From NCBI GenBank assembly GCA_945890485.1, contig CAMDCN010000005.1, forward strand, positions 310,001-374,000: a stretch of 64,000 bases of DNA. Reading direction: 5' to 3'. Below the pieces are notes generated by a model. The model searched no databases, was not told where the DNA came from, and saw only the letters and a program-made list of their open reading frames with translations. A program made the translations under genes and the position numbers. Positions 1 through 64,000 of the stretch are shown one piece after another. Every line of letters starts with the position of its first letter. The first letter of the stretch is position 1. The DNA comes from Candidatus Sulfopaludibacter sp. SbA3 (lineage in GTDB: Bacteria; Acidobacteriota; Terriglobia; Bryobacterales; Bryobacteraceae).

Positions 1-399
1 ATACTGCAGCGAATCCCAAAGCAGAACCGCGTCAAACTCGCCTTCCTTGTGGTCCAGCGTGTGCTCGACGAAAATGGCGACGCGATCCTCTTCCAGTTGG
101 CGATCCAAATACCCCGGGCCGTTTCCGAATGCCAACTCCAGAGCCCGGTAAAACGGATCCGGGCGGGGAATCTGCTGTTGCTCGAAGAGGTACTCGGTGG
201 TAGCCGGAGCGCCACACAAGTCAAGAATCTTCAGCCGATCCTGCCCGCCAAGCTCCAGGAAGAACTGGTCGAGCCCGTTCGACAAACGGGATAACTGAAT
301 CGGAGCGGACGGCTGGACAGGAGGCGGCGTGTAGGCCGAAAGTCTCGGCGGTTCGTCGTCGGGCTGAAATAAACTCCGCAGCTTGTCCAGCACGGCCAT
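1..399 (-). CDS. Class I SAM-dependent methyltransferase-like protein (partial, 3' end outside window)
   Basis: The first 133 codons are visible; the gene runs off the left edge. The ATG (399-397) overlaps the bactofilin stop as TAATG, so the two genes are translationally coupled. After a Pro-rich, probably flexible leader (residues 12-33), the fragment has a motif-I-like segment KILDLCGAPAT (57-67). Near the visible end is FDAVLLWDSL, which fits the strand with acidic residue that follows the SAM-binding motifs in Rossmann methyltransferases. Substrate unknown. The methyltransferase call rests on these two motifs only. Confidence 0.6.
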   Translation of the reverse strand, partial: MAVLDKLRSLFQPDDEPPRLSAYTPPPVQPSAPIQLSRLSNGLDQFFLELGGQDRLKILDLCGAPATTEYLFEQQQIPRPDPFYRALELAFGNGPGYLDRQLEEDRVAIFVEHTLDHKEGEFDAVLLWDSLQY

Positions 400-953
400 T
401 ATTTTTTAACTTCAGATGGGGTGAGGGTTTGTTGCGTAGCGGAGGCGGCCACCGCTTTCTCCTTCGTTTCGGTCGAGGGTGCTACGGCTGCGGGCTTCGG
501 TTCAGGGCGCAGGCTGGCAACGGATCCGTTGATGGTTCCTTCTTCTTCGCAGACGAATTTCACGGTGCGCACGTCGCCAAGCAGTTTGGCGCCGTTTCGG
601 ATCTCCACTTTCTCGGTGCCTTCCACATTGCCGGTCACCTGTCCCTGAATGATGATGTGACGACCTTTGATCGTCGCCGCCACGCGCCCATTCGGGCCAA
701 TCGTAATCCGGTGTTCCTGAGCCTCAACGGTGCCATCCACCTGCCCGTCCACGATCAGATCTTCCCGGGCGATGATCTGCCCTTTGATGTAAACGGCCTT
801 GCCGATGGTGGCCACCCCGCGGGGAGCCTCCGGTTCATAGGAGCGAACTGCCGGGGCCGTAGACATGGGAATACCCTCCTTCACCGGTTCGGAAACAGGC
901 GTAGAGGTCCCTCTCAACGGCTGTTCATCTTCACGATCTCGACGTTTCCACAT
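399..953 (-). CDS. Bactofilin (polymer-forming cytoskeletal protein)
   Basis: A 184-residue protein with a central bactofilin (DUF583) domain at about residues 48-150. It is made of short beta-helix repeats such as VDGQVDGTVEA and IQGQVTGNVEG, flanked by disordered Pro/Ala-rich tails, the usual bactofilin layout. Bactofilins assemble without nucleotide into filaments at the inner membrane and localise envelope or wall enzymes. The start is supported by a GAGGAAA Shine-Dalgarno (958-964). An inverted repeat at 966-981 lies directly upstream. The stop overlaps the start of a downstream methyltransferase-like gene. Confidence 0.92.
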   Translation of the reverse strand: MWKRRDREDEQPLRGTSTPVSEPVKEGIPMSTAPAVRSYEPEAPRGVATIGKAVYIKGQIIAREDLIVDGQVDGTVEAQEHRITIGPNGRVAATIKGRHIIIQGQVTGNVEGTEKVEIRNGAKLLGDVRTVKFVCEEEGTINGSVASLRPEPKPAAVAPSTETKEKAVAASATQQTLTPSEVKK

Positions 954-1169
954 AATGTTTCCTCGTTGCCAATTGTGGCAAAACTAATCCCTCATGCTAA
1001 ACCGGATTCATGCGGAAGGCAATTGCGATCGAGCGCGCGTTTTCCCCTGCAATGCCACGCCGCCAAGCCGGGCGTTGCGTTTCCCGATCGATCGCGGTAA
1101 CTATTTGCGCCGAAAGTTCACCTACCTATTTGGCGCTCTGTAGTAGCCGCGATTGTTAGGACTTCGTAA
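954..1169. other. Divergent intergenic region
   Basis: This 216-base gap between the divergent bactofilin and beta-propeller genes is the longest gene-free stretch in the window. It holds the TTGCCA-N4-TGGCAA inverted repeat next to the bactofilin ribosome binding site and must contain promoters for both directions. I see no tRNA-like or riboswitch-like structure in it. Confidence 0.6.
966..981. promoter_or_regulatory. Perfect inverted repeat TTGCCA-N4-TGGCAA upstream of bactofilin
   Basis: Two perfect 6-base arms separated by ATTG lie immediately upstream of the bactofilin Shine-Dalgarno. It could be a dimeric repressor operator or a small hairpin in the 5' leader. No cognate regulator is identifiable here, so its function is inferred from symmetry and position only. 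Confidence 0.45.
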
Positions 1170-2228
1170 GTGAAATTTTACAAAGGTATTGTACTTCTGC
1201 TTTCGGCTTTACCCGTGCTGTCGCAGGTATCGGTGGAGCTAAAAACAGCGGAAGCCATCCGGCTGCCTTTCGCAATCGATTCGAACACCGCCACGATTTG
1301 GCGGGACGGCAATCTCCACTTCTTCCACTCCGCCGGTGAGCCGCTTGTCACGACTTTCGACGCGCAGAGTCAGGCGTTCGTCACCGAAGAGGTGAAGATC
1401 GATCGACGGGACCACTTTCCCATGTGGATCGAGTCGGTCTGGCAGGATCCGGCCGGTCCGCTGTGGGCCTGGTACCACCATGAACGGATTGGCGATTGCC
1501 CAACGCTGAATGTGCCCGAAATCGGCGCCCTCGTTTCCTACGACGGCGGGCGCAGTTTCACGGATCTGGGGATCATCATGGCCTCCGGCGAATGGACGAA
1601 TTGCGATGCCCAGAATGGCTATTTTGCCAACGGCCATGGCGACTTTTCCGTCGTGGCGGATCGCGAGGGGCAGTATCTCTACTTTCTATTTGGCGCCTAC
1701 GGGGGAGATTTGGCCAATCAAGGCATCGCCATGGCGCGGATGCCGATCAGCGATCTCTGGTCGCAGCAAGGCGCTGTATGGAAGTACTACGAAGGCGGCT
1801 GGACGGAGCCGGGACTTTATGGGCGCGTAACTCCAGTGTTCCCGGCCGCCGCCGGCTGGGACGGTGCGAACACCGACTCTTATTGGGGCCCATCGATTCA
1901 CTGGAACACGCACATCGGCCGATTTGTGGTCTTGATGAATCGATCCTGCTGCGGTCCACGGTGGCCGCAAGCTGGCGTATACCTGACGATGACCGCGGAC
2001 TTGGCCGACCCATACGCTTGGACCGAGCCTTCCTTCCTTACCGGGTACGACGAATGGTACCCATGGGTATTAGGCTTGGGCGAGGGAGAAGGCAGCGCGG
2101 AGGCCGGGCAGCAGGTCCGGTTTTTTATTCGTAGCTATTCCGAGTGGGAGCTTCATTTCCACATGCAGGAGCCGCCTCCGCTGGAGCCTTTACATCGGCC
2201 CGGGAAGCACCCGCAGCGTCAGCTTTGA
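1170..2228 (+). CDS. Secreted beta-propeller (sialidase/glycosidase-like) protein
   Basis: A 352-residue protein with a GTG start, preceded by AGGA at good spacing and followed by a short signal peptide. The body carries repeated strand and Asp-box-like segments (for example SYDGGRSFTDLG near residue 125) and aromatic-rich blocks. These resemble the five-bladed propellers of sialidases and GH43-type enzymes. No catalytic triad can be assigned with confidence. The 3' end overlaps the convergent CocE hydrolase by 39 bases, so neither gene can have a terminator between them. Confidence 0.6.
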   Translation: MKFYKGIVLLLSALPVLSQVSVELKTAEAIRLPFAIDSNTATIWRDGNLHFFHSAGEPLVTTFDAQSQAFVTEEVKIDRRDHFPMWIESVWQDPAGPLWAWYHHERIGDCPTLNVPEIGALVSYDGGRSFTDLGIIMASGEWTNCDAQNGYFANGHGDFSVVADREGQYLYFLFGAYGGDLANQGIAMARMPISDLWSQQGAVWKYYEGGWTEPGLYGRVTPVFPAAAGWDGANTDSYWGPSIHWNTHIGRFVVLMNRSCCGPRWPQAGVYLTMTADLADPYAWTEPSFLTGYDEWYPWVLGLGEGEGSAEAGQQVRFFIRSYSEWELHFHMQEPPPLEPLHRPGKHPQRQL

Positions 2229-4061
2229 TCCGTTTGCCGTTCCACGATAAACCCGCTGTGTCGCCTTCATAAAGTCAGCCGCCAGCGCCTTGGGAATCTC
2301 CATAAACTTCTGCGGATTCCGATCGGTCAAGGGGAACCAGGAACTCTGCACCTGCACCAGCACCCGGTGCCCCTTGCGGAATGTATGGTAAACGTCCGGC
2401 ATGGAGAACTCAATGCGGTCGGCTTGGTTCGGCACAAATGGCACCGGCGCCTCGAACGACTTGCGGAATTTGCCCCGGAACGGCTCGCCGCGGACTAGCT
2501 GTTGATAGCCGCCCATCTTCGTCGGGTTCTTCTCGATCAGCGTCGGATAGTCGCCCGGGTAGATGTCGATCAGCTTGACGACGAAGTCAGAGTCCGTGCC
2601 GGAGGTGGAGACCAGCAGCGAAACGTCGATCGGCCCGGCGATGGTCAGGTCTTCCTTCAGCGGTTCCGTTTCGAAGGTCAGGACGTCCGGCCGCTGCGAG
2701 GCGAAACGCTGGTCCTCCGTCATGTAGTCGCGAGCCATGCCGAGCACAGTGTAGCCCACGTAGGGAACCGGCTTGTTCGGATCCGAGATGTATTCGTCGA
2801 ACCCGGACGACGCTTCCGCTTGCCACGAAAGCCGATTGCCGGCGGCCAGGTAGAGCGGCTTGGCTTGCGCCTCGACCGGGGGCCAGGTTTCAAACTGCCG
2901 CCACTCATTGCGGCCGGTGCCGAACACCCACGCGCGCGGAAACTTGGCCTCCGCCTTGGGCTTCAGATGCTGCTGGAAAAAGGGAAACTCGATGAATTCC
3001 CGGTAGAACGCTGCCGTCTTCGATCCGAAATGCAAGTTGCCCACCGTGTCCCCGTCGCCCCGCGACCAACTGCCGTGGGTCCACGGCCCCATCACCAAAA
3101 GATTGCTCTTCGGCGCGGCGTTCTTCTCCATAAAGGCATGCGTCCGCAACGGCCCCATGGCGTCTTCGGCGTCGAACCAGCCGCCCACCGTCATCACGGC
3201 CGGCTTGATTCCCTTCAAATGCCGCCAGATGCCGCGCGCCTTCCAGTACTCGTTGAGCGTCGTGTTCTCGGTGTTCTCGCGCCAGTAGGGATGCGCGTTC
3301 TGAAAGTACTTCTCGGCCGCGTTCCCTAGCCCACCCATGCGGAGGTAGAAATCGTAGCCATCGGGAGTCTTGAACTGAAACGGCACGCTGGGGGCCGGCG
3401 GTGCGGGGTCGCCTTTGCGTTCGACGAACGACTGGTAGAACCCAAAGTTGGCGGCGAGCATAAAGGCTCCGTTGTGATAGGAGTCGTCGCCAAGATAATA
3501 GTCCGTCACAGGCGCTTGCGGCGAGGCGGCGACTAACGCTGGATGCGCGTCGATCATGCCAGCCGAGACATAGAAGCCAGGGTAGGAGATACCCCACATG
3601 CCCACCTTGCCGTTGTTATTGCGTACGTTCTTTACGAGCCAGTCGATCGTGTCGTAAGTGTCGGTCGACTCGTCGGTATCCTTCGGCCCTTTGTTCGCCT
3701 TGTGCGGCCGCACCTCCGCCCAGGTTCCCTCCGAAAGATAGCGGCCGCGAACGTCCTGGTAGGCGACAATGTAGCCTTCTTTTTGAAAGTGGTCCGATGG
3801 CCCCAGCGAAGCCCGGTACTGGTCAACGCCGTACGGACCCACCGAATAGGGCGTACGCTGCAGCAGGATCGGATACGGCCCTTTGGCCGCGTCCTTCGGG
3901 ACATAGATAGCCGTAAAGAGTTTGACCCCGTCCCGCATGGGGATTTCGAACTCAAACTTAGTGTATTTCTCGCGGACCGCGGCCGCGCCTGTTGGTGCGG
4001 CGGGTGGAGCCTGGGCGTGTAAGAGGATGGCGCAAAAGGTAAGAGCAAATAAAGGGCGCAT
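2190..4061 (-). CDS. CocE/NonD family serine hydrolase (X-Pro dipeptidyl-peptidase S15-like), secreted
   Basis: A 623-residue alpha/beta hydrolase with a signal peptide ending near HAQAPPAA. The nucleophile motif GISYPG places the catalytic Ser at residue 159. The family's other landmarks are present: an RDGVKL start to the catalytic domain at 43-48, a YQDVRGRY segment at 101-108, and a C-terminal jelly-roll domain (about residues 400-620). Such enzymes cleave acyl esters, amides or X-Pro peptides outside the cytoplasm; the substrate cannot be predicted. The start lies 16 bases from the divergent aminotransferase start, and no clear Shine-Dalgarno precedes it. Confidence 0.9.
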   Translation of the reverse strand: MRPLFALTFCAILLHAQAPPAAPTGAAAVREKYTKFEFEIPMRDGVKLFTAIYVPKDAAKGPYPILLQRTPYSVGPYGVDQYRASLGPSDHFQKEGYIVAYQDVRGRYLSEGTWAEVRPHKANKGPKDTDESTDTYDTIDWLVKNVRNNNGKVGMWGISYPGFYVSAGMIDAHPALVAASPQAPVTDYYLGDDSYHNGAFMLAANFGFYQSFVERKGDPAPPAPSVPFQFKTPDGYDFYLRMGGLGNAAEKYFQNAHPYWRENTENTTLNEYWKARGIWRHLKGIKPAVMTVGGWFDAEDAMGPLRTHAFMEKNAAPKSNLLVMGPWTHGSWSRGDGDTVGNLHFGSKTAAFYREFIEFPFFQQHLKPKAEAKFPRAWVFGTGRNEWRQFETWPPVEAQAKPLYLAAGNRLSWQAEASSGFDEYISDPNKPVPYVGYTVLGMARDYMTEDQRFASQRPDVLTFETEPLKEDLTIAGPIDVSLLVSTSGTDSDFVVKLIDIYPGDYPTLIEKNPTKMGGYQQLVRGEPFRGKFRKSFEAPVPFVPNQADRIEFSMPDVYHTFRKGHRVLVQVQSSWFPLTDRNPQKFMEIPKALAADFMKATQRVYRGTANGSKLTLRVLPGPM

Positions 4062-4077
4062 GATCTATCGTATAGGA

Positions 4078-5373
4078 ATGCAACGCCGTGACCTGTTCAA
4101 GAATATGACTCAGGCTGGCGCCCTTGTAGCCGCTGCTTTTCAGAATGATGCTCTCCTGCGCGCGCAGACCGCGACGCAGACTACGTTTGGCCGGCCCGCC
4201 GACTCCGTCGCGGTGGACGAAGATTTCTGGCTGAACATCCGCCACGCTTTTACGGTGGACCGGAACCTGATTAACCTGAACAACGGCGGCGTCTCGCCGT
4301 CGCCGAAGATCGTCATGGAGACCGAGAAGCGCTATCTCGAAATCTCCAACATGGGCCCGTCCCACTTCATGTGGGGAGTCCTCGGTCCTGAGATCGAGAC
4401 CGTCCGTCGCCGCCTCGCCCGTTCGTTCGGCTGCGATACCGAGGAGATGGCCATCACCCGCAACGCTTCCGAGGCGTTGGAGATCGTCCAGATGGGTATG
4501 GACCTGAAGGCTGGCGACGAGGTCTTGACGACGAATCAGGACTACCCCCGCATGATCACCACCTGGGAGCAGAGGGTCCGTCGCGAAGGCATTGTCCTAA
4601 AGCAGATTCCGTTTCCGGTCCCGCCGCCGTCCCTCGACTATTTGGCTGACCGCATCGAGAAGGGAATCACGGCCAAGACGAAGGTGATCCACATCTGCCA
4701 CATCACCAACCGCTCCGGGCAGATTTTCCCCGTGCGGAAGATCTGTCAGATGGCGCGCGCCCGCGGGATCGAGACCGTCGTCGACGGGGCGCATGCCTTT
4801 GCGCAGTTCCCGTTCACCCGCGACGAGCTCGATTGCGACTACTACGGGACGAGCCTTCACAAGTGGGTTCTGGCGCCCGTAGGCACCGGCTTCCTCTATG
4901 TTCGTAAGGAGAAGATCGGCAAGATTTGGCCGCTGATGGCGGCTGGTAAGCACCTCGACAACAACATCCGGAAGTTTGAGGAGATCGGGACCCACCCTGC
5001 CTCCCAGCGCAACGCGATTACGGAGGCGTTAACGTTCCACGAGTCGATTGGCGTGGAGCGGAAGGCGGCCCGGTTCCGCTATCTGCGGAAGCGTTGGTCG
5101 GCGAGGCTGCGCGACCTTCCCGGCGTGAAGCTGCTGACGAGCGATGATCCGGAGATGAGCTGCGGCATCGGCCTGATTTCGGTGGATGGATTCAAGGCGG
5201 GTGACCTAGCCAAGCACCTGCTCGAAAAGCATCGGATCCTCGTGGTGCCGACCGGGGCCAAAGGCGAGTACGAAGGGCTCCGCGTAACCCCGAATGTTTA
5301 CACAACGATCGAAGAGATCGATACCTTCGCCGAAATCATGGAGAAGATCATCAAGCGGGGCAAACTCGCATAG
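4078..5373 (+). CDS. PLP-dependent aminotransferase class V (isopenicillin-N-epimerase-like), exported
   Basis: I take the ATG at 4078, giving 431 residues starting MQRRDLFK; this looks like a twin-arginine export signal. A start at 4060 in the same frame is possible. Class V features are clear: VVDGAHA (Asp236 for the pyridine nitrogen and His239) and the SLHKW motif with the Schiff-base Lys at 262. Relatives include isopenicillin N epimerases and cysteine desulfurase-like enzymes, but the reaction here is unknown. A predicted Tat signal on a PLP enzyme suggests folding in the cytoplasm and action in the periplasm. The next gene starts directly after the stop. Confidence 0.88.
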   Translation: MQRRDLFKNMTQAGALVAAAFQNDALLRAQTATQTTFGRPADSVAVDEDFWLNIRHAFTVDRNLINLNNGGVSPSPKIVMETEKRYLEISNMGPSHFMWGVLGPEIETVRRRLARSFGCDTEEMAITRNASEALEIVQMGMDLKAGDEVLTTNQDYPRMITTWEQRVRREGIVLKQIPFPVPPPSLDYLADRIEKGITAKTKVIHICHITNRSGQIFPVRKICQMARARGIETVVDGAHAFAQFPFTRDELDCDYYGTSLHKWVLAPVGTGFLYVRKEKIGKIWPLMAAGKHLDNNIRKFEEIGTHPASQRNAITEALTFHESIGVERKAARFRYLRKRWSARLRDLPGVKLLTSDDPEMSCGIGLISVDGFKAGDLAKHLLEKHRILVVPTGAKGEYEGLRVTPNVYTTIEEIDTFAEIMEKIIKRGKLA

Positions 5374-6159
5374 ATGGTTCGGCTGTATGTCCTAATGGCG
5401 CGCGAGGCCCCCGTTGCGGCAATTCTGCGGCGGGGGCCCAGAAAGCTGTGGCGCGTGGTTCGTTGGGATACGGAACGGGATGAGTTCCAACGCGGACAGT
5501 GGTTCCGAGGCAGCCTGTATCCGGAGCGCAGTGATGTGTCGCCGGACGGACGATTGCTCCTCTATTTCGCCGGTAAGTTTCGCCGACGCGACGCCGAGTC
5601 GGACGCCAGCACGACATGGACCGCCGTGAGTCAAGTGCCTTATCTGACCGCCCTAGCACTGTGGCCGGTCGGGGACACCTGGGGCGGCGGCGGTGCCTTC
5701 CTTGATAACGAGACCGTAGTCGTGGATACGTCCTGCTTTAGGCCCGGCCTGACCCATCATCCCCTCCATCCGCCCGGCCCGCTCCAAGTCTTCGAGCGGA
5801 GCGCCCTTTACTTTTCCGACCCACGGAAGGCCGCGCAACCTGGTTGGAAAGATGGCTGGATCCGGCTACCCGACGAGAGCGCCATCAAACGCCACGCGGA
5901 CCGTGTCCTGCGCCGCCATCCCCGGCGCGGTGGTTACACGCTCGAGTGCGCGACCGGTGAGAAACTCCTCCCCATCCCCGCCAACTGGGCTGACTGGGAT
6001 CACCAAGGACGCCTCGCCGCCACCATCGGCGGCACGCTGCAAGTTCTCTCCGACGACCAAACCTGGACCACCCTGCTCAACCTCGAAGCCGACCGCTTCG
6101 AACCCATCGAAGCCCCCGCCTGGGCCCAACGCTGGGACGCCCCCCAACCGCCGCGCTAG
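5374..6159 (+). CDS. Conserved protein of unknown function
   Basis: A 261-residue soluble protein whose ATG directly abuts the aminotransferase stop, so it is probably co-translated. It is rich in Trp and Arg and has a segment near residue 50 (DVSPDGRLLLYFAGKF) that resembles a WD40/TolB-like beta-propeller strand. No catalytic motif, signal peptide or membrane segment is visible. The function is not recognised. Confidence 0.7.
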   Translation: MVRLYVLMAREAPVAAILRRGPRKLWRVVRWDTERDEFQRGQWFRGSLYPERSDVSPDGRLLLYFAGKFRRRDAESDASTTWTAVSQVPYLTALALWPVGDTWGGGGAFLDNETVVVDTSCFRPGLTHHPLHPPGPLQVFERSALYFSDPRKAAQPGWKDGWIRLPDESAIKRHADRVLRRHPRRGGYTLECATGEKLLPIPANWADWDHQGRLAATIGGTLQVLSDDQTWTTLLNLEADRFEPIEAPAWAQRWDAPQPPR

Positions 6160-6173
6160 CATGAGAGAACCTC

Positions 6174-7283
6174 ATGCACCTGGCCGTCGACGCCTCCCCG
6201 CTCCTCCTCCGCAGCGCCGGCGTAAAAAACTATCTCTACCACTGGATTGTCGCCCTCCGTCAAACCGGCGCCGGCCATCGCATCTCCCCCTTCCCCTTCC
6301 TCGACCAGATCGGCGACCTCACCCACGAACAGTCCACCCTCAGCCCCTGGCAAACCGTCCCCCGCATCGCTTTCCTCCTCGGTTCCAACTACGGCCCCGG
6401 ATGGCTCATGCGTCTCGCCAACCATCGCGCCGACGTCTTCCACGCCACCAATCAGGTCCACCATCCCGTCCCTGGCATGGCCCTCACCTCCACCCTCCAC
6501 GACCTCACCTGCTGGCTCATGCCGGAGCTCCATACCCCCGCCAACGTCGAAGCCGATAAACGCTTCGCCGCCCAAATCGCCGCCAAGGCCGACGGCCTCA
6601 TCGCCGTCAGCGAAAACACCCGCCAGGACGCCATCCGCCTCCTTGGCCTCCAGCCGGAAAAAGTCGTCACCATCCATTCCGGCGTCGACGACCGCTTCTT
6701 CCGTGTCTCCACCGCCGACGCCGATGCCGTGCGGGCCCGCCTGGGCCTCGCCAAGCCCTTCATCCTCAATCTGGGCACCGTCGAGCCCCGCAAGAACCTC
6801 GACACGCTCCTCGACGCCTGGGCCCGCCTACGCCGCGATGACTTCGAACTGGTGCTGGCCGGTCCCATGGGATGGGCCGCCGGTGCTACCGCCCAGCGCA
6901 TTCAATCCGGCCCGCCCGGCGTCCGCTACCTCGGCTACGTCGCCGAACGGGATCTCCCCGCTCTCACCAAAGCGGCCGCCGTCTTCGCCTATCCGTCCCT
7001 TTACGAAGGCTTCGGCTTTCCCGTCGCCCAAGCCATGGCCTGCGGTGTCCCGGTGCTCACCTCCAACACCTCCTGCCTCCCCGAAATCACCGCGGAAGGC
7101 GCCCTCCACGTCGATCCCCGCAGCGCCTCCGAACTCGCCTCCGCCCTCGGACGCCTCCTGGACTCGCCCGAACTGCGATCCCAACTCGGCGCAGCCGGCC
7201 AAAAAAGAGCGCGCGATCACTTCCAGTGGGGGGATTGCGCCAGAAAAAGTTGGGAGTTTTTCCGCCGGTACCAGCGGTCCTAG
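6174..7283 (+). CDS. GT4-type glycosyltransferase (GT-B fold)
   Basis: A 369-residue retaining glycosyltransferase. The N-terminal domain begins MHLAVDASPL. The C-terminal donor-binding domain has NLGTVEPRKNLDTLLDAW (199-216), the mannosyltransferase-like signature. The usual E-x7-E motif appears as EGFGFPVAQ, with Glu278 kept but the second Glu replaced by Gln286. It probably transfers an NDP-activated sugar to an envelope polysaccharide or lipid acceptor in the cytoplasm. It is followed by a lower-GC islet with unrelated small genes. Confidence 0.88.
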   Translation: MHLAVDASPLLLRSAGVKNYLYHWIVALRQTGAGHRISPFPFLDQIGDLTHEQSTLSPWQTVPRIAFLLGSNYGPGWLMRLANHRADVFHATNQVHHPVPGMALTSTLHDLTCWLMPELHTPANVEADKRFAAQIAAKADGLIAVSENTRQDAIRLLGLQPEKVVTIHSGVDDRFFRVSTADADAVRARLGLAKPFILNLGTVEPRKNLDTLLDAWARLRRDDFELVLAGPMGWAAGATAQRIQSGPPGVRYLGYVAERDLPALTKAAAVFAYPSLYEGFGFPVAQAMACGVPVLTSNTSCLPEITAEGALHVDPRSASELASALGRLLDSPELRSQLGAAGQKRARDHFQWGDCARKSWEFFRRYQRS

Positions 7284-7334
7284 CGGCGCAGACGGCTCAG
7301 GATCTGGGTGTTTCCTGCTCCCCACCACTAGGAA

Positions 7335-7769
7335 TTGACGAAAACCGTCAGGCAGGACGAAAGTACCTTTCTTAATCGACTCAAATGGGGGTATCCCTCC
7401 CCACAACAAATTTATGAGAAGTCCACCCACGGTCTCTACCGCGCACTAGGGTTTTCCGTTACAAAGGTACATCCCCTCAGGGACATCTTCAGGAGCATGG
7501 ACCGTATGCACCCTTCTTTTCAGGAGCAATGTTGGAGTGACGGCATAACCTGCCGCTCTTGCGTCGAGCACGCCGCTCGATCAGTGGCCACCGTCTGTCC
7601 CGGCATGACCGCCGACCAGGCGGGCCAAACCTTTCGCCGGATGTATTCAAACGCCGATTGCCTCATCAATCAACACGACTTCCAATGGGCCTACCTCGAG
7701 GCCGACGGCCAAGTCGCCCCCGTCATGAGCAAAAAAATCGTATCCCTGGTTCAAATTCAAGCCGCGTAG
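7335..7769 (+). CDS. Small Cys-containing hypothetical protein (start uncertain)
   Basis: The open frame starts at a TTG (7335), giving 144 residues. The first 54 codons have lower third-position GC and a poor ribosome binding site. ATG codons at 7497 and 7506, behind AGGAG (7491-7495), are plausible alternatives giving 90 or 87 residues. The conserved-looking core carries CWSDGITCRSCVEHAARSV, with further Cys residues downstream. That hints at metal binding or disulfides, but no known domain is recognised. It lies upstream of a stand-alone winged-helix gene and may be part of the same small module. Confidence 0.5.
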   Translation: MTKTVRQDESTFLNRLKWGYPSPQQIYEKSTHGLYRALGFSVTKVHPLRDIFRSMDRMHPSFQEQCWSDGITCRSCVEHAARSVATVCPGMTADQAGQTFRRMYSNADCLINQHDFQWAYLEADGQVAPVMSKKIVSLVQIQAA

Positions 7770-7823
7770 AAAACTTGAAACCGATCTCCTCTCCGTTTCG
7801 TTACACGCATAGAGGAGATTGTC

Positions 7824-8102
7824 ATGGATACAACGACACCTACGCTTCCTGAAACCCTGGGTTCCGTCCACTTGACGAGAAAAGAGTCCGAGTTGCTGCT
7901 GATTTTGCGCCAGCACGCGGGCAATTGCCTGTCCCGGGATTTCCTGCTCCAAACGATTTGGGGCTATACGGGCGGCGTTCGAACGCGCACATTGGATGTT
8001 CACGTGCAGCGTTTGCGCAGGAAAGTGAAACTATTCAACTTGGGCGGTGAAATTCAAACCGTCCTGCGACACGGCTACTGCTGGGTACCTTTGACCGCTT
8101 AA
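7824..8102 (+). CDS. Stand-alone OmpR/PhoB-type winged-helix DNA-binding protein
   Basis: A 92-residue protein that is almost entirely a Trans_reg_C winged helix. It has LTRKESELLLILRQHAGNCLSR, the RTLDVHVQRLRRKV recognition helix, and the terminal GYCWVP wing. A GAGGAG Shine-Dalgarno stands just before the ATG. No receiver domain is present and no histidine kinase lies nearby, so it is not a classical response regulator. The frame is intact, so it looks like a genuine minimal regulator rather than a fragment. Its target is unknown. Confidence 0.85.
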   Translation: MDTTTPTLPETLGSVHLTRKESELLLILRQHAGNCLSRDFLLQTIWGYTGGVRTRTLDVHVQRLRRKVKLFNLGGEIQTVLRHGYCWVPLTA

Positions 8103-8127
8103 ATCCGCTCTCATCCCTCCCGCAACC

Positions 8128-8156
8128 GGGGGCCCGTCGCAACACTGGTGGGCCCC
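8128..8156. terminator. GC-rich hairpin between convergent genes (possible terminator)
   Basis: GGGGCCC (8129-8135) pairs perfectly with GGGCCCC (8150-8156) across a 14-base loop. It lies in the 70-base gap between the winged-helix gene and the convergent ybdD-like gene. There is no U-tract, so an intrinsic terminator is possible but weak; it may simply be a transcription-stalling hairpin. Confidence 0.35.
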
Positions 8157-8172
8157 ATACGCAACACCCTCT

Positions 8173-8343
8173 CTAACAACAACGAGCCCGCTTGTACTTC
8201 CGGCCGAAATGCTCGGCCTGGAACCGGCGATACTCCTGTGCCGAATGCGCACACCCGTGGTGTGCCAAATGGCGAGCGTACGCGTTCTCGTCCGATAATT
8301 CGCGGATGATCGCCAGCACGTTCCGCCAAAGTCTCCCCAGCAT
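8173..8343 (-). CDS. ybdD: YbdD/YjiX family small protein (CstA-associated)
   Basis: A 56-residue protein, too short for most ORF cut-offs. Its ATG overlaps the cstA stop as TGATG, so translation is coupled. It begins [12 protein letters not shown], has a central YARHLAHHG and YRRFQAEHFGRKY, and ends KRARCC. Escherichia coli YbdD, encoded beside cstA, ends in the same ARCC. Proteins of this family accompany CstA/BtsT-type pyruvate and peptide transporters. The conserved terminal Cys pair may bind metal or mediate contact with the transporter; that role is inference. Confidence 0.88.
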   Translation of the reverse strand: MLGRLWRNVLAIIRELSDENAYARHLAHHGCAHSAQEYRRFQAEHFGRKYKRARCC

Positions 8344-10364
8344 CAGACCTCCTCGGCCCGCAACTGCGAGGCAACAAATGGAGTTTCCATGCTGTTCGCC
8401 GCCCGGCTACCCCGCAGAATCCCGATCCACTGCCGGCCCGAATCCACCAGAATGGTCGTCACCAGCACGAGAAACAGTCCGCACAGCGCCGCATCCAGCT
8501 GATTGTTAAACACGATCGTCGGATTGGTCGCCTTCTCCGCGGCGGCCAAAAATCCGATACGGTGCGAAGGGGAAAAGATCTTTTCCCACGCCGCCGTAAA
8601 CGTCACGGTAATCAGCCAGCACATCGGCATCAACGTGATCCACATATAGCGCGCCCGGTGCATCTTCACCAGCACCGTCGTGCACACGCAGAGCGCAATG
8701 ATCGCCAGCAACTGATTGGCGATGCCAAAGAGCGGCCAGAGGCTGTTGATGCCGCCCAGCGGATCGCGCACGCCCTGAATCAGAAAGTATCCCCAGCCCA
8801 GCACGATCGCCGCGCTCGACCCAATCACGCTCGGCATCCAACTCGTCCGCCCCAGCGGAGCGTAGATTTGACCCAGCAGATCCTGCAGCATAAACCGGCC
8901 CACCCGTGTCCCCGCGTCGATCACCGTCAGGATGAACAACGCCTCAAACATGATTGCGAAGTGGTACCAGAAGCCCAGCAGCGCCTCGCCGCCTCCTCCC
9001 TTTGAGAAGATGTGCGCCATGCCCAATGCCAGCGACGGAGCGCCGCCGGTCCGGTAGAACAAGCTCTCCTCTCCCACCGACTTCGCCAACTGCGCCATCG
9101 TGTCCGCCGTCACAGGAAATCCCCAGCCGCTGATGGTCGAAACCGCGGCCTCCGCCGTCGTTCCCACCACGCCCGCCGGCGAGTTGATGGCGAAGTAGAC
9201 ACCAGGTTCCAGCACGCACGCCGCAATCATCGCCATAATCCCGACGAAGCCCTCCAGCAGCATGCTGCCGTAGCCCACCGGCAGGATATGGCTCTCTTTC
9301 GCGATCATCTTCGGCGTCGTCCCGGAGCTGATCAGCGAATGGAACCCGCTGATCGCCCCGCAAGCGATCGTGATGAAGCAGAACGGGAACACACTCCCCG
9401 CGAACACGGGCCCAGTGCCGTCGATGAACCGCGACAGCGCCGGCATCTGCATCTGCGGCTGCACCACCAGAATGCCAATGGCCAACAGCAGCACCACGCC
9501 CAGCTTCACGAACGTGCTGAGGTAGTCCCGGGGGGCCAAAAGTAGCCAAACCGGCAAGGCGCTCGCCGCAAAGCCGTAGGCGATCACGCTCCACGCCAAG
9601 CCAATCGCCGAAATCGTGAATACCGGCGCCCACGTCGGCGAGGTCGATACCCATTCGCCCGCGAAAATCGAACCCAGGATCATCAGGAAGCCAATCAGCG
9701 AGACCTCCAGCACCCGGCCCGGCCGGAAATAGCGCAAGTACAAGCCCATGAAAATGGCGATCGGCATCGTGGCGGCAATCGTAAACGTGCCCCACGGCGA
9801 ATGGTTCAGCGCGTTCACCACCACCAGCGCCACCACAGCCAGCAGAATGATCATGATCAGCAGCACGGTGATCAGCGCCGTCATTCCGCCCACCTTGCCG
9901 ATCTCTTCCCGCGCCATCTGCCCCAACGATTTTCCGTCCCGCCGCACCGAACAGAACAGCACCACAAAGTCCTGAATCGCCCCGCCCAGCACGCACCCGG
10001 CGATGATCCACAGCGTACCCGGCAAATAGCCGAACTGCGCCGCCAGCGTCGGCCCCACCAGCGGACCCGGCCCCGCGATCGCCGCGAAATGGTGGCCAAA
10101 GACGATCCATTTGTTCGTCGGCTCGTAGTCGTGTCCGTTCCGCAGCCGTTCGGCCGGCGTGGCCCGCTCGTCGTTCAGCGTCATCACCTTCGCGGCAATC
10201 CAACTGGCGTAGAACCGGTAGCCCGTCAGGTACACGCAGACGGAAGCCACCACCAGCCACATCGAGTTCACGGGCTCATCCCGGTTCAGCGCAATCCCAG
10301 CCAGCGCGAATGCCCCCACCACGGCGCAGAGGCCGCCCAGGACATGCCCAGTCAATTTGTTCAT
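8343..10364 (-). CDS. cstA: Carbon starvation protein A (CstA) family transporter
   Basis: A 673-residue polytopic inner-membrane protein with well over a dozen hydrophobic segments. It has the CstA-family blocks [22 protein letters not shown], near residue 87, and [14 protein letters not shown], near residue 340. Family members are pyruvate or peptide uptake systems induced by carbon limitation. Length is normal for the family. A ybdD-like gene follows with overlapping stop and start. No CRP-type or two-component regulator is evident next to it; the nearby winged-helix gene is convergent. Confidence 0.94.
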
Positions 10365-10389
10365 CTTGAACAGTGTATCGTTGCGCTGC

Positions 10390-11157
10390 TTAGAAACGCT
10401 TGAGCCGGTCGAGCAGAGAGCGCGTATTTCCCCGCCCGGCGTGCAGCACGGTATGCACCGGCCTCCACTCGTCGTTCATGGCGCCAATGTAAAGCGCATT
10501 CTTGCGCTCCGTACCCATTAGAATCACCGTCAGATGGCGGTCCGGATAGCTCAGCGCCCGGTACTGCATCTCGGTCGCCGGTTCTTTCCATCGATCATTC
10601 TTCGGCTCGCCCAGCTTGCGCACCACCGCGAAATAATCATCCTGCGCACTGAAGCTCAGGTCTTCTTGCATCACGGCCTGGTATTCCACGTTATCGTTCC
10701 GGGAAAGCTTCACTCCGATGAACGCCGCCAACAGGCCAAACACCAGAACCCCGCTCACCAGCCAGACGATCTTACTCTCCGTCCCGCTGCTCAACCGCAC
10801 CCCGCCCACCATCGCCGGCGTCGGAATCGTACCTACGGCCGCGGGCGGCGGGCCCGTCGGTGATTTCGGCAGGTTCAATATCCGTTTCTCGTGCGGACGG
10901 ATCATGCCAGCGTTGTACTCAAGCTCTTTGCTTAAGCCGACGATCATCACCGGCTTCTCAATCTGCGAAACCTGCCCGATGAAACGCCGCGGTACCCAGA
11001 TCTCCAGGTCCATCTTCGTGTTGTGAACCAGAATCTCCGACCACGTCGCCTCCAGTAGTTTCCACTCGTTGTGCTCAATATTCAGCACGGGTGGATAAAA
11101 CGAAAACGGACGACCAGTCAACTGCTCGAACTCGGGAATGGGTATCGGCTCCGGCAT
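10390..11157 (-). CDS. Membrane-anchored protein of unknown function
   Basis: A 255-residue protein. Residues 1-125 are a soluble region whose strand pattern (for example [10 protein letters not shown] and [21 protein letters not shown]) looks beta-rich. One transmembrane helix follows (about 128-150, [20 protein letters not shown]). The C-terminal domain contains [22 protein letters not shown]. It sits between cstA and the SMR pair on the same strand, with 9 and 25 base gaps. Function not recognised. Confidence 0.65.
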
Positions 11158-11166
11158 GGCTGGCGA

Positions 11167-11520
11167 CTAACGGTTGCCGAGATTGAGGATAACAATTCCA
11201 CCGAGAATTAGCCCGATGCCCGTAAACTTGTTCCGCGTGAATGGCTCGTTGAAAATCATCCGCGCCCACAAGAGCGTCCACAAATAGCCCATCGAGACCA
11301 TCGGGTACAGAATCGTCAACTCCCCATTGCGAATGCCCATCGTGTAGATCACGAAGGAAGCCAGGTAGAACGCCACCCCCGCCATCAATCGCCAATTCAG
11401 CAGGATCCGCACCAGATTCCGTTCGAGCTTATCCGCCCCGGCTTTCAAGAAAACCGCGCCGAACGAGCCGATGAAGGACGCCAGAATCACCAACAGAATG
11501 GAGGCTAGCGGAGTCTTCAT
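11167..11520 (-). CDS. SMR/EamA-like small membrane transporter (second of a pair)
   Basis: I take the ATG at 11520, which overlaps the upstream stop as ATGA; the frame extends further but only as a shadow of the upstream gene. The 117-residue product has four predicted helices and a LYPMVSMGYLWTLLWA block followed by FNEPFTRNKFTGIGLILGGI, typical of EamA/DMT half-transporters. With its neighbour it would form a heterodimeric pair like ArnE/ArnF. The substrate is unknown. Confidence 0.82.
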   Translation of the reverse strand: MKTPLASILLVILASFIGSFGAVFLKAGADKLERNLVRILLNWRLMAGVAFYLASFVIYTMGIRNGELTILYPMVSMGYLWTLLWARMIFNEPFTRNKFTGIGLILGGIVILNLGNR

Positions 11521-11963
11521 TCCTTCGCCTTCGAGCCTGTTCTGCCCAACACGGTCACCCCGATCACAATCACGGCCAAGCCAACGATTTTGAACACGTT
11601 CATCGTCTCGCCCAACAGAGCGACCGACAAAATCGAAACCCAGACGTACGTCAACGCGATAATCGGATACAGCACCGAAAGCTCGCCGTAGCGGAGAGCC
11701 AGCACCAGCAGCCCAGTCGAAAGTCCGTAGCACGACAGCCCCGCCATGAGCGGAAGATTCATCGCGATTCCCATCACGAACGTCACCCACGGCTCCAGCC
11801 CCGACATGCCTTCGCCCGGCGAGGGAGGCAAATTCACGAGGCCCTTCTTGATGAGCATCTGAGCTGCCGCGCCAAGTACGGTACATCCACCCACCATGAC
11901 ATTCGCCTTGGCCTGATTACGTTTTGTAGTTGGAATAGGAACCGTTTCAGTTTCGGCGGACAA
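11517..11963 (-). CDS. SMR/EamA-like small membrane transporter (first of a pair)
   Basis: The likely start is TTG at 11963, preceded by GGGAG (11970-11974, spacing 6), giving 148 residues. A longer frame would run into the hydantoinase gene, and an ATG at 11897 would give a shorter form. After a hydrophilic leader come four helices with LSVLYPIIALTYVWVSILS and GETMNVFKIVGLAVIVIGV. This is the same half-transporter architecture as the next gene, whose ATG overlaps this stop. Two fused-by-operon halves suggest a heterodimeric drug/metabolite or lipid-sugar carrier. Confidence 0.8.
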   Translation of the reverse strand: MSAETETVPIPTTKRNQAKANVMVGGCTVLGAAAQMLIKKGLVNLPPSPGEGMSGLEPWVTFVMGIAMNLPLMAGLSCYGLSTGLLVLALRYGELSVLYPIIALTYVWVSILSVALLGETMNVFKIVGLAVIVIGVTVLGRTGSKAKE

Positions 11964-11965
11964 AG

Positions 11966-13594
11966 CTAACTCCCGAGCGGCAGTCCCTCCATGATAGCCG
12001 ACCCGTCGCCCCAACCGCCGCCTCCAGGCGTCTCAATTCTCAGCCGGTCACCGGCTGTCACCGAAAATCGGCACTTCGCGGGAATCGACCGTCCATTCAG
12101 CAGATTCCGGCCCGGTTTCCCCGGCTCCCCGCCCGCCAACCCATAGGGCCCCCGTACCCGCCGGTCCGACAGGATCGTCACTTCGGCCTCGGTCAAAAAC
12201 TCCAATTCTCGGACGATCCCATCGCCGCCGGACTGCAGTCCCGGGCCCCCGCTGCCGTTCCGCCGCCGATACACCGTCACCCGCACCGGGTACTGATGTT
12301 CAAACGCCTCCACCGGCGTATTCCAGGAATTCGTCATGTGCGTGTGCGTGGCGGACCACCCTGCATGCCGCGGCCCCGCGCCCATGCCTCCCGCGATCGT
12401 CTCGTAGTACGCAAACGGTTTGCCGCTGCCCGGCATCGCCCCACCGAAACTCAGGTTGTTCATCGTCCCCGAACTCGCCGCCGGAATCCGGCCCGGCGCC
12501 GCTTGCGCCAACGCGCCCAGCAGCACGTCCGTAATCCGTTGCGACGTCTCCACATTCCCCGCCGCCATCGCCGCCGGCGCCAGCGCGTTCACCAGCGTTC
12601 CCGCCGGCGCTTCAATCGAAATCGGCCGCAGCAGCCCGGCGTTGTAGGGCACATCGTCGACAATCAAACACCGGAACACGTAGAGCGTCGCGGAAACCGC
12701 GATCGCATAGTTCGCATTCACGCTCCCCGTCGTCTGCTTCGCCGTCCCTGTGAAATCGACGTGCGCCCGGTCCCCCGCAATCGTGATCGCCACCTTCACC
12801 GCCAACGGCGCCGATCCAATCCCGTCCTCGTCCAATTGATCGGCAAACTCGTATCGCCCATCCGGCAACGCCGCCAAAGCATGACGCATCCGATGCTCCG
12901 CGTAGTTCTGCAGCTCTGCCATCTGCTCCTGCACCGCCGCCAACCCCTGCCGCGCCACCAACTCCCGGCACCGCTCCGCGCCCCGTTCGAGCGACCGCAA
13001 TTGCGCCGTCAAATCGCCGCGCCGCTCCTCTGGCGTCCGCACGTTCGCCAGCAGCAGTTCAAGCAACGGCTCATCCACCACCCCGGCCCGCACCAGCTTG
13101 ATTGGCGGAATCCGAATTCCTTCCTGGTAGATCTCCCGCGCCAGCGGCATCGACCCCGGACTCATCCCTCCAACATCGGCGTGGTGCGCACGGTTGGCGA
13201 CGTAAAACGCCGGTGCGCTATGGCCGGGCACAAACACCGTCGTCACGGCCGTGATGTCCGGCAGGTGAGTCCCCCCGCGAAACGGGTCGTTCAGGATCAC
13301 GATATCGCCCGGCCCCGGGTGGCAGGCATCAATTGCGTGGCGCACGCTCAGCGGCATGGCGCCCAGGTGAACCGGCATATGGTCGCCCATCGCCACCGTC
13401 TCCCCGCTGCCGTCATAGACGGCACACGAATAGTCCCGCCGTTCCTTGATATTGGCCGAAAACGCCGTCCGGCGCAGCAGAATCCCCATCTCCTCGGCAA
13501 TCGAAACCAGCAGTTGCCGGAACAGTTCCAGTCCAATCGGGTCCCGGGCGCCCCCCGGCTCAAGGCTTCTTTTTAGGCGTGGCTTTTTTGGCAT
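11966..13594 (-). CDS. Hydantoinase B/oxoprolinase family protein (orphan HyuB subunit)
   Basis: The best start is the ATG at 13594 (542 residues), overlapping the upstream gene end by 35 bases; a longer frame reaches 13630. The sequence opens PIGLELFRQLLVSIAEEMG and continues with YSCAVYDGSGETVAMGDHMPVHLG. It also has NDPFRGGTHLPDITAVTPV-like and PGGGGWGD blocks, all typical of HyuB. HyuB normally pairs with ATP-dependent HyuA to open hydantoins or 5-oxoproline. No hyuA is encoded nearby, so the partner must be elsewhere or absent. The downstream SMR pair may move a related metabolite (inference). Confidence 0.9.
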   Translation of the reverse strand: MPKKPRLKRSLEPGGARDPIGLELFRQLLVSIAEEMGILLRRTAFSANIKERRDYSCAVYDGSGETVAMGDHMPVHLGAMPLSVRHAIDACHPGPGDIVILNDPFRGGTHLPDITAVTTVFVPGHSAPAFYVANRAHHADVGGMSPGSMPLAREIYQEGIRIPPIKLVRAGVVDEPLLELLLANVRTPEERRGDLTAQLRSLERGAERCRELVARQGLAAVQEQMAELQNYAEHRMRHALAALPDGRYEFADQLDEDGIGSAPLAVKVAITIAGDRAHVDFTGTAKQTTGSVNANYAIAVSATLYVFRCLIVDDVPYNAGLLRPISIEAPAGTLVNALAPAAMAAGNVETSQRITDVLLGALAQAAPGRIPAASSGTMNNLSFGGAMPGSGKPFAYYETIAGGMGAGPRHAGWSATHTHMTNSWNTPVEAFEHQYPVRVTVYRRRNGSGGPGLQSGGDGIVRELEFLTEAEVTILSDRRVRGPYGLAGGEPGKPGRNLLNGRSIPAKCRFSVTAGDRLRIETPGGGGWGDGSAIMEGLPLGS

Positions 13595-14465
13595 TCTTTG
13601 GCGTGCCCACTTGAAAAACTTCGACGGCATCCGTCGGCTGTGCGGCTGTGGGTTCTTCCGGCGGTGGCTCCCGCAATTCCGTATCCTTCGGCTTACATTG
13701 CCCGGCGCTCACGAGAAAACTCGCCACCGGTATCCATTTCCCGTTCGCCTCCTTCCGCTCCACCCGGTACGACTTGGTCGGGGCATGCGCCTGCAGACGC
13801 CAAGCCGCGTTCGCTACCGGCTTTGTCGGCAAAACCAGCTTCTCCCGGCCCACCGACCGGATCGACCAGCTTTCGCCGCCCGTTCGTGTTTCGAGCAGCG
13901 CGTACCGCCCGCCCTCGGCCCCCGCCCCTCGGTCCACCAACACCGTCCCCGTCGTCGCCGACTCAAACGCGAACTGCTCAATCGACCCCGGCCCCGATTC
14001 GCTCAACACCGCCCGCTGCCGCCAACTCTTTCCCCCGTCCGTCGTCAGCAGGAAAAAGGGATCCCGCGCCAGCGCCCCCACCATCTGCCCGGAAATCCAA
14101 CCCGTTTGCAAATCGAAAAACTGGGCATGGTCCAAGCTGCCGTTCTTGATTCGCGGATGCGGCTCCGTCCACGTCACCCCGCCGTCCTCGCTAGCCAACA
14201 GCACGCTCGACAGCGTCGCGGTATCCGTATGCAGATTACCCGCGGCGAGTATCCGATTCGCCCCAGTGTCGAGCGCACTCAATTCCAGATAGATCGCGCA
14301 CGGCTCTGCGGTCGTGCAGCCCAATCCTAGGGATTGGATATCGTCTTCCGTGCAAACCGCCTCCACGCGCAACGGCTTGCCGGCGTTTACCAGCGGGCCT
14401 GGCGCAGTTGCCGGCGGCTGCCCAAAGGCCACCATCGCAAGAAAAATGGCAAGAACGGCGCGCAT
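13560..14465 (-). CDS. Secreted BNR/photosystem-II-stability-like beta-propeller protein
   Basis: A 301-residue protein with signal peptide MRAVLAIFLAMVAFGQ. Asp-box-type repeats SEDGGVTWTEP, TTDGGKSWRQR and TGGESWSIRS are spaced as in BNR or YCF48-like propellers. The C-terminus is Pro/Lys-rich and ends KKATPKKKP. A role in the periplasm or at the surface is likely, but no enzyme activity can be assigned. It lies 8 bases from the divergent gene at 14474. Confidence 0.72.
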   Translation of the reverse strand: MRAVLAIFLAMVAFGQPPATAPGPLVNAGKPLRVEAVCTEDDIQSLGLGCTTAEPCAIYLELSALDTGANRILAAGNLHTDTATLSSVLLASEDGGVTWTEPHPRIKNGSLDHAQFFDLQTGWISGQMVGALARDPFFLLTTDGGKSWRQRAVLSESGPGSIEQFAFESATTGTVLVDRGAGAEGGRYALLETRTGGESWSIRSVGREKLVLPTKPVANAAWRLQAHAPTKSYRVERKEANGKWIPVASFLVSAGQCKPKDTELREPPPEEPTAAQPTDAVEVFQVGTPKNAKKATPKKKP

Positions 14466-14473
14466 CTGTTCTC

Positions 14474-14881
14474 ATGGTACACATGTTCGGTTGGTTGAAA
14501 CGTTGGCTGCTCGCCCGCCTATATCCCACTCCCGCGCAACCCTCCTCCCGGCGCACCAAGACCTATCAGGCCGAAAGCGGCTACGTCTACCAATACGTCT
14601 TTGAAGGCCGGCACTGCTGCGGCCGGGAAACCGCCTTCGTCTTCTCCGTCAACACCAGGCGCGAGAGCCCCCAACGCGTTGCCATCGTCGTGCCAGATTC
14701 CGCCCTCGCACCCTTCGAAAAGGAGTCCGGACGCCGTCTGGCCGAGAATGAGCGCTATGGAGTCGCCAAGATCGCCCTCTTCCGGCTCTTCGACTCCTGT
14801 GAAAAACCGGAAAGGGTCTGGAAAGGCGCCCAGGTCGACGCGGTCCGCGCCCGCGAGTACCTGCAGGTTCTCGACGTCTAA
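14474..14881 (+). CDS. Small conserved protein of unknown function
   Basis: The start is an ATG at 14474 or 14483; the frame upstream of it lies inside the divergent gene. The product of about 135 residues is basic, with GYVYQYVFEGRHCCGRETAFVFSV in the centre. No domain, signal or membrane helix is recognised with confidence. Its TAA stop shares the tetranucleotide CTAA with the convergent cca gene. Confidence 0.6.
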   Translation: MVHMFGWLKRWLLARLYPTPAQPSSRRTKTYQAESGYVYQYVFEGRHCCGRETAFVFSVNTRRESPQRVAIVVPDSALAPFEKESGRRLAENERYGVAKIALFRLFDSCEKPERVWKGAQVDAVRAREYLQVLDV

Positions 14882-16194
14882 CGCCGCGCGCTCGAAACCA
14901 ATGGCGGATGCTGTGGCGTCGGCGGTACTAACGGCTCCGGCTCCACAATCTTCTTTGGCCGTGCGTCCAGCCGCTTGGCGGTAAACGAGGTCTTGGCCTT
15001 CTCAAACTTCGGCGATCCCGGTTCGATCCCGGTCGCTTCCGTAATCTCCTCGTTCGTGATCTCCAGCGCTGCCGGCAGATATTTCTGCACGTAGTTCTTG
15101 ATGCGGTCCTGCACAGCGCGCTCCGTCGACTTGTAGAGCAGATACACCAATTCCGCTCCCTGCGCCTTCTGCGCCGTTGCGTACAGCACCGACGGCTTGG
15201 CCATCTTCGGCAACTTCAACTCCACCGCCAACTTCTTTGCGCGGGCATCCAGCCGCTCCCAGGCCTGAATCGCCGGCTTATCGAGCGCGCAGGCCGTCTT
15301 CAGCCCGGCCTTCTCTTTCGGCGTCAGCTTCTCGCAAAGCACCGTCAGGAAAAGTCCAATATTCTCCACCGGCAGGTTCAATTCGAGCGGAACGTTCTGG
15401 CGCGCTTTCTGCAACTTCTGCAGACCCGCATGGTTCACCTTGTCCCCCACCATCGCCGGGCAAAACAGCGTCAACAATCCCTGGTCGTCCAGCTCTTTCA
15501 CAATCTCGGCGCTCGTCGGTTCGTCCGCGATGTTGTGCAACTCCCGCCGCAACGCCTCGGCTCCAATCTTCCGCTCCAGATTTCCATCCCGCACGTTCTC
15601 GTACTGGCTCAGCGTTCTCTCATCAATGGTGAATTGGAACCGCTTCGCAAACCGGATCAGCCGCAGAATCCGAACCGGGTCATCGTACAGGGTGTACTTC
15701 GAAACCGTCCGCAACTCCCGCCGCTCCAAATCGCCCAGCCCATTATTCGGGTCGATCAACAACCCCTTCGACGCCCGGTTCAACGACATCGCAATCGCGT
15801 TGATGGTGAAGTCGCGATTCTTCAGGTCTTCGTAAATGGTTGCCGGGCTGATCGTCGGCTTGCCCCCGGACTTGGCGTACTTCTCCTCCCGGGCCATCGA
15901 AAGCTCAATGTGGACGTTCTGCGGAAACATCAGTTCGACGCTATTGCGGCGCGGGTCCGTCGATAGGAGCTCCGCCCCCGTCTTCTTGACGATCGCCTTG
16001 GCGAGAGCGTTTGCATTGCCTTCCACCACAAAGTCGAGATCACGAATCGGGAATCCCGCAATCATGTCCCGCAGGGCGCCACCGGCCAGGAAGAGATTCA
16101 GCCCGGCCTCGGTGGCCGTGGCTTGCACTGCCGCCAGCGCTTGGCTCTGCGCGGAATTCAGGTGGCTCTCAAGGGTGTAGAGATAGTCGCTCAT
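14878..16194 (-). CDS. cca: CCA tRNA nucleotidyltransferase / poly(A) polymerase family protein
   Basis: A 438-residue class II nucleotidyltransferase. It carries GGALRD (38-43) and the catalytic Asp pair in RDLDFVVEG (Asp52, Asp54). The RRDFT-type box appears as NRDFTINAIA, and a DPVRILRLIRFAKRF segment follows. It adds or repairs the 3' CCA of tRNAs in the cytoplasm. A poly(A) polymerase role cannot be excluded by sequence alone. It lies 6 bases downstream of the XerD-like gene, forming a two-gene unit. Confidence 0.92.
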   Translation of the reverse strand: MSDYLYTLESHLNSAQSQALAAVQATATEAGLNLFLAGGALRDMIAGFPIRDLDFVVEGNANALAKAIVKKTGAELLSTDPRRNSVELMFPQNVHIELSMAREEKYAKSGGKPTISPATIYEDLKNRDFTINAIAMSLNRASKGLLIDPNNGLGDLERRELRTVSKYTLYDDPVRILRLIRFAKRFQFTIDERTLSQYENVRDGNLERKIGAEALRRELHNIADEPTSAEIVKELDDQGLLTLFCPAMVGDKVNHAGLQKLQKARQNVPLELNLPVENIGLFLTVLCEKLTPKEKAGLKTACALDKPAIQAWERLDARAKKLAVELKLPKMAKPSVLYATAQKAQGAELVYLLYKSTERAVQDRIKNYVQKYLPAALEITNEEITEATGIEPGSPKFEKAKTSFTAKRLDARPKKIVEPEPLVPPTPQHPPLVSSARR

Positions 16195-16200
16195 GTAGAT

Positions 16201-17100
16201 TTAGGCTCGGGGATGATGCTCGTCCACCACGCGGCGCAGACGGCCGCGGGCGACGTGGGTATAAATTTGTGTCGTGCCAATGTCGGCGTGGCCGAGCATG
16301 GCTTGTACGCTGCGCAAGTCCGCGCCGCCTTCGAGCAGATGGGTGGCGAAGGAATGGCGCAGGACGTGAGGAGTGAGGTGGTGAAAAATACCCACTGTCT
16401 TGCCGTACTGCGCCAGTAACTTCCAAAACCCTTGCCGGGTCATACTGGTGCCGCGCGCAGTAACAAATAAAAATCGGCTCGCCCGGCCCTTGAGTAATGC
16501 CGGTCGTGTCGACGCCAGATAGGTTGCAATCGCGGCAATCGCCGATTGCCCCATGGGAATCAATCGTTGCTTATTCCCCTTACCGGTCACCCGGAGATAC
16601 CCCATCTCCAGGTTGACGTTGCTCAACTCCACCAGAATCAGCTCCGATACCCGCAAGCCGCACGCATAGAGCAACTGCAGCATCGCCCGGTCCCGTACGC
16701 CCGTCGGTGCGTCCATCGGCGGAGCCCCCAGCAACTTCTCCACCTCGGCCCCGTTCAGGAATTTCGGAATCGCCTGCAGCGACTTCGGCGCGCTCAGCAA
16801 CTCGGTGGGGTTGTCCTCCACCTTGCGCTCCCGCTGCAAATGCCGATAGAAGTTTCGTAAGGATGTCAAGTGGCGCGCCACCGTCCGAGCCGAACAACCG
16901 CTCTGATACAACGAGTCCAAATACTGTCCGATCTGTTCCGGCGACGTCGGTACCAATGCATCTGCGCCCCCGCAAAAACAGGAGAACCGATCGAGATCCC
17001 GACCGTACGATTCCAGCGAATTGGCGGCTAGACCCTTCTCGATGCGACAAAAGTCGATAAAGTGCCGGATCTCCGCGGCGAGAGAACCCTCGCGGTACAT
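16201..17100 (-). CDS. xerD: Tyrosine recombinase XerD/XerC family
   Basis: A 299-residue recombinase with a SAM-like N-terminal domain (about 5-95) and a C-terminal catalytic domain. All catalytic residues are present: Arg150, Lys174, His245-x-x-Arg248, His271 and the nucleophile Tyr280. Length and the LRHSFATHLLEGGADLRSVQAMLGH-type region match chromosome-dimer-resolving XerC/XerD rather than phage integrases, so a housekeeping role is likely. The XerC/XerD distinction is uncertain. It starts the xerD-cca unit. Confidence 0.9.
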   Translation of the reverse strand: MYREGSLAAEIRHFIDFCRIEKGLAANSLESYGRDLDRFSCFCGGADALVPTSPEQIGQYLDSLYQSGCSARTVARHLTSLRNFYRHLQRERKVEDNPTELLSAPKSLQAIPKFLNGAEVEKLLGAPPMDAPTGVRDRAMLQLLYACGLRVSELILVELSNVNLEMGYLRVTGKGNKQRLIPMGQSAIAAIATYLASTRPALLKGRASRFLFVTARGTSMTRQGFWKLLAQYGKTVGIFHHLTPHVLRHSFATHLLEGGADLRSVQAMLGHADIGTTQIYTHVARGRLRRVVDEHHPRA

Positions 17101-17107
17101 TGCCCTA

Positions 17108-17135
17108 ATGATACAATATGGAGCAAAAATGTGGA
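17108..17135 (-). promoter_or_regulatory. Candidate sigma70-type promoter for xerD-cca
   Basis: On the minus strand, TATCAT (17113-17108) is a 5/6 match to a -10 box. A TCCACA -35-like hexamer (17135-17130) sits 16 bases upstream. The -10 is very close to the xerD ATG, so a very short leader is implied. A TACAAT on the plus strand (17112-17117) overlaps it and may serve the divergent gene. Pattern evidence only. Confidence 0.3.
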
Positions 17136-17180
17136 ACTTTTTGGGCCAAAATCAGGCGTTTCTAGGGGGATGGGCACGTT

Positions 17181-17660
17181 TTGGCGAGTTCCGCAAGTAA
17201 AAAGGTTCGCGTTTTACGGTTCGATCGGGAACTCTTGCACGGTTTTGTGCAGTCTCCCGGCTTCCAAACCGCGTCTGGAATCGAGTTTCTCTCGCAAGAC
17301 GGAAACTTGGCTGTTATCCCGTACCCCGACGTAAAAGCCATCTGCTTCGTCCAGGATTTCGACGACCCGCTCCCTCGTCTCGACGGCGCCCAATTCGTCA
17401 GCCGCCCCAAAAAAGCCGGGCTCTGGATCCGCATGCGCTTCCGCGACGGCATCTTCATGGACGGCCTGCTCGGCAACAGCCTCCTCCAGCTCGATCCCCA
17501 TGGCTATACCGTCACCCCGCCGGACCAGGGCGTCAACCCCCAGCGTGTCTTCGTCCCCCGCGCCGCCCTCATAGACATCCAGGTGCTCGCCGTGGTAGGC
17601 AGCGGCCTCAAGGCGCCGAAGAAAACGACGGTCCCCGAAGCCCAAGCCAAACTTTTCTAG
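17181..17660 (+). CDS. Conserved protein of unknown function
   Basis: A 159-residue soluble protein with a TTG start (17181). The first half has alternating strands (VRVLRFDRELLHGFVQSPGF and GNLAVIPYPDVKAICFVQDFDDP), suggesting a beta-barrel fold reminiscent of PilZ-like or Sm-like domains. I cannot name a family. Its TAG stop shares CTAG with the convergent LolA-like gene. Confidence 0.65.
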   Translation: MASSASKKVRVLRFDRELLHGFVQSPGFQTASGIEFLSQDGNLAVIPYPDVKAICFVQDFDDPLPRLDGAQFVSRPKKAGLWIRMRFRDGIFMDGLLGNSLLQLDPHGYTVTPPDQGVNPQRVFVPRAALIDIQVLAVVGSGLKAPKKTTVPEAQAKLF

Positions 17661-18442
17661 ATCGCCTTCAACCGCGGCAGATCCGGCGGCAGTTCAAACA
17701 GCTTCGGGTCCAGCTTGTCGTTGATCGTCACCTGCTCGGAGAAGATCTCGAACGCCTTTTCCCCGTCGCGGCTCCGCACAATGTTCCAAGGCCACATCGC
17801 CCCGCCGCCAACGTCCCGGTACTTGGCGAAGATACTAATCTCCTCATGCCGGTAACGCATCGCGTCGCGCCGGTAGAAGACCTGCCGCAAAGGCAACTTA
17901 GTCGTCCGGTGCAGATACACCGTGACTAACCGGTTCGCCGCATCCGTAATATCCAATATCTCCACCGGCTGATTCTCCAGCACGCCGGTTTCTTTATGCT
18001 CCACAATCAACCCCGGCTCGTTCCGCCGCTGCCGCAGAATGTAGAAGATGTTCCGCAGCGCCGTGTCCTGGTACCGCTCCCAGACATCCGGCAACAAAGG
18101 CCGCGCACCCCGGTTCGACACCTGGTACGCCGCCGTCTCCTCAAACAGGATGGCGTACTCTTCCTTGTCCTTCCCGTACGATTGCCGCTCCCGCACTGCC
18201 AGCTCCCCCGGCTTTGGCTCCGGTCCGTAGCGCGTGTAGATCCGCGCCCGCGTCAGCCCGGAAAGCCGCTCCCGGTAGAACGAGTACAACCGGCCAGCCT
18301 CAGTCCGGTCGTTCATCGCCAGAAACGCTGGCCCGCCCAAGGCGGCCAGCGCATCAGCGAGTAGTTGCTTGCCAACTGTTTGGCGATCCGCCAACAGCAA
18401 GGCCGGCGCGGCGAAAGAGAGAAGAGCAGTCCGTCGGGTCAC
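17657..18442 (-). CDS. LolA-like fold exported protein
   Basis: A 261-residue protein with signal peptide MTRRTALLSFAAPALLLA. The sequence after it (ADALAALGGPAFLAMND...) resembles the start of the C-terminal domain of the neighbouring M16 protein (ARMQQAMGGADKLAAIKD). The end, IFSEQVTINDKLDPKLFELPPDL, has the closing motif typical of LolA/LppX-like outer-membrane lipoprotein-sorting folds. The start overlaps the M16 gene stop as ATGA. It may bind lipids or hydrophobic peptides in the periplasm. The fold assignment is by motif and not certain. Confidence 0.7.
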   Translation of the reverse strand: MTRRTALLSFAAPALLLADRQTVGKQLLADALAALGGPAFLAMNDRTEAGRLYSFYRERLSGLTRARIYTRYGPEPKPGELAVRERQSYGKDKEEYAILFEETAAYQVSNRGARPLLPDVWERYQDTALRNIFYILRQRRNEPGLIVEHKETGVLENQPVEILDITDAANRLVTVYLHRTTKLPLRQVFYRRDAMRYRHEEISIFAKYRDVGGGAMWPWNIVRSRDGEKAFEIFSEQVTINDKLDPKLFELPPDLPRLKAI

Positions 18443-20511
18443 TTTTTCATGATCTCTTCTAGTGAGACGCCCGTGTTGGTGGTAATGGTTTCGCTGATGG
18501 TCGTTCCCGCCGGTTTTCCGCCCTGCAGGATCACCGTCTTGTGCGCGAACTTCACCCCGTTCACGTCCTTCCAGTCGCTGAACTGCCGCTCCACTTCCAT
18601 CTTGCCCTGCGGCCCCATCGCCTCGACGATCAGCTTCGCCGGCAGCCCCGTCGCCGGATCCATCTCCAACTTCGCCGCTTTTCCGCCACCATCGGTAATC
18701 TCAATCCGGTTATCGCCCACCGCGTTCACCGTCCGCCCGGCAATCTTGTCGCTCTGCAGCAGCGTCACCAGCATCGCGAACAGCTCATCGCCCACCTGCT
18801 TCAACACCGGAGCCGGCATCGGCTGCGGACCCGGAGCGCCCGGCGCCACCAGGAAGCCGCTCTTGCCGTCGAACGCCGCGATCACTTTCCCAAACGGAAG
18901 CTCCTGCTCCTGCCGAACCTTATCCGGCAGCAACAGTTGCACCTTCTGGTTCACCTTCATCGGCCCCAGCTCCGCCTTGTTCGACATCACGACGTCTTTA
19001 ATCGCCGCCAGCTTATCCGCTCCGCCCATCGCCTGCTGCATCCGCGCCAGCAGTGCCTTGCCTTTCGCCAGCGACGCCGGATCCGCCGCCGAAACTTCCT
19101 TCTTCGGCTCCTTCACCTTCAGCTCCAACTGCGTAATCGGCAGCTTCAGTTCGGATAACGGTGTCTTCAACTGGTCCGTATTCGTAATTGCGACATAAAC
19201 GAACTTCTCCGGCTGAATATACTGCTTCGCCACCCGCAGAATGTCCTGCTTCGTCACCGCCGCCAGGGCCTTCTGATACGTGAACAGGAAGTCTTTCGGG
19301 TAGCCGTAGTACTCATACCGGAACAGCCGCGACAACGTCTTCGACGGCCGGTCGAAATTGAACACGAACGAGTTCACCACCTTCTCTTTTGCATCGTTCA
19401 ACTCCTGATCCGTCACCGGCTCCGTCCGGATCCGCTCAACCTCTTTCTGAATCGTCTGGAACGTCAACACCGTCGATTCCGCCTTCGTCGAACCCGATAT
19501 CCGGAACAGCCCCGGATTCAGATACCCCGCGCCCCATCCCGCACCCACGCTATAGGCCAGTCCCATCTCCGTCCGCACCTTCCGGAACAGCCGTGAATCG
19601 AAGCTGCCTCCCAGGATGTCGCTCAGCACTTCCAGCGCCGGGTAATCCTTATCGCTCAACAAACCGCCCAAATGGCCGATGCTGAACGACGTCTGGTTCA
19701 CCTCTTTCTTATCGCCGACGTAGATCCCCGGCTTCGCCACATGCGTCACCTTCGGGAACTCTGGCACCGGCTGCTGCTGCACGGTCCAGTTGGCGAAAAT
19801 CTGCTCCAGGCGCGCCCGCATGGCCGCCTTGTCGAAGTCGCCCTGAATCGCCAGCCGTACATTCGCCGGGAAGTAGTAGCGCTTGTGAAACGCGATCAAA
19901 TCCTCGCGCTGAATCCGGTCCAGCGTCTCGTATTCAATGCTCCGCCCAAACGGCGTGTCTTTCCCGTACACCGTATCCGAAAACTCGGCGTTGTTCACTT
20001 CGCCCGCATCGTCATACCGCCGCCCAATCGCCGACCGGTACTGCATCTTCAACAGGTCAATCTTGTTCTGCCGAAACTCGGGCCCCGTCAGCACGTCATG
20101 GAACACGCCCAAAACTTCGTCCGTATTCTCCTTCAGGCAGTTGAACGAAACCGAAGCCAGCGTCTCGTCGATGCTCGATTCCACGCCCGCCGCAATCGCC
20201 TCCAACTGTTCATCCAGTTGGTCGCCGGTCTTCGCCTTCGTCCCGCCCGTCCGCATCGTGCCCGCGGCAATGATGTGCACCCCGGTCTTGTCGGCCGGCT
20301 CCAGCAGTGTCCCTGTCCGTACCAGCGCAATGCCATTGATCAACGGCAGGTTGTGGTTCTCCAGCAGAAACACCTTCATGCCGTTCGGCAGCGTGAAGGT
20401 CTCAATCTCCGGAATCTTCACTTCGCCCAGCTTCGGGTATTTCAACAGTTTGTGCGCCGGCTGCGAGAACGCGATGGCGGCAACCGCAAAGAGAGTCAGT
20501 AGTGTACGCAT
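18439..20511 (-). CDS. M16 family peptidase-like protein, zinc motif lost, fused to LolA-like C-terminal domain
   Basis: A 690-residue protein with signal peptide MRTLLTLFAVAAIAFS. The first about 460 residues are two M16 half-domains. Where an active enzyme has HxxEH, this one reads AAGTMRTGG, so it lacks the zinc ligands and should be the non-catalytic partner. The C-terminal part (about 485-690) starts ARMQQAMGGADKLAAIKD and is a LolA-like domain. It is probably a heterodimer with the active M16 encoded 3 bases upstream, as in bacterial processing-peptidase pairs. The lipid-carrier-like tail is the unusual element. Confidence 0.87.
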   Translation of the reverse strand: MRTLLTLFAVAAIAFSQPAHKLLKYPKLGEVKIPEIETFTLPNGMKVFLLENHNLPLINGIALVRTGTLLEPADKTGVHIIAAGTMRTGGTKAKTGDQLDEQLEAIAAGVESSIDETLASVSFNCLKENTDEVLGVFHDVLTGPEFRQNKIDLLKMQYRSAIGRRYDDAGEVNNAEFSDTVYGKDTPFGRSIEYETLDRIQREDLIAFHKRYYFPANVRLAIQGDFDKAAMRARLEQIFANWTVQQQPVPEFPKVTHVAKPGIYVGDKKEVNQTSFSIGHLGGLLSDKDYPALEVLSDILGGSFDSRLFRKVRTEMGLAYSVGAGWGAGYLNPGLFRISGSTKAESTVLTFQTIQKEVERIRTEPVTDQELNDAKEKVVNSFVFNFDRPSKTLSRLFRYEYYGYPKDFLFTYQKALAAVTKQDILRVAKQYIQPEKFVYVAITNTDQLKTPLSELKLPITQLELKVKEPKKEVSAADPASLAKGKALLARMQQAMGGADKLAAIKDVVMSNKAELGPMKVNQKVQLLLPDKVRQEQELPFGKVIAAFDGKSGFLVAPGAPGPQPMPAPVLKQVGDELFAMLVTLLQSDKIAGRTVNAVGDNRIEITDGGGKAAKLEMDPATGLPAKLIVEAMGPQGKMEVERQFSDWKDVNGVKFAHKTVILQGGKPAGTTISETITTNTGVSLEEIMKK

Positions 20512-20514
20512 GGA

Positions 20515-22008
20515 TTACTTGCCCTCCGGCTTCACTTGAATGCTATAAGCAACGGTCCGGTTCTTCTTCGTCAGGTACGTATTCAGCACCCGCTTCACGT
20601 CTGCAGAGGTGACTTTCTCCAACTCTTCCAACTCCGTGAACACTTTCTTCCAAGACCCCAACGCCACATGCGACTCCGCCATCTGCCGCGCCAGTCCGCT
20701 ATTGCTATCGAGCCCCGAGATAAACCCGGCCCGCAGCTTCGTCTTAACCCGCTTCACGGCCGCCTCATCAATCGGATCTTTCTTCATCTTCTCGATCAAC
20801 TCGTCCCAGGCTTTCTCCAAATCCTCCACAGTCTTGCCCGCATTGGGCACCATGAACACGATGAACAAATTCGGATACTTGCCGCTCGGGAAAGTCGCCC
20901 CGGTGTCGGCGCCCAGCGCCAGCTTCTTCTCTTCCACCAGTTCCCGGTTCAGCTTCCCGGTCCGCCCGCTCGACAAAATCCCATCGAGCACGGCAATCGC
21001 CGGGTCGTCCGGATGCGTCCCTTCCGGCCGGTGGTAGGCGATCGCGATAAACGGCTGCGCTTCGGTGTCCACCGTCACGCGCTTCTCGCCGTTCTGCGGC
21101 GGCTCCGTCGTATACAGACGCGGAGGCAGCGGCCCCGCCGGAATCGGCCCGTAATACTTCTCGGCCCATAGCTTGATCTGCGCCGGATTCACGTCGCCAA
21201 CAATCGAAATCGTCACGTTGGCGGGCACATAGTAGGTCTTGTGAAACTCCGCCGCGCCCTTCGCCCGCAAATTCTCAATATCGCTCGCCCAGCCGATGAA
21301 GTTCCGATACGGATGCGCCGTAAACGCGGTCGTCAGCAGCGCCTCAATCAGCTTGCCCTGCGCCGAAGACTCCACGCGCATCCGCCGCTCTTCCCGCACC
21401 ACGTCCCTTTCTTTATAGAACTCGCGGAACACCGGCTGCCGGAACCATTCCGACTGCAGCGCAAACCAAAGCTCCGTCCGGTTCGACGGCAGGCTGTAGA
21501 AATAGTTCGTCGTATCCAAACCCGTTGAAGCGTTGAATCCCACGCCGCCGTTCTTTTCAATCTCGCGCGTGAAGGCGTTCTGCTCCACGAACTTGTCGGC
21601 CTCTTCAATCGCCTTCTTCAGCCCGGCTTCCAAACGCTCAATCTGCGCCTTGTCCGCGCGCCGCTCTCTCCGCCGCTCCTCTTCGAGCTTGTCGTAGGCG
21701 ACCTCCACGGCCGCCAGCGCCTTCTGCTCCAGCGCGAAGTTCTTCGAGCCCAGCGACGCCGTACCCTTGCCGATCATGTGCTCGAACATATGCGCCGTCG
21801 ACGACGCATTCGCCGGGTCGTTCGCCGCCCCCGCGTTCACATGGGCATGAAACGCTACCGTCGGTGATTCGTGCCGCTCCATCACCAGGAAGTGCATGCC
21901 GTTCTTCAGCGTGAACTCCGTGACTCGTTTCTCGAAGTCAGCTAGACTTTGGGCGCACAGCAGCACGGGCGCCAGCAGGCCCAGGCAAGTAAGATTTCGA
22001 AAAGACAT
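20515..22008 (-). CDS. M16 family zinc metallopeptidase, catalytic subunit
   Basis: A 497-residue secreted protease with a hydrophobic leader ending near LLCAQS. The inverted zinc motif is intact: His73-M-F-Glu76-His77. A charged helical insert of about 50 residues (roughly 85-145, rich in Glu/Arg/Lys) follows before the fold resumes at NGGVGFNAST. It should form a clam-shell peptidase with the inactive partner. It sits 1 base downstream of a MacB-type permease and 3 bases upstream of the partner gene, in a five-gene operon. The substrate is unknown. Confidence 0.92.
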   Translation of the reverse strand: MSFRNLTCLGLLAPVLLCAQSLADFEKRVTEFTLKNGMHFLVMERHESPTVAFHAHVNAGAANDPANASSTAHMFEHMIGKGTASLGSKNFALEQKALAAVEVAYDKLEEERRRERRADKAQIERLEAGLKKAIEEADKFVEQNAFTREIEKNGGVGFNASTGLDTTNYFYSLPSNRTELWFALQSEWFRQPVFREFYKERDVVREERRMRVESSAQGKLIEALLTTAFTAHPYRNFIGWASDIENLRAKGAAEFHKTYYVPANVTISIVGDVNPAQIKLWAEKYYGPIPAGPLPPRLYTTEPPQNGEKRVTVDTEAQPFIAIAYHRPEGTHPDDPAIAVLDGILSSGRTGKLNRELVEEKKLALGADTGATFPSGKYPNLFIVFMVPNAGKTVEDLEKAWDELIEKMKKDPIDEAAVKRVKTKLRAGFISGLDSNSGLARQMAESHVALGSWKKVFTELEELEKVTSADVKRVLNTYLTKKNRTVAYSIQVKPEGK

Positions 22009-22009
22009 A

Positions 22010-23242
22010 CTATTCGTAGCGTAACGCGACTACCGGGTCCAAACGGGCCGCCTTACTGGCCGGCCAAATTCCGAAGAACAGTCCTACCCCAACCGATACT
22101 CCCAACCCCGCCATCACCGCCCACATCGGCACCGCCGTCGGCAGCGTCGGGAACACGAATCCCACGCCTTGCGAAATCAGCCAGCCCACGCCCATCCCCA
22201 CCAACCCTCCTAAGAAGGTCAGCACGACAGCTTCGGTCAAAAACTGCGTCACAATGTCGATCCGCCGCGCCCCCAACGCCTTTCGCGTGCCGATCTCCCG
22301 CGTCCGCTCCGTCACGCTGACCAGCATTATGTTCATCACCCCAATCCCGCCCACCAGCAGCCCAATCGAGCTCATCACCACCATCACCAGCGCCACCATC
22401 GAGATCACCCCGCGAAACTGATCGATCATCTGCTCCGCCGTCGAAATCGAGAAGCTATCCGTCTTGTCATAAGGGACCCGCCGCTCAATCCGCAGCACCG
22501 CCCGCACCTCGTCAATCGCCGCCGCCTGCCGCCCCTCCTGCGCCACCACAATCAACATGTGCTCCCGCGCATTTGGGAACATCTTCCGCATGCTGAAGTA
22601 CGGAAACAGCGCCCGCCTGTCTTCCTGCCCCGGCATCGACGCCGTCGGCCGCTTCATCACCCCGACTACTTCAAAGATATGGCCGTCAATCTCCACCGGC
22701 TTCCCCACCGGGTCCGCGTTCTGAAACCAGCTCTTGCCCAAGTCTTCGCCCAGCACCACCACCGGCAACCGCCGCAGATTCTCCGACTCCGAAAAGAACC
22801 GCCCATGGATCATCTCGACGCCGCTCTCCACATAGCTCGGATCCGTCCCGCCCAGGTTTAAATTGAACGCGTCAATGCCCTTGTACTTGCCCTTGTGAAT
22901 CATGTTCCAGGGCGCAAACAGCCAAGGGCTCACGTTCAGCACGCTCGGGCAGCGCTCATTAATCGCCACGGCATTCTCATAAGTCAACGGCTTCCGCAGC
23001 CGCTCCTCAAGCGATCGCCCGCCGAACCCGATCAACGAATCCCACTTCGTCACCACCAGGTTGTTCGTGCCGAAGCTCTTCAACTGATTTGTAATCGCCC
23101 CGTCCAGCCCCGCGATAATCGACCCCACGCCGATCACCGTGCTTGTCCCGATAATGACGCCCAGCACCGTTAGAAAAGCGCGCAGCTTGTGTCCACGCAG
23201 CGTGTCCAACGCGAGTTGTATGCCAAACAAGATTTGCCGCAT
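22010..23242 (-). CDS. MacB/FtsX-type ABC transporter permease
   Basis: A 410-residue permease with MacB topology. A first helix (LRAFLTVLGVIIGTSTVIGVGS) is followed by a large periplasmic domain (about 50-275) and three C-terminal helices. These include the ERTREIGTRKALGARRIDI cytoplasmic loop that contacts an ATPase. No ATP-binding gene is adjacent, so the ATPase must come from elsewhere. Such permeases act as mechanotransmitters for periplasmic substrates, not as classical pores. Confidence 0.9.
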   Translation of the reverse strand: MRQILFGIQLALDTLRGHKLRAFLTVLGVIIGTSTVIGVGSIIAGLDGAITNQLKSFGTNNLVVTKWDSLIGFGGRSLEERLRKPLTYENAVAINERCPSVLNVSPWLFAPWNMIHKGKYKGIDAFNLNLGGTDPSYVESGVEMIHGRFFSESENLRRLPVVVLGEDLGKSWFQNADPVGKPVEIDGHIFEVVGVMKRPTASMPGQEDRRALFPYFSMRKMFPNAREHMLIVVAQEGRQAAAIDEVRAVLRIERRVPYDKTDSFSISTAEQMIDQFRGVISMVALVMVVMSSIGLLVGGIGVMNIMLVSVTERTREIGTRKALGARRIDIVTQFLTEAVVLTFLGGLVGMGVGWLISQGVGFVFPTLPTAVPMWAVMAGLGVSVGVGLFFGIWPASKAARLDPVVALRYE

Positions 23243-23245
23243 CGC

Positions 23246-24493
23246 TTAGTGGTCCGCCCGCAACGCTTCAATCGGATCCAGCTTCGACGCCACGTTTGCC
23301 GGATAGATCCCGAAAAACAAACCCACCACCGCCGAAAGCCCCACCCCGATGAAAATCGCCGACCCCGGCACCGACATCGGCACCGAAGTCGTATTCCGCA
23401 CAATCACCGCCACGATCCACGCGATCATCACCCCGATAAATCCCCCTGTGCCCGACAACACGCTCGACTCCACCAGAAACTGGTTCAGAATGTCCTGCCG
23501 CCGCGCCCCAATCGACTTCCGGATCCCAATCTCGTGGGTTCGTTCCGTAACCACGGCCAGCATGATGTTCATCACCACCACCCCGCCCACCACCATGAAC
23601 ACGCTCACAATCGCCACCGCCGTCGCCGCAATCGCTCCCGTCATCTGGTCCCACGCCGCCATCAACGAATCAGATGAAAACAACCCGAAATTGTCCACCT
23701 CGCCCGGAGGCACATGCCGCCAGGCCCGCAGCAGCGACCGGACCTCGTCCTGCGCCTGTTCAAAATGGTCGCGGTCCATCGCCAGCGCCGCGTAGCCAAT
23801 CCCCATCCGGCTGCCGTGATGCTTGAAGTAGGTTTCCACCGGAATCACCACATACCGGTCCCGCGACTGGCCGAACACGCTGCCCTGCTCCTTCGCCACC
23901 CCCACCACGGTAAACGGACGCCCACCCACATCGATCGTCTTGCCAATCGGATCCACGGCCGGGAAGAACTTCTGCTTCACCTCATGGCCAATCACCGCCA
24001 CCTGCAGCCGCCGCGCATCGTCCGAATCGGTCAGGTACCGCCCCTGGGCAATCTGCGTATTCGTAATCACCCCAATATTGGCGCTCACCCCGCGCAGCTC
24101 CACCTCTTCCATTCGCTCGGTCAGAAAGTTCAGCGTCGTCTGCCGGTTCGTCTCCATGCCCACTTCCCGCAGCATCTTCGACTCGCGCTTCAAAAACGCG
24201 AACTCCTCCCGCGAAAGCTGCGGATTCTTCCGCTGCATCTCGAGAAACTTCTTCGGGTCCCACTGCCCAATCATCACCATCCGCCGCACCCGGAACCCGT
24301 CCACGCCCATATCCGCCACTTGGTTGGCGATATAGTCGTCCATCCCGCGGATCACGCTCATCACGGCAATCAGCGTTGTAGTCGCGAGGATAATCCCCAG
24401 CAGCGTCAGGAAACTGCGCAGTTTGCTCGCGCGCAGGGAGCCGAACGCTACGCGGGCGGCTTCGGCGAACGAGGCGTTGTTAGTCTTGGCCAT
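23246..24493 (-). CDS. MacB/FtsX-type ABC transporter permease
   Basis: A 415-residue permease, the first gene of the operon. Same topology as the next gene: LRSFLTLLGIILATTTLIAVMSVIRG helix, periplasmic domain, three C-terminal helices, and ERTHEIGIRKSIGARRQDI loop. The two permeases differ clearly, so they may form a heterodimer. They lie 3 bases apart. No ATPase or membrane-fusion protein is present in the operon. Confidence 0.9.
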   Translation of the reverse strand: MAKTNNASFAEAARVAFGSLRASKLRSFLTLLGIILATTTLIAVMSVIRGMDDYIANQVADMGVDGFRVRRMVMIGQWDPKKFLEMQRKNPQLSREEFAFLKRESKMLREVGMETNRQTTLNFLTERMEEVELRGVSANIGVITNTQIAQGRYLTDSDDARRLQVAVIGHEVKQKFFPAVDPIGKTIDVGGRPFTVVGVAKEQGSVFGQSRDRYVVIPVETYFKHHGSRMGIGYAALAMDRDHFEQAQDEVRSLLRAWRHVPPGEVDNFGLFSSDSLMAAWDQMTGAIAATAVAIVSVFMVVGGVVVMNIMLAVVTERTHEIGIRKSIGARRQDILNQFLVESSVLSGTGGFIGVMIAWIVAVIVRNTTSVPMSVPGSAIFIGVGLSAVVGLFFGIYPANVASKLDPIEALRADH

Positions 24494-24523
24494 CAGGTCG
24501 TTACAGAGGACGAACCCAATCGG

Positions 24524-25483
24524 CTATTTGTTCCCGTAACTTTCGAGCCAACCGAGCGCCGCCGTGTCCAGCCAGAACCGGGGCTTCCCCTTGGCCAAAA
24601 ACGCCACATGCCCCCCGTGTGCCGGCGCCACCAGTTCAATCTGCGGATTCGCCGCAATCGCCGGATGCGAGTAAATATCGAAAGGCACCAGCGGATCGTC
24701 CTGCGCCGTAATCAGCAGCGTCGGAGTCGTGATCTTGTCCAGATAGTTCTGCGCCGACTGCGTCGCGTAGTAGTTCGGTGCGTCGCCGAACCCAAAGAAA
24801 GGAGCGGTAATCAAATCGTCAAAGTCGAACACGGTCCGGATCTTGTCCCGCTCGGCCCGCTCCGCCAACGGCGTGAACACCGCCGGATGCAGCCGCGCCC
24901 GCTCGCGCAGCCGGTCTCGCATCCGGTTGATGAACCGGTTCTGATACAGAAAACATTGCGGCCGCGCCAGCGCCCGCACGCACGCATGTAAATCCAACGG
25001 CGTCGAAACGGCCACCGTCGCCCGCTGCGGGCCGCCCTCTCCCGTTAGCTTCAACGCCATGTTCCCGCCCAGCGAGTAACCCACCAGCAGAATCGGCCCC
25101 TCCGCCCGTGCCGAGATTTCGTCCAGAATGCTGCGCAGGTCGCTCGTCAGCCCCGCATGATACAGAGTCTGGCACCAGCTTTCCGTCCCCCCGCATCCCC
25201 GAATGTTCACCCGATGCACCGCGAAGCCGGCCTGCAACGCCGTGTAAGCCATGCTCAGCATGTACCCGCCTTCCGACGAGCCCTCCAATCCATGCACGAG
25301 AACGATCTCCCCGCGGCAGCGCCCAGTTGGCCTCTGCTCATGCACCAAAACAGATACCCCGGCCTCGGTCTCATAGCGGACCGCACGCACGGGGTATTGT
25401 TCTAATTCTTTGTACCGCGGCCAGAAATTGGACGCGATGGTCGCCAGATGGGGATTGCGGAAAAGCGGTTCGAACGGAGCCAA
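24524..25483 (-). CDS. YheT family alpha/beta hydrolase
   Basis: A 319-residue cytoplasmic hydrolase. It opens PLFRNPHLATIASNFWPR, the family's conserved start. VLVHGLEGSSEGGYM (62-76) gives the oxyanion region, the nucleophile is Ser137 in GYSLGG, and the C-terminal His lies in AHGGHVAF. Homologues hydrolyse medium-chain esters in vitro; the physiological substrate is unclear. It lies 30 bases upstream of the MacB operon on the same strand and may be co-transcribed. Confidence 0.9.
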   Translation of the reverse strand: MAPFEPLFRNPHLATIASNFWPRYKELEQYPVRAVRYETEAGVSVLVHEQRPTGRCRGEIVLVHGLEGSSEGGYMLSMAYTALQAGFAVHRVNIRGCGGTESWCQTLYHAGLTSDLRSILDEISARAEGPILLVGYSLGGNMALKLTGEGGPQRATVAVSTPLDLHACVRALARPQCFLYQNRFINRMRDRLRERARLHPAVFTPLAERAERDKIRTVFDFDDLITAPFFGFGDAPNYYATQSAQNYLDKITTPTLLITAQDDPLVPFDIYSHPAIAANPQIELVAPAHGGHVAFLAKGKPRFWLDTAALGWLESYGNK

Positions 25484-25505
25484 ACTTCTAGTCTAGCCGC
25501 TCGCT

Positions 25506-26246
25506 CTAATCCGTTGTCTCGCCCGAAGCCCGCTTGCTCAGCTCTTCGGTAAAGATGATGGCTTCCGCCAGATCTTTCATCGGTCGCCGCAACCGCCGGC
25601 TCTCGTTCCGAAGCTGCAAGTACGAATCCTCTTCCGTCAGTCCGTGGCGACGCTGCAGAATGCCCTTGGCGCGCTCGACCAACTTGCGCTCCTCCAGCTT
25701 CCGCTTCACTTCGACGGTCTCTTCTTTCAAGCGGGCGTTCTCTTCCGCCAACTTGTTCTTGAAGATCGCCCCGCCCATCTGCTCGCCAATAAAGGTCAAC
25801 AGTGAAACTTCTTCCGGAGCGTGCTCGTGACGTTCGCGGTGATGGACATTGATGACTCCAATCAGGTCGCCGCTCGAAACCAGCGGAACCGAAAGGAACG
25901 CATCATATGTGTCTTCAACCAGGGCCCGGAATCGTTTGAACCGCTTATCCTGCGCGGCGTTCGACGACAGGGCGACCACCGACTTGTGTTCGGCCACCCA
26001 TCCGGTAATGCCTTCACCCATCTTCAGGCGAAGGTTGCCCAGTTCGTGCGCGTGCGGTACTTGCGACGCACACAGAACAATTTCGCCGGCTTCCTTTTCG
26101 AAAAGGTACACCAGGCAGGCGTCGCAGTCAGTTACTTGGACTGTGAGTCCAACGATTTCTCCCAACATCTCATCAAGCGAAAGCTCGCTTGAAACGATAT
26201 TGCTCACCCGATGCAGGAGTGATACTTGAGGAGTAGGGATCTCCAT
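25506..26246 (-). CDS. GAF and ANTAR domain regulatory protein
   Basis: I use the ATG at 26246 (246 residues, MEIPTPQ); a TTG at 26327 would add 27 residues but overlap the divergent gene start. A GAF domain (about 12-165) contains CDACLVYLFE and FLSVPLVSSGDLIGVINVHH. A coiled coil (about 170-195) and a C-terminal ANTAR domain (VERAKGILQRRHGLTEEDSYL) follow. ANTAR domains bind paired RNA hairpins to stop termination. The GAF probably senses a small ligand and gates this. No histidine kinase is adjacent. Confidence 0.9.
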   Translation of the reverse strand: MEIPTPQVSLLHRVSNIVSSELSLDEMLGEIVGLTVQVTDCDACLVYLFEKEAGEIVLCASQVPHAHELGNLRLKMGEGITGWVAEHKSVVALSSNAAQDKRFKRFRALVEDTYDAFLSVPLVSSGDLIGVINVHHRERHEHAPEEVSLLTFIGEQMGGAIFKNKLAEENARLKEETVEVKRKLEERKLVERAKGILQRRHGLTEEDSYLQLRNESRRLRRPMKDLAEAIIFTEELSKRASGETTD

Positions 26247-26318
26247 GCTTATGCTTGCCACGTTCTCAGCGTAAGGGTCACGATCAGACTGGTCCAATCG
26301 AAAAACTTTATTACCCTT

Positions 26319-27962
26319 ATGCTCCAAACTTCCTTAAGAGTTATTTTGCTCGTGGCGACTGGGGCACAAATGGTCGATGCCGCTCAGCCTGCCGAGGGTG
26401 CAAAATTCTCGTTCGTCCGTCTGCGTACTGAAACGCTTGAGGTTATCTCCGACGCCGGCGAACCCGCCGCCCGCGTGGCTCTCGCCCGCATGCAGCAGAT
26501 GGAGCGTCTCCTCGGCCGCCGCCAGTCACAAATACGGGCGTATTTGTTTCGGGACGACCGCTGGTTTCGCGACCTCCGTCCCGTCCCCACCGCCCGTGGC
26601 TTCTTCCAATCGGGACCCGAGCGTGATTTCCTCGCCGTCATGGCCGGCGCCGACCACCTCCGCGCCCTCTCCCACGAGTTCGTCCACGCCTCCCTCGAAC
26701 ACTCCACCGCCCGCCGCCCCCTCTGGCTCGAAGAAGGAGTCGCCGAGTTCTATTCCACCGTGACCCCCGAAAAAGACCGCTGGCTCATCGGCCGTCCGGT
26801 CGACGACCATGTCCGCGTCCTTCGCCGCGTCGACTGGCTCACCGCCCGCCAACTCTTCGGCGTCGCCAAAGACTCCTCTGTCTACGACGAAGCCAACCGC
26901 GCCGGCCTCTTCTACGCCCAAAGCTGGGCCGTCGTCCACCTGCTCTACACCCAACCCGGCTACCGCGAGCATATCCAGCAGTTCGCCGAGCTCCTCGACG
27001 AAGGCGTCCCCGTCGAAGAGGCCTGCCTGAGAGCCTTCAAACGCAGCGCCCCCCGAATTATTGACGATGCCCGGCAGCGGATACTGAGTGGCTCCCTCCC
27101 CGTCGCCGCCGTTGTCAGCGACCCCCTCGACGCCCCCCGCGTCCAGGTCGATACGGTCAACGAGGAGACCGTCGCCGAACTCGCCCTCGCCTGCGGCAAA
27201 ACTGCTCTGGCCACCCGGCTCTACGAACGCCAGCAGCGCCCCACCCCGCTCGGATTTCTCGCTCTCGCCCGAGGCGACAACACAGCAGCATTGAAATATT
27301 TTAATCAAGCCATCGCCGACAGCTCCCCCGACTCCACCCCCTACTTCGAAGCCGCCATGCTCCTCCGCGACTCGAAGCAGCCCTTCGAACCCCTCCTCCG
27401 CCAAGCCGTCGAGCGAAACCCCAACCACGCCGAAGCCTGGTTCCTCCTCGGCCTCGAAGCCGCCAAGCGCGAACAGTTCGAAGAAGCCATCGAGGCCTAT
27501 CAAAAGGCCACCACCATCCTCCCCCGCCAAGCCAACTTCTGGCACGCCATGGCCATGGCCCTCCATCGAACCGGCCGTCGCGACGAGGCCGCCCGCGTCG
27601 CCCAAAAATGCCGCATGGCCGCCGTCACCGATGCCGAACGCGAAATGGCCGCCGCCCTCAATGGCTTCGTTTCGTCAAAAACCACCTCCGCCCCCGCCCG
27701 CCAACCCGCCGTCGTCATCCCCGACTCCTGGCAGGGCCTCCAAGGCGACGCCGTTAGCGACGGAGTGCTCGAAGAACTCGTCTGCGGCGAACCGGCCGTC
27801 ATGCGGGTCAAAGGCGTCGGTGAACTCCGCATCCTCCGCCCCCGAGAAATCCGGATCACCGGCGGATCGCGCGAACTCGCCTGCGGCGCGTCGGATCGCA
27901 AGGTCCGCGTCGGCTACATCCAAGCCACCCGCGAACTCGTCTCGGTCGAATTCGTCCCATAG
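26319..27962 (+). CDS. Peptidase MA-like gluzincin with TPR repeats
   Basis: The best start is the ATG at 26319 (547 residues, MLQTSLRVIL, signal peptide). The frame extends upstream, but the added part is hydrophilic and overlaps the divergent gene. The gluzincin motif is His119-Glu120-F-V-His123, with Glu in WLEEGVAEF (136-144) as third zinc ligand. TPR-like repeats follow (about 305-460, including NHAEAWFLLGLEAAKREQFEEAI). A C-terminal beta-rich domain is of unknown type. Likely an exported or membrane-attached protease with a protein-binding superhelix; no substrate is apparent. Confidence 0.85.
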   Translation: MLQTSLRVILLVATGAQMVDAAQPAEGAKFSFVRLRTETLEVISDAGEPAARVALARMQQMERLLGRRQSQIRAYLFRDDRWFRDLRPVPTARGFFQSGPERDFLAVMAGADHLRALSHEFVHASLEHSTARRPLWLEEGVAEFYSTVTPEKDRWLIGRPVDDHVRVLRRVDWLTARQLFGVAKDSSVYDEANRAGLFYAQSWAVVHLLYTQPGYREHIQQFAELLDEGVPVEEACLRAFKRSAPRIIDDARQRILSGSLPVAAVVSDPLDAPRVQVDTVNEETVAELALACGKTALATRLYERQQRPTPLGFLALARGDNTAALKYFNQAIADSSPDSTPYFEAAMLLRDSKQPFEPLLRQAVERNPNHAEAWFLLGLEAAKREQFEEAIEAYQKATTILPRQANFWHAMAMALHRTGRRDEAARVAQKCRMAAVTDAEREMAAALNGFVSSKTTSAPARQPAVVIPDSWQGLQGDAVSDGVLEELVCGEPAVMRVKGVGELRILRPREIRITGGSRELACGASDRKVRVGYIQATRELVSVEFVP

Positions 27963-27976
27963 CTTATCCTGAACAT

Positions 27977-28420
27977 ATGGAACCTTGGCTGGCGGGCAAA
28001 CACGCCGATCTGGACCCGATCCGGCGGCTCCTGGCCTGCTCCTTGGATCACGCCCTGGCCGATGTCCGCAAATGGACCCCGGCCGAACCCGGCGCCGCCG
28101 TCGCGTTCCACCTCCGCCACATCGCCGGCTCGGTCGACCGCCTTTGGACCTACGCCCTCGGCGGACAACTCTCGGAAGACCAGCTCGCCTCCCTGCAAAG
28201 CGAATCGCAAGGAGCCGGAGACCGCGAAGACCTCCTCGACGCCGTCGCCGCGGTCTTCGAACGCGTGCAAACCCAGCTCCGCATGCTCGAAGACCTCGAC
28301 TACCGCGAACCCCGCTACGTGGGCCGCCAGCGCGTCGAGGTGCCGATTGGCCTGCTCCTGGGCCACATCGCCGAACACACCCAACGCCACACCGGGCAGT
28401 TGATCGCGTTGTCCAAATGA
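27977..28420 (+). CDS. DinB family metal-dependent protein
   Basis: A 147-residue four-helix protein. The metal triad of the DinB/YfiT family is visible: His48 in HLRHIAGS, and His134 and His138 in HIAEHTQRHTGQ. Family members include bacillithiol or mycothiol S-transferases and many of unknown activity. The stop overlaps the next start as ATGA. Confidence 0.9.
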   Translation: MEPWLAGKHADLDPIRRLLACSLDHALADVRKWTPAEPGAAVAFHLRHIAGSVDRLWTYALGGQLSEDQLASLQSESQGAGDREDLLDAVAAVFERVQTQLRMLEDLDYREPRYVGRQRVEVPIGLLLGHIAEHTQRHTGQLIALSK

Positions 28421-29049
28421 AGTGGCTCCTCCTGCTCTGGGCCCTCGGCCCCGGTGACGTGTACCGCGAATTCCCGGACGCAAAGACCGCGCCACCGGAA
28501 CAACTCACTGGCGCCATCCGCGCGGAAAACGCTGCGGGCGAAGTCTCCCTGGCCCTGCTCCGGGGTAAGAAAGTGGAAGGGCCGGTGCGCGTCTATTTCG
28601 GCGCCTCCGTCGTAGGCCCGAAGGGCCAGATCGTCTCTCCCCGCAACGGCGGGACCATCAAGGACGACCCGGAAATCCGGATCGACGCCGAGGGCGAAAG
28701 TGAACTCTGGGCCTATTTCGAGCGTCTCGGTTCCGCTTGGCATCGCGTCGCCCCGGACTGGAAAACGCAATGGGTCCCGGACCAACCCAAGCGCGGCATC
28801 AAACTGCAACTGCGAGTACGCCGCCCGGACGGCCTCTGGGCCGTGGCCCGTCAGGTCGACGACGTGACCCTCGAACGGAAAAAGGTCTCCGTGAAGATCT
28901 TCCAAGCCGGAAACCCCGGCCCCGAAGCCCTGACCGCCGCGACCGAAGCGGCCTGGCTCGTCGGCGAAGAGATCCGCCCGGTCGCCATCAACGAGATCGG
29001 CGCGGCGCCGGAGAAAGGCGCCGCTCTATTGGTACGCTTCGCCCGCTGA
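28417..29049 (+). CDS. Secreted protein of unknown function
   Basis: The ATG at 28417 overlaps the DinB stop (ATGA), giving 210 residues that start with the hydrophobic MKWLLLLWALGPGD. The open frame continues upstream only as a shadow of dinB. The body is acidic, with beta-rich stretches VRVYFGASVVGPKGQIVSPR and FQAGNPGPEALTAATEAAW. No family recognised. Confidence 0.65.
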   Translation: MKWLLLLWALGPGDVYREFPDAKTAPPEQLTGAIRAENAAGEVSLALLRGKKVEGPVRVYFGASVVGPKGQIVSPRNGGTIKDDPEIRIDAEGESELWAYFERLGSAWHRVAPDWKTQWVPDQPKRGIKLQLRVRRPDGLWAVARQVDDVTLERKKVSVKIFQAGNPGPEALTAATEAAWLVGEEIRPVAINEIGAAPEKGAALLVRFAR

Positions 29050-29185
29050 CCGCCCGCCTTATCCACCAATCAGCCACCCGTTCCGGCCCGGCGCGGACAG
29101 CACCCAACCCCCACTCGTAGCCGTCTTGGCCGCCATCCGGCTCAACTCGCTCAGTCAAGCCGGACCGGCCCAACACCGGACGCAC
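29050..29185. other. Convergent intergenic gap, no gene seen
   Basis: 136 bases between the convergent genes at 29049 and 29186. It is C-rich, and no convincing stem-loop with a U-tract, tRNA or small ORF with a ribosome binding site was found. Confidence 0.6.
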
Positions 29186-30340
29186 CTACAGGTCGTCCGG
29201 CGCCTCGCCCAACTGCACCTTCAACTTTGAAATCTTCTTCTGCCGGGCTATGGTCAGCTCCACCGTATCCCCAGCCCGCTTCTTCGCCAGCGCCCGCGTA
29301 ATCGCATCGGGCCGGTCACACGCAACGCCATCGATGGCCATAATCAGGTCACCGCCAATGCCAACCTCCTGATTCCCCACCACCACCACCTGCCGAGGAC
29401 CCCGCAAACCAGCCCGATCCGCTGCGCTACCCCGTTGCACGCCCTGCAGCAACAGGCCACCATCCACCGGAAGATCCAGCGCCTCGGCCCATTCGCCGGC
29501 GACATAAAGCACCTCAACGCCCATCCGCGGCCGCTTGTAGCTGCGCCCGGCGCGATGGTCGCTGATCATCACCTTCGCCTTGTTGATCGGCATGGCGAAC
29601 CCGATGCCGATATTGCCCCCCGGACCGTAGATCGCCGTGTTGATTCCAATCACGTTGCCCTGCGAATCGAGCAGCGGACCGCCGGAGTTGCCGGGGTTGA
29701 TCGCTGCGTCCGTCTGCATCATCCCTTCCAGCTCCCGGTCTTCATCAGCGCGGATGGTCCGCCCCACGGCGGAGATAATCCCGGTGGTCAACGTGCCGTC
29801 CAATCCAAATGGATTCCCAATTGCCAGCACCTTCTGGCCGACCTGAATGACGTCGGAATCGCCGAGCGTGAGCACCGGCAGCTTCTTCCGGGGCACGATC
29901 TTGATCAACCCGAGGTCATTGTTCGGGTCCTTGTACAAAACCTGAGCGTCATACTTGGACTGGTCAGGCAGCGTGACAACCACTTTCTGGTTCCCGGCTA
30001 GCACGTGGTTGTTCGTCAGGATCAGGCCGCTGGCATCAAAAATGAACCCGGAGCCGGTTTCCTTCGCGGGAACCACCTCGAAGAAGCTGGCGCGCCGGTA
30101 GACCGTGCTCGAAATATTCACCGTCGCCGCGCGGGCGCGCTTATACACGTCGATGTTGTTCTGTTCGTCCGGACCAAGACCAGCCCCGTGCACCACCTTC
30201 GCTTCCTGCCAAGCCGGTCCATCCGCCACCGCCGACGGCGACCCCACCGGGGGGAAGAAGCGAGACTTCGCGATGGTGGTGAGGTAGAAGAACGCCCCGG
30301 CGAACGCCAAGGACAGAATGAGGTAACGGAACCGTTTCAT
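29186..30340 (-). CDS. HtrA/DegP-type trypsin-like protease with PDZ domain
   Basis: I use the ATG at 30340 (384 residues), 10 bases after the coaE stop; an upstream in-frame ATG overlaps coaE. An N-terminal membrane anchor or signal (MKRFRYLILSLAFAGAFFYL) precedes the protease domain. The triad is His112 (TNNHVLAG), Asp142 (NNDLGLI) and Ser219 (PGNSGGP). One PDZ domain (about 270-384) follows. It is a periplasmic quality-control protease of the single-PDZ DegS/HtrA type. It ends the folD-coaE-htrA run. Confidence 0.93.
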   Translation of the reverse strand: MKRFRYLILSLAFAGAFFYLTTIAKSRFFPPVGSPSAVADGPAWQEAKVVHGAGLGPDEQNNIDVYKRARAATVNISSTVYRRASFFEVVPAKETGSGFIFDASGLILTNNHVLAGNQKVVVTLPDQSKYDAQVLYKDPNNDLGLIKIVPRKKLPVLTLGDSDVIQVGQKVLAIGNPFGLDGTLTTGIISAVGRTIRADEDRELEGMMQTDAAINPGNSGGPLLDSQGNVIGINTAIYGPGGNIGIGFAMPINKAKVMISDHRAGRSYKRPRMGVEVLYVAGEWAEALDLPVDGGLLLQGVQRGSAADRAGLRGPRQVVVVGNQEVGIGGDLIMAIDGVACDRPDAITRALAKKRAGDTVELTIARQKKISKLKVQLGEAPDDL

Positions 30341-30350
30341 AGAGTGAGGG

Positions 30351-30950
30351 TTACTCCTGGAGAGCCCTAAGCTCATTATAAGTTTCTTCGATTTGGCGCC
30401 GGGTGTCGTCCAGGGAGAGGGAAGTATCTATGACGTAGTCCGCGAATTTCCGTTTCGCCGCAAGTGGCATCTGCCGGCGGATCCGCGCCAGCGCCTCCTC
30501 CCGCGTCCAATTGCTCCGCGCGACCGCCCGGCTGATCTGCGTCTCCTCGTCGCAAGTCACCAGCACCACCCGCGCAAACTGCTTATAAATGCCGGTTTCG
30601 ATATGGATCGCCGCTTCATACAGCACGATGGCATGGGGGTCAGCCTCGAAGATTTCGAGGAACCGCTTCTCCCGCAACTGTTCCACCAGCGGATGCACGA
30701 TCGCGTTCAACTGAGCCAGCTTAGCCGGGTCCTGAAACACCACCGCCCCGAGGGCCCGCCGGTTGATCGAGCCATCCGGATGGCAGATGCCTGCGCCGAA
30801 CAACGCGACCGTCGCCTCCCGCCCCGGCCCCGCTAAAACCTCGTGGCCGAGCCGGTCGGCCTCAACGAGCTCGCAACCAAGTTCGACAAACATCTTGCCG
30901 ACCGTGGACTTGCCCGTGGCCAGGCCGCCCGTAAGCGCGACGGTCAGCAT
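30351..30950 (-). CDS. coaE: Dephospho-CoA kinase
   Basis: The ATG at 30950 gives 199 residues beginning MLTVALTGGLATGKST, a textbook CoaE P-loop. EADRLGHEVL and CHPDGSINRRALGAVVF follow. It phosphorylates dephospho-CoA in the last step of CoA synthesis. It overlaps folD by 7 bases and is followed by htrA. Confidence 0.95.
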   Translation of the reverse strand: MLTVALTGGLATGKSTVGKMFVELGCELVEADRLGHEVLAGPGREATVALFGAGICHPDGSINRRALGAVVFQDPAKLAQLNAIVHPLVEQLREKRFLEIFEADPHAIVLYEAAIHIETGIYKQFARVVLVTCDEETQISRAVARSNWTREEALARIRRQMPLAAKRKFADYVIDTSLSLDDTRRQIEETYNELRALQE

Positions 30951-31852
30951 CCCTGACGGCGCTCGGCGGCTTCGACGGTGTTGCTCATCAGCATCGCGAT
31001 AGTCAGCGGACCCACCCCGCCAGGGACCGGCGTCCATGCGCTGGCAAGGGCCGCCGCGTCCAGCGGATGGGTGTCGCCCACCAGAATCTTCCCTTTCTTA
31101 TCGAACTCCGCCAAAGTATTGGGTTCGTTCCCCCAAATGGCCTCCACGGCACTTCGCTCGGTCAACCTGTTGATGCCGACATCAATCACCACCGCGCCCG
31201 GACGGATGTGTTCCGCGGTGAGGAACGCAGGCCGCCCGATCGCTCCCACCAGGATGTCTGCCCGCTGGCACTCGGCCGCCAAATCCGCCGTGCGCGAGTG
31301 GCAGATGGTCACCGTCGCGTGCGCGTGCAGCAGCAACATCGCCATCGGCTTGCCGACAATATCGCTCCGCCCAACGACCACCGCCCGTTTCCCCGCCACG
31401 TCGATCCCAGCCCGGCGCAGAAGTTGCATCACCCCGTTCGGGGTACAGGGCCGCGGACCGGGCAGGCCGATCGAAAGGCGGCCGACGTTCACGGGATGGA
31501 AGCCGTCCACGTCCTTCTCCGGCGCGATTCGCTCGAGCACCTGCTGGGAATCGATGTGCTTCGGCAGCGGCATCTGCACCAGGATGCCGTCAATCGAGTC
31601 ATTCGCGTTGAGGTCGTCGACGATGGAAAGCAGTTCCGCCGTCGTGATGCTCTCCGGCCTGGTGATCTTCTCGCTCGCGAATCCGAGACCAGCACAGGTC
31701 TTCACCTTGCTGGAGACGTAGACCTCACTGGCCGGATCGGCGCCCACCAGGACGACGGCGAGGCCGGGCCGGCGGGGAAGCGCCGCGATGCGGGGTTGCA
31801 GTTCAACGAGGATTTCGTCGCGGACGCGTTTGCCGTCCAGAATCTGAGCCAT
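30944..31852 (-). CDS. folD: Bifunctional methylenetetrahydrofolate dehydrogenase / methenyl-THF cyclohydrolase
   Basis: A 302-residue enzyme with the FolD active-site YVSSKVKTCAGLGF (Tyr45, Lys49), QMPLPKHID, and KDVDGFHPVNVGRLSIG. The NADP site is VVVGRSDIVGKP. It interconverts methylene-, methenyl- and formyl-THF in the cytoplasm. First gene of the folD-coaE-htrA unit. Confidence 0.96.
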   Translation of the reverse strand: MAQILDGKRVRDEILVELQPRIAALPRRPGLAVVLVGADPASEVYVSSKVKTCAGLGFASEKITRPESITTAELLSIVDDLNANDSIDGILVQMPLPKHIDSQQVLERIAPEKDVDGFHPVNVGRLSIGLPGPRPCTPNGVMQLLRRAGIDVAGKRAVVVGRSDIVGKPMAMLLLHAHATVTICHSRTADLAAECQRADILVGAIGRPAFLTAEHIRPGAVVIDVGINRLTERSAVEAIWGNEPNTLAEFDKKGKILVGDTHPLDAAALASAWTPVPGGVGPLTIAMLMSNTVEAAERRQGC

Positions 31853-31868
31853 GGTTACAGGCTACTAT

Positions 31869-31898
31869 TTGACACCGGTCAAGCGCCGCACATTAAAG
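31869..31898 (+). promoter_or_regulatory. Candidate sigma70-type promoter for the cupredoxin operon
   Basis: A perfect TTGACA -35 box (31869-31874) is followed after 17 bases by an A/T block ATTAAAG (31892-31898) that can act as a weak -10 box. It lies 30 bases upstream of the cupredoxin start, in the 75-base gap to divergent folD. Pattern evidence only. Confidence 0.45.
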
Positions 31899-31927
31899 TT
31901 TTGGTGCCTTTTGCCGATCTTTCCTGT

Positions 31928-32608
31928 ATGAAGTCGGTGCTGACGGCAATCGCGCTCCTATTGTGCGCCCTTCCGGTATGGGCGGGCGATATTGTCGGCA
32001 AGGTGGTAATCACCCGGACGCTAACGAAAAAACGGGTGGTCGTGGATGTGTATGCACCGCGAGGCGGGGCTCCGGCGACGGCGGCTTCCCCGCAGGATCT
32101 CGATGAGTGGGGCCGAACCGTTGTGTATGTTGATGCCCCCATGACGGGGGAACCGCCCTCCACGGTCGCTCAGATTGGGCAGCGGAACCGCCGGTTCGAG
32201 AAGGAAGTGCTCGTGATTCCAGCGGGTAGCAGCGTCTCCTTCCCGAATGGCGATCCCATCTTTCACAACGTGTTTTCGCTTTCGAAGGCAAAGGCCTTCG
32301 ACTTGGGGTACTACCCGCAAGGGCAGACCCGAACGGTTCGGTTTGAAAAGCCCGGGCCGGTACAGGTGTTCTGCCACCTGCACACCAATATGAGTGCGGC
32401 TATTCTTGTCGTTCCCAATCAGCTATTCGCGCAACCGACTTCCGACGGGGCGTTTCGAATTCCAGGGGTACCGCCCGGGAAGCATTTGGTAAGGCTTTGG
32501 CACCGGAGCGCCGGCTTCCTGCAGCAGGAAGTCGAAGTCCCGGCCGAAGGTTCCGTCAACGTCAGCTTCAACCTCCCTTTGGCGACGATCAAGTCCGTAG
32601 GTCCCTGA
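31928..32608 (+). CDS. Secreted cupredoxin-like (type 1 copper) protein
   Basis: The ATG at 31928 gives 226 residues with signal peptide MKSVLTAIALLLCALPVWAG. The frame upstream is a shadow of folD. The type 1 copper ligands are present: His113 (IFHNVFSLS), Cys149, His152 and Met155 in FCHLHTNM, matching the C-x2-H-x2-M spacing of amicyanin-like proteins. The C-terminal part (about 166-226) has GAFRIPGVPPGKHLVRLWHR, a carboxypeptidase-regulatory-like beta-sandwich. It may carry electrons or bind copper in the periplasm. It leads an operon with HD-GYP and barrel genes. Confidence 0.85.
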   Translation: MKSVLTAIALLLCALPVWAGDIVGKVVITRTLTKKRVVVDVYAPRGGAPATAASPQDLDEWGRTVVYVDAPMTGEPPSTVAQIGQRNRRFEKEVLVIPAGSSVSFPNGDPIFHNVFSLSKAKAFDLGYYPQGQTRTVRFEKPGPVQVFCHLHTNMSAAILVVPNQLFAQPTSDGAFRIPGVPPGKHLVRLWHRSAGFLQQEVEVPAEGSVNVSFNLPLATIKSVGP

Positions 32609-32617
32609 TGTCTGCCG

Positions 32618-34249
32618 ATGCGTGAATCCTCCCTGACTCGCCGGGTTGTACTGTTCGTGCTGCTGCCGCTAGCGGCTGTGTTTGCGGCGAGCCTGTTCTG
32701 GATGGAACGGGCCCTTCGGCAGAGCACCGTGGTGGAGGTTCGGGCGGAGCTGCAGAAACGGGAATTGCGAAGGCAGCGGGAACAGGCGCGCCAAGGCCGG
32801 GAGTTGCAACGGGTTCTGCAGGTGCTGAGCGAAAACGCTGGGCTGAAGGCGGTTCTGACGTTACAACGGGATCTTGAAGATACCGGGGCTCTGCGCGACC
32901 CCGCGGCGAAGGCGGAGCTGCAACGAACTTTAGACGACCGGTTGGAAGCCGTGCGGGAATCGATCGATGCCGATCTTCTCGCGATGGTGAATGCGAGGGA
33001 CCGGCCCGTCGCTGAGTGGCAGCGGCGGTCCGGCGGCATCTATCTGCGCCAGGAGATACCCATCAATCTCGAACGGGAGAACCTCGGCCGGCTCGTAGTG
33101 GGCCGCGAGGTGGACTTGCCGGCGATGAGCGGTGGCGCGGAGGCGGTACTGATCAAAGATGGCCGCGTGGAGCTTTCCACTTTACCTGCCGAACGATTTG
33201 CGGGTCTGACGCGCGATTGGACCCAGGCTGGCGAGTTGTTGCTGGGGAAGGAACGGTGGTTGGCGGTGCCCATGGCATCTACCGAGATCGGCAATGGCCG
33301 CCGCATCGTCATGCTGGCGAATGTCGATGCGGCGGTGGCCCCGTTTGTCCGTACCCTCCGCATGGTGCTTCTGCCGGCGGGGGCGATCAGTCTTGGACTC
33401 GTCCTCACGCTCGTCTGGTTCACCTCGCGGGCGGTGACGCAGCCCTTGCAGTCGCTGACAGAAGCCTGTCAGGAGAGCATTCAGAAAGGAATTCTCGAAA
33501 TTCCTATTACCAAGCCCGCCGGCGTACTGGAAATTGATGTCCTTTCGGACAGCCTGCGCCGCGCTGCCGTCGCGGCATCCGACGCCCGTCGCAGTTTGGA
33601 GGAAGCCTATCTCGAAATCCTTGAGGCGCTCATTGAGAGTCTCGAAGCCCGGGATGAATACACGGCTGGCCACAGTCGCCGAGTGAGCCAATACTCCGTG
33701 GCCATTGGCGAAAAGATCGGGCTCGCCGGACGGGAACTGGAGCGATTGCGAATCGGAGCGCTCCTCCACGACATTGGCAAAATCGGTATCCCGGACTCGG
33801 TGCTCCTAAAAGACGGCCGCTTAACCGATGACGAGTTTGCCACGATCAAGAAGCACCCGGAGATCGGGGTGCGAATTCTCGAACGAATCGGCGCGTTCGG
33901 CGAGTATCTGGGGGCCGTCGGCCTCCATCACGAGAACCACGACGGTAGCGGATACCCGAAAGGCTTGCGGGGAGACGAGATTCCGGTGGAAGCCCGGATT
34001 GTTCACGTTGCCGACGCCTATGACGCCATGACCAGCAACCGTCCATACCGCAACCGCATGCCCGAGGAGAAGGTCCGGCGCATCATCCGGGAGTGCAGCG
34101 GAACCCAGTTTGACCCGGCGGTGGTGACCGCTTTCTTTGCCAGTCCGATTGACAGCACGGCTGCGAATTTGGAGAAGTTACATGAAGCAATTCAGAAACA
34201 TGGGGAAAATGTGCCTGTGGCTGATGCTGCTCAGCCTATGGCGGGCTGA
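32618..34249 (+). CDS. Membrane HD-GYP domain phosphodiesterase (c-di-GMP)
   Basis: A 543-residue protein with a transmembrane helix (about 9-28), a periplasmic sensor region with coiled-coil (about 30-245), a second helix (about 248-270) and a HAMP-like linker. The HD-GYP domain (about 335-520) has metal/catalytic His384-Asp385 (LLHDIGKIGIPD) and HHENHDGSGYP with GYP at 445-447. Such enzymes hydrolyse c-di-GMP, here under control of a periplasmic signal. The 3' end overlaps the barrel gene by 68 bases and the gene sits 9 bases after the cupredoxin gene. Confidence 0.93.
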   Translation: MRESSLTRRVVLFVLLPLAAVFAASLFWMERALRQSTVVEVRAELQKRELRRQREQARQGRELQRVLQVLSENAGLKAVLTLQRDLEDTGALRDPAAKAELQRTLDDRLEAVRESIDADLLAMVNARDRPVAEWQRRSGGIYLRQEIPINLERENLGRLVVGREVDLPAMSGGAEAVLIKDGRVELSTLPAERFAGLTRDWTQAGELLLGKERWLAVPMASTEIGNGRRIVMLANVDAAVAPFVRTLRMVLLPAGAISLGLVLTLVWFTSRAVTQPLQSLTEACQESIQKGILEIPITKPAGVLEIDVLSDSLRRAAVAASDARRSLEEAYLEILEALIESLEARDEYTAGHSRRVSQYSVAIGEKIGLAGRELERLRIGALLHDIGKIGIPDSVLLKDGRLTDDEFATIKKHPEIGVRILERIGAFGEYLGAVGLHHENHDGSGYPKGLRGDEIPVEARIVHVADAYDAMTSNRPYRNRMPEEKVRRIIRECSGTQFDPAVVTAFFASPIDSTAANLEKLHEAIQKHGENVPVADAAQPMAG

Positions 34250-35471
34250 CGCCCAGGAAGCGCAGATCGGTTTTGAAGTCCCCATGACGTTCACGTTCGG
34301 GACGACGGTGACGGACCGCTTTAAGAACACAATTCCGGAATGGCTCGCGACTATCGACAACCCGATACGCTCCAATCGAGGCGTGGCGGCGGCAGGCGCC
34401 CGCGTATTGATTGCGCCAACGCTCAAGCTGGGGCGGCATTGGTACTTCCATGGGACGTTCCAGGGCAACACGTCGCCGTTCTTCTACTACGAGGCCTATC
34501 ACGTTCGGGGCAACGGGGCTCGCGTGAGGATGTTGCAGGGGTTCGGAGCCTATACGACCGGAGGTGAAACCGGCAGCGTTACCGTGAAAGTGGGCAAGTT
34601 AACGACGGCGTTCGGCCAGTTCGCCACGCGGTACAACGACCGGGACAACGCCTTGATCGACGCGCCGATGGCCTACGGCTCCTATCTGTTGCTCCGGCCG
34701 GATCTGATCCCTTGTTCCAACTTCGATCTTGAACACCAGCAGCGAGTGCATCCGAACGTCTCGGCCTACCATTGCAACCACGTGGAAACCTACACCTACG
34801 GCGTGTTGCCGGTAACGCCCTACGGTGTCTTCGGCGCCGAAGTGGACGTCACCTGGCGTCGCCTGGACGGGCGCCTGCAGCTAGCCAACGGCTCGCCGTC
34901 GAATCCTCAAAAGATCAACTCCTCCAGCCAGACCGCGCAGTGGGCCGGTGGCGTTGGCGTCACGGTAGTGCCGGGGTTGCGCGCCGGGGTCTCCGGCTTT
35001 CGCGGTCCGTGGCTCGAATCGAGCACGCAGTCACAGCTCGACCGGGGCCTCCATTGGCGGCAGTTCAACGCGAGCGGCATCGGGTTGGACGCCCAATGGG
35101 CCCGATCCCGGTTGGCGGTGAGCGGGGAGTGGCAGCGTCTCCAGTACAGTTATCCAAATTTCCAATCCGGCCCCTCCGTCCAATATGGCTATGGGGAAGG
35201 GAAGTGGACCCTTCATCCTCGCTGGTTCGTGGCGTCGCGCGTCGGTTACCAGCGCCACAGTGTCGTTACGGATGAATCGACAGCAGGACATTCGCATTTC
35301 CTGCCGACGCGGATGGCCTACGAGTTCGCCGTAGGGTATCGGCCGCGCCAGGGACACCTCTTGAAGACCGGCTACCTCTGGATGCCGAGCACCCAGCGCT
35401 ATGGTCCCCGCGACGATGTGTTCGGATTTCAGTGGGTGGCCGATGTGCCGACGCTAAGCTGGACCCGGTAG
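34182..35471 (+). CDS. Outer-membrane beta-barrel (porin-like) protein
   Basis: The ATG at 34182 is preceded by GGAGAAG (34171-34177). The product of 429 residues starts MKQFRNMGKMCLWLMLLSLW, a signal peptide. Alternating aromatic and polar strands dominate. They include HWYFHGTFQGNTSPFFYYEAYH and GSVTVKVGKLTTAFGQFATRY, the latter a typical barrel-entry strand near a VGK-FG motif. A transmembrane barrel of porin type is likely. It overlaps the HD-GYP gene and is probably co-expressed with it. Confidence 0.82.
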   Translation: MKQFRNMGKMCLWLMLLSLWRADAQEAQIGFEVPMTFTFGTTVTDRFKNTIPEWLATIDNPIRSNRGVAAAGARVLIAPTLKLGRHWYFHGTFQGNTSPFFYYEAYHVRGNGARVRMLQGFGAYTTGGETGSVTVKVGKLTTAFGQFATRYNDRDNALIDAPMAYGSYLLLRPDLIPCSNFDLEHQQRVHPNVSAYHCNHVETYTYGVLPVTPYGVFGAEVDVTWRRLDGRLQLANGSPSNPQKINSSSQTAQWAGGVGVTVVPGLRAGVSGFRGPWLESSTQSQLDRGLHWRQFNASGIGLDAQWARSRLAVSGEWQRLQYSYPNFQSGPSVQYGYGEGKWTLHPRWFVASRVGYQRHSVVTDESTAGHSHFLPTRMAYEFAVGYRPRQGHLLKTGYLWMPSTQRYGPRDDVFGFQWVADVPTLSWTR

Positions 35472-35475
35472 CCGC

Positions 35476-36990
35476 TCAGTTCCAGTACGTCCGGTCGAGG
35501 CTGCGATACTGCACCGCCTCGGCCAAGTGCTTGGCCGCGATCTGGTCGCGGCCATCGAGATCGGCGATCGTCCGCGCCACCTTCAGGATCCGGTCGTGCG
35601 CCCGGGCGCTAAGCCCCATCCGCCGCACCGCCATTTCGAGCGTCCGTTCCCCTGCCTCATCAAGGCCGCAGTGGGTACGCAGTTGCGCGCTCGGGATATG
35701 CGCGTTGTAAAAACCGCGACTGTGCTGCCTTTCGCGAGCCGCTCCCACCCGTTGCCGGAAGTGCTCAGAGCTGGTAGCGGCATCCGCCCCGCGCAGGTCC
35801 TTGTAGGGCACGGCCGGAACCTCGATATGCAAATCGATTCGGTCCAACATCGGGCCGCTGATCTTTGCCAGATACCGCTGAATGATCCCCGGCGTACAAC
35901 GGCATTCGCGCGTCGGATCCCCATGAAAACCACAAGGACATGGATTCATCGCCGCCACCAACATGAACCGGGCCGGAAACCGCGTCGACGAGTTGGCCCG
36001 CGCAATGGTCACGGCGCCTTCCTCCATCGGCTGCCGCAACTGCTCAAGCACGTTGCGGGCGAACTCCGGAAACTCATCGAGGAACAGCACTCCATGATGC
36101 GCCAAGCTCGCCTCGCCCGGGCGAGGCGTACCGCTGCCGCCTCCAATTAGGCCGGCGTCGGAGACCGTATGATGCGGAGACCGGAACGGCCGCAAACGCA
36201 ACAACCCGTGCCCCTTAGCCAGTTGACCGGCCACCGAGTGGATCTGCGTCGTCTCGAGCGACTCCGGAAACGTGAGCGGCGGAAGGATCCCGGCCAATCG
36301 CTTGGCCAGCATTGTTTTGCCAGAGCCAGGCGGGCCGACCATCAGAACGTTGTGGCCCCCGGCTGCCGCCACTTCCAGAGCGCGTTTGGCCGTGGCTTGG
36401 CCACGAACGTCCGAGAAGTCAGGGTAATCCGGCTGCAGAGAACCATCCAGCGTGGACTGAACAGGGTCAAACTTCAACGGTTCATTGACGATCCCGACCG
36501 CCTCAGCGATGTGCTTGACACCGTAAACGTTGACGCCCTCGACAACCGCCGCTTCGGCGGCGTTCTCAAACGGCACGATCACATTGCGAACGTTCCGTTG
36601 CCGGGCGCAGACCGCGATCGACAGGGCGCCGCGGATCGGCCGCACCGCGCCGTCGAGCGAAAGCTCGCCGATCGACAGATGCTGTTCGCTCTGGTGCAGC
36701 GTCCCCATCGCTCCCAGAATGCCGAGCGCCATCGGCAGGTCGAAGCCGGGACCCTCTTTGCGAACATTGGCGGGAGCCAGATTGATGGTGACGGCCCGGG
36801 CCGGATAGCCGAAACCCGAGTTCATGAGTGCCGATTTGATCCGCTCACGGCTTTCGCGAACGGCCAGATCCGGCATGCCGACAGTGATAAAGTCACGGGC
36901 CGAGCCGGAGTTGTATAGATCAACCTCAACATCGATAAGATGCGCGTCGATGCCATAGACGGCGGCTGACCGGGTGCGAAAAAGGCCCAT
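35476..36990 (-). CDS. comM: YifB/ComM family Mg-chelatase-like AAA+ ATPase
   Basis: A 504-residue protein. The N-terminal lon-like domain opens VYGIDAHLIDVEVDL. An AAA+ module has Walker A GPPGSGKTMLAKRLAG and Walker B GVLFLDEFPEF. A C-terminal Mg_chelatase_C domain ends with LDGRDQIAAKHLAEAVQYR. In several bacteria ComM is a branch-migrating helicase for natural transformation; a similar DNA role is inferred here. Confidence 0.93.
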   Translation of the reverse strand: MGLFRTRSAAVYGIDAHLIDVEVDLYNSGSARDFITVGMPDLAVRESRERIKSALMNSGFGYPARAVTINLAPANVRKEGPGFDLPMALGILGAMGTLHQSEQHLSIGELSLDGAVRPIRGALSIAVCARQRNVRNVIVPFENAAEAAVVEGVNVYGVKHIAEAVGIVNEPLKFDPVQSTLDGSLQPDYPDFSDVRGQATAKRALEVAAAGGHNVLMVGPPGSGKTMLAKRLAGILPPLTFPESLETTQIHSVAGQLAKGHGLLRLRPFRSPHHTVSDAGLIGGGSGTPRPGEASLAHHGVLFLDEFPEFARNVLEQLRQPMEEGAVTIARANSSTRFPARFMLVAAMNPCPCGFHGDPTRECRCTPGIIQRYLAKISGPMLDRIDLHIEVPAVPYKDLRGADAATSSEHFRQRVGAARERQHSRGFYNAHIPSAQLRTHCGLDEAGERTLEMAVRRMGLSARAHDRILKVARTIADLDGRDQIAAKHLAEAVQYRSLDRTYWN

Positions 36991-37021
36991 GTTACAGGAG
37001 TGGGCCTGACCAGGATTAATC

Positions 37022-37891
37022 TCACTCGACGGTAAAACGATGATCCGAACTCGTGCGGCTCCCGCTCACTCGGTCATGGAGCAGCAACTGGATCCGGTAA
37101 GCGCCGGGTGCGAGATCCTTGCCGAGCTGCAGGCTGAGCACGCTCGGAAGGTAGCGGCGCGGATAGGACGATTCCCCGGCTTGTTCGGCCGCGACTTCCT
37201 GCCGGAACATGCTCGCCCCGGCGGCGTTAAAGACCTCCAGTCCGTAGGCTATGTCGTACCGGTTCCCATCGCTCCGGGCGAACCCGACGATCGTGAACCG
37301 CGCCCACACCGTATCCCCAGCCCGGTAGGCTGGCGTCAAGACCGGCTGCGGAGCATCCTCCTGCCGATAGAACCCGAAATCCTTGGCGCCAAATGGGGCG
37401 TCCATCGGAATCGCCGGACCGGCCAGCCGGACCTCTACGGTCCGGGCCGCTTTCGTGTTCGCAACTTGATCTTCCAGTTCGATCGCGAGCTTTGCCTCGC
37501 CTCGGATCAGGCCGGAGGGCAGTTCCAATTCCGCATGAACCTTCGGCCGCCACTGTTTATCTTCAGGGGCCAGCTCGGCGACCACTTCGCCGGCGGCGGG
37601 CTTTGCCAGCCGCAGTCCGGTCGCGTCGGTCAGCGTGATGCTGTAGCGCAGGCGGACGCGCGGATCGCTATCGTCGTCCGCCTTGGCCGACCGGGCCCCG
37701 GTCACCGTGAAGCGGACGAATACTGTCTCTCCGCTCGCGAAAGGACGACCAACGGATTCGCCACCGTCCGTCGCGCTTACCACCAGTTCATCAATAGCGA
37801 GAGAAACTGGGGCCTGCGCCGGACTAATTGCCGAGAGAAGGACCAGCCACGCCGCTAGGGGTAGCGGGCGCCAGCTTGGTGGGAATCTCAA
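37022..37891 (-). CDS. Secreted beta-sandwich envelope protein of unknown function
   Basis: The best start is TTG at 37891 (289 residues, RFPPSWRPLPLAAWLVLLSAISPAQ after the initial Met), which gives a proper signal peptide. It overlaps the upstream lipoprotein-like gene by 68 bases. Two similar regions follow: DELVVSATDGGESVGRPFASGETVFVRFTVTG and KDFGFYRQEDAPQPVLTPAYRAGDTVWARFTIVG. They resemble repeated Ig-like or cupin-like beta sandwiches. No function is assigned. The duplicated GDTVxxRFTxxG-type strand suggests an internal duplication. Confidence 0.6.
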   Translation of the reverse strand: MRFPPSWRPLPLAAWLVLLSAISPAQAPVSLAIDELVVSATDGGESVGRPFASGETVFVRFTVTGARSAKADDDSDPRVRLRYSITLTDATGLRLAKPAAGEVVAELAPEDKQWRPKVHAELELPSGLIRGEAKLAIELEDQVANTKAARTVEVRLAGPAIPMDAPFGAKDFGFYRQEDAPQPVLTPAYRAGDTVWARFTIVGFARSDGNRYDIAYGLEVFNAAGASMFRQEVAAEQAGESSYPRRYLPSVLSLQLGKDLAPGAYRIQLLLHDRVSGSRTSSDHRFTVE

Positions 37892-38354
37892 TGTGTGCAA
37901 TCTGTTCTTTCTCCGGATCGCCCCCACTGGAAACCTGCAGCTTGTATGCACCCACAGGGACATCAAATACAACATACCCTTGTTCCGTACTCGAAGGGGC
38001 AATCGTACGCAGAATGCCCAGCCACTGCGGGAAACCGTCGATCTCTGTCACCTCCGGAATCTCATTTCCATCGGAGCCGATCAGGCGCGTGTGGGGAAGC
38101 GTCACTTCTTGCCCACCGCCGTTCGTGGCTGAGAGGAGGATGACCAAATAGCGATTCTTGAGGGGGTCTTTCGCTCCCGGAAGCTCCGTGCGATAGTCGG
38201 CCGAGAGGCCGACGTACGTGACGGATCCGGCCGTCGCGCGATCTCCCATGCGAAAGACCTTGGCGGTGGGTGCGACGAACTCGCTGCCGCAAGAGAGGCA
38301 AGAGGCCAAGAGCGCAACGGCAGTTAAGATAGAAAGGTGGCGTAGGGCGAACAT
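37824..38354 (-). CDS. Lipoprotein-like DUF4352-type protein
   Basis: The ATG at 38354 (MFALRHLSIL) gives 176 residues with a hydrophobic leader and a lipobox-like LLASC/LSCGS. The domain KVFRMGDRATAGSVTYVGLSADYR...RYLVILLSATNGGGQEVTLPH matches DUF4352-like immunoglobulin folds. It is probably an outer-surface or periplasmic lipoprotein. It overlaps the downstream gene. Confidence 0.68.
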   Translation of the reverse strand: MFALRHLSILTAVALLASCLSCGSEFVAPTAKVFRMGDRATAGSVTYVGLSADYRTELPGAKDPLKNRYLVILLSATNGGGQEVTLPHTRLIGSDGNEIPEVTEIDGFPQWLGILRTIAPSSTEQGYVVFDVPVGAYKLQVSSGGDPEKEQIAHIEIPTKLAPATPSGVAGPSLGN

Positions 38355-38443
38355 AAGTACAGTTGGGGATCTCACCGAGAAACAATGGAACCCACCGTAT
38401 GGCTGTCCCAAGGAATCACGACTCTGAGTAAGGATGTTTAATT

Positions 38444-39121
38444 ATGCGAGTACTTCAGCTAGGATTGCAATCGGCTGTTTTGATAGCCGGCCTCGACGGG
38501 TTGTTTGCCCAGGCCAAGCATCCGGTGAGCGGACGGGTAATTGCGCCCGTTATGAGCGCGGCAGGGGCTGACTGGCTCGAGCGGGGAGAGCGGGAAAGTG
38601 AGGAAAATCCTTCGAAAGCAATCCGGACGTTGGATATCAAGCCGGGGATGACCGTTTGTGATCTCGGCGCGGGCAGCGGTTATTACACGGTGCGGATGTC
38701 GCGGCTCGTGGGCCCTGCGGGCAAGGTCTATGCCGTAGACATCCAGCCGAAAATGCTGGAACTCCTCGCTCGACGCCTGAAGTCGGAGGGAATCAACAAT
38801 GTTGTGCCGGTGCTCAGCTCCGAGGACGACCCCAAATTGCCCCCCAAGTCGCAGGATTTGATTTTGCTGGTCGACGTTTACCATGAGTTCGCGCGGCCGC
38901 AACTGATGTTGCAGCGGATGCGGGAGGCCCTGAAGGACGATGGCCGTTTGGTGTTGTTGGAGTATCGCAAGGAAGATCCCTCCGTGCCGATCCGGCTGGA
39001 GCATAAAATGAGTATTGCCGAAGTGAAGGCCGAACTGGAGCCCGAAGGCTTCCGGATCGAGAAGGTGTTGGACGATTTACCTTGGCAGCATATCTTCATT
39101 TGTAAGAAAAAGGCGAGATGA
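38444..39121 (+). CDS. Exported SAM-dependent methyltransferase
   Basis: A 225-residue class I methyltransferase. Motif I is VCDLGAGSGYYTVRMSRLVG (71-90), followed by KVYAVDIQPKMLELL and DLILLVDVYHEF. A hydrophobic leader MRVLQLGLQSAVLIAGLDGLFAQ suggests membrane attachment or export, which is unusual for a SAM enzyme. The stop overlaps the PL22-like gene as ATGA. Confidence 0.83.
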   Translation: MRVLQLGLQSAVLIAGLDGLFAQAKHPVSGRVIAPVMSAAGADWLERGERESEENPSKAIRTLDIKPGMTVCDLGAGSGYYTVRMSRLVGPAGKVYAVDIQPKMLELLARRLKSEGINNVVPVLSSEDDPKLPPKSQDLILLVDVYHEFARPQLMLQRMREALKDDGRLVLLEYRKEDPSVPIRLEHKMSIAEVKAELEPEGFRIEKVLDDLPWQHIFICKKKAR

Positions 39122-40245
39122 TTTGGACTAAAGGTGAACGGCTGCCGACGGAATACTCCTTTCATAAGGATAGGGTTACAGGCACAAGGGTGCATCAACT
39201 TACGGCCCATGAGTCGACGAATCATGCCACGTATTTCCTGCAAAATTCGTTTACTCCGGACGGCCGCACGATGTTATTTATCTCAAATAGGAGCGGCTCC
39301 TGGCAGTTGTTCGCCGTGACGGAGTTTCCAGGCGGCGATCTTATGCAGCTAACCGATGGGCCGCCGATCCATCCGTTTTCGCCGGCATTCCATCCCGCGG
39401 GCGATCGCGTGTTCTTTGTGCGGGGAAGTGGGATCTGGTGGCTTCGTCTGGATACACTCGCCGAGGGGTGTGTAGTGGAATTCGGTGGTGGGTCGATGGG
39501 CGAATGCTCCTTCGATGCGTCCGGCGAATGGCTGGTGGCGGCGGTGAAAAAGGATGGGCCGTCCGGTTTGGCCGTCGGGCGGGCTGATGGAACGGCGTGG
39601 CATGTGATTCCGTTTCCGCGGACAGTGATCCATCCCCAGTTCCATCCCTTGGAGCCGGAGTGGATTGAGTTTGCGGGGGATCCGGCGCCACGCATGCATC
39701 GCGTCCGGCGGGACGGCACGGATCTTGACTGCCTTCATTTCCACGACAACGATGAGTTCGTGGTTCATGAGACGTTTCTCGGCCAGACCGGCCAAGTCGT
39801 CTATACCGTGTGGCCCTCGGCGCTCCGCAGCATGGATTGGCGGACGCGTGAGCATCGAACGATCGCCGAATTCAACGCCTGGCACATTACGCCCAACCGC
39901 GCTGGAACCGCCGTGCTCTGCGATACCAATCATCCGGATGCTGGGATTTTTATCGTCGACGTAGCTACTGGTGCCCGCCGTCTGGTTTGCCTCTCGGAAT
40001 CGAGCAATGGTGGTTCGCAGTGGCTGACGAGCCGGTACGCGCTAGCCGAAGACTTCGCCGCGGCGCAGAGTGCGGCGAAGAGCGGACGGGCCTTGAGCTG
40101 GATGGAAGTGGGGACAGATACGGTGTACGGACCGCAGTGGACCCACCCGCATCCGTCCTATTCCCGTGACGAGCGGAGCGTCGTCTTCACGAGCGATCGC
40201 ACGGGCCACGCGCAGGTATACGTGGCCGAGATTCCATTCGACTAA
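39118..40245 (+). CDS. PL22 oligogalacturonate-lyase-like beta-propeller
   Basis: A 375-residue seven-bladed propeller. It opens PTEYSFHKDRVTGTRVHQLT, then NSFTPDGRTMLFISNRSG, as in pectate lyase 22 proteins. The metal-site pattern of the family (Gln-x2-His-x-His) is present as QWTHPH, Gln340, His343, His345, with another His256 in NAWHITPN. In characterised members this site binds Mn2+ and supports cleavage of short pectin oligomers. No signal peptide is visible, which suits cytoplasmic oligomer breakdown. Substrate here is inferred only. Confidence 0.8.
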   Translation: MIWTKGERLPTEYSFHKDRVTGTRVHQLTAHESTNHATYFLQNSFTPDGRTMLFISNRSGSWQLFAVTEFPGGDLMQLTDGPPIHPFSPAFHPAGDRVFFVRGSGIWWLRLDTLAEGCVVEFGGGSMGECSFDASGEWLVAAVKKDGPSGLAVGRADGTAWHVIPFPRTVIHPQFHPLEPEWIEFAGDPAPRMHRVRRDGTDLDCLHFHDNDEFVVHETFLGQTGQVVYTVWPSALRSMDWRTREHRTIAEFNAWHITPNRAGTAVLCDTNHPDAGIFIVDVATGARRLVCLSESSNGGSQWLTSRYALAEDFAAAQSAAKSGRALSWMEVGTDTVYGPQWTHPHPSYSRDERSVVFTSDRTGHAQVYVAEIPFD

Positions 40246-41108
40246 AAGCCAGCTTTCATGGCCTCAAAGTCTTTGTGAAAGGCGTCGAGCACGCGAGGGG
40301 TCTTGTCGCCGAGACCGCAGGCTTCCAGTAGGGGCGCCGGATCGTCGAGCTCCCCTTCGGGAGGAAACAGGCTGATGCCGAATTGGTTCACCGCGTGGTC
40401 GGCCAATTGAATAGCGCGGCTCAGCGACATCAACCCGGGCGCGGAGGAGTCAGCGTCCGGGTTGTGGTGATAGCGGACCGCCGAGCGGACCGGAATCGGC
40501 AACTGCCATTTTTCGAGTACCGCGAGTGACAGTTCCGGGTGGGTGATGCCAAGGAGCTCGTGCTCGCATTCCAGCGTCGACCGTCCCGAGGCCTTCTGTA
40601 GCAAACAGACTTCGGTATACGCTTCCGGGATGCCGACGGCGAACATCAGTTTTCCCAGGTCGTGCATCAGTCCGGCGATGAAGGCCCCTTCGGCGTAGTC
40701 AATGGGGAGATATTGCGCGAGCAGGTCGGCCATCAAGGCCGTCGCGATGGCGTGCTGGTTGAATCGGGAGTCCGACCAGCCCTTCGGCAACTTCAACTGA
40801 GTCAGCATCCGGGCAACCTGCATCGCCAGGACAATGTTTCGCAGTTTCACCGTGCCCAGAATCGCGATGGCTTGCCGCACGCTACTGACGGAGGCGGACC
40901 TTCCATAGGCGGCGGAGTTGACGATGCGCAGAACATTGCCCGCCAGCACCGCGTCTTTCTCGATCCAGTCGGCCAGCTCAGTCAGCATGACATCCTCACG
41001 GGCGAGGGTTGCCATCAACTTGGCGAGCACTGGGTTGAACGGGGGAAGTTGTCCAAGCGCCTGAAGCGCTTTTTCTCTGGCGGCGGAGGGGGTGAGGATG
41101 GCATTCAT
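40242..41108 (-). CDS. HDOD domain protein
   Basis: A 288-residue protein with an HDOD domain (about 20-220): LPPFNPVLAKLMATLAREDVMLTELADWIEKDAVLAGNVLRIVNSAAYG and later LMHDLGKLMF. HDOD domains are inactive relatives of HD hydrolases found in signalling proteins. A GGAG Shine-Dalgarno precedes the ATG. Its TAG stop shares CTAA with the convergent PL22-like gene. Confidence 0.9.
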   Translation of the reverse strand: MNAILTPSAAREKALQALGQLPPFNPVLAKLMATLAREDVMLTELADWIEKDAVLAGNVLRIVNSAAYGRSASVSSVRQAIAILGTVKLRNIVLAMQVARMLTQLKLPKGWSDSRFNQHAIATALMADLLAQYLPIDYAEGAFIAGLMHDLGKLMFAVGIPEAYTEVCLLQKASGRSTLECEHELLGITHPELSLAVLEKWQLPIPVRSAVRYHHNPDADSSAPGLMSLSRAIQLADHAVNQFGISLFPPEGELDDPAPLLEACGLGDKTPRVLDAFHKDFEAMKAGF

Positions 41109-41161
41109 TGCGGCTTCGTCTCCTTCACCTTCTCGGCAGGGCCTAGAAAAGTCTTAAACTG

Positions 41162-41944
41162 ATGGATGTGATTGAGCCTCCTCCGTTCGTTGAAGCTCCG
41201 GCGGTTGCCGTCCGGGATCTCCGAAAGGTTTACGGAACGAAGGCGGCGGTGGATGGGCTGACGCTATCAGTGCCCCGTGGCTGCTTTTTCGGCTTCCTGG
41301 GACCCAACGGCGCGGGCAAAACTACCACCATAAAAATGCTGATGGGGCTGGCGACGCCAACCTCCGGCGACATCGAAATGTTGGGGCTGCGAATGCCGGA
41401 AGACGCCCTGGCGATCAAGCGGCAGATCGGCCTTGTTCCCGATGACACGCTGCTGTTCGATCACCTGACGGGTCCTGAGTTCCTTGAATTTATCGGCCGG
41501 CTCTACGGGCTGGATCCGGGCCTGTCGCGGGAACGGTCGCGGGAACTCCTGGCGCTGTTTGAAATGGACGGCCACGACCAGAAGCTGATCGGCGAGTACT
41601 CCAAAGGCATGCGCAAGCGCGTCGCGATGGCGGCTGCCCTCATCCATTCCCCCCAGCTATTCCTCCTCGACGAACCCTTCGAAGGAGTGGACGCGGTCGG
41701 AGCCCGCCTGATGAAGGACATCCTGCTCGACCGAGTGCGTCGCGGGGCGACCATGTTTCTTACTTCTCACGTGCTCGAAGTGGTTGAACGGCTATGCGAT
41801 CGCGTCGCGATCATTCACGACGGCAAGCTGGTGATCGACGAACCCATGGCGCAGTTGCGCGCGGGCACCGAGACGCTCGAAGAGATTTTCGTGAGGGTTG
41901 TGGGAGGCGCGCCGCGGGCCGCCGACGCGCTGGAGTGGCTGTAG
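41162..41944 (+). CDS. ABC transporter ATP-binding protein
   Basis: A 260-residue ATPase. Walker A is GPNGAGKT (47-54), the signature loop is YSKGMRKRVAMAAAL (a non-canonical LSGGQ variant), and Walker B is LFLLDEPFEG. The H-loop lies in FLTSHVLEVVERLCD. Paired with the ABC-2-type permease that starts 2 bases later. Confidence 0.95.
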   Translation: MDVIEPPPFVEAPAVAVRDLRKVYGTKAAVDGLTLSVPRGCFFGFLGPNGAGKTTTIKMLMGLATPTSGDIEMLGLRMPEDALAIKRQIGLVPDDTLLFDHLTGPEFLEFIGRLYGLDPGLSRERSRELLALFEMDGHDQKLIGEYSKGMRKRVAMAAALIHSPQLFLLDEPFEGVDAVGARLMKDILLDRVRRGATMFLTSHVLEVVERLCDRVAIIHDGKLVIDEPMAQLRAGTETLEEIFVRVVGGAPRAADALEWL

Positions 41945-41945
41945 C

Positions 41946-43568
41946 GTGCTGACGCAGGTGCGCGCCATCCTGTGGGCCCAATGGCGGACACAGCGGAATT
42001 TCTTCCTCCGCTCCCACAAGGTTGGCGTGCTGTTCACTTGGTTTAGCAGTCTGTTGTGGTACGGGCTCTGGATAGCGGGGGCCGTGGGGGCCGCGCTGCT
42101 GACCGGCGGAGGCGTCCGGCCGGAAATCCTGGAACCGGTCTTGACCTCCGCCCTCTTCTTCGTCTTTTTCTTCTGGCAACTCTTCCCCGTCATGTTGGCT
42201 TCGAGCGGCGCCTTCCTGGACGTGAAGCGGCTGCTCGTCTATCCCATTCCGCCGGGCCAGTTGTTTTTCCTTGAAGTGGCCTTGCGACTATCCACCGGCC
42301 TCGAAATGCTGCTGGTGCTCCTCGGCGCTTCTGCCGGACTCGCATGGAATCCGCAAGTGCCCTGGTGGGCGGCCCTCCCGCTTCTTCTGTTCGGGGCGTT
42401 CAACCTATTCCTGGCCAGTGGCTTGAAGACGCTCCTCGACCGCATGCTGCAGCGGAAGTGGGTTCGCGAGATCCTGGTTTTCTGTTTTCTCGGGATTATT
42501 TTGGTCCCGCAACTGGTGGCGATGAAAGGAATCCCGGCGCCGGTTGTAGCCCAGTTGAAGAAGGCCGCCGTGTTGACCTGGCTATTCCCGTGGAAAGCCG
42601 TGGGCCACCTGTCGAGCGGCCACGCGGCCTGGGGAGCGCTGGCGATTCTCGCGGCGTGGACGGCCGGCGCGTACTGGTTTGCCCGGTCGCAGTTCGCCCG
42701 CTCGATGCGCCTGGAAGAGTTCAGCGCCCTGCCTGCAGGCGAAGCCGCGCCGCGCCGGTCAAACGGCTGGCTCGAACGGTTCTACCGGGCCCCAGCCCTC
42801 CTGTTCCCTGATCCTTTGGCCGCCGTGATGGAGAAGGAGCTCCGGTTGCTCATCCGGGCGCCGCGCTTCCGGCTGGTCCTCCTGATGGCTTGCACCATGG
42901 GCCAACTCCTGTGGCTGCCCATCGGGATGCGTCGCGGTGCCGAAGAGGGCTTTGTGACGAGCAACTACCTCACCCTCTCGATGTCCTATGCGCTACTGGT
43001 TCTGAGCGATACCCTGCTCTGGAACGTGTTCGGCATGGAGCGCGGCGCGGCGCAGGCGTGGTTCGTCACGCCGGTAAGCCTGCGTACCGTGCTGCGCGCG
43101 AAGAACCTGGTGGCGGGGTTCTTTCTCCTCCTTTGCCTCCTGATCATCTCGACGATTGTTGTCGTGCTGCCCGTGCGGTTGACGCTCCTGCAGTTTGTCG
43201 AATCCGCCGGAGTTCTCGGCGTGATGGCATTGCTGCTCATGGCCGTCGGCAACATGGCGAGCGTCTACTATCCGCGAGCGGTGGACCCCGGGCAGACCTG
43301 GCGCAACACCTCGGGCGGCAAGGTCCAGGCCTTCATGCTCCTCGTCTACCCCGTCATTTCGATCCCGATCTCGTTGGCCTACGTCGCCCGGTGGGCGCTT
43401 GATTCAGAAGCGGCTTTTTTCAGCGTTCTGGCCGCCGACCTGCTCATCGCGGCCATTGTCTACTGGGTCGCGACAGATTCGGCCATCGAAGCATCCGAGT
43501 CGCAAAGGGAAGAGATGATCGGCACCCTCACCGCCTCGCAACGGGAAGGGCCGATCTCGCTCACCTAG
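41946..43568 (+). CDS. ABC-2-type transporter permease
   Basis: A GTG start at 41946 gives 540 residues. There are about ten or more hydrophobic segments, including ILVFCFLGIILVPQLVAMKG and RLVLLMACTMGQLLWLPIG, consistent with a double-length ABC-2 permease. Substrate unknown. It forms a two-gene exporter with the preceding ATPase. Confidence 0.88.
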   Translation: MLTQVRAILWAQWRTQRNFFLRSHKVGVLFTWFSSLLWYGLWIAGAVGAALLTGGGVRPEILEPVLTSALFFVFFFWQLFPVMLASSGAFLDVKRLLVYPIPPGQLFFLEVALRLSTGLEMLLVLLGASAGLAWNPQVPWWAALPLLLFGAFNLFLASGLKTLLDRMLQRKWVREILVFCFLGIILVPQLVAMKGIPAPVVAQLKKAAVLTWLFPWKAVGHLSSGHAAWGALAILAAWTAGAYWFARSQFARSMRLEEFSALPAGEAAPRRSNGWLERFYRAPALLFPDPLAAVMEKELRLLIRAPRFRLVLLMACTMGQLLWLPIGMRRGAEEGFVTSNYLTLSMSYALLVLSDTLLWNVFGMERGAAQAWFVTPVSLRTVLRAKNLVAGFFLLLCLLIISTIVVVLPVRLTLLQFVESAGVLGVMALLLMAVGNMASVYYPRAVDPGQTWRNTSGGKVQAFMLLVYPVISIPISLAYVARWALDSEAAFFSVLAADLLIAAIVYWVATDSAIEASESQREEMIGTLTASQREGPISLT

Positions 43569-43571
43569 CGA

Positions 43572-44984
43572 TCAAACGATCTCGCTGATCACTTGTCCAT
43601 GCACTTCGGTCAGCCGTTCCCGGCGGCCAAGGTGCAGGTAGCTCAGCGCGTCCTGCTGCAACCCGAGCTGATTCAGAATCGTCGTGTGGATATCCCGGAA
43701 GTGGTACGGCTTCTCGATCGCGCGAAGCCCGATGGCATCCGTCGCCCCGACCACTTGGCCACCCTTGATGCCGCCGCCCGCCATCCACATGCTGAAGCCC
43801 AGGTTGTGATGGTCCCGGCCCTGCGTTCCCTCCGACTCCGGCGACCGGCCGAACTCGCCGCCCCACACCACAAGCGTCGAATCGAGCAAACCCCGCTGCT
43901 TCAGGTCCTTGATCAACGCAGCTACCGGTTGGTCCGTGTGGCCGGCCATGCGGATGTGGTTCTCTTCGATGTTCGAGTGCGCGTCCCACTGCATGTTGCC
44001 GGGGCCGCCGCCAGCGACGACGGTGATAAACCGCACCCCGCGTTCGACCAGCCGCCGGGCCAGCAAGCAGCGCCGCCCGTAGTCGTCGGTCTCCTTCTTG
44101 CCGATGCCGTAAAGCTCCCGCATCGCGTCGGTCTCTTTCGAAATGTCGAAGGCTTCGGGCGCCTCCGTCTGCATCTTGAACGCAAGATCGTAGGCCGAAA
44201 TGCGCGCTTCCAGTTCCGCATCGCCCGGCTTCATCTCCGCCTCGTTCAGATTGCGGAGCAGGTCGAGCGTCCGCCTGCGCTGCGGCGTCGAAATGCCTTC
44301 CGGCAAATCAAGGTTCAGCACGGGCCGCGCACCGGCGCGAAGCATGGTGGGTTGATATACGGCGGGCAGGAAACCCTGCGTATACATCGGCTGGCCCGCT
44401 TCCAGGGCGCCCTTGGGATCCGGCAGCACGCAATAGGCGGGCAGCGATTCGCTCTCCGTGCCCAGGCCGTACGCTACCCACGAACCCATGTTTGGGAACC
44501 CCGGCAGAATGCGGCCGGTCATCAACTGATACTGCGCCGCCGAGTGGACCACCATGTCGCCGTGGCAGGAGCGGATGATGGCGAGGTCATCAACAATGCT
44601 GCCCTGATGCGGGAACAGGTCCGACACCTCGATGCCGCTCTTGCCATACCGTTTAAATGTGCGCTTCGTGCCCAGCAGCTTGGCCGTCTTCGAAACGAAC
44701 TGATACTTGGCCTCGCCGAACTCCGCCGGCCGCGGCTGGCCGTTCAACTGATTCAGCAGCGGCTTCGGATCGAAGGTCTCCATGTGGCTCGGGCCGCCGG
44801 CCTGGAACAGGAAGATCACCGACTTGGCCTTCGCCTTGTCCGGCATATGCGGCGGCTTCGGCGCCAAGGGATTCTTGGCCGCAGCCTGCGCCGTCATCTG
44901 CGCGAAGGCAAGGGAGCCAAAGCCACAGAAGGCGTGGGTGAGAAATTCGCGGCGGTTGCGGGTCCAGCGGATATGTTCAGACAT
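43572..44984 (-). CDS. DUF1501 family secreted protein (alkaline-phosphatase-like fold)
   Basis: A 470-residue protein with a Tat-like leader (RNRREFLTHAFCGFGSLAF). DUF1501 motifs: SVIFLFQAGGPSHMETFDPK (54-73), SDLFPHQGSIVDDLAIIRSCHGDM and GGGEFGRSPESEGTQGRDHHNLGF-type C-terminal region. DUF1501 proteins belong to the alkaline-phosphatase-like superfamily. It lies 2 bases after a DUF1549/1553 gene. Confidence 0.9.
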   Translation of the reverse strand: MSEHIRWTRNRREFLTHAFCGFGSLAFAQMTAQAAAKNPLAPKPPHMPDKAKAKSVIFLFQAGGPSHMETFDPKPLLNQLNGQPRPAEFGEAKYQFVSKTAKLLGTKRTFKRYGKSGIEVSDLFPHQGSIVDDLAIIRSCHGDMVVHSAAQYQLMTGRILPGFPNMGSWVAYGLGTESESLPAYCVLPDPKGALEAGQPMYTQGFLPAVYQPTMLRAGARPVLNLDLPEGISTPQRRRTLDLLRNLNEAEMKPGDAELEARISAYDLAFKMQTEAPEAFDISKETDAMRELYGIGKKETDDYGRRCLLARRLVERGVRFITVVAGGGPGNMQWDAHSNIEENHIRMAGHTDQPVAALIKDLKQRGLLDSTLVVWGGEFGRSPESEGTQGRDHHNLGFSMWMAGGGIKGGQVVGATDAIGLRAIEKPYHFRDIHTTILNQLGLQQDALSYLHLGRRERLTEVHGQVISEIV

Positions 44985-44986
44985 CG

Positions 44987-46996
44987 TTAGTCCACGTACA
45001 GGAATGCGTTAAGGTTCAGAACGGCGAGGGCGAACTCGCGGAGCGGTTGGCCTTCGTTGAGATATTGAGCCGCGAGCGTGCGCTCTTTGGCCGACGGCGG
45101 CCGCCCGGTGGTGAGCAGCCACGCGCGTTCGACAAGCTTGTTGCGATCGCCCTTCGATTCCGCCTGAATACGGGCGGCGAAGGCATTGGCCATACGGGAA
45201 GCCAGATCGCCATTCGTCAGTTCGAGCGCCTGCGGGGCATGCGTCGACGACTCGCGACGGGCGCAACTGATCTGCAGATCCGGCGCGTCGAATGTCTCCA
45301 TCATCGGCAACCGCAAATTCCGCTTAGCCATCAGGTAAACGCTGCGGCGGTCGTGTTCGGTCGCATCCGGCGTAATTGCCCACTGCGACGGCTTGTACAA
45401 GAAATTCACGAGCTCCGGGTCCACCGGAACGATCACGCTCGGCCCCCCGGCCTTCGGGTTCAGCTTACCCGCCACGGCGAGCAGGCTGTCGCGCAGCTCC
45501 TCCGCTTCCAACCGCCGCCGGCTCCAATGCCAAAGCAGCTTGTTCTCCGGATCCTCCGCCTCGGCCTTCGCCGAGATGGGCGATTCAAAAGACTGCCGCC
45601 AAGTGCTCGAAGTCAGCAGCAGCTTATGCATCGGCTTCATCCGCCATCCGCCTGCAATGACCTGATTGGCAAGATAGTCCAACAATTCCGGATGCGACGG
45701 GCGCAGGCCCATCTTGCCGAAATCGTTCGGCGTAGCGACCAGGCCGCGGCCGAACTGCCAGTGCCAAATCCGATTGGCGATCACCCGAGAGGTCAGCGGG
45801 TTATCTGGGTCGATGAGCCACTCCGCCAACTTCGTCCGCGGATTCTCCGGCAGTGTGGTCCGCTCAGGCGTACCATCCGGTAGCAACACGCCCAGCGGAC
45901 GCGCCCCCACTTTCTCCTTCGGCTGGTTGTATTCGCCCCGGTTCAACAGGTGAATGGGAGAGACCTTGGCAAAGTCGTTCTCCACGCTATACAGCGCCGG
46001 CAACTGCGCCGGCAATCTGTCGTTCGCAGCTTCCAGCTTCTTCTCGAGTTCCAGCCGCTCATCGCCAACCTTCCCTCGCAGTTCCGCGCGGAGTGCTTTA
46101 ATCTCGTCCTGTGCCGACTTGGCCTTCGCCTGCCATGCGGCCTGCTCGGCCTCCGAGGCAAGCGGGATATCCTTCTCATGGGTGGCCGAGAAGTACGATT
46201 GAATCCGATAGTAGTCGGCCTGGCGAATTGGATCGAACTTGTGATCATGGCAGCGGGCACAACCAAGCGTCACGCCGAGGAAGGCCGCGCCGACGACGTT
46301 CGTCATCTCGGTCAGCACTTCGTTCCGCGAACTGGCGACCTCCTGGTTACCGGCGTTTTTCCGCAGCGGCCCCATACGCTGCAGACCAGCCGCCACCCGC
46401 ATCGGCTCTGCCTTCGGCGCAATCTCATCGCCAGCGAGCTGCTCCATCAAAAACTTGTCGTAAGGCTTGTCTTCGTTAAACGACTGGATCGCGTAGTCGC
46501 GAAAACGCCAAGCGCCGTTGCGGTGCGTGTCATATTCAAACCCGTCCGATTCAGCGAAGCGGACGACGTCAAGCCAATGCTGGCCCCAGCGCTCGCCGTA
46601 GTGCGGCGAAGCGAGCAGTCGGTCGACGACTTTCTCCCAGGCATTCGGTGCAGTGTCTTTCACGAAGGCTTCGATCTCTTCTGGCGTGGGCGGCAAGCCG
46701 ATGAGCGTAAACGTAGCACGGCGAATCAGTGTGCGGCGGTCGGCCTCCGGCGCCGGGCTCAGCCCAGCCTTCTTCAGGCGCGCCAACACAAACGCATCGA
46801 CCGGATTCTTGATCCACTCATTGTCGGCCGGATCGGTAAAGGTGGGGATGTCAGGTGTCGCGCGTTTCTGAAATGCCCAATGGCGCCGTTCGATGGCAGT
46901 GTATGTGCCCAACGGAGCGATCGTCTCTTCCGCGGCCAGATGGAAGACGAGAATGGCCGAAAGCAGCGCGGCTAATCGGTGAGAACACATATTCAT
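44987..46996 (-). CDS. DUF1549/DUF1553 (PSD-type) secreted protein with a heme-type CXXCH
   Basis: A 669-residue protein with a signal peptide (MNMCSHRLAALLSAILVFHLAAE). DUF1549 (about 60-270) opens NPVDAFVLARLKKAGLSPAPEADR and ends with GCARCHDHKFDPI, CXXCH at Cys246-His250. DUF1553 (about 375-650) contains NPLTSRVIANRIWHWQFGRGLV. These families are typical of Planctomycetes and Acidobacteria; the role is not established, though a part in surface-polymer degradation is often proposed. First gene of the pair with DUF1501. Confidence 0.9.
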   Translation of the reverse strand: MNMCSHRLAALLSAILVFHLAAEETIAPLGTYTAIERRHWAFQKRATPDIPTFTDPADNEWIKNPVDAFVLARLKKAGLSPAPEADRRTLIRRATFTLIGLPPTPEEIEAFVKDTAPNAWEKVVDRLLASPHYGERWGQHWLDVVRFAESDGFEYDTHRNGAWRFRDYAIQSFNEDKPYDKFLMEQLAGDEIAPKAEPMRVAAGLQRMGPLRKNAGNQEVASSRNEVLTEMTNVVGAAFLGVTLGCARCHDHKFDPIRQADYYRIQSYFSATHEKDIPLASEAEQAAWQAKAKSAQDEIKALRAELRGKVGDERLELEKKLEAANDRLPAQLPALYSVENDFAKVSPIHLLNRGEYNQPKEKVGARPLGVLLPDGTPERTTLPENPRTKLAEWLIDPDNPLTSRVIANRIWHWQFGRGLVATPNDFGKMGLRPSHPELLDYLANQVIAGGWRMKPMHKLLLTSSTWRQSFESPISAKAEAEDPENKLLWHWSRRRLEAEELRDSLLAVAGKLNPKAGGPSVIVPVDPELVNFLYKPSQWAITPDATEHDRRSVYLMAKRNLRLPMMETFDAPDLQISCARRESSTHAPQALELTNGDLASRMANAFAARIQAESKGDRNKLVERAWLLTTGRPPSAKERTLAAQYLNEGQPLREFALAVLNLNAFLYVD

Positions 46997-47055
46997 TAGG
47001 GATCATACATATCCGCGGGACCGGTGACAAGGGGTAGTCTGCGAAACTAATTGGG

Positions 47056-48885
47056 ATGCGGATCCTCCTGAATTCAATTGCCTTATGCAGTTTGAGCTTC
47101 GCCCAGGTAGCCGAGGTTCCCGTGATGGCCCCGGTGTCCCAATGGGAACCTCCGGCGGCGAAAATGGCGAGATCGCTCTCGGAAAGCACCGGGGCGGCGC
47201 CGAAGAACCTTTTGACCGTGGGAGAACGGTCGAAATGGAAAGAGACCGGTCGCTACACCGACTCGGTCGCCTACGCCCGGGCCCTCGAAAAAGCGAGCCC
47301 GTGGGTGAAAACGATCTCTCTGGGCAAGTCCCCCCAAGGACGCGACATCATCGCCACCATTGTGTCGAAAGACCGCGCCTTCACCCCCGACGCGGCGCGC
47401 AAATCCGGCAAGCTCATCGTTCTCCTCGAAAGCTGCATCCACCCCGGCGAGGTGGATGGAAAAGAGGCCGGCGAAATGCTCCTTCGCGATATCGCGGTGA
47501 CGAAGAAATACGCAGCCTGGCTCGACCAGGTCATCCTCATCAACATCCCAATCTTCAACGTCGACGGCCACGAAATCTGGAGCGGCTACAACCGCATCAA
47601 CCAGCAAGGGCCCAACGAGATGGGCTTCCGCGCCACGGCGCAACGCCTGAACCTCAATCGCGACTTTCTCAAGGCCGACGCCCCCGAAATGAAGGCCTGG
47701 CTCCGCTTCTTCAACGCCTGGCTGCCGGACTTCTTCATCGATAACCACGTCACCGATGGCGCCGACTTCCAATACGACATCACCATCGACACCCCGATGA
47801 ACCAGGACATCTGGGAGAACCTCGCCAAGTGGACCCGCGAGCGCTACCTCCCCGCGCTGAACGACGCTATGACCACCGACGGCCACGTGATGGGCCCCTA
47901 CGGCGGCTTCCGCCAACGCGGCCGCCCCGAAAGCGGCTTCCAAACGCTCGGCGTCACTCCCCGATTTTCCAATGGCTACCTCGCCGCGCAGAACCGGCCG
48001 TCGCTCCTCGTCGAAACCCACAGCTTGAAGACCTTCAAGACGAGAAGCTGGGGCCACTACAACATCATGAAACGGTCCATCGAGATCCTCCTCCGGGATC
48101 CAAAAACGCTCCAGGACGCCGTCCGCGAAGCCGACCGCGCCGTCGCTGCGCTCGCCGGGTCCGCCACCGCCGTGCACCTCGATGGAAAGTCCAGCGACGA
48201 AACGAAGCCGTTCACCTTCCGGGCGCTGAAGGCCATCGCGAAGCCGAGTTCGTTAACCGGAGCGACCGTGCTGCAGTACCAGAAAGAGACGCTCGATATC
48301 CCGACGACCATCTACGACCGCATGACCACCACGCTGGCTGCCACCGTGCCGAAAGGCTACTACGTCCCCGCCGAATGGACCGAGGTGATCGAACGGCTCG
48401 AACTGCACGGCGTCAAAACGGAGCGAACCACGAAGGAGATCCGCGGCGAGTTCGCCACCTACCGTCTCAAAGAAGCCAAGTGGAGCACCGTGCCCTTTGA
48501 AGGGCGTCTGGCCGTGGATTTCAAACAGGTGCCGGTCAAGGAGCAGCGGACGATCCCCGTCGGAAGCGTCTACGTCCCGATGAACCAGCGCGCGGCCCGT
48601 GTAGCGCTGAACCTGCTCGAACCCGCCGCGCCCGATTCGCTCGTGCGCTGGGGCTTTCTGAACTCCATCTTCGAACAGAAGGAGTACTTCTCCGATTACG
48701 TCTTCGAACCCATCGCGCAGGAGATGGCGCGCCTCCATCCGCAACTCAAAACCGAGTTCGATGCCAAGCTCCAAGCCGATCCCAAGTTCGCCGCCAACCC
48801 GCGAGCCCGGCTCCAGTGGTGGCACGAACGGTCACCGTACCTGGAGCCGGACAAGGACGCTTATCCTATCGTCCGCGTGGATTGA
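47056..48885 (+). CDS. M14 family zinc carboxypeptidase, secreted
   Basis: A 609-residue protein with a signal peptide (MRILLNSIALCSLSFAQ). The zinc ligands are His129 and Glu132 in CIHPGEVDG and His231 in DNHVTDG. LNLNRDF (198-204) and VETHSLKTFKTR resemble substrate-binding and catalytic-Glu segments. The C-terminal region (about 370-609) is beta-rich. The last 25 bases overlap the convergent chorismate mutase gene. Confidence 0.9.
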   Translation: MRILLNSIALCSLSFAQVAEVPVMAPVSQWEPPAAKMARSLSESTGAAPKNLLTVGERSKWKETGRYTDSVAYARALEKASPWVKTISLGKSPQGRDIIATIVSKDRAFTPDAARKSGKLIVLLESCIHPGEVDGKEAGEMLLRDIAVTKKYAAWLDQVILINIPIFNVDGHEIWSGYNRINQQGPNEMGFRATAQRLNLNRDFLKADAPEMKAWLRFFNAWLPDFFIDNHVTDGADFQYDITIDTPMNQDIWENLAKWTRERYLPALNDAMTTDGHVMGPYGGFRQRGRPESGFQTLGVTPRFSNGYLAAQNRPSLLVETHSLKTFKTRSWGHYNIMKRSIEILLRDPKTLQDAVREADRAVAALAGSATAVHLDGKSSDETKPFTFRALKAIAKPSSLTGATVLQYQKETLDIPTTIYDRMTTTLAATVPKGYYVPAEWTEVIERLELHGVKTERTTKEIRGEFATYRLKEAKWSTVPFEGRLAVDFKQVPVKEQRTIPVGSVYVPMNQRAARVALNLLEPAAPDSLVRWGFLNSIFEQKEYFSDYVFEPIAQEMARLHPQLKTEFDAKLQADPKFAANPRARLQWWHERSPYLEPDKDAYPIVRVD

Positions 48886-49166
48886 AAGTGCGCCTGCTCC
48901 TCGGCGATGAAGTGCTCGACGAGGAGGCGGAAGAGGGATTCGACCATGTCCGGGTTGAGTCCTTGCTCCGCCGCCAAGGCGCGGCGGACGGCAATCATGG
49001 CCTGAACTCTCGCCGGATCCGCGACGGCCGTGGGAGAACTCTTGAACTGCGCTGCCGCCAAGACGTACTGCCGCCGCTCGGCGAGGGTACGCAGCAGCTC
49101 CGCGTCGAGACGGTCGATCTCGACGCGGACATCTGCCAACGACGCACATTCCGCGGGCCGTTTCAT
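48861..49166 (-). CDS. Chorismate mutase type II / PchB-like
   Basis: A 101-residue AroQ-fold helical protein: VRVEIDRLDAELLRTLAERRQYVLAAAQFK, VADPARVQAMIAVRRALAAEQGLNPDMVESLFRLL. The pattern is close to isochorismate-pyruvate lyase (PchB) and plant/bacterial chorismate mutases. No signal peptide, so cytoplasmic. The start overlaps the DUF1501 stop as ATGA, an unexpected pairing. It could make prephenate or, if PchB-like, salicylate from isochorismate. Confidence 0.85.
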   Translation of the reverse strand: MKRPAECASLADVRVEIDRLDAELLRTLAERRQYVLAAAQFKSSPTAVADPARVQAMIAVRRALAAEQGLNPDMVESLFRLLVEHFIAEEQAHFQSTRTIG

Positions 49167-50638
49167 GCAAGCAGCGCTTTGACGACGTGCGCCTTTTCGA
49201 CGCCCGTCAGCTTCTGGTCCAGGCCTTGGAACTTATAGGTGAACCGCTCATGGTCGATCCCGAGCAGGTGCAGCATCGTCGCCTGGAAGTCGCGCACGTG
49301 TACCGGGTCCTTCGTGATGTTGTAACTGAACTCGTCCGTCTCCCCATGCGTATAGCCGCCCTTGGTTCCGCCGCCCGCCATCCACAAGCTGAAGCAGCGC
49401 GGATGATGGTCGCGGCCATAGTCGGTAGCCGTCAGCTTGCCCTGCGAATAGATCGTCCGGCCGAACTCGCCGCCGAAGATCACCAGCGTATCGTCCAGCA
49501 TGCCGCGCTGCTTCAAATCCTGCACCAGCGCGTAACAAGCCTGGTCAACGTCCTTGCACTGCGAAGGGAGCACTTCCGGCAGCAGTCCATGGACGTCCCA
49601 ACCGCGCATATAAAGCTGCACGAACCGAACGCCGCGCTCGACCAGCCGCCGCGCCATCAGCGCCGAGTTGGCAAACGTCCCGCCCTCCCGTGCCGCCTCG
49701 CCATACAGCTTAAACGTCGATTCCGGCTCGCTCTTGATGTCGGTCAACTCCGGAACGGAGGCCTGCATCCGAAACGCCATTTCGTACTGCGCAATTCGCG
49801 TACGCGTCTCCGGATCGCTCAGCTTCTCGGCCGTAATCTGGTTCATCTCGCCCAGCGCGTCCAGCATCCGGCGGCGCATCTGCGTCGGTACGCCGTCCGG
49901 ATTATTGATATAGAGCACTGGATCGCCGCCGCTGCGCAGCGAGACTCCGGAGTACTGTCCGGAAAGGAAGCCCGCGCTCCACAGCCGCGCCGAAATGGCC
50001 TGCACATTCGCCTTCGGGTGCGAGTGCTTCGCGTTCAGCACGACGAACGCCGGCAGGTCCTTGTTCGTGCTGCCGAGCCCATACGACGCCCACGAGCCGA
50101 TGCACGGCTTGCCCGCGATCATGAACCCGGTCTGGATGAACGTGATAGCCGGCTCATGATTAATCGCCTCGGTGTTCATCGACCGGATCAGCGTGATGTC
50201 ATCCGCCATCTTCGCCGTCCACGGCAGCAGCTCCGATAGCTCCATGCCGCTCTTGCCATGCTTGGCAAACTTGAAGACGGTCGGCGCAATCGGGAAGCGG
50301 GCCTGCCCGGAGGTCATCGTCGTCAGCCGCTGGCCGGAGCGGATGGATTCCGGCAGGTCCTTGTCGAACCAGTCCTGCATCTTCGGCTTCCAATCGAAAA
50401 GGTCATGCTGCGGCGGAGCGCCCACCATATGCAGGTAAATCACGCGCTTCGCCTTCGGGGCGAAGTGCGGCAGCCCCGGCAATCCGGGCAGTCCGCCTTC
50501 GGCCTTAGGCGCGCCGGAGAGCAACTGCGAGAGAGCCACGGCGCCCAACCCGCCCCGCAACAGTTGCCGGCGGCCTTCGTTGACAACACACTCTTCGGTC
50601 GGATTGAGATTCGGTTTCAGAAACGGGAGCAGGCTCAT
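49163..50638 (-). CDS. DUF1501 family secreted protein
   Basis: A 491-residue protein. A twin-arginine-like leader GRRQLLRGGLGAVALSQLL precedes the DUF1501 domain: RVIYLHMVGAPPQHDLFDWK, MELSELLPWTAKMADDITLIRSMNT, and GGEFGRTIYSQG...GRDHHPRCFSLWMAGGG. It overlaps both neighbours by 4 bases (ATGA), the PSD gene upstream and the chorismate mutase downstream. Confidence 0.9.
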   Translation of the reverse strand: MSLLPFLKPNLNPTEECVVNEGRRQLLRGGLGAVALSQLLSGAPKAEGGLPGLPGLPHFAPKAKRVIYLHMVGAPPQHDLFDWKPKMQDWFDKDLPESIRSGQRLTTMTSGQARFPIAPTVFKFAKHGKSGMELSELLPWTAKMADDITLIRSMNTEAINHEPAITFIQTGFMIAGKPCIGSWASYGLGSTNKDLPAFVVLNAKHSHPKANVQAISARLWSAGFLSGQYSGVSLRSGGDPVLYINNPDGVPTQMRRRMLDALGEMNQITAEKLSDPETRTRIAQYEMAFRMQASVPELTDIKSEPESTFKLYGEAAREGGTFANSALMARRLVERGVRFVQLYMRGWDVHGLLPEVLPSQCKDVDQACYALVQDLKQRGMLDDTLVIFGGEFGRTIYSQGKLTATDYGRDHHPRCFSLWMAGGGTKGGYTHGETDEFSYNITKDPVHVRDFQATMLHLLGIDHERFTYKFQGLDQKLTGVEKAHVVKALLA

Positions 50639-53600
50639 TTGGTGACGACCTCGTCGAGATTCAGTAATTGGTTGGTGATCATGGTCAGCGCCGCGAACTC
50701 GGCCGGGGGCAGGGAAGCGTCCGGCTTCGATTCGCCCACCGCTAGCAGCTTCTTCGCGTCGGCTGGGTTCGAATCGTAATGGCGCAGATAGTCGCGGTAG
50801 GCGCCTTGCGTGATCGTTTGTTCCCGGGCGTCCAAGGGACGCGCGAGCACAGTACGGGCGATGAGATTCAACTGCCCGGTGGGATTGTTCCTCTCCGTCA
50901 ACAGCGCGCGCTGGGCCAACGCCCGTGCGGCTTCGACGAACTGCGGATCGTTCATCGTCACCAGCGCCTGCAGCGGCGTATTCGTCCGTTCCCGTCGCAC
51001 GGTGCAGGATTCGCGAGTTGGCGCGTTGAAGATCTCCATGTTCGCGGGCGGAGCGCTACGCTTCCAGAACGTATAGAGGCTGCGCCGGTATAGGCTCTCG
51101 CCCGAATCGCGCTTGTAGAAACGGGTGTTGCTGCCGTCCATGGCGACGGTCTCCCACACATTGTCCGGCTGATACGGTTTCACGCTGGGGCCGCCGATCT
51201 TCTTTGTCAGCAAACCGCTCGCCGCGAGTGCGTAGTCGCGAATCATCTCGCCATCCATCCGGAAGCGAGGTCCCCGAGCGAGCAGCCGGTTGTCCGGGTC
51301 AGCCTGCAACTTGGCCGGCGTCGCCACCGCGGCCTGGCGATAAGCCGAACTCGTTACCATCAGCCGCAACAGAGCCTTCACATCCCAACCCGATTCCCGA
51401 AACTCAATCGCCAGCCAGTCGAGCAGCTCCGGATGCGTCGGCGCTTCGCCCTGGCTCCCGAAGTCGTCAGCGGTCTTCACGATGCCCGTCCCGAAGATCT
51501 CCTGCCAGAAGCGGTTGACGGTCACCCGAGCGGTCAGCGGATTATTTCCATCCACCAGCCATTGCGCCAGCCCCAGCCGGTTCTTCGGCGCCCCAGCCGG
51601 CAGCGGCGGCAGCACACCCGGCACTGCCGGTTCCACCTTATCGCGTGGCTGGTCATATTGGCCCCGGTAGAGAATGTTCGACATCGGCAGGGAGTCCGTC
51701 TTCTCCTGCATCACGTGGGTGATCGCCCCGCGGCGCCGAATGGACCGGCGCTCAGTCGCCAGCCCCGCGAGGTTCTGATAAGCCGCGCGCGAGCCAAGGT
51801 CCACGTTGGCTAAATAGTACTGCTCGGCGGCAGCGCGGTCGCCCTGCTGAAACTCCGGCCAAATCGCGATGCTCCGCGCCTCCTCGACGCGCAGCGCCCG
51901 CCCGTAAATCCGCAGATCGCTGATCTTGCCGCCGGCGAAGAACCGCTTGTTGCCATCGCCTCCGAGGCGAAGCGGAGCAGGCGTCTTGATCTCGCCCATC
52001 AGGTCAAAAAACGTTTCGCTGGCGCCTTCAAATGGAACGGCCTCCCCGTTCACGAACAACGCGAGGCTATCGCGTAGTCCAGTCCCGTCGTAAGTAAACG
52101 TAACGTGGTGCCAAGCGTCGACCGCCAAGCGGCGGTCGTTCGTGCCGCGAACTTGAATCGCCTTATTGTCATCGCCCACCAGCCGCAGGAACGGCCGGCG
52201 ATCATTCACCTCAACGGCAATACCGCGCGCCTTGTCCTCCGGATAGCGTTCCAGTTGGCTCAGCACCGTCAGGTTCTCCGTGCTCTTCGGCAGGAAGAAA
52301 CGAACGGCAATCGAAAACGCCTGCCCCCGCGCAAACAGCGCCTGATTCGGCAGTTCACGCGTCTGCTTGGCGTCGAAGGCCATCTCCCCAGCCGGAACAC
52401 GGAACGTCTCGCCCTCCACCGGCAGCTTCACTTTCTTATGGCGGCCCTTCCGGAACCACTCTGCAAAGCCCGGCGCCGCGGCAGTTTTGGCGGCCTCCAG
52501 TCCGGCGCGCGCGGCCGTCTCCTCGGCAGACAAACGGGCCCAACGGTCCCGATCCTCCACCCGAGGGATCACGAGCACCGGCGGCGTGTCATAGATATTC
52601 CCATCGAGCGGCCGCTGCAGCGTGTTCCGATAGAACGCCGTCAGCGCGTAGAAATCCTTCTGCGAAATCGGATCGAACTTGTGATCATGGCAACTGGCGC
52701 AGCCAACGGTCATGCCCAAGAACACGGCGCCCGTCGTGTCGGCGCGGTCCTTGTCGTACATCGCCTGCACCTCATCCGGAATCACCCCGCCCTCGTTCGT
52801 CGTCACGTTGCAGCGCTGAAAGCCGCTCGCGATCTGCTGCTCCATCGTGCGATTCGGCAGCAAGTCGCCGGCAACCTGCCACAACACGAACTGATCGAAT
52901 CGCAGATTCTTATTGAACGCCTGAATCACCCAATCGCGATACGGCCACATCTCCCGGTAGTTGTCGATATGCAGGCCATGCGTATCGGCGTAGCGCGCGG
53001 CGTCGAGCCAGAACCGCGCCCGGTGTTCCCCATACTGCGGCGAAGCCAGGTAGCTGTCGACCAGCTTCTCATACGCATCCGGCGAAGCGTCAGCGACGAA
53101 GGCATCAACATCAGCCGGCTGCGGGGGCAGGCCCGTCAGGTCGAGCGCCACGCGACGAGCGAGTGTCCGCCGATCGGCCTCCGGCGCGGGCACAAGCCCG
53201 GCAGCTTCAATACGGGCCAACAGCAACTGATCCAGCGGACTCCGTGGCCACTGCGTGTTTCGCACCGAAGGCAGCGACGGCTTGGCCGGCTGCTGGAACG
53301 CCCAATGCTCCTGCCACTTGGCTCCCTGCTCAATCCACCGAGTCAAGGTCTCCCGCTGCTTGGGTGTGATCGTTTTATGTGACTGCGGCGGCGGCATCAA
53401 CAGCGCCGGGTTCTTATGCGTAATGCGCTGCAGGATCAGGCTATCGGCCGGCTTGCCAGGAACAACCGCCGCCCCCTTCTTGCGCACGGCGAAAGCGCCG
53501 TCCCTCGTGTCGAGCCGCAGGTTCGCCATCCGCGTCGTGCGGTCCGGGCCGTGGCAGTGGAAACAGTTGTCGGAGAGAATCGGCCGCACTTCGCGCTGAA

Positions 53601-53664
53601 AATCAACCGGCGCTTGGGCCAGGGCGAACCCCGACGCCATCGTAAAGAAAACGACACTCCGCAT
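50635..53664 (-). CDS. Large PSCyt1-DUF1549-LamG-DUF1553 secreted protein
   Basis: A 1009-residue protein with a signal peptide (MRSVVFFTMASGFALAQ). The N-terminal cytochrome-c-like PSCyt1 module has a heme CXXCH (Cys34-His38, NCFHCHGPDR). DUF1549 follows (about 140-345), ending with a second CXXCH (GCASCHDHKFDPI). A concanavalin/LamG-like domain (about 430-600) contains FSIAVRFFLPKSTENLTVLSQ and DAWHHVTFTYDGTGLRDSLALFVNGEAV. DUF1553 (about 680-985) closes. This is the larger of two PSD proteins in the window and pairs with the adjacent DUF1501. Confidence 0.9.
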   Translation of the reverse strand: MRSVVFFTMASGFALAQAPVDFQREVRPILSDNCFHCHGPDRTTRMANLRLDTRDGAFAVRKKGAAVVPGKPADSLILQRITHKNPALLMPPPQSHKTITPKQRETLTRWIEQGAKWQEHWAFQQPAKPSLPSVRNTQWPRSPLDQLLLARIEAAGLVPAPEADRRTLARRVALDLTGLPPQPADVDAFVADASPDAYEKLVDSYLASPQYGEHRARFWLDAARYADTHGLHIDNYREMWPYRDWVIQAFNKNLRFDQFVLWQVAGDLLPNRTMEQQIASGFQRCNVTTNEGGVIPDEVQAMYDKDRADTTGAVFLGMTVGCASCHDHKFDPISQKDFYALTAFYRNTLQRPLDGNIYDTPPVLVIPRVEDRDRWARLSAEETAARAGLEAAKTAAAPGFAEWFRKGRHKKVKLPVEGETFRVPAGEMAFDAKQTRELPNQALFARGQAFSIAVRFFLPKSTENLTVLSQLERYPEDKARGIAVEVNDRRPFLRLVGDDNKAIQVRGTNDRRLAVDAWHHVTFTYDGTGLRDSLALFVNGEAVPFEGASETFFDLMGEIKTPAPLRLGGDGNKRFFAGGKISDLRIYGRALRVEEARSIAIWPEFQQGDRAAAEQYYLANVDLGSRAAYQNLAGLATERRSIRRRGAITHVMQEKTDSLPMSNILYRGQYDQPRDKVEPAVPGVLPPLPAGAPKNRLGLAQWLVDGNNPLTARVTVNRFWQEIFGTGIVKTADDFGSQGEAPTHPELLDWLAIEFRESGWDVKALLRLMVTSSAYRQAAVATPAKLQADPDNRLLARGPRFRMDGEMIRDYALAASGLLTKKIGGPSVKPYQPDNVWETVAMDGSNTRFYKRDSGESLYRRSLYTFWKRSAPPANMEIFNAPTRESCTVRRERTNTPLQALVTMNDPQFVEAARALAQRALLTERNNPTGQLNLIARTVLARPLDAREQTITQGAYRDYLRHYDSNPADAKKLLAVGESKPDASLPPAEFAALTMITNQLLNLDEVVTK

Positions 53665-53676
53665 TCATCGACTATT

Positions 53677-54426
53677 CTATTGCACCGGGGCGGGGCCGAA
53701 CTGCGGGTCGAAGCCAGTCGCCGGATTCAGGTAGATCACCCGGCCGCAGTTCTCGCACGTCATGAACGTGTGGTTCGTGCGCAGTTCCTGCGAGAGTTGC
53801 AGGCGGATCTCCATAAAGCAGCCCTGACATTGGGTACCCACCACCTCCACCGCCACCACGCCGTTCTTATGTTTCCGGCGCAGGCGTTCATAAAGGCTCG
53901 CCACCTGAGGCGTCAGCGTCGCCAGCGTCGTCTTCCGCTGCTCAGCCAGCGCAGCCAACTCCGCCAAGCCGGCCTTGTGGCGAGCCAGTGCCTGCTGCCG
54001 CTCCGTCTCGAAGTTCTTCTGCATGGCAAGCAGCTTGCCCTTCGAAACGGCGATGTCCGCGCGCAACTGCTCCTCTTCCATCAGCAGCTCCAACTCACGT
54101 TCTTCCGCCTTGGCGATGGCCTGTTCCGCCCAGGTGATCTCATGCTCCAGCGCCTGCGTCTGCGTCAGGTTCTGCGCCTCGTTCAGTTGCTTCTTCAGCT
54201 TGATGATCTTGCTCTTATGGAGCTCGACGTCGCCTTCGAGTTTGCGACGCTCCGTCTCGTCGGCCTTCAGGTTGGCTTCGAGCGTGGCGAGGCTCTTCGA
54301 TTGCGCGGCGGTGTCTTTCTGCAAGGCATCCAGCCGCTTGGGCAGTTCGGCGAGTTCCGTCTCGAGCCGCGTCACGGCGTGATCAAAATCCTGCAGGCGG
54401 ACCAACGCTTGCACTTCGGGTAGCAT
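53677..54426 (-). CDS. Coiled-coil protein with C-terminal zinc ribbon (CT398-type)
   Basis: A 249-residue protein. Residues 10-180 form a long coiled coil (heptads of Leu with Glu/Lys/Arg). The C-terminal zinc ribbon has four Cys in CQGC and CENC, with MEIRLQLSQELRTN between them. This is the CT398/zf-RING_7 architecture. Such proteins often occur beside cell-envelope or motility genes; the function is not settled. It lies 2 bases downstream of murJ. Confidence 0.85.
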   Translation of the reverse strand: MLPEVQALVRLQDFDHAVTRLETELAELPKRLDALQKDTAAQSKSLATLEANLKADETERRKLEGDVELHKSKIIKLKKQLNEAQNLTQTQALEHEITWAEQAIAKAEERELELLMEEEQLRADIAVSKGKLLAMQKNFETERQQALARHKAGLAELAALAEQRKTTLATLTPQVASLYERLRRKHKNGVVAVEVVGTQCQGCFMEIRLQLSQELRTNHTFMTCENCGRVIYLNPATGFDPQFGPAPVQ

Positions 54427-54428
54427 AC

Positions 54429-56063
54429 TTAGCGGAGTCTAGCACGCAGCCGCGATAGGGGCCGTTCGAGCGCGTCCGCGGCCAGCGCCATCTCTTCAAC
54501 GCCCAGCAGACGGCAAGCGAAGTAATAGACGGCCAAGCCGGACGGGATGGACAGGGCCAAATCGACCATGTAGCGCATGCGCCCCGGTTCAATCCGCGAG
54601 CCGACGAACCAACTCGTCGCCCAGATGGCCACCGACATCGCGGCGGCAGCGAGCAGAATCCGCAGGACGCTCGCCAGCAGCGCGCGCCCATAGATCCCCG
54701 TCATCCGCCCCTTCAGAATGCTGAACAAAATCAGGCTGCCCGTAATCGCGACCACCGACGTCGACATGGCCAGCCCGGCCAGGCCGAAGCCAGGCTGCGT
54801 GGTCATCGTGGAGACGACCGCATAGTTGATCGCAATCGACGCAAGACTCACGAACATCGGCGTCCGCGCGTCCTTCAACGCATAAAACGCCGGCACCAGC
54901 ACCTTCAACGCGCTATAGCCGGCCAAACCAATGGCGAACCAACCCAGCGCCAGCGCCGTCTGCTGCGTGTCGTAGCTCGTGAACTCGCCACGTTCAAACA
55001 GCGCGCCGATGATCGACGGACCCAGCACGAACAGGCCCACCGACGACGGAATCGTCAACAGGAACACGAGGCCGAGCGACCGCGAAAGCGTCCGCCGAAA
55101 ATCGTCCATGTCGCCCCGCGCCGCACTCCTCGAAATGGCCGGCAGCGTAGCGCCGCCGATGGCGACCCCAAACAACCCCAGCGGAAGCTGCATCAGCCGG
55201 AACGCGTAGCCCAGCCAACTCATGCCACCGTTAATCTCGGAGGCGAAGCTCGTATTCACCATCACGTTGATCTGCACCGCCGCGTTGCCCAGAATCGCCG
55301 GGCCCATCAGCCGGAGAATTTGCCGCAACCCGGGATGCTCCCAGTCGATCGCCGGGCGGAAGACGAACCCGCTGCGAACCAGCGCCGGAATTTGCGCGGA
55401 AAGCTGAATACACCCGCCCACTAGCACGCCCCAAGCCATCCCTTCGATTGCCGGGATGCCGAGATAGGGCCCGGCCAGGAAACCCATCGACAGACCGACG
55501 GCCAGCGAACCGACGTTGAACATCGAAGACGACAGCGCGGGCAACGCGAACTGGTTACAAGCGTTCAGTATTCCCATCGCCTGCGCCGCCAGCGCGACCA
55601 CCAACAGGAACGGGCACATAATCCTGGTCAGCCGAACCGCCAGTTCATGCTTGCCCTCAATCTGCCGGAAACCCGGCGCGAGCAGGTCGACCATCTGCGG
55701 CGCGAAGACCATCCCCGCCAGGCACAGCGTGCCCACCACCAGGATGATCGCCGTCGCCACCAGGTTCGCCAAGTGAGCCGCGTCCTGCCGGGACTTCTTC
55801 TGCAGCGCTTCGACGAACGTCGGCACAAAGGCTGAACTCAGCGCACCTTCGGCGAAAAGATCCCGCGTCAAATTCGGGATCCGGAAGCCTAATAAGTAAG
55901 CGTCATAAGCCGCCGTGGCACCAAAGAAATGAGCGAGCGTGATCTCGCGAACCAACCCGGTGAGGCGGCTGGCCAGGACAGCGATGCTGGTGACCCCGGC
56001 TGATCTCGCCACCGATTGGCTGGACGAGACGGAGCCGGGAATCTCGGCCGCGTTACTGCTCAC
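54429..56063 (-). CDS. murJ: Lipid II flippase MurJ (MviN)
   Basis: A GTG start (TAAGTG, right after the M20 stop) gives 544 residues. The membrane protein has about 14 helices. Conserved MurJ blocks: VASRLTGLVREITLAHFFGAT, DAYLLGFRIPNLTRDLFAEGALSSAFVPTF and GVAIGGATLPAISRSAARGD. It flips lipid II across the inner membrane for peptidoglycan synthesis. Confidence 0.95.
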   Translation of the reverse strand: MSSNAAEIPGSVSSSQSVARSAGVTSIAVLASRLTGLVREITLAHFFGATAAYDAYLLGFRIPNLTRDLFAEGALSSAFVPTFVEALQKKSRQDAAHLANLVATAIILVVGTLCLAGMVFAPQMVDLLAPGFRQIEGKHELAVRLTRIMCPFLLVVALAAQAMGILNACNQFALPALSSSMFNVGSLAVGLSMGFLAGPYLGIPAIEGMAWGVLVGGCIQLSAQIPALVRSGFVFRPAIDWEHPGLRQILRLMGPAILGNAAVQINVMVNTSFASEINGGMSWLGYAFRLMQLPLGLFGVAIGGATLPAISRSAARGDMDDFRRTLSRSLGLVFLLTIPSSVGLFVLGPSIIGALFERGEFTSYDTQQTALALGWFAIGLAGYSALKVLVPAFYALKDARTPMFVSLASIAINYAVVSTMTTQPGFGLAGLAMSTSVVAITGSLILFSILKGRMTGIYGRALLASVLRILLAAAAMSVAIWATSWFVGSRIEPGRMRYMVDLALSIPSGLAVYYFACRLLGVEEMALAADALERPLSRLRARLR

Positions 56064-57437
56064 TTACGCTCCGTACTGTTCAAGAAAATGGGCAACCGTG
56101 GCGATCCCTTTGTAGTAGTTCTCCACGGCAAACTTCTCATTCGGCGAATGCAGGCCGTCGTCGGGCAAGCCAAAGCCCATCAAAATCGTGGGAATGCCCA
56201 GGTGTTGGGTGAAGTCCCCCACAATGGGGATGGAGCCCCCGCTACGGACGAACACCGTCTTCCGGCCCAGCGCGTCGGCAAAGCAACGGGCTGCGACAGC
56301 GATGGCGGGATGGTCGGGATTCACGAGCAAGCCCGGGCCGCCACTCAGCACGCGAACCTCAATGCGCACGCCCTCGGGCGTGTTCGCGGCAATCCATTCA
56401 CGAAACGCAGCCACCACGACTTCCGGATCCTGATGCGGCACCAGGCGCATCGAGACCTTCGCGACGGCCTTGGCCGGAATCACCGTCTTCGCCCCTGCGC
56501 CCGTGAAACCGCCGGCGATGCCATGGACTTCAAACGTCGGCCGCGCCCACGTCTTCTCGAACGTGCTCCGCCCCGGCTCGCCCGTCAGCGCCGAAGAGCC
56601 GACCTCTTTCAGGTATTCCGATTCGTCATAAGGCAGGCTGGCCCAGCTCTCGACCTCCGCCGGCGAAGGCGGCGCGACGGTCCCGTAGATGCCAGGAATC
56701 AGGATGGTGCCGTGGTCGTCTTTCGCCTTCCCGAGCAACTGCACCAGCCCATAGACGGCGTTCGGCGCCGCACCGCCGTAAAGGCCGGAGTGCAGATCCC
56801 GCCCAGGGCCCGTGGCTTCCACTTCCATATAGACGAGGCCGCGAAGACCAACGCAAAGCGTCGGCAGGCCGGGCGCAAACAGCGCCGTGTCCGAGACCAG
56901 CGCAACGTCAGCCTTCAACTTCTCCGGGTTCTCGGCGACGAACTTGGCGACGGACTTGCCGCCGATCTCCTCTTCGCCTTCGATGAGGAACTTCACGTTC
57001 AAAGGCAGGCTGCCGTTGAGCGCGCGCAACGCCTCAATGGCCTTGATGTGCGTATAGAACTGGCCCTTGTCATCGGCCGAGCCGCGGGCATAGATATTGC
57101 CGTTCTCGATCACCGGCTCAAACGGCGGCGAGTTCCACAGCTCCAACGGATCCGGCGGCTGCACGTCGTAGTGGCCGTAGCAGAGGACGGTGGGCTTGCC
57201 GGGAGCGGACAGGCTTTCGGCGTAGACCAACGGATGGCCGGCCGTCGGAATGATTTCAACATGCGGCAGGCCGGCCGCACGAAGAGCGGCAGCGGTGAAC
57301 TCGGCGGCGCTAAGGACGTCCGGCTGATGCTCCGGCAGCGTGCTGACGCTGGGAATGCGCAGAAAGTCGAGGAGCTCGCTCAGCAGGCGATCTTGCTGCG
57401 CGGACACGTATGTGGAAATCGCTTCGAAGCCTACCAT
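56064..57437 (-). CDS. M20 family dipeptidase
   Basis: The start at 57437 (MVGFEAISTYV) is fixed by a perfect GGAGG Shine-Dalgarno (57446-57450, 8 bases away); an in-frame ATG at 57452 would place the Shine-Dalgarno inside the gene. The product is 457 residues. The metal-site motifs are GHYDVQPPD, ARGSADDKG and EGEEEIGG. It is a cytoplasmic dinuclear-zinc dipeptidase. The murJ GTG follows its stop directly. Confidence 0.93.
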   Translation of the reverse strand: MVGFEAISTYVSAQQDRLLSELLDFLRIPSVSTLPEHQPDVLSAAEFTAAALRAAGLPHVEIIPTAGHPLVYAESLSAPGKPTVLCYGHYDVQPPDPLELWNSPPFEPVIENGNIYARGSADDKGQFYTHIKAIEALRALNGSLPLNVKFLIEGEEEIGGKSVAKFVAENPEKLKADVALVSDTALFAPGLPTLCVGLRGLVYMEVEATGPGRDLHSGLYGGAAPNAVYGLVQLLGKAKDDHGTILIPGIYGTVAPPSPAEVESWASLPYDESEYLKEVGSSALTGEPGRSTFEKTWARPTFEVHGIAGGFTGAGAKTVIPAKAVAKVSMRLVPHQDPEVVVAAFREWIAANTPEGVRIEVRVLSGGPGLLVNPDHPAIAVAARCFADALGRKTVFVRSGGSIPIVGDFTQHLGIPTILMGFGLPDDGLHSPNEKFAVENYYKGIATVAHFLEQYGA

Positions 57438-57445
57438 AGCGGAAA

Positions 57446-57450
57446 CCTCC
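57446..57450 (-). promoter_or_regulatory. Shine-Dalgarno that fixes the M20 dipeptidase start
   Basis: GGAGG on the minus strand, 8 bases before the ATG at 57437. Its position argues for the internal ATG over the upstream ATG at 57452. Confidence 0.75.
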
Positions 57451-57458
57451 ATTCTACG

Positions 57459-59126
57459 ATGTTAGAGATGCTCTCCCGTCGAACCCTACTGCAAATTCTG
57501 GCGTCCAGTCCGCTGGCCGCCGCCGGCCGGGATCTGCGCGCCGATGTCGCGGTTCTGGGCGCGAGCACCGGCGGCGTGGCCGCGGCGCTGGCGGCGCTGC
57601 GCAATGGCATGCGGGTGGTGCTGACGGAAGAGACCGATTGGGTCGGCGGGCAATTGACCTCGCAACTGGTCCCGCCCGACGAACATCCGTGGGTGGAGAA
57701 CTATGGCGGGACGCAGCTTTACCGCCAGTACCGCCGCGCCGTCCGGCAATACTACCGCGACCACTATCCGCTGACCGCCGAGGCCAGAGGCCGCGAGCAC
57801 TTGAACCCGGGCGATGGATCCGTCTCGCGCATCACCCATGAACCGCCGGTATCGCTACATGTCCTGGAGGCGATGCTCGCGCCCTGGATCAGCGCCGGGC
57901 AGTTGACGGTGCTGCTGCGCTTCAAACCGGTGAAGGCCGATAGGAATGGCGACCGCGTCCGCGCTGTAATGGTGAAGAGTCTGGCCACCGGCCAGGAGCT
58001 TACGCTGACCGCGCCCTACTTCATCGATGCGACCGAACTCGGCGACGTGCTGCCGCTGACGAAGACCGAGTACGTCGTTGGCTTCGAATCGAAAAAGCAG
58101 ACCAACGAACCCCACGCACCCGAGACCGCACAACCGCAGAACCACCAGGCGTTCACCGTCTGCTACGCCATCGACTATCGCGACGGCGAAGATCACACGA
58201 TCGACAAACCGGCGGAATACGCCTACTGGCGCGACTACGTGCCCAAGATGACGCCCCCTTGGCCCGGCAAGCTGCTGGGTTGGGCCATGTCCGATCCCAT
58301 TCGGCTCACGCCGCGCGCGGTGACGTTTGACCCGCGCGAACGCACCGGACGCCCCGGGCCACTGAACCTCTGGCTCTACCGCCGCATCGCCAACAAGGCC
58401 AACTTCGCCGGACCCTACAACGACATATCCCTCATCAACTGGCCGCAGAATGACTACTGGCTCGGGAATCTGTGCGAGGTGCCGGAGGCCGAAGCGGCCA
58501 AGCATCTGGCCCGCGGGAAGCAGCTATCGCTCAGCCTGCTCTACTGGATGCAAACCGAATGCCCCCGCGAAGACGGCAAGCAGGGCTGGCCGGGCCTCCG
58601 GCTTCGCTACGACTTGGCCGGCACCGAAGACGGCCTCGCGAAGCACCCGTATATCCGCGAGTCCCGCCGCATTCAGGCCGAGTTCACCGTCCTCGAACAG
58701 CACGTCGGCACCGAGGCGCGCCGTCAACTGGCCGGGCCGGAAGCCGGGGCCGCGGAGTTCGCCGACACCGTCGGCATTGGCAGCTATCGCATCGACCTGC
58801 ATCCCTCCTCCGGCGGCGACAATTACGTCGATGTCAGCTCGCTGCCGTTTCAGATTCCCATGGGCGCCCTGATTCCGAAGCGCGTCGAGAACCTGCTGGC
58901 CGGATGCAAGAATCTGGGCGTCACCCACATCACCAACGGCTGCTACCGGCTCCATCCCGTCGAATGGAACATCGGCGAATCCGCCGGACAGATCGCGGCG
59001 GAAGCCGTGCGCACCGGCCACCCCCCGCGCAAGATTCGCAACGACAAAAAGCTGCTCGCCGAGATGCAGGCCCGGATGACGGCGCAAGGCATCGAGTTGG
59101 CCTGGCCCAAGCCGACTCCTCGCTAA
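57459..59126 (+). CDS. FAD-dependent oxidoreductase, exported
   Basis: The ATG at 57459 (or 57468) gives 555 residues. The frame is open much further upstream, but that part is antisense to the M20 and murJ genes. A Tat-like leader (MLSRRTLLQILASSPLAAAG) precedes the FAD dinucleotide site DVAVLGASTGGVAAALAALRN. EETDWVGGQLTSQLVPPDEH and NLLAGCKNLGVTHITNGCYRLHPVEWNIGESAG follow, typical of FAD_oxidored (PF12831-like) proteins. Reaction unknown. The stop shares CTAA with the convergent TonB receptor. Confidence 0.87.
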   Translation: MLEMLSRRTLLQILASSPLAAAGRDLRADVAVLGASTGGVAAALAALRNGMRVVLTEETDWVGGQLTSQLVPPDEHPWVENYGGTQLYRQYRRAVRQYYRDHYPLTAEARGREHLNPGDGSVSRITHEPPVSLHVLEAMLAPWISAGQLTVLLRFKPVKADRNGDRVRAVMVKSLATGQELTLTAPYFIDATELGDVLPLTKTEYVVGFESKKQTNEPHAPETAQPQNHQAFTVCYAIDYRDGEDHTIDKPAEYAYWRDYVPKMTPPWPGKLLGWAMSDPIRLTPRAVTFDPRERTGRPGPLNLWLYRRIANKANFAGPYNDISLINWPQNDYWLGNLCEVPEAEAAKHLARGKQLSLSLLYWMQTECPREDGKQGWPGLRLRYDLAGTEDGLAKHPYIRESRRIQAEFTVLEQHVGTEARRQLAGPEAGAAEFADTVGIGSYRIDLHPSSGGDNYVDVSSLPFQIPMGALIPKRVENLLAGCKNLGVTHITNGCYRLHPVEWNIGESAGQIAAEAVRTGHPPRKIRNDKKLLAEMQARMTAQGIELAWPKPTPR

Positions 59127-62100
59127 AAAAACAACCGAACAGCAAACTGCAACTGTCGCGGATTCCCCACCTGTTGATTATTCCGATCGTAGTTGCCATC
59201 AATGAGCCGGAGCCGCATGAAGCGCACATCAATGGGTGCCAACTGGCCGGTGGCAGCCACGACTCCGGCTCCATAGATATTCGCCGCCCCCGCGAAGACG
59301 ACGTTGTCAGTGTCGAACAGGTTAAAGACCTCAGCCGAAAACTGAACCCTTGTCCGCTCCGAGAACCAGGCGAAACTCTTCATCAGCCGCATGTCGGCAT
59401 TGCTGGTCGATCGATTGCGGAACCCGTTCCGCCGCATAGGCTGGCCCGCCGCAAGGTAGGGCCGGTCGTTGTTGTTGCCGTCGCCGTTCAAGTCGGTGCC
59501 CGCAATGGCATTGAACGGCAGACCGGAACGCATGCGAAAGATGCCGCTGATCTCGAAGCCCCAGGGCAGGGAATACGTCCCGTTCGCAGTGAACTGATGG
59601 CGGATGTCCATGTTCGCGTAGTTGTACTCCGGCTTCAGGTTGAACGAGTTTTCGTAGACGAAGCCGCCGGAATCGCGCTCGTTGTCGTCATCGGAGAAGT
59701 TCTCGGAGAGCGTATAGAAGGCCTGGAACTGGAACTTACTCCGCCGGTATTGAGCGGAAACCGTCGCGGCGCTGTACCGCCCGCGCGAGGAGCTTTCGCG
59801 AACCGTGAACTGATTAATCCCGGCGATCGGCCGGGTCCCGAAGAACGGCCGTTGCGAAAGGTCGGTCGCGCGGACGGTCGGCACCGGCAGATTGTAGTTC
59901 CGATTCCGCATCAGGTGAGATGTGTTGACGTAGTGCAACTGGGCGCCCGTCGTGAACCCCCGGAACAGTTCCGACTCCGCGCCGAGACCCATCTGGAACG
60001 CGCGTGGATTCTCGAAGTCCGCCGCCATGGCGAGCACGTTGGCGTTAGCGAAAGGATCCCGTGCCGTGCCTCCCGCCGCAAACGTAGCCGCGGACTGAAG
60101 CTGCTCAATGCTCAGCACCGGGAGCTGATCGATCGGCGTCCGGTTCAGGTCGATGCCCGCCCGCAGCATCGCCTGATAGATCGTCAACTGCCCCGGCAGG
60201 TTCCCGAACTGCAGCGAGACGTCGCCCGGCGGCAGGCGAAAGTTGTTGACGGCGCCGGCGAAGCTCAGCATGGGCGTTGCTCCGTAAAAGAGACCGGTGA
60301 AGCCGCGGATGACAAGCTTGGTGGGCTCGTTCAGCGGGCTATAAGCGAAGCCGAGCCGGGGCATGATCTGATTGGTAGCGTTGCGAATCGACGTGATGTT
60401 CGTCACCGAACCGAGAGGCACCGTGATGTTATGCAGCCGGTTAACGAGATCCGTGTTGTTCGCTGCAACAGCGGGGTTGTATTGGCCCTCCCAGCGGAGG
60501 CCGAGATCCACTTTGAACCTCCGGCTGATATTCCAGGAGTCCTGCGCGAAGAACGAAAGCTGCCGGACGTCGAAGGCCGCCTCGCCGTTGCCGATGGCGC
60601 GAGCGTAGGTGGCGGCCGGAATGTCGAAACGGTTCACGCCGTTTGTCCCGTTGGCGCTCATCGTGCGCAGAATCGCGTTCAGGTCCGTCGTCGCAAACCC
60701 GAAAGTACCGTACTGATTAAAGGCGAAGGTTTGGCTGGCGCTGAGGAAATTGAGATCTGCGCCCAGCTTGAATGTGTGGCGGCCACGGGTCATCGAAAGG
60801 GCGTCAGAGATCTGCCAGCGCTTGTCGCTTTGCGTGGTCGGCAGGAAGTTGCGGGTGCCAAAAGATCCGATCGTGTTAGTGACAAGCGGCAGGCTGGAGT
60901 TCGCTAGCCGAGGGCGGACTTCAGCTGAGCCAGTGAAGCGAAGGTCGTTCACCGTGCGGGCCGAGAACAACTTGGTGTACTGCGCGTTGCCGTTGTGGAT
61001 ACCATCCTTTTCCGTGCCTTCGTTTGAAACAGCCGCGTTGCTGAACGGGTTCACGGCCGCGCCAGTGGTGACGGCGTTGTCTTCCGTCGAACGGGAGTTG
61101 TTGTAGCGAAGGGTCAGCCGGTCGCCGGAGGCAAACTGATAGTCGGCCTTGGCGGTGAACGCGGTGGCGCGGTTGGTTTGGTTGAAGGGCTGTTCCAGGC
61201 TCTTGTAGTAGTCGTAGGCGGCGCGCGTCTCCGGGCTCGGCGCGAACGACGCGAGTTGCGGAAACAGCGTCTGGCGCGGAATCTCCGACCGCTGGCTCTC
61301 CACCGCGCCAAAATAGAAAAGCTTGTTCCTGATGATCGGCCCGCCTACCCCGCCGCCAAACTGCTGCAGTGTCTCCGAAGGCTTGACGAGAAAGATAGGG
61401 CTCTCCTCGCTGAGCGAACGGTGGCGCATCTGATAAAACGCTTCGCCATGAACGTCGTTACCGCCGGACTTCGTAATCGTGTTCATCACGCCGCCCGTGG
61501 AACGGCCGTACTCGGCGGTATAGCCGGTGGGCACCACCTGGAACTCCTGTATGGCGGCCTGCGGCACGGTGATGATGGAGCCCGACCGCTCGCCACCGCG
61601 GATGCCGCCGAAGAACGGCTGGTTGTAGTCAGCGCCGTCGAGCATGATGTTCGAATAGATGGCCCGTTGCCCGGCAAACGAAATCTGGCCGCGCGTGGCG
61701 CTATCCACTTGCACCGTGGGGGTGAGAAGCGCGAAATCCTGAAACCGCCGGCCGTTGATCGGCAGGCTGGTGATCGCGATGCTGGTGACGGTCGCCGTCT
61801 GTGCCGTGGTCTGCACATCAATCAGGGTTTCGCCCACCTCGACGACGGTGGAGGTGGCCTGGATCGCCAGGCGGACATCGATCCGCGCGGCTGAGCCGAC
61901 CGTGAGCGTCACTCCCGTCAGTTTGGTTTCAGCGAAGGACGGACTGGTCACCGCGATCTCGTAGACGCCGGGGTCGAGCAGCGGCGCTCGGTATTCGCCT
62001 TCGTCGTTGGACTTCAGGTCGCGGAGCAGGCCCGTGTTGCTGTTCTTGATGCGGATGGAGGCGTTCGGAACCACGGCTCCGTTGGGGTCAAAAACGGTGC

Positions 62101-62200
62101 CTGAAACCCGGGCCTTGTTGGCATCGGTCTGGGCCAAGAGCAGGCAGCCGAAAGATAGGAGTAGGAGAGCAGCACGGGAAGCGAGAGCCATAAGAGACAT
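59123..62200 (-). CDS. TonB-dependent receptor with N-terminal carboxypeptidase-regulatory-like domain (Oar-like)
   Basis: The ATG at 62200 overlaps the upstream stop (TGATG), giving 1025 residues with a signal peptide (MSLMALASRAALLLLSFGCLLLAQ). An N-terminal beta-sandwich follows (about 30-110: RVSGTVFDPNGAVVPNASIRI). The plug and 22-strand-type barrel follow, ending in the aromatic FAVRLFF typical of barrel C-termini. Oar-like receptors import or secrete large substrates with TonB energy; the ligand is unknown. Confidence 0.92.
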   Translation of the reverse strand: MSLMALASRAALLLLSFGCLLLAQTDANKARVSGTVFDPNGAVVPNASIRIKNSNTGLLRDLKSNDEGEYRAPLLDPGVYEIAVTSPSFAETKLTGVTLTVGSAARIDVRLAIQATSTVVEVGETLIDVQTTAQTATVTSIAITSLPINGRRFQDFALLTPTVQVDSATRGQISFAGQRAIYSNIMLDGADYNQPFFGGIRGGERSGSIITVPQAAIQEFQVVPTGYTAEYGRSTGGVMNTITKSGGNDVHGEAFYQMRHRSLSEESPIFLVKPSETLQQFGGGVGGPIIRNKLFYFGAVESQRSEIPRQTLFPQLASFAPSPETRAAYDYYKSLEQPFNQTNRATAFTAKADYQFASGDRLTLRYNNSRSTEDNAVTTGAAVNPFSNAAVSNEGTEKDGIHNGNAQYTKLFSARTVNDLRFTGSAEVRPRLANSSLPLVTNTIGSFGTRNFLPTTQSDKRWQISDALSMTRGRHTFKLGADLNFLSASQTFAFNQYGTFGFATTDLNAILRTMSANGTNGVNRFDIPAATYARAIGNGEAAFDVRQLSFFAQDSWNISRRFKVDLGLRWEGQYNPAVAANNTDLVNRLHNITVPLGSVTNITSIRNATNQIMPRLGFAYSPLNEPTKLVIRGFTGLFYGATPMLSFAGAVNNFRLPPGDVSLQFGNLPGQLTIYQAMLRAGIDLNRTPIDQLPVLSIEQLQSAATFAAGGTARDPFANANVLAMAADFENPRAFQMGLGAESELFRGFTTGAQLHYVNTSHLMRNRNYNLPVPTVRATDLSQRPFFGTRPIAGINQFTVRESSSRGRYSAATVSAQYRRSKFQFQAFYTLSENFSDDDNERDSGGFVYENSFNLKPEYNYANMDIRHQFTANGTYSLPWGFEISGIFRMRSGLPFNAIAGTDLNGDGNNNDRPYLAAGQPMRRNGFRNRSTSNADMRLMKSFAWFSERTRVQFSAEVFNLFDTDNVVFAGAANIYGAGVVAATGQLAPIDVRFMRLRLIDGNYDRNNQQVGNPRQLQFAVRLFF

Positions 62201-63081
62201 CAGTTTGATAAACGCGCAGTTGGTACAAACTGGGCGACAAACCATATGGCGGAGGTTACCAACAATATGAGGGCTGCTTGCCGGGAGTAAGTGGCGCGGG
62301 CCAGAGTTAACAAGCCGACGGCGCCGGCCGCGATGGCGGAACTGGCCACCAGACTACCGTGGAACGCCGCCGAACCGCCTGCCGGAATCCCCAGGCCAAG
62401 CAACAGGCCGACGCCCGCCACGGCGGCCCACCGGTGACCCGCGTCCGGAAGCAGCCAAACCTCGAACGCCAGGTAGCCGACGCCAATCGCCGCGGCGGCT
62501 TCGACGAATCGGGGCGACGCCGGCAGACCGAAATAGAGCGAGGCGCCTTGGCCCGCCGCCACCGCCAAAGCAAATGCTAAGGCCTCCCCCCGCCGGCGGG
62601 CCGCGAAGCCGATGGTGAAAAGCAGCAGAATCCGGGCCCAGCCAGAGAACGCCTGCCGCAGGCCGTCCATCGCGTCCCGCAGCGGGTCGTTACCTTCGCC
62701 AAAGCGAAGCTCGGCCTCGCGCTCGGGGCCCGAAAAAACTTGGCGAGCGATCGCGCCATCGCGCTGCGCCGTCAGCACATGAACGTGATTCGCCACCAGC
62801 ACGTCCGCCAGCCGGCAAATCACGCGAGGGTTCGCCGGCACATTCGTAAACTGATAAGTGCACGTCAACTCCTCGTTCGTCGTGGTGCACGTCCGCCCCG
62901 TGAGCGTGGCGCCCGCGATCTGGTAGGCGTCGCCCAGCATCTTCTCGCCATCCGGGACCTCGTAAGTGGGCACCCGCAGCACAAGCTGCGCCGTCGCCCC
63001 CGTGATCTCCATCTGTCCGCTGCTCAGGCTGACCATGTGGGCGGCCATCGGCCCCGCCAAAAGCCAAAGAAACCATCTCAT
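62200..63081 (-). CDS. HupE/UreJ-like membrane protein with periplasmic N-terminal domain
   Basis: A 293-residue protein. A signal segment (MRWFLWLLAGPMAAHM) and a periplasmic beta domain (about 20-130) are followed by about six helices (about 145-290), including FSGWARILLLFTIGFAA and AFEVWLLPDAGHRWAAVAGVGLLLGLGIPAGG. The layout resembles HupE_UreJ_2 proteins, but the histidine-rich HxxxFxxG-type metal motif is missing or altered, so the assignment is tentative. ATGA overlap with the AI-2E family gene upstream and TGATG with the TonB receptor downstream. Confidence 0.65.
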   Translation of the reverse strand: MRWFLWLLAGPMAAHMVSLSSGQMEITGATAQLVLRVPTYEVPDGEKMLGDAYQIAGATLTGRTCTTTNEELTCTYQFTNVPANPRVICRLADVLVANHVHVLTAQRDGAIARQVFSGPEREAELRFGEGNDPLRDAMDGLRQAFSGWARILLLFTIGFAARRRGEALAFALAVAAGQGASLYFGLPASPRFVEAAAAIGVGYLAFEVWLLPDAGHRWAAVAGVGLLLGLGIPAGGSAAFHGSLVASSAIAAGAVGLLTLARATYSRQAALILLVTSAIWFVAQFVPTARLSN

Positions 63082-64000
63082 CGCAAATGCCGGTAGACCA
63101 CGCGCATCGTGGCCATAACAGGAACGGAGAGAAATAATCCGGGAATGCCCGCGACCGTCTCGCCCACCAGAACGCCGAACAGGACAAGCAGCGGATGCAG
63201 TTCAACCCCGGAACTCAGCAGCCACGGCGACAGCACATAGTCCTGGAAGATGCGGTAGACGATCAGGAAGACGATCATCCAGCCCCAGTGCGGATATCCG
63301 CTGAACAGCGCGACCGAAACGCTCAGCACCATGCCGGCCAGCGGGCCAACCACGGGGACAAACTCGAATACGGCCGCGGCGCCGGCGAGCAGAAGCGCGT
63401 AAGGAACCCCCGCAACCTCGTAATAGAGGCCATAAGAGACAAACGTGGCGATCACTAACAGCAGCACCGCTCGCATGTAGGCGCCCAGGCAAAGGTTAAC
63501 GTCGGCCAGGACACCGTCGATCCGGGACCGGTGGCCGTGGTCGGCGATGAACTCCCCGATGCGCGCGCGGAACGTGGGAGCCTCCAACAGATATAAGAAG
63601 CTCAAGATAGGAATCAGCACGAGATAGAGAATGCTGCTGGCCCCGGTGATCAGCCCGCGCCCGAACGAACCCAACAGCGGCGCCAGCTCCTGCACATGCT
63701 CTTCGATGAACGCCCGGATCTGCTCCCGGTAAGGCTCAATCGGCGCCGGCAGCGGTTGATCCAGCCAAGCGCCTCCGCTCTTCACGAGCGCCGGCAATTG
63801 CGACGCCAGTTCGGCCGCCTCGCGAGCAATATGAGACGTGATCAGGAACACCACGGTGCCCACCCCGCCGAACAGCACCAGATACACCACGCTGAGTTTG
63901 ATGCCGTAGGCCCATCGCTGGGGCAGCCACCGCTGCGCCAGTTCCACGCCCGGAGCCAATAAATACGCCAGCAAGAGCGCGACGACAAAAACGAGCAGAG
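63078..64000 (-). CDS. AI-2E family (PerM/YdiK-type) transporter, partial
   Basis: The reading frame continues off the right edge; about 307 residues are visible. Hydrophobic helices (LLVFVVALLLAYLLAPGVELAQRWLPQRW, VVYLVLFGGVGTVVFLITSHIA, IPILSFLYLLEAPTFRARIGEFI) and the C-terminal LLVLFGVLVGETVAGIPGLFLSVPVMA match AI-2E/PerM transporters. The N-terminal part is not in the window. Confidence 0.9.
   Translation of the reverse strand, partial: LLVFVVALLLAYLLAPGVELAQRWLPQRWAYGIKLSVVYLVLFGGVGTVVFLITSHIAREAAELASQLPALVKSGGAWLDQPLPAPIEPYREQIRAFIEEHVQELAPLLGSFGRGLITGASSILYLVLIPILSFLYLLEAPTFRARIGEFIADHGHRSRIDGVLADVNLCLGAYMRAVLLLVIATFVSYGLYYEVAGVPYALLLAGAAAVFEFVPVVGPLAGMVLSVSVALFSGYPHWGWMIVFLIVYRIFQDYVLSPWLLSSGVELHPLLVLFGVLVGETVAGIPGLFLSVPVMATMRVVYRHLR

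Follow-up and report, generated by a model that had tools for sequence, protein, structure and literature searches.

A conserved MacB-type permease pair next to a predicted two-chain M16B peptidase with a LolA-like tail in Candidatus Sulfopaludibacter

Introduction

The closest described relatives of the M16 proteins analysed here are two-chain M16B peptidases. In SPH2681/SPH2682 of Sphingomonas sp. A1 (PDB 3amj) the HxxEH motif is found in one subunit and an R/Y pair in its partner, and the substrates listed in the excerpt of PMC12731061 used here are assorted peptides. PA0371-PA0372 (4nnz), TTHA1264/1265 and AlbF/AlbE share the two-chain M16B principle; they are compared by description only, and the excerpted descriptions mention no LolA-like tail. 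According to the same excerpt, AlbE/AlbF take part in subtilosin maturation (PMC12731061). Among the matches listed from the open PMC library, no title or beginning of an abstract describes a fusion of an M16B peptidase with a LolA-like domain.

For a pair of MacB-type permeases the nearest described systems are the MacAB-type exporters and the ADOP proteins (TIGR03434), the latter being single chains with tandem MacB_PCD/FtsX repeats and no adjoining ATPase. The LolA/LolB/RseB/DUF1329 superfamily has to be considered as well. Its fold is an unclosed beta-barrel with a helical lid, and in known relatives the LolA-like half-barrel binds lipid or lipoprotein.

Results and discussion

The window, that is, the whole stretch of 64,000 nucleotides from Candidatus Sulfopaludibacter sp. 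SbA3 that was analysed, carries a row of genes on the minus strand, listed here in the direction of transcription:

25506–26327, minus strand: GAF-ANTAR protein, often found upstream of the hydrolase–P1–P2 unit
24524–25483, minus strand: alpha/beta-hydrolase, recurrent upstream neighbour of P1–P2
23246–24493, minus strand: P1, 415 aa, MacB_PCD and FtsX, first of the conserved permease pair (ORF list, Pfam, tree)
22010–23242, minus strand: P2, 410 aa, MacB_PCD and FtsX, second MacB-type permease subunit
20515–22008, minus strand: M16act, 497 aa, predicted catalytic M16B subunit, Peptidase_M16 and M16_C (Pfam)
18439–20511, minus strand: M16in, 690 aa, predicted non-catalytic M16B subunit ending in a LolA-like domain, Peptidase_M16 and M16_C
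17657–18442, minus strand: LolA5, 261 aa, GTG start, free-standing relative of the domain fused to M16in

A sequence-only reading of the window had taken the genes from P1 to LolA5 (17657–24493) as a five-gene operon and as one transcript. The ORF coordinates confirm the five minus-strand genes and their junctions of 3, 1, 3 and −4 bases. The row, however, extends further upstream, with gaps of 30 bases between the hydrolase gene, absent from that operon, and P1 and of 22 bases between the GAF-ANTAR gene and the hydrolase gene. Across 38 P1 loci the hydrolase lies within about 0.5 kb upstream of P1 in 21, and 15 of the 38 also have the GAF-ANTAR gene. The spacing, the sole basis for a common transcript, agrees with it, whereas a promoter and terminator scan of the locus gave no more matches than shuffled sequences.

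We suggest, with a rough probability of 0.55, that two separable functional units are placed together here, the membrane half of an exporter and a two-chain M16B peptidase. The first unit, often headed by the GAF-ANTAR gene and continuing with the hydrolase, P1 and P2, would contribute both membrane subunits to an ABC exporter of the MacAB type, whose ATPase and membrane-fusion protein (MFP) would come from a separate two-gene unit elsewhere in the genome, in this case on contig C10. The second unit, M16act, M16in and LolA5, would be an exported two-chain clamshell zinc peptidase. The one-operon reading gives way to two testable claims, one concerning the exporter motor and the other the tailed peptidase.

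Linkage of the two units

The sequence-only reading had treated the five genes as one system and expected homologues inside such operons, and on this point the comparison of neighbourhoods went against it. Most homologues are found outside: among the 31 genomes with both pairs, permeases and M16 proteins abut in 8, are near each other in 2, lie apart in 19 and are not classed in 2. They are also apart in the outgroups G037, G039 (not cut on the M16act side) and G057. In addition, no P1/P2-type gene occurs in five stretches of 10 kb that surround tailed M16 pairs of other families, and the recurrent neighbours of the permeases are other genes.

These distributions argue against one integrated system, perhaps descended from an old row of six genes, hydrolase–P1–P2–M16act–M16in–LolA5, that has come apart in most lineages. 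In such a system the permeases would extract or export a peptide or lipoprotein on which the M16 pair and the LolA proteins act by processing or escorting it. It is favoured by the near-zero gaps kept in the 8 genomes with abutting pairs, all of the same genus, and by partial rows in two other genera. In G031, which has no P1 orthologue, the hydrolase is located 17 bases before M16act–M16in–LolA5. In G034, LolA5 follows 119 bases after P2; the M16 pair is absent from this row and belongs to another branch of the M16 tree (67 rows after 8 near-identical ones were removed from 75, some rows being the same gene twice). Moreover, P1 and the M16in type tend to occur together: of 61 genomes, 31 have both, 5 only P1, 3 only M16in and 22 neither. 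Within family f1 the association is weak (28, 3, 3, 3 in the same order; p 0.04), and both associations are confounded by ancestry. Given the partial rows and the co-occurrence a link between the two units is possible, and we regard a single system as conceivable though doubtful.

The M16 pair

Three features of the M16 proteins bear on their assignment:

21778–21792, minus strand: HMFEH zinc-binding motif, residues 73–77 of M16act (alignment)
21574–21741, minus strand: about 54 extra residues of M16act (roughly 90–145, limits by eye; spacing comparison)
19552–19575, minus strand: R313...Y320, the R/Y pair of M16in (alignment)

That the row encodes an active and an inactive M16 protein had been proposed before and is supported, as M16act has HMFEH at residues 73–77 and M16in has HIIAA at this position. 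In 51 aligned M16act rows (those below 190 bits or 380 aa excluded) E76 and H77 are found in 50, H73 in 42 with a gap in 8, and the third, downstream Glu (E206/E207) in 48 and 50, whereas the places of the R/Y pair hold Val in 49 and Leu in 36. The reverse is seen in 30 rows of M16in (those below 220 bits or 500 aa excluded; as in the spacing set, some alignment rows are the same gene twice): R313 and Y320 are each kept in 29, the Glu column has Ala or Thr in 25 and the second His column Ala or Gly in 26, and the first His is present in 9. Thus, the two proteins appear to be complementary subunits and carry the marks of a predicted heterodimeric M16B peptidase. Their best solved relatives are the active chain C of 3amj for M16act (5e-53) and the inactive chain of the same structure for M16in (5e-39).

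This likeness to SPH2681/SPH2682 goes along with three differences, namely the LolA-like tail on the non-catalytic subunit, the insertion of about 54 residues and the additional LolA-like gene. The spacing from HxxEH to the third zinc ligand is 129 in M16act versus 75 in canonical pairs; the extra stretch between them is charged and helix-like as judged by eye, and about 54 extra residues after HxxEH are found in the active subunits of tailed pairs wherever this is measurable. As to AlbE/AlbF, with which the pair had been compared, the heterodimer principle holds, but among nine proteins scanned with Pfam (the five genes and four neighbours) there is no RiPP-type protein and nothing like the genes of subtilosin maturation.

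The N-terminus of M16act looks signal-peptide-like by eye, and we infer that the pair forms a periplasmic complex. M16act would hold the zinc site, which the R/Y pair of M16in would complete.

The LolA-like tail and LolA5

The tail has the following position:

18442–19146, minus strand: C-terminal LolA-superfamily-like domain of M16in, residues 456–690 (profile homology, model fold)

The resemblance of this domain to the last gene of the row, noticed earlier from the sequence, is borne out as homology by hhalign (probability 99.4, E 4e-21). The fused domain was also expected to be LolA-like by structure prediction, and for it as for LolA5 members of the LolA superfamily are indeed the top Foldseek matches, although of low-confidence models: 4z48, 9tp6, 3bk5, 3buu and RseB for LolA5, none with E below 0.001, and 3bk5 as the first match for M16in (probability 1.00, E 5e-4). 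The AlphaFold alignments comprised near relatives only (10 sequences for LolA5, 8 for M16in), and the mean pLDDT was 48.6 and 36.3, respectively; with both models this low, the LolA-superfamily likeness by fold is provisional. Profile searches against the sequences of solved structures gave no match for LolA5 and two for the fused domain (E 0.12 and 0.14). LolA5 itself has no Pfam match; LolA_like is matched by 3 of 29 members of its family (best 6e-4) and MucB_RseB by 2 of 22 M16in tails (best 3e-4). As judged by sequence profiles, neither the fused domain nor LolA5 is LolA proper: PF03548 matches neither of them, and its only match in the genome, a separate gene at C7:349776, is the true LolA, so that LolA5 was rejected for this role.

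We suggest that the tail and LolA5 may capture lipid-bearing or amphipathic peptides and pass them to the peptidase chamber. On this proposal lipid-bearing peptides would be possible substrates of the tailed M16B type, which is found in many Acidobacteriota families. Alternatively, the M16 pair might be a general periplasmic peptide scavenger with the LolA-like parts serving as folding or dimerisation modules that bind neither lipid nor peptide. The assorted substrates of SPH2681/SPH2682 and the untailed M16 pairs that also exist here would fit a scavenger. Yet in a sample of 297 Acidobacteriota genomes at least 45, spread over many families, retain the tail; most other listed matches stop before it. 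LolA5, of which 56 of 61 genomes, this one among them, have one main copy each, is no more than 0.8 kb away from M16in in 28 of the 32 genomes carrying both. We consider the scavenger a tentative alternative to a two-chain peptidase that works together with LolA5. An extended form of the latter proposal, which we hold to be unlikely, would see here an M16B type of the Acidobacteriota's own, with a LolA-superfamily half-barrel in its non-catalytic half and, in its active half, a long stretch inserted next to the active site; it would extract lipidated or amphipathic peptides from the membrane or from LolA5 in the periplasm and then cut them, which would join lipoprotein-carrier folds to proteolysis, with feeding or cleaning of a MacAB-type exporter as a further task in this clade.

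A candidate motor for the permeases

Both permeases match the permease part of the MacB model NF007826 below its cut-off, and with the LolCDE model TIGR02212 P1 and P2 reach 38 and 28 bits against a cut-off of 362 bits. The sequence-only reading stated that they lack an ATPase and a fusion partner. This is true of the locus, where Pfam found no such gene among the neighbours scanned, but an orthologous MFP–ATPase pair is present on contig C10. In two genomes of the same class (G057 and G059) an HlyD-like MFP, a MacB-type ATPase, P1 and P2 form one row, and in the P1 clade tree the P1 of the window falls into the same clade as the P1 proteins of these two. In the own genome the corresponding MFP (C10:228149–229549) matches at 52% identity and the ATPase (C10:229638–230315) at 76%; the pair is flanked by AccA-like and LysR genes. 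Together, the rows in the relatives and the match on C10 suggest that a motor for the permeases may exist after all, and the C10 ATPase would be the one driving P1–P2. An orphan permease pair in Acidobacteriota need not be without a motor, and the unlinked MFP–ATPase pair is a concrete candidate. Compared with MacAB-type exporters, with which the MacB_PCD and FtsX permeases and the rows of the relatives agree, the arrangement differs in having two permease genes, an unfused ATPase and an unlinked MFP–ATPase pair.

An MFP–ATPase pair for which no P1/P2-type gene was called in the same stretch occurs in 15 of 20 stretches examined, of which 18 were chosen for the MFP and 2 for the permeases. An ATPase with matched co-occurrence, as envisaged earlier, was found in part: the C10 candidate exists, and its MFP co-occurs strongly with P1 over 61 genomes (32 with both, 4 with P1 but no intact MFP, 8 with the MFP but no P1 orthologue, 17 with neither, presence being read by hand), but the association is absent inside family f1 (29, 2, 6, 0 in the same order), so that the overall co-occurrence may reflect ancestry alone. 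The four genomes with P1 and no intact MFP are G003, G009, G037 and G060; in G060, of the same class, P1–P2 are present and 18.5 kb around them contain no MFP or ATPase match. The only ATPase-type match in the window, at 41195–41854 in an ABC ATPase spanning 41177–41854, is distant both in position and in sequence; it was rejected as the motor, as it scores 79 bits versus 378 for the C10 ATPase. A second permease pair of this genome, at C3:272310–274801 with no MFP or ATPase nearby, could be the partner of the C10 ATPase instead of P1–P2.

That P1–P2 work as a mechanical or signalling unit independent of ATP hydrolysis would fit the missing adjoining ATPase, the 16 ADOP proteins above the family cut-off in this genome and the coverage of positions 55–803 of the ADOP model by the P1–P2 row, but is very unlikely in view of the MFP–ATPase rows of the same-clade relatives, the relatives of both proteins in this genome and the separate grouping of the ADOP halves (long branches, modest support). 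P1–P2 as a split ADOP were likewise rejected, since the two genes together reach 287 bits against a cut-off of 622.3, whereas the MacB model scores better.

Gene organization of the locus

The sequence-only reading had proposed that five minus-strand genes of Candidatus Sulfopaludibacter sp. SbA3 (genome of 7.1 Mb, 35 contigs; the window is C5, 310001–374000) constitute one system. The row itself could be confirmed, with junctions of 3, 1, 3 and −4 bases:

23246–24493, minus strand, MacB-type permease P1 (Pfam MacB_PCD and FtsX)
22010–23242, minus strand, MacB-type permease P2 (MacB_PCD and FtsX)
20515–22008, minus strand, M16act, catalytic M16B subunit (M16 and M16_C)
21574–21741, within M16act, about 54 extra charged residues after HxxEH, present in all measurable tailed pairs
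18439–20511, minus strand, M16in, non-catalytic subunit (M16 and M16_C) with C-terminal LolA-like tail
17657–18442, minus strand, LolA5, free-standing relative of the tail (Pfam scan without match)

However, the start of the row had been set too late, because P1 is preceded, within the window, by an alpha/beta-hydrolase gene 30 bases upstream and, a further 22 bases upstream, by a GAF-ANTAR gene. At 16201–17660 lies a DUF6982 gene convergent to LolA5 with a XerC-like gene beyond, an arrangement found beside the M16 unit in ten loci of the genus among those displayed.

Linkage of the permease pair and the M16 unit

Using M16in, P1 and LolA5 as queries we searched 61 genomes, own included, and examined the genes around the matches by means of six-frame open reading frames and a simple gene caller; presence of P1 and of the M16in type was scored by orthologue, by hand. 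Both are present in 31 genomes. Comparison of the neighbourhoods finds P2 adjoining M16act in 8 of the 31 (G000, the own genome, G006, G009, G010, G012, G013, G016 and G017). Two more have the genes near each other (about 0.4 kb in G003; about 3.5 kb and three intervening genes in G004), and in 19, judged by the genes beside P2 or upstream of M16act, both units are separate, with 4.2 Mb between them on one contig in G025. In the remaining two, G005 and G023, contig ends interrupt the loci. The usual neighbours of the permeases are other genes: among 38 P1 loci, the hydrolase lies within about 0.5 kb upstream of P1 in 21 and the GAF-ANTAR gene precedes the hydrolase in 15, also in other genera; contig ends cut some of the remaining loci. 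LolA5, present in 56 of the 61 genomes, is at most 0.8 kb from M16in in 28 of 32 genomes holding both (exceptions G027, G029, G034 and G057). Eighteen fetched stretches with a stand-alone LolA5 contained no gene of the permease unit (hydrolase and GAF-ANTAR gene included) and no M16 gene, save a weak match to a permease (41 bits) and one to an ATPase (46 bits).

Nevertheless, there are signs of a tie between both units. G031, a genome of another genus without P1 orthologue, carries the hydrolase 17 bases before M16act, M16in and LolA5 (stretch L057, 6630–11339), a partial form of the row in the window. In G034 LolA5 lies 119 bases past P2, and the M16 pair, from another branch of the M16act tree, is located elsewhere. 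These rows look like the six-gene row minus a piece. Thus, either an older row was broken up many times or the genes were repeatedly drawn together, and either history would suggest some shared function. Co-occurrence of P1 and M16in is seen across all 61 genomes (31, 5, 3, 22; p 6e-9) and is weak within family f1 (28, 3, 3, 3; p 0.04), both values being confounded by ancestry and incomplete genomes. Taken together, adjoining genes, partial rows and co-occurrence speak for one system of five genes, whereas the 19 separate arrangements and the usual permease neighbours speak against it, so that this interpretation is partly supported.

A candidate partner for the permeases

The permeases had been described as lacking an ATPase and a membrane-fusion protein (MFP). 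Neither is linked to them here, but contig C10 of the own genome encodes a related MFP (52%) beside a related ATPase (76%; next best 50%), flanked by AccA-like and LysR genes, a candidate pair for P1–P2. In G057 and G059, of the same class, P1 and P2 stand in one row behind genes for a fusion protein of HlyD-like type and a MacB-type ATPase; in G060, a third genome of this class, 18.5 kb of sequence with P1–P2 contains no match to either partner. In a tree of 78 permeases P1 and P2 are two old groups, and the window P1 falls in the starred clade with P1 of G057 and G059 (support 100/97). The MFP–ATPase pair stands without P1/P2-type gene in 15 of 20 fetched stretches (18 fetched for the MFP, 2 for the permeases). 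Among 297 genomes of the phylum, 29 of families f1 and f8 (in f8 P1-type matches, by score alone) pass the thresholds for P1 (E 1e-90) and MFP (E 1e-80), and in all 29 the matches listed either sit on separate contigs or have more than 1.7 Mb between them; by coordinates they are 1.3 and 0.8 kb apart in G128 and G180, from other lineages. Because of the joint rows in relatives, the related unlinked pair on C10 and the unlinked state in f1 and f8, the most fitting reading of P1–P2 is that of one half of a MacAB-type exporter whose genes have been split.

Counting against this partnership, the MFP occurs without P1 orthologue in 8 of 61 genomes and P1 without intact MFP found in 4 of 61. In addition, the own genome has a second MacB-type permease pair (C3, 272310–274801), and the surrounding 17 kb that were fetched contain no MFP or ATPase match. 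The C10 ATPase may therefore serve another permease pair, or several. The own genome also holds sixteen duplicated orphan permeases (ADOP, TIGR03434) over the family cut-off, at 16 places, and one further with an in-frame TAA just under it. The window encodes an ABC ATPase (41177–41854, plus strand; 35%) distant from the MacB-type ATPase.

The M16 pair and its LolA-like parts

The proposed pairing of an active with an inactive M16 protein is borne out by complementary motifs. In the alignment HxxEH and the third Glu are retained in M16act, whose R/Y pair has been lost; in M16in it is the zinc motif that has been lost, and 29 of 30 rows retain R313 and Y320. PMC8960859 gives this rule for other pairs, HxxEH on one chain and R/Y on the other, and PMC12731061 describes both motifs. 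Among solved structures, each subunit is best matched by its counterpart chain in 3amj, the heterodimer from Sphingomonas sp. A1. We infer that M16act and M16in form an active heterodimer.

The fused tail resembles LolA5, as had been noticed: profiles of 29 LolA5 and 22 tail sequences align over 212 columns (probability 99.4), and a LolA5 search directly matches M16in tails in G002, G003 and G027 (E 5e-7 to 7e-4). A LolA-type fold of both is likely but not settled, since model quality is low (mean pLDDT 48.6 for LolA5, 36.3 for M16in) and PF03548 (LolA) gives no match for these parts, yet Foldseek returns LolA-type structures. For the M16in model the top match is 3bk5, a LolA-like domain (probability 1.00, E 5e-4), with M16 subunits also matched, and LolA5 best matches DUF1329, LolA3, LolA-like and RseB structures, all at E ≥0.001. 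The true LolA is a separate gene in the own genome. By eye, the leaders of LolA5 and of its orthologues in L033, L061, L179, L181 and L190 have a twin-arginine pattern (for example TRRT, ITRRG, ISRRT), for which Tat export is possible; those of other orthologues look Sec-type.

We suggest that the exported M16 clamshell would cut short peptides, and that the half-barrel tail and free LolA5 would present these peptides by binding the part of them that is hydrophobic or lipid. The neighbouring half of the exporter may share a pathway with the peptidase.

Distribution of the tailed type

M16in matches at E 1e-60 occur in 176 of the 297 sampled Acidobacteriota genomes. In at least 45, own included, the match reaches residue 555 or beyond, so that most or part of the tail is present; the other matches listed stop at 440–501, before or at the tail start. 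Setting aside the window's own locus and G115 (no genes called), 18 of the 20 best loci were read, a sample biased by being best-scoring: M16act lies immediately upstream of M16in in 18 of 18, and the tail is present in 16. In L297 (G336), L299 (G180) and L033 (G031) one in-frame stop lies inside the M16in match and no tail was called, through either assembly error or real loss.

The spacing from HxxEH to the third Glu of M16act is 128–131 residues in all 36 measurable of 48 tailed rows, and in untailed rows 75 (three rows) or 143 (seven rows; families f2 and f3), with a few genes represented by two rows. A spacing of 129 is also seen in eight untailed rows, but in seven of these a contig end truncates the gene or the match contains an in-frame stop. 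From these spacings the M16act insertion and the M16in tail mostly occur together, the exception being f2 and f3 with a longer insertion and no tail.
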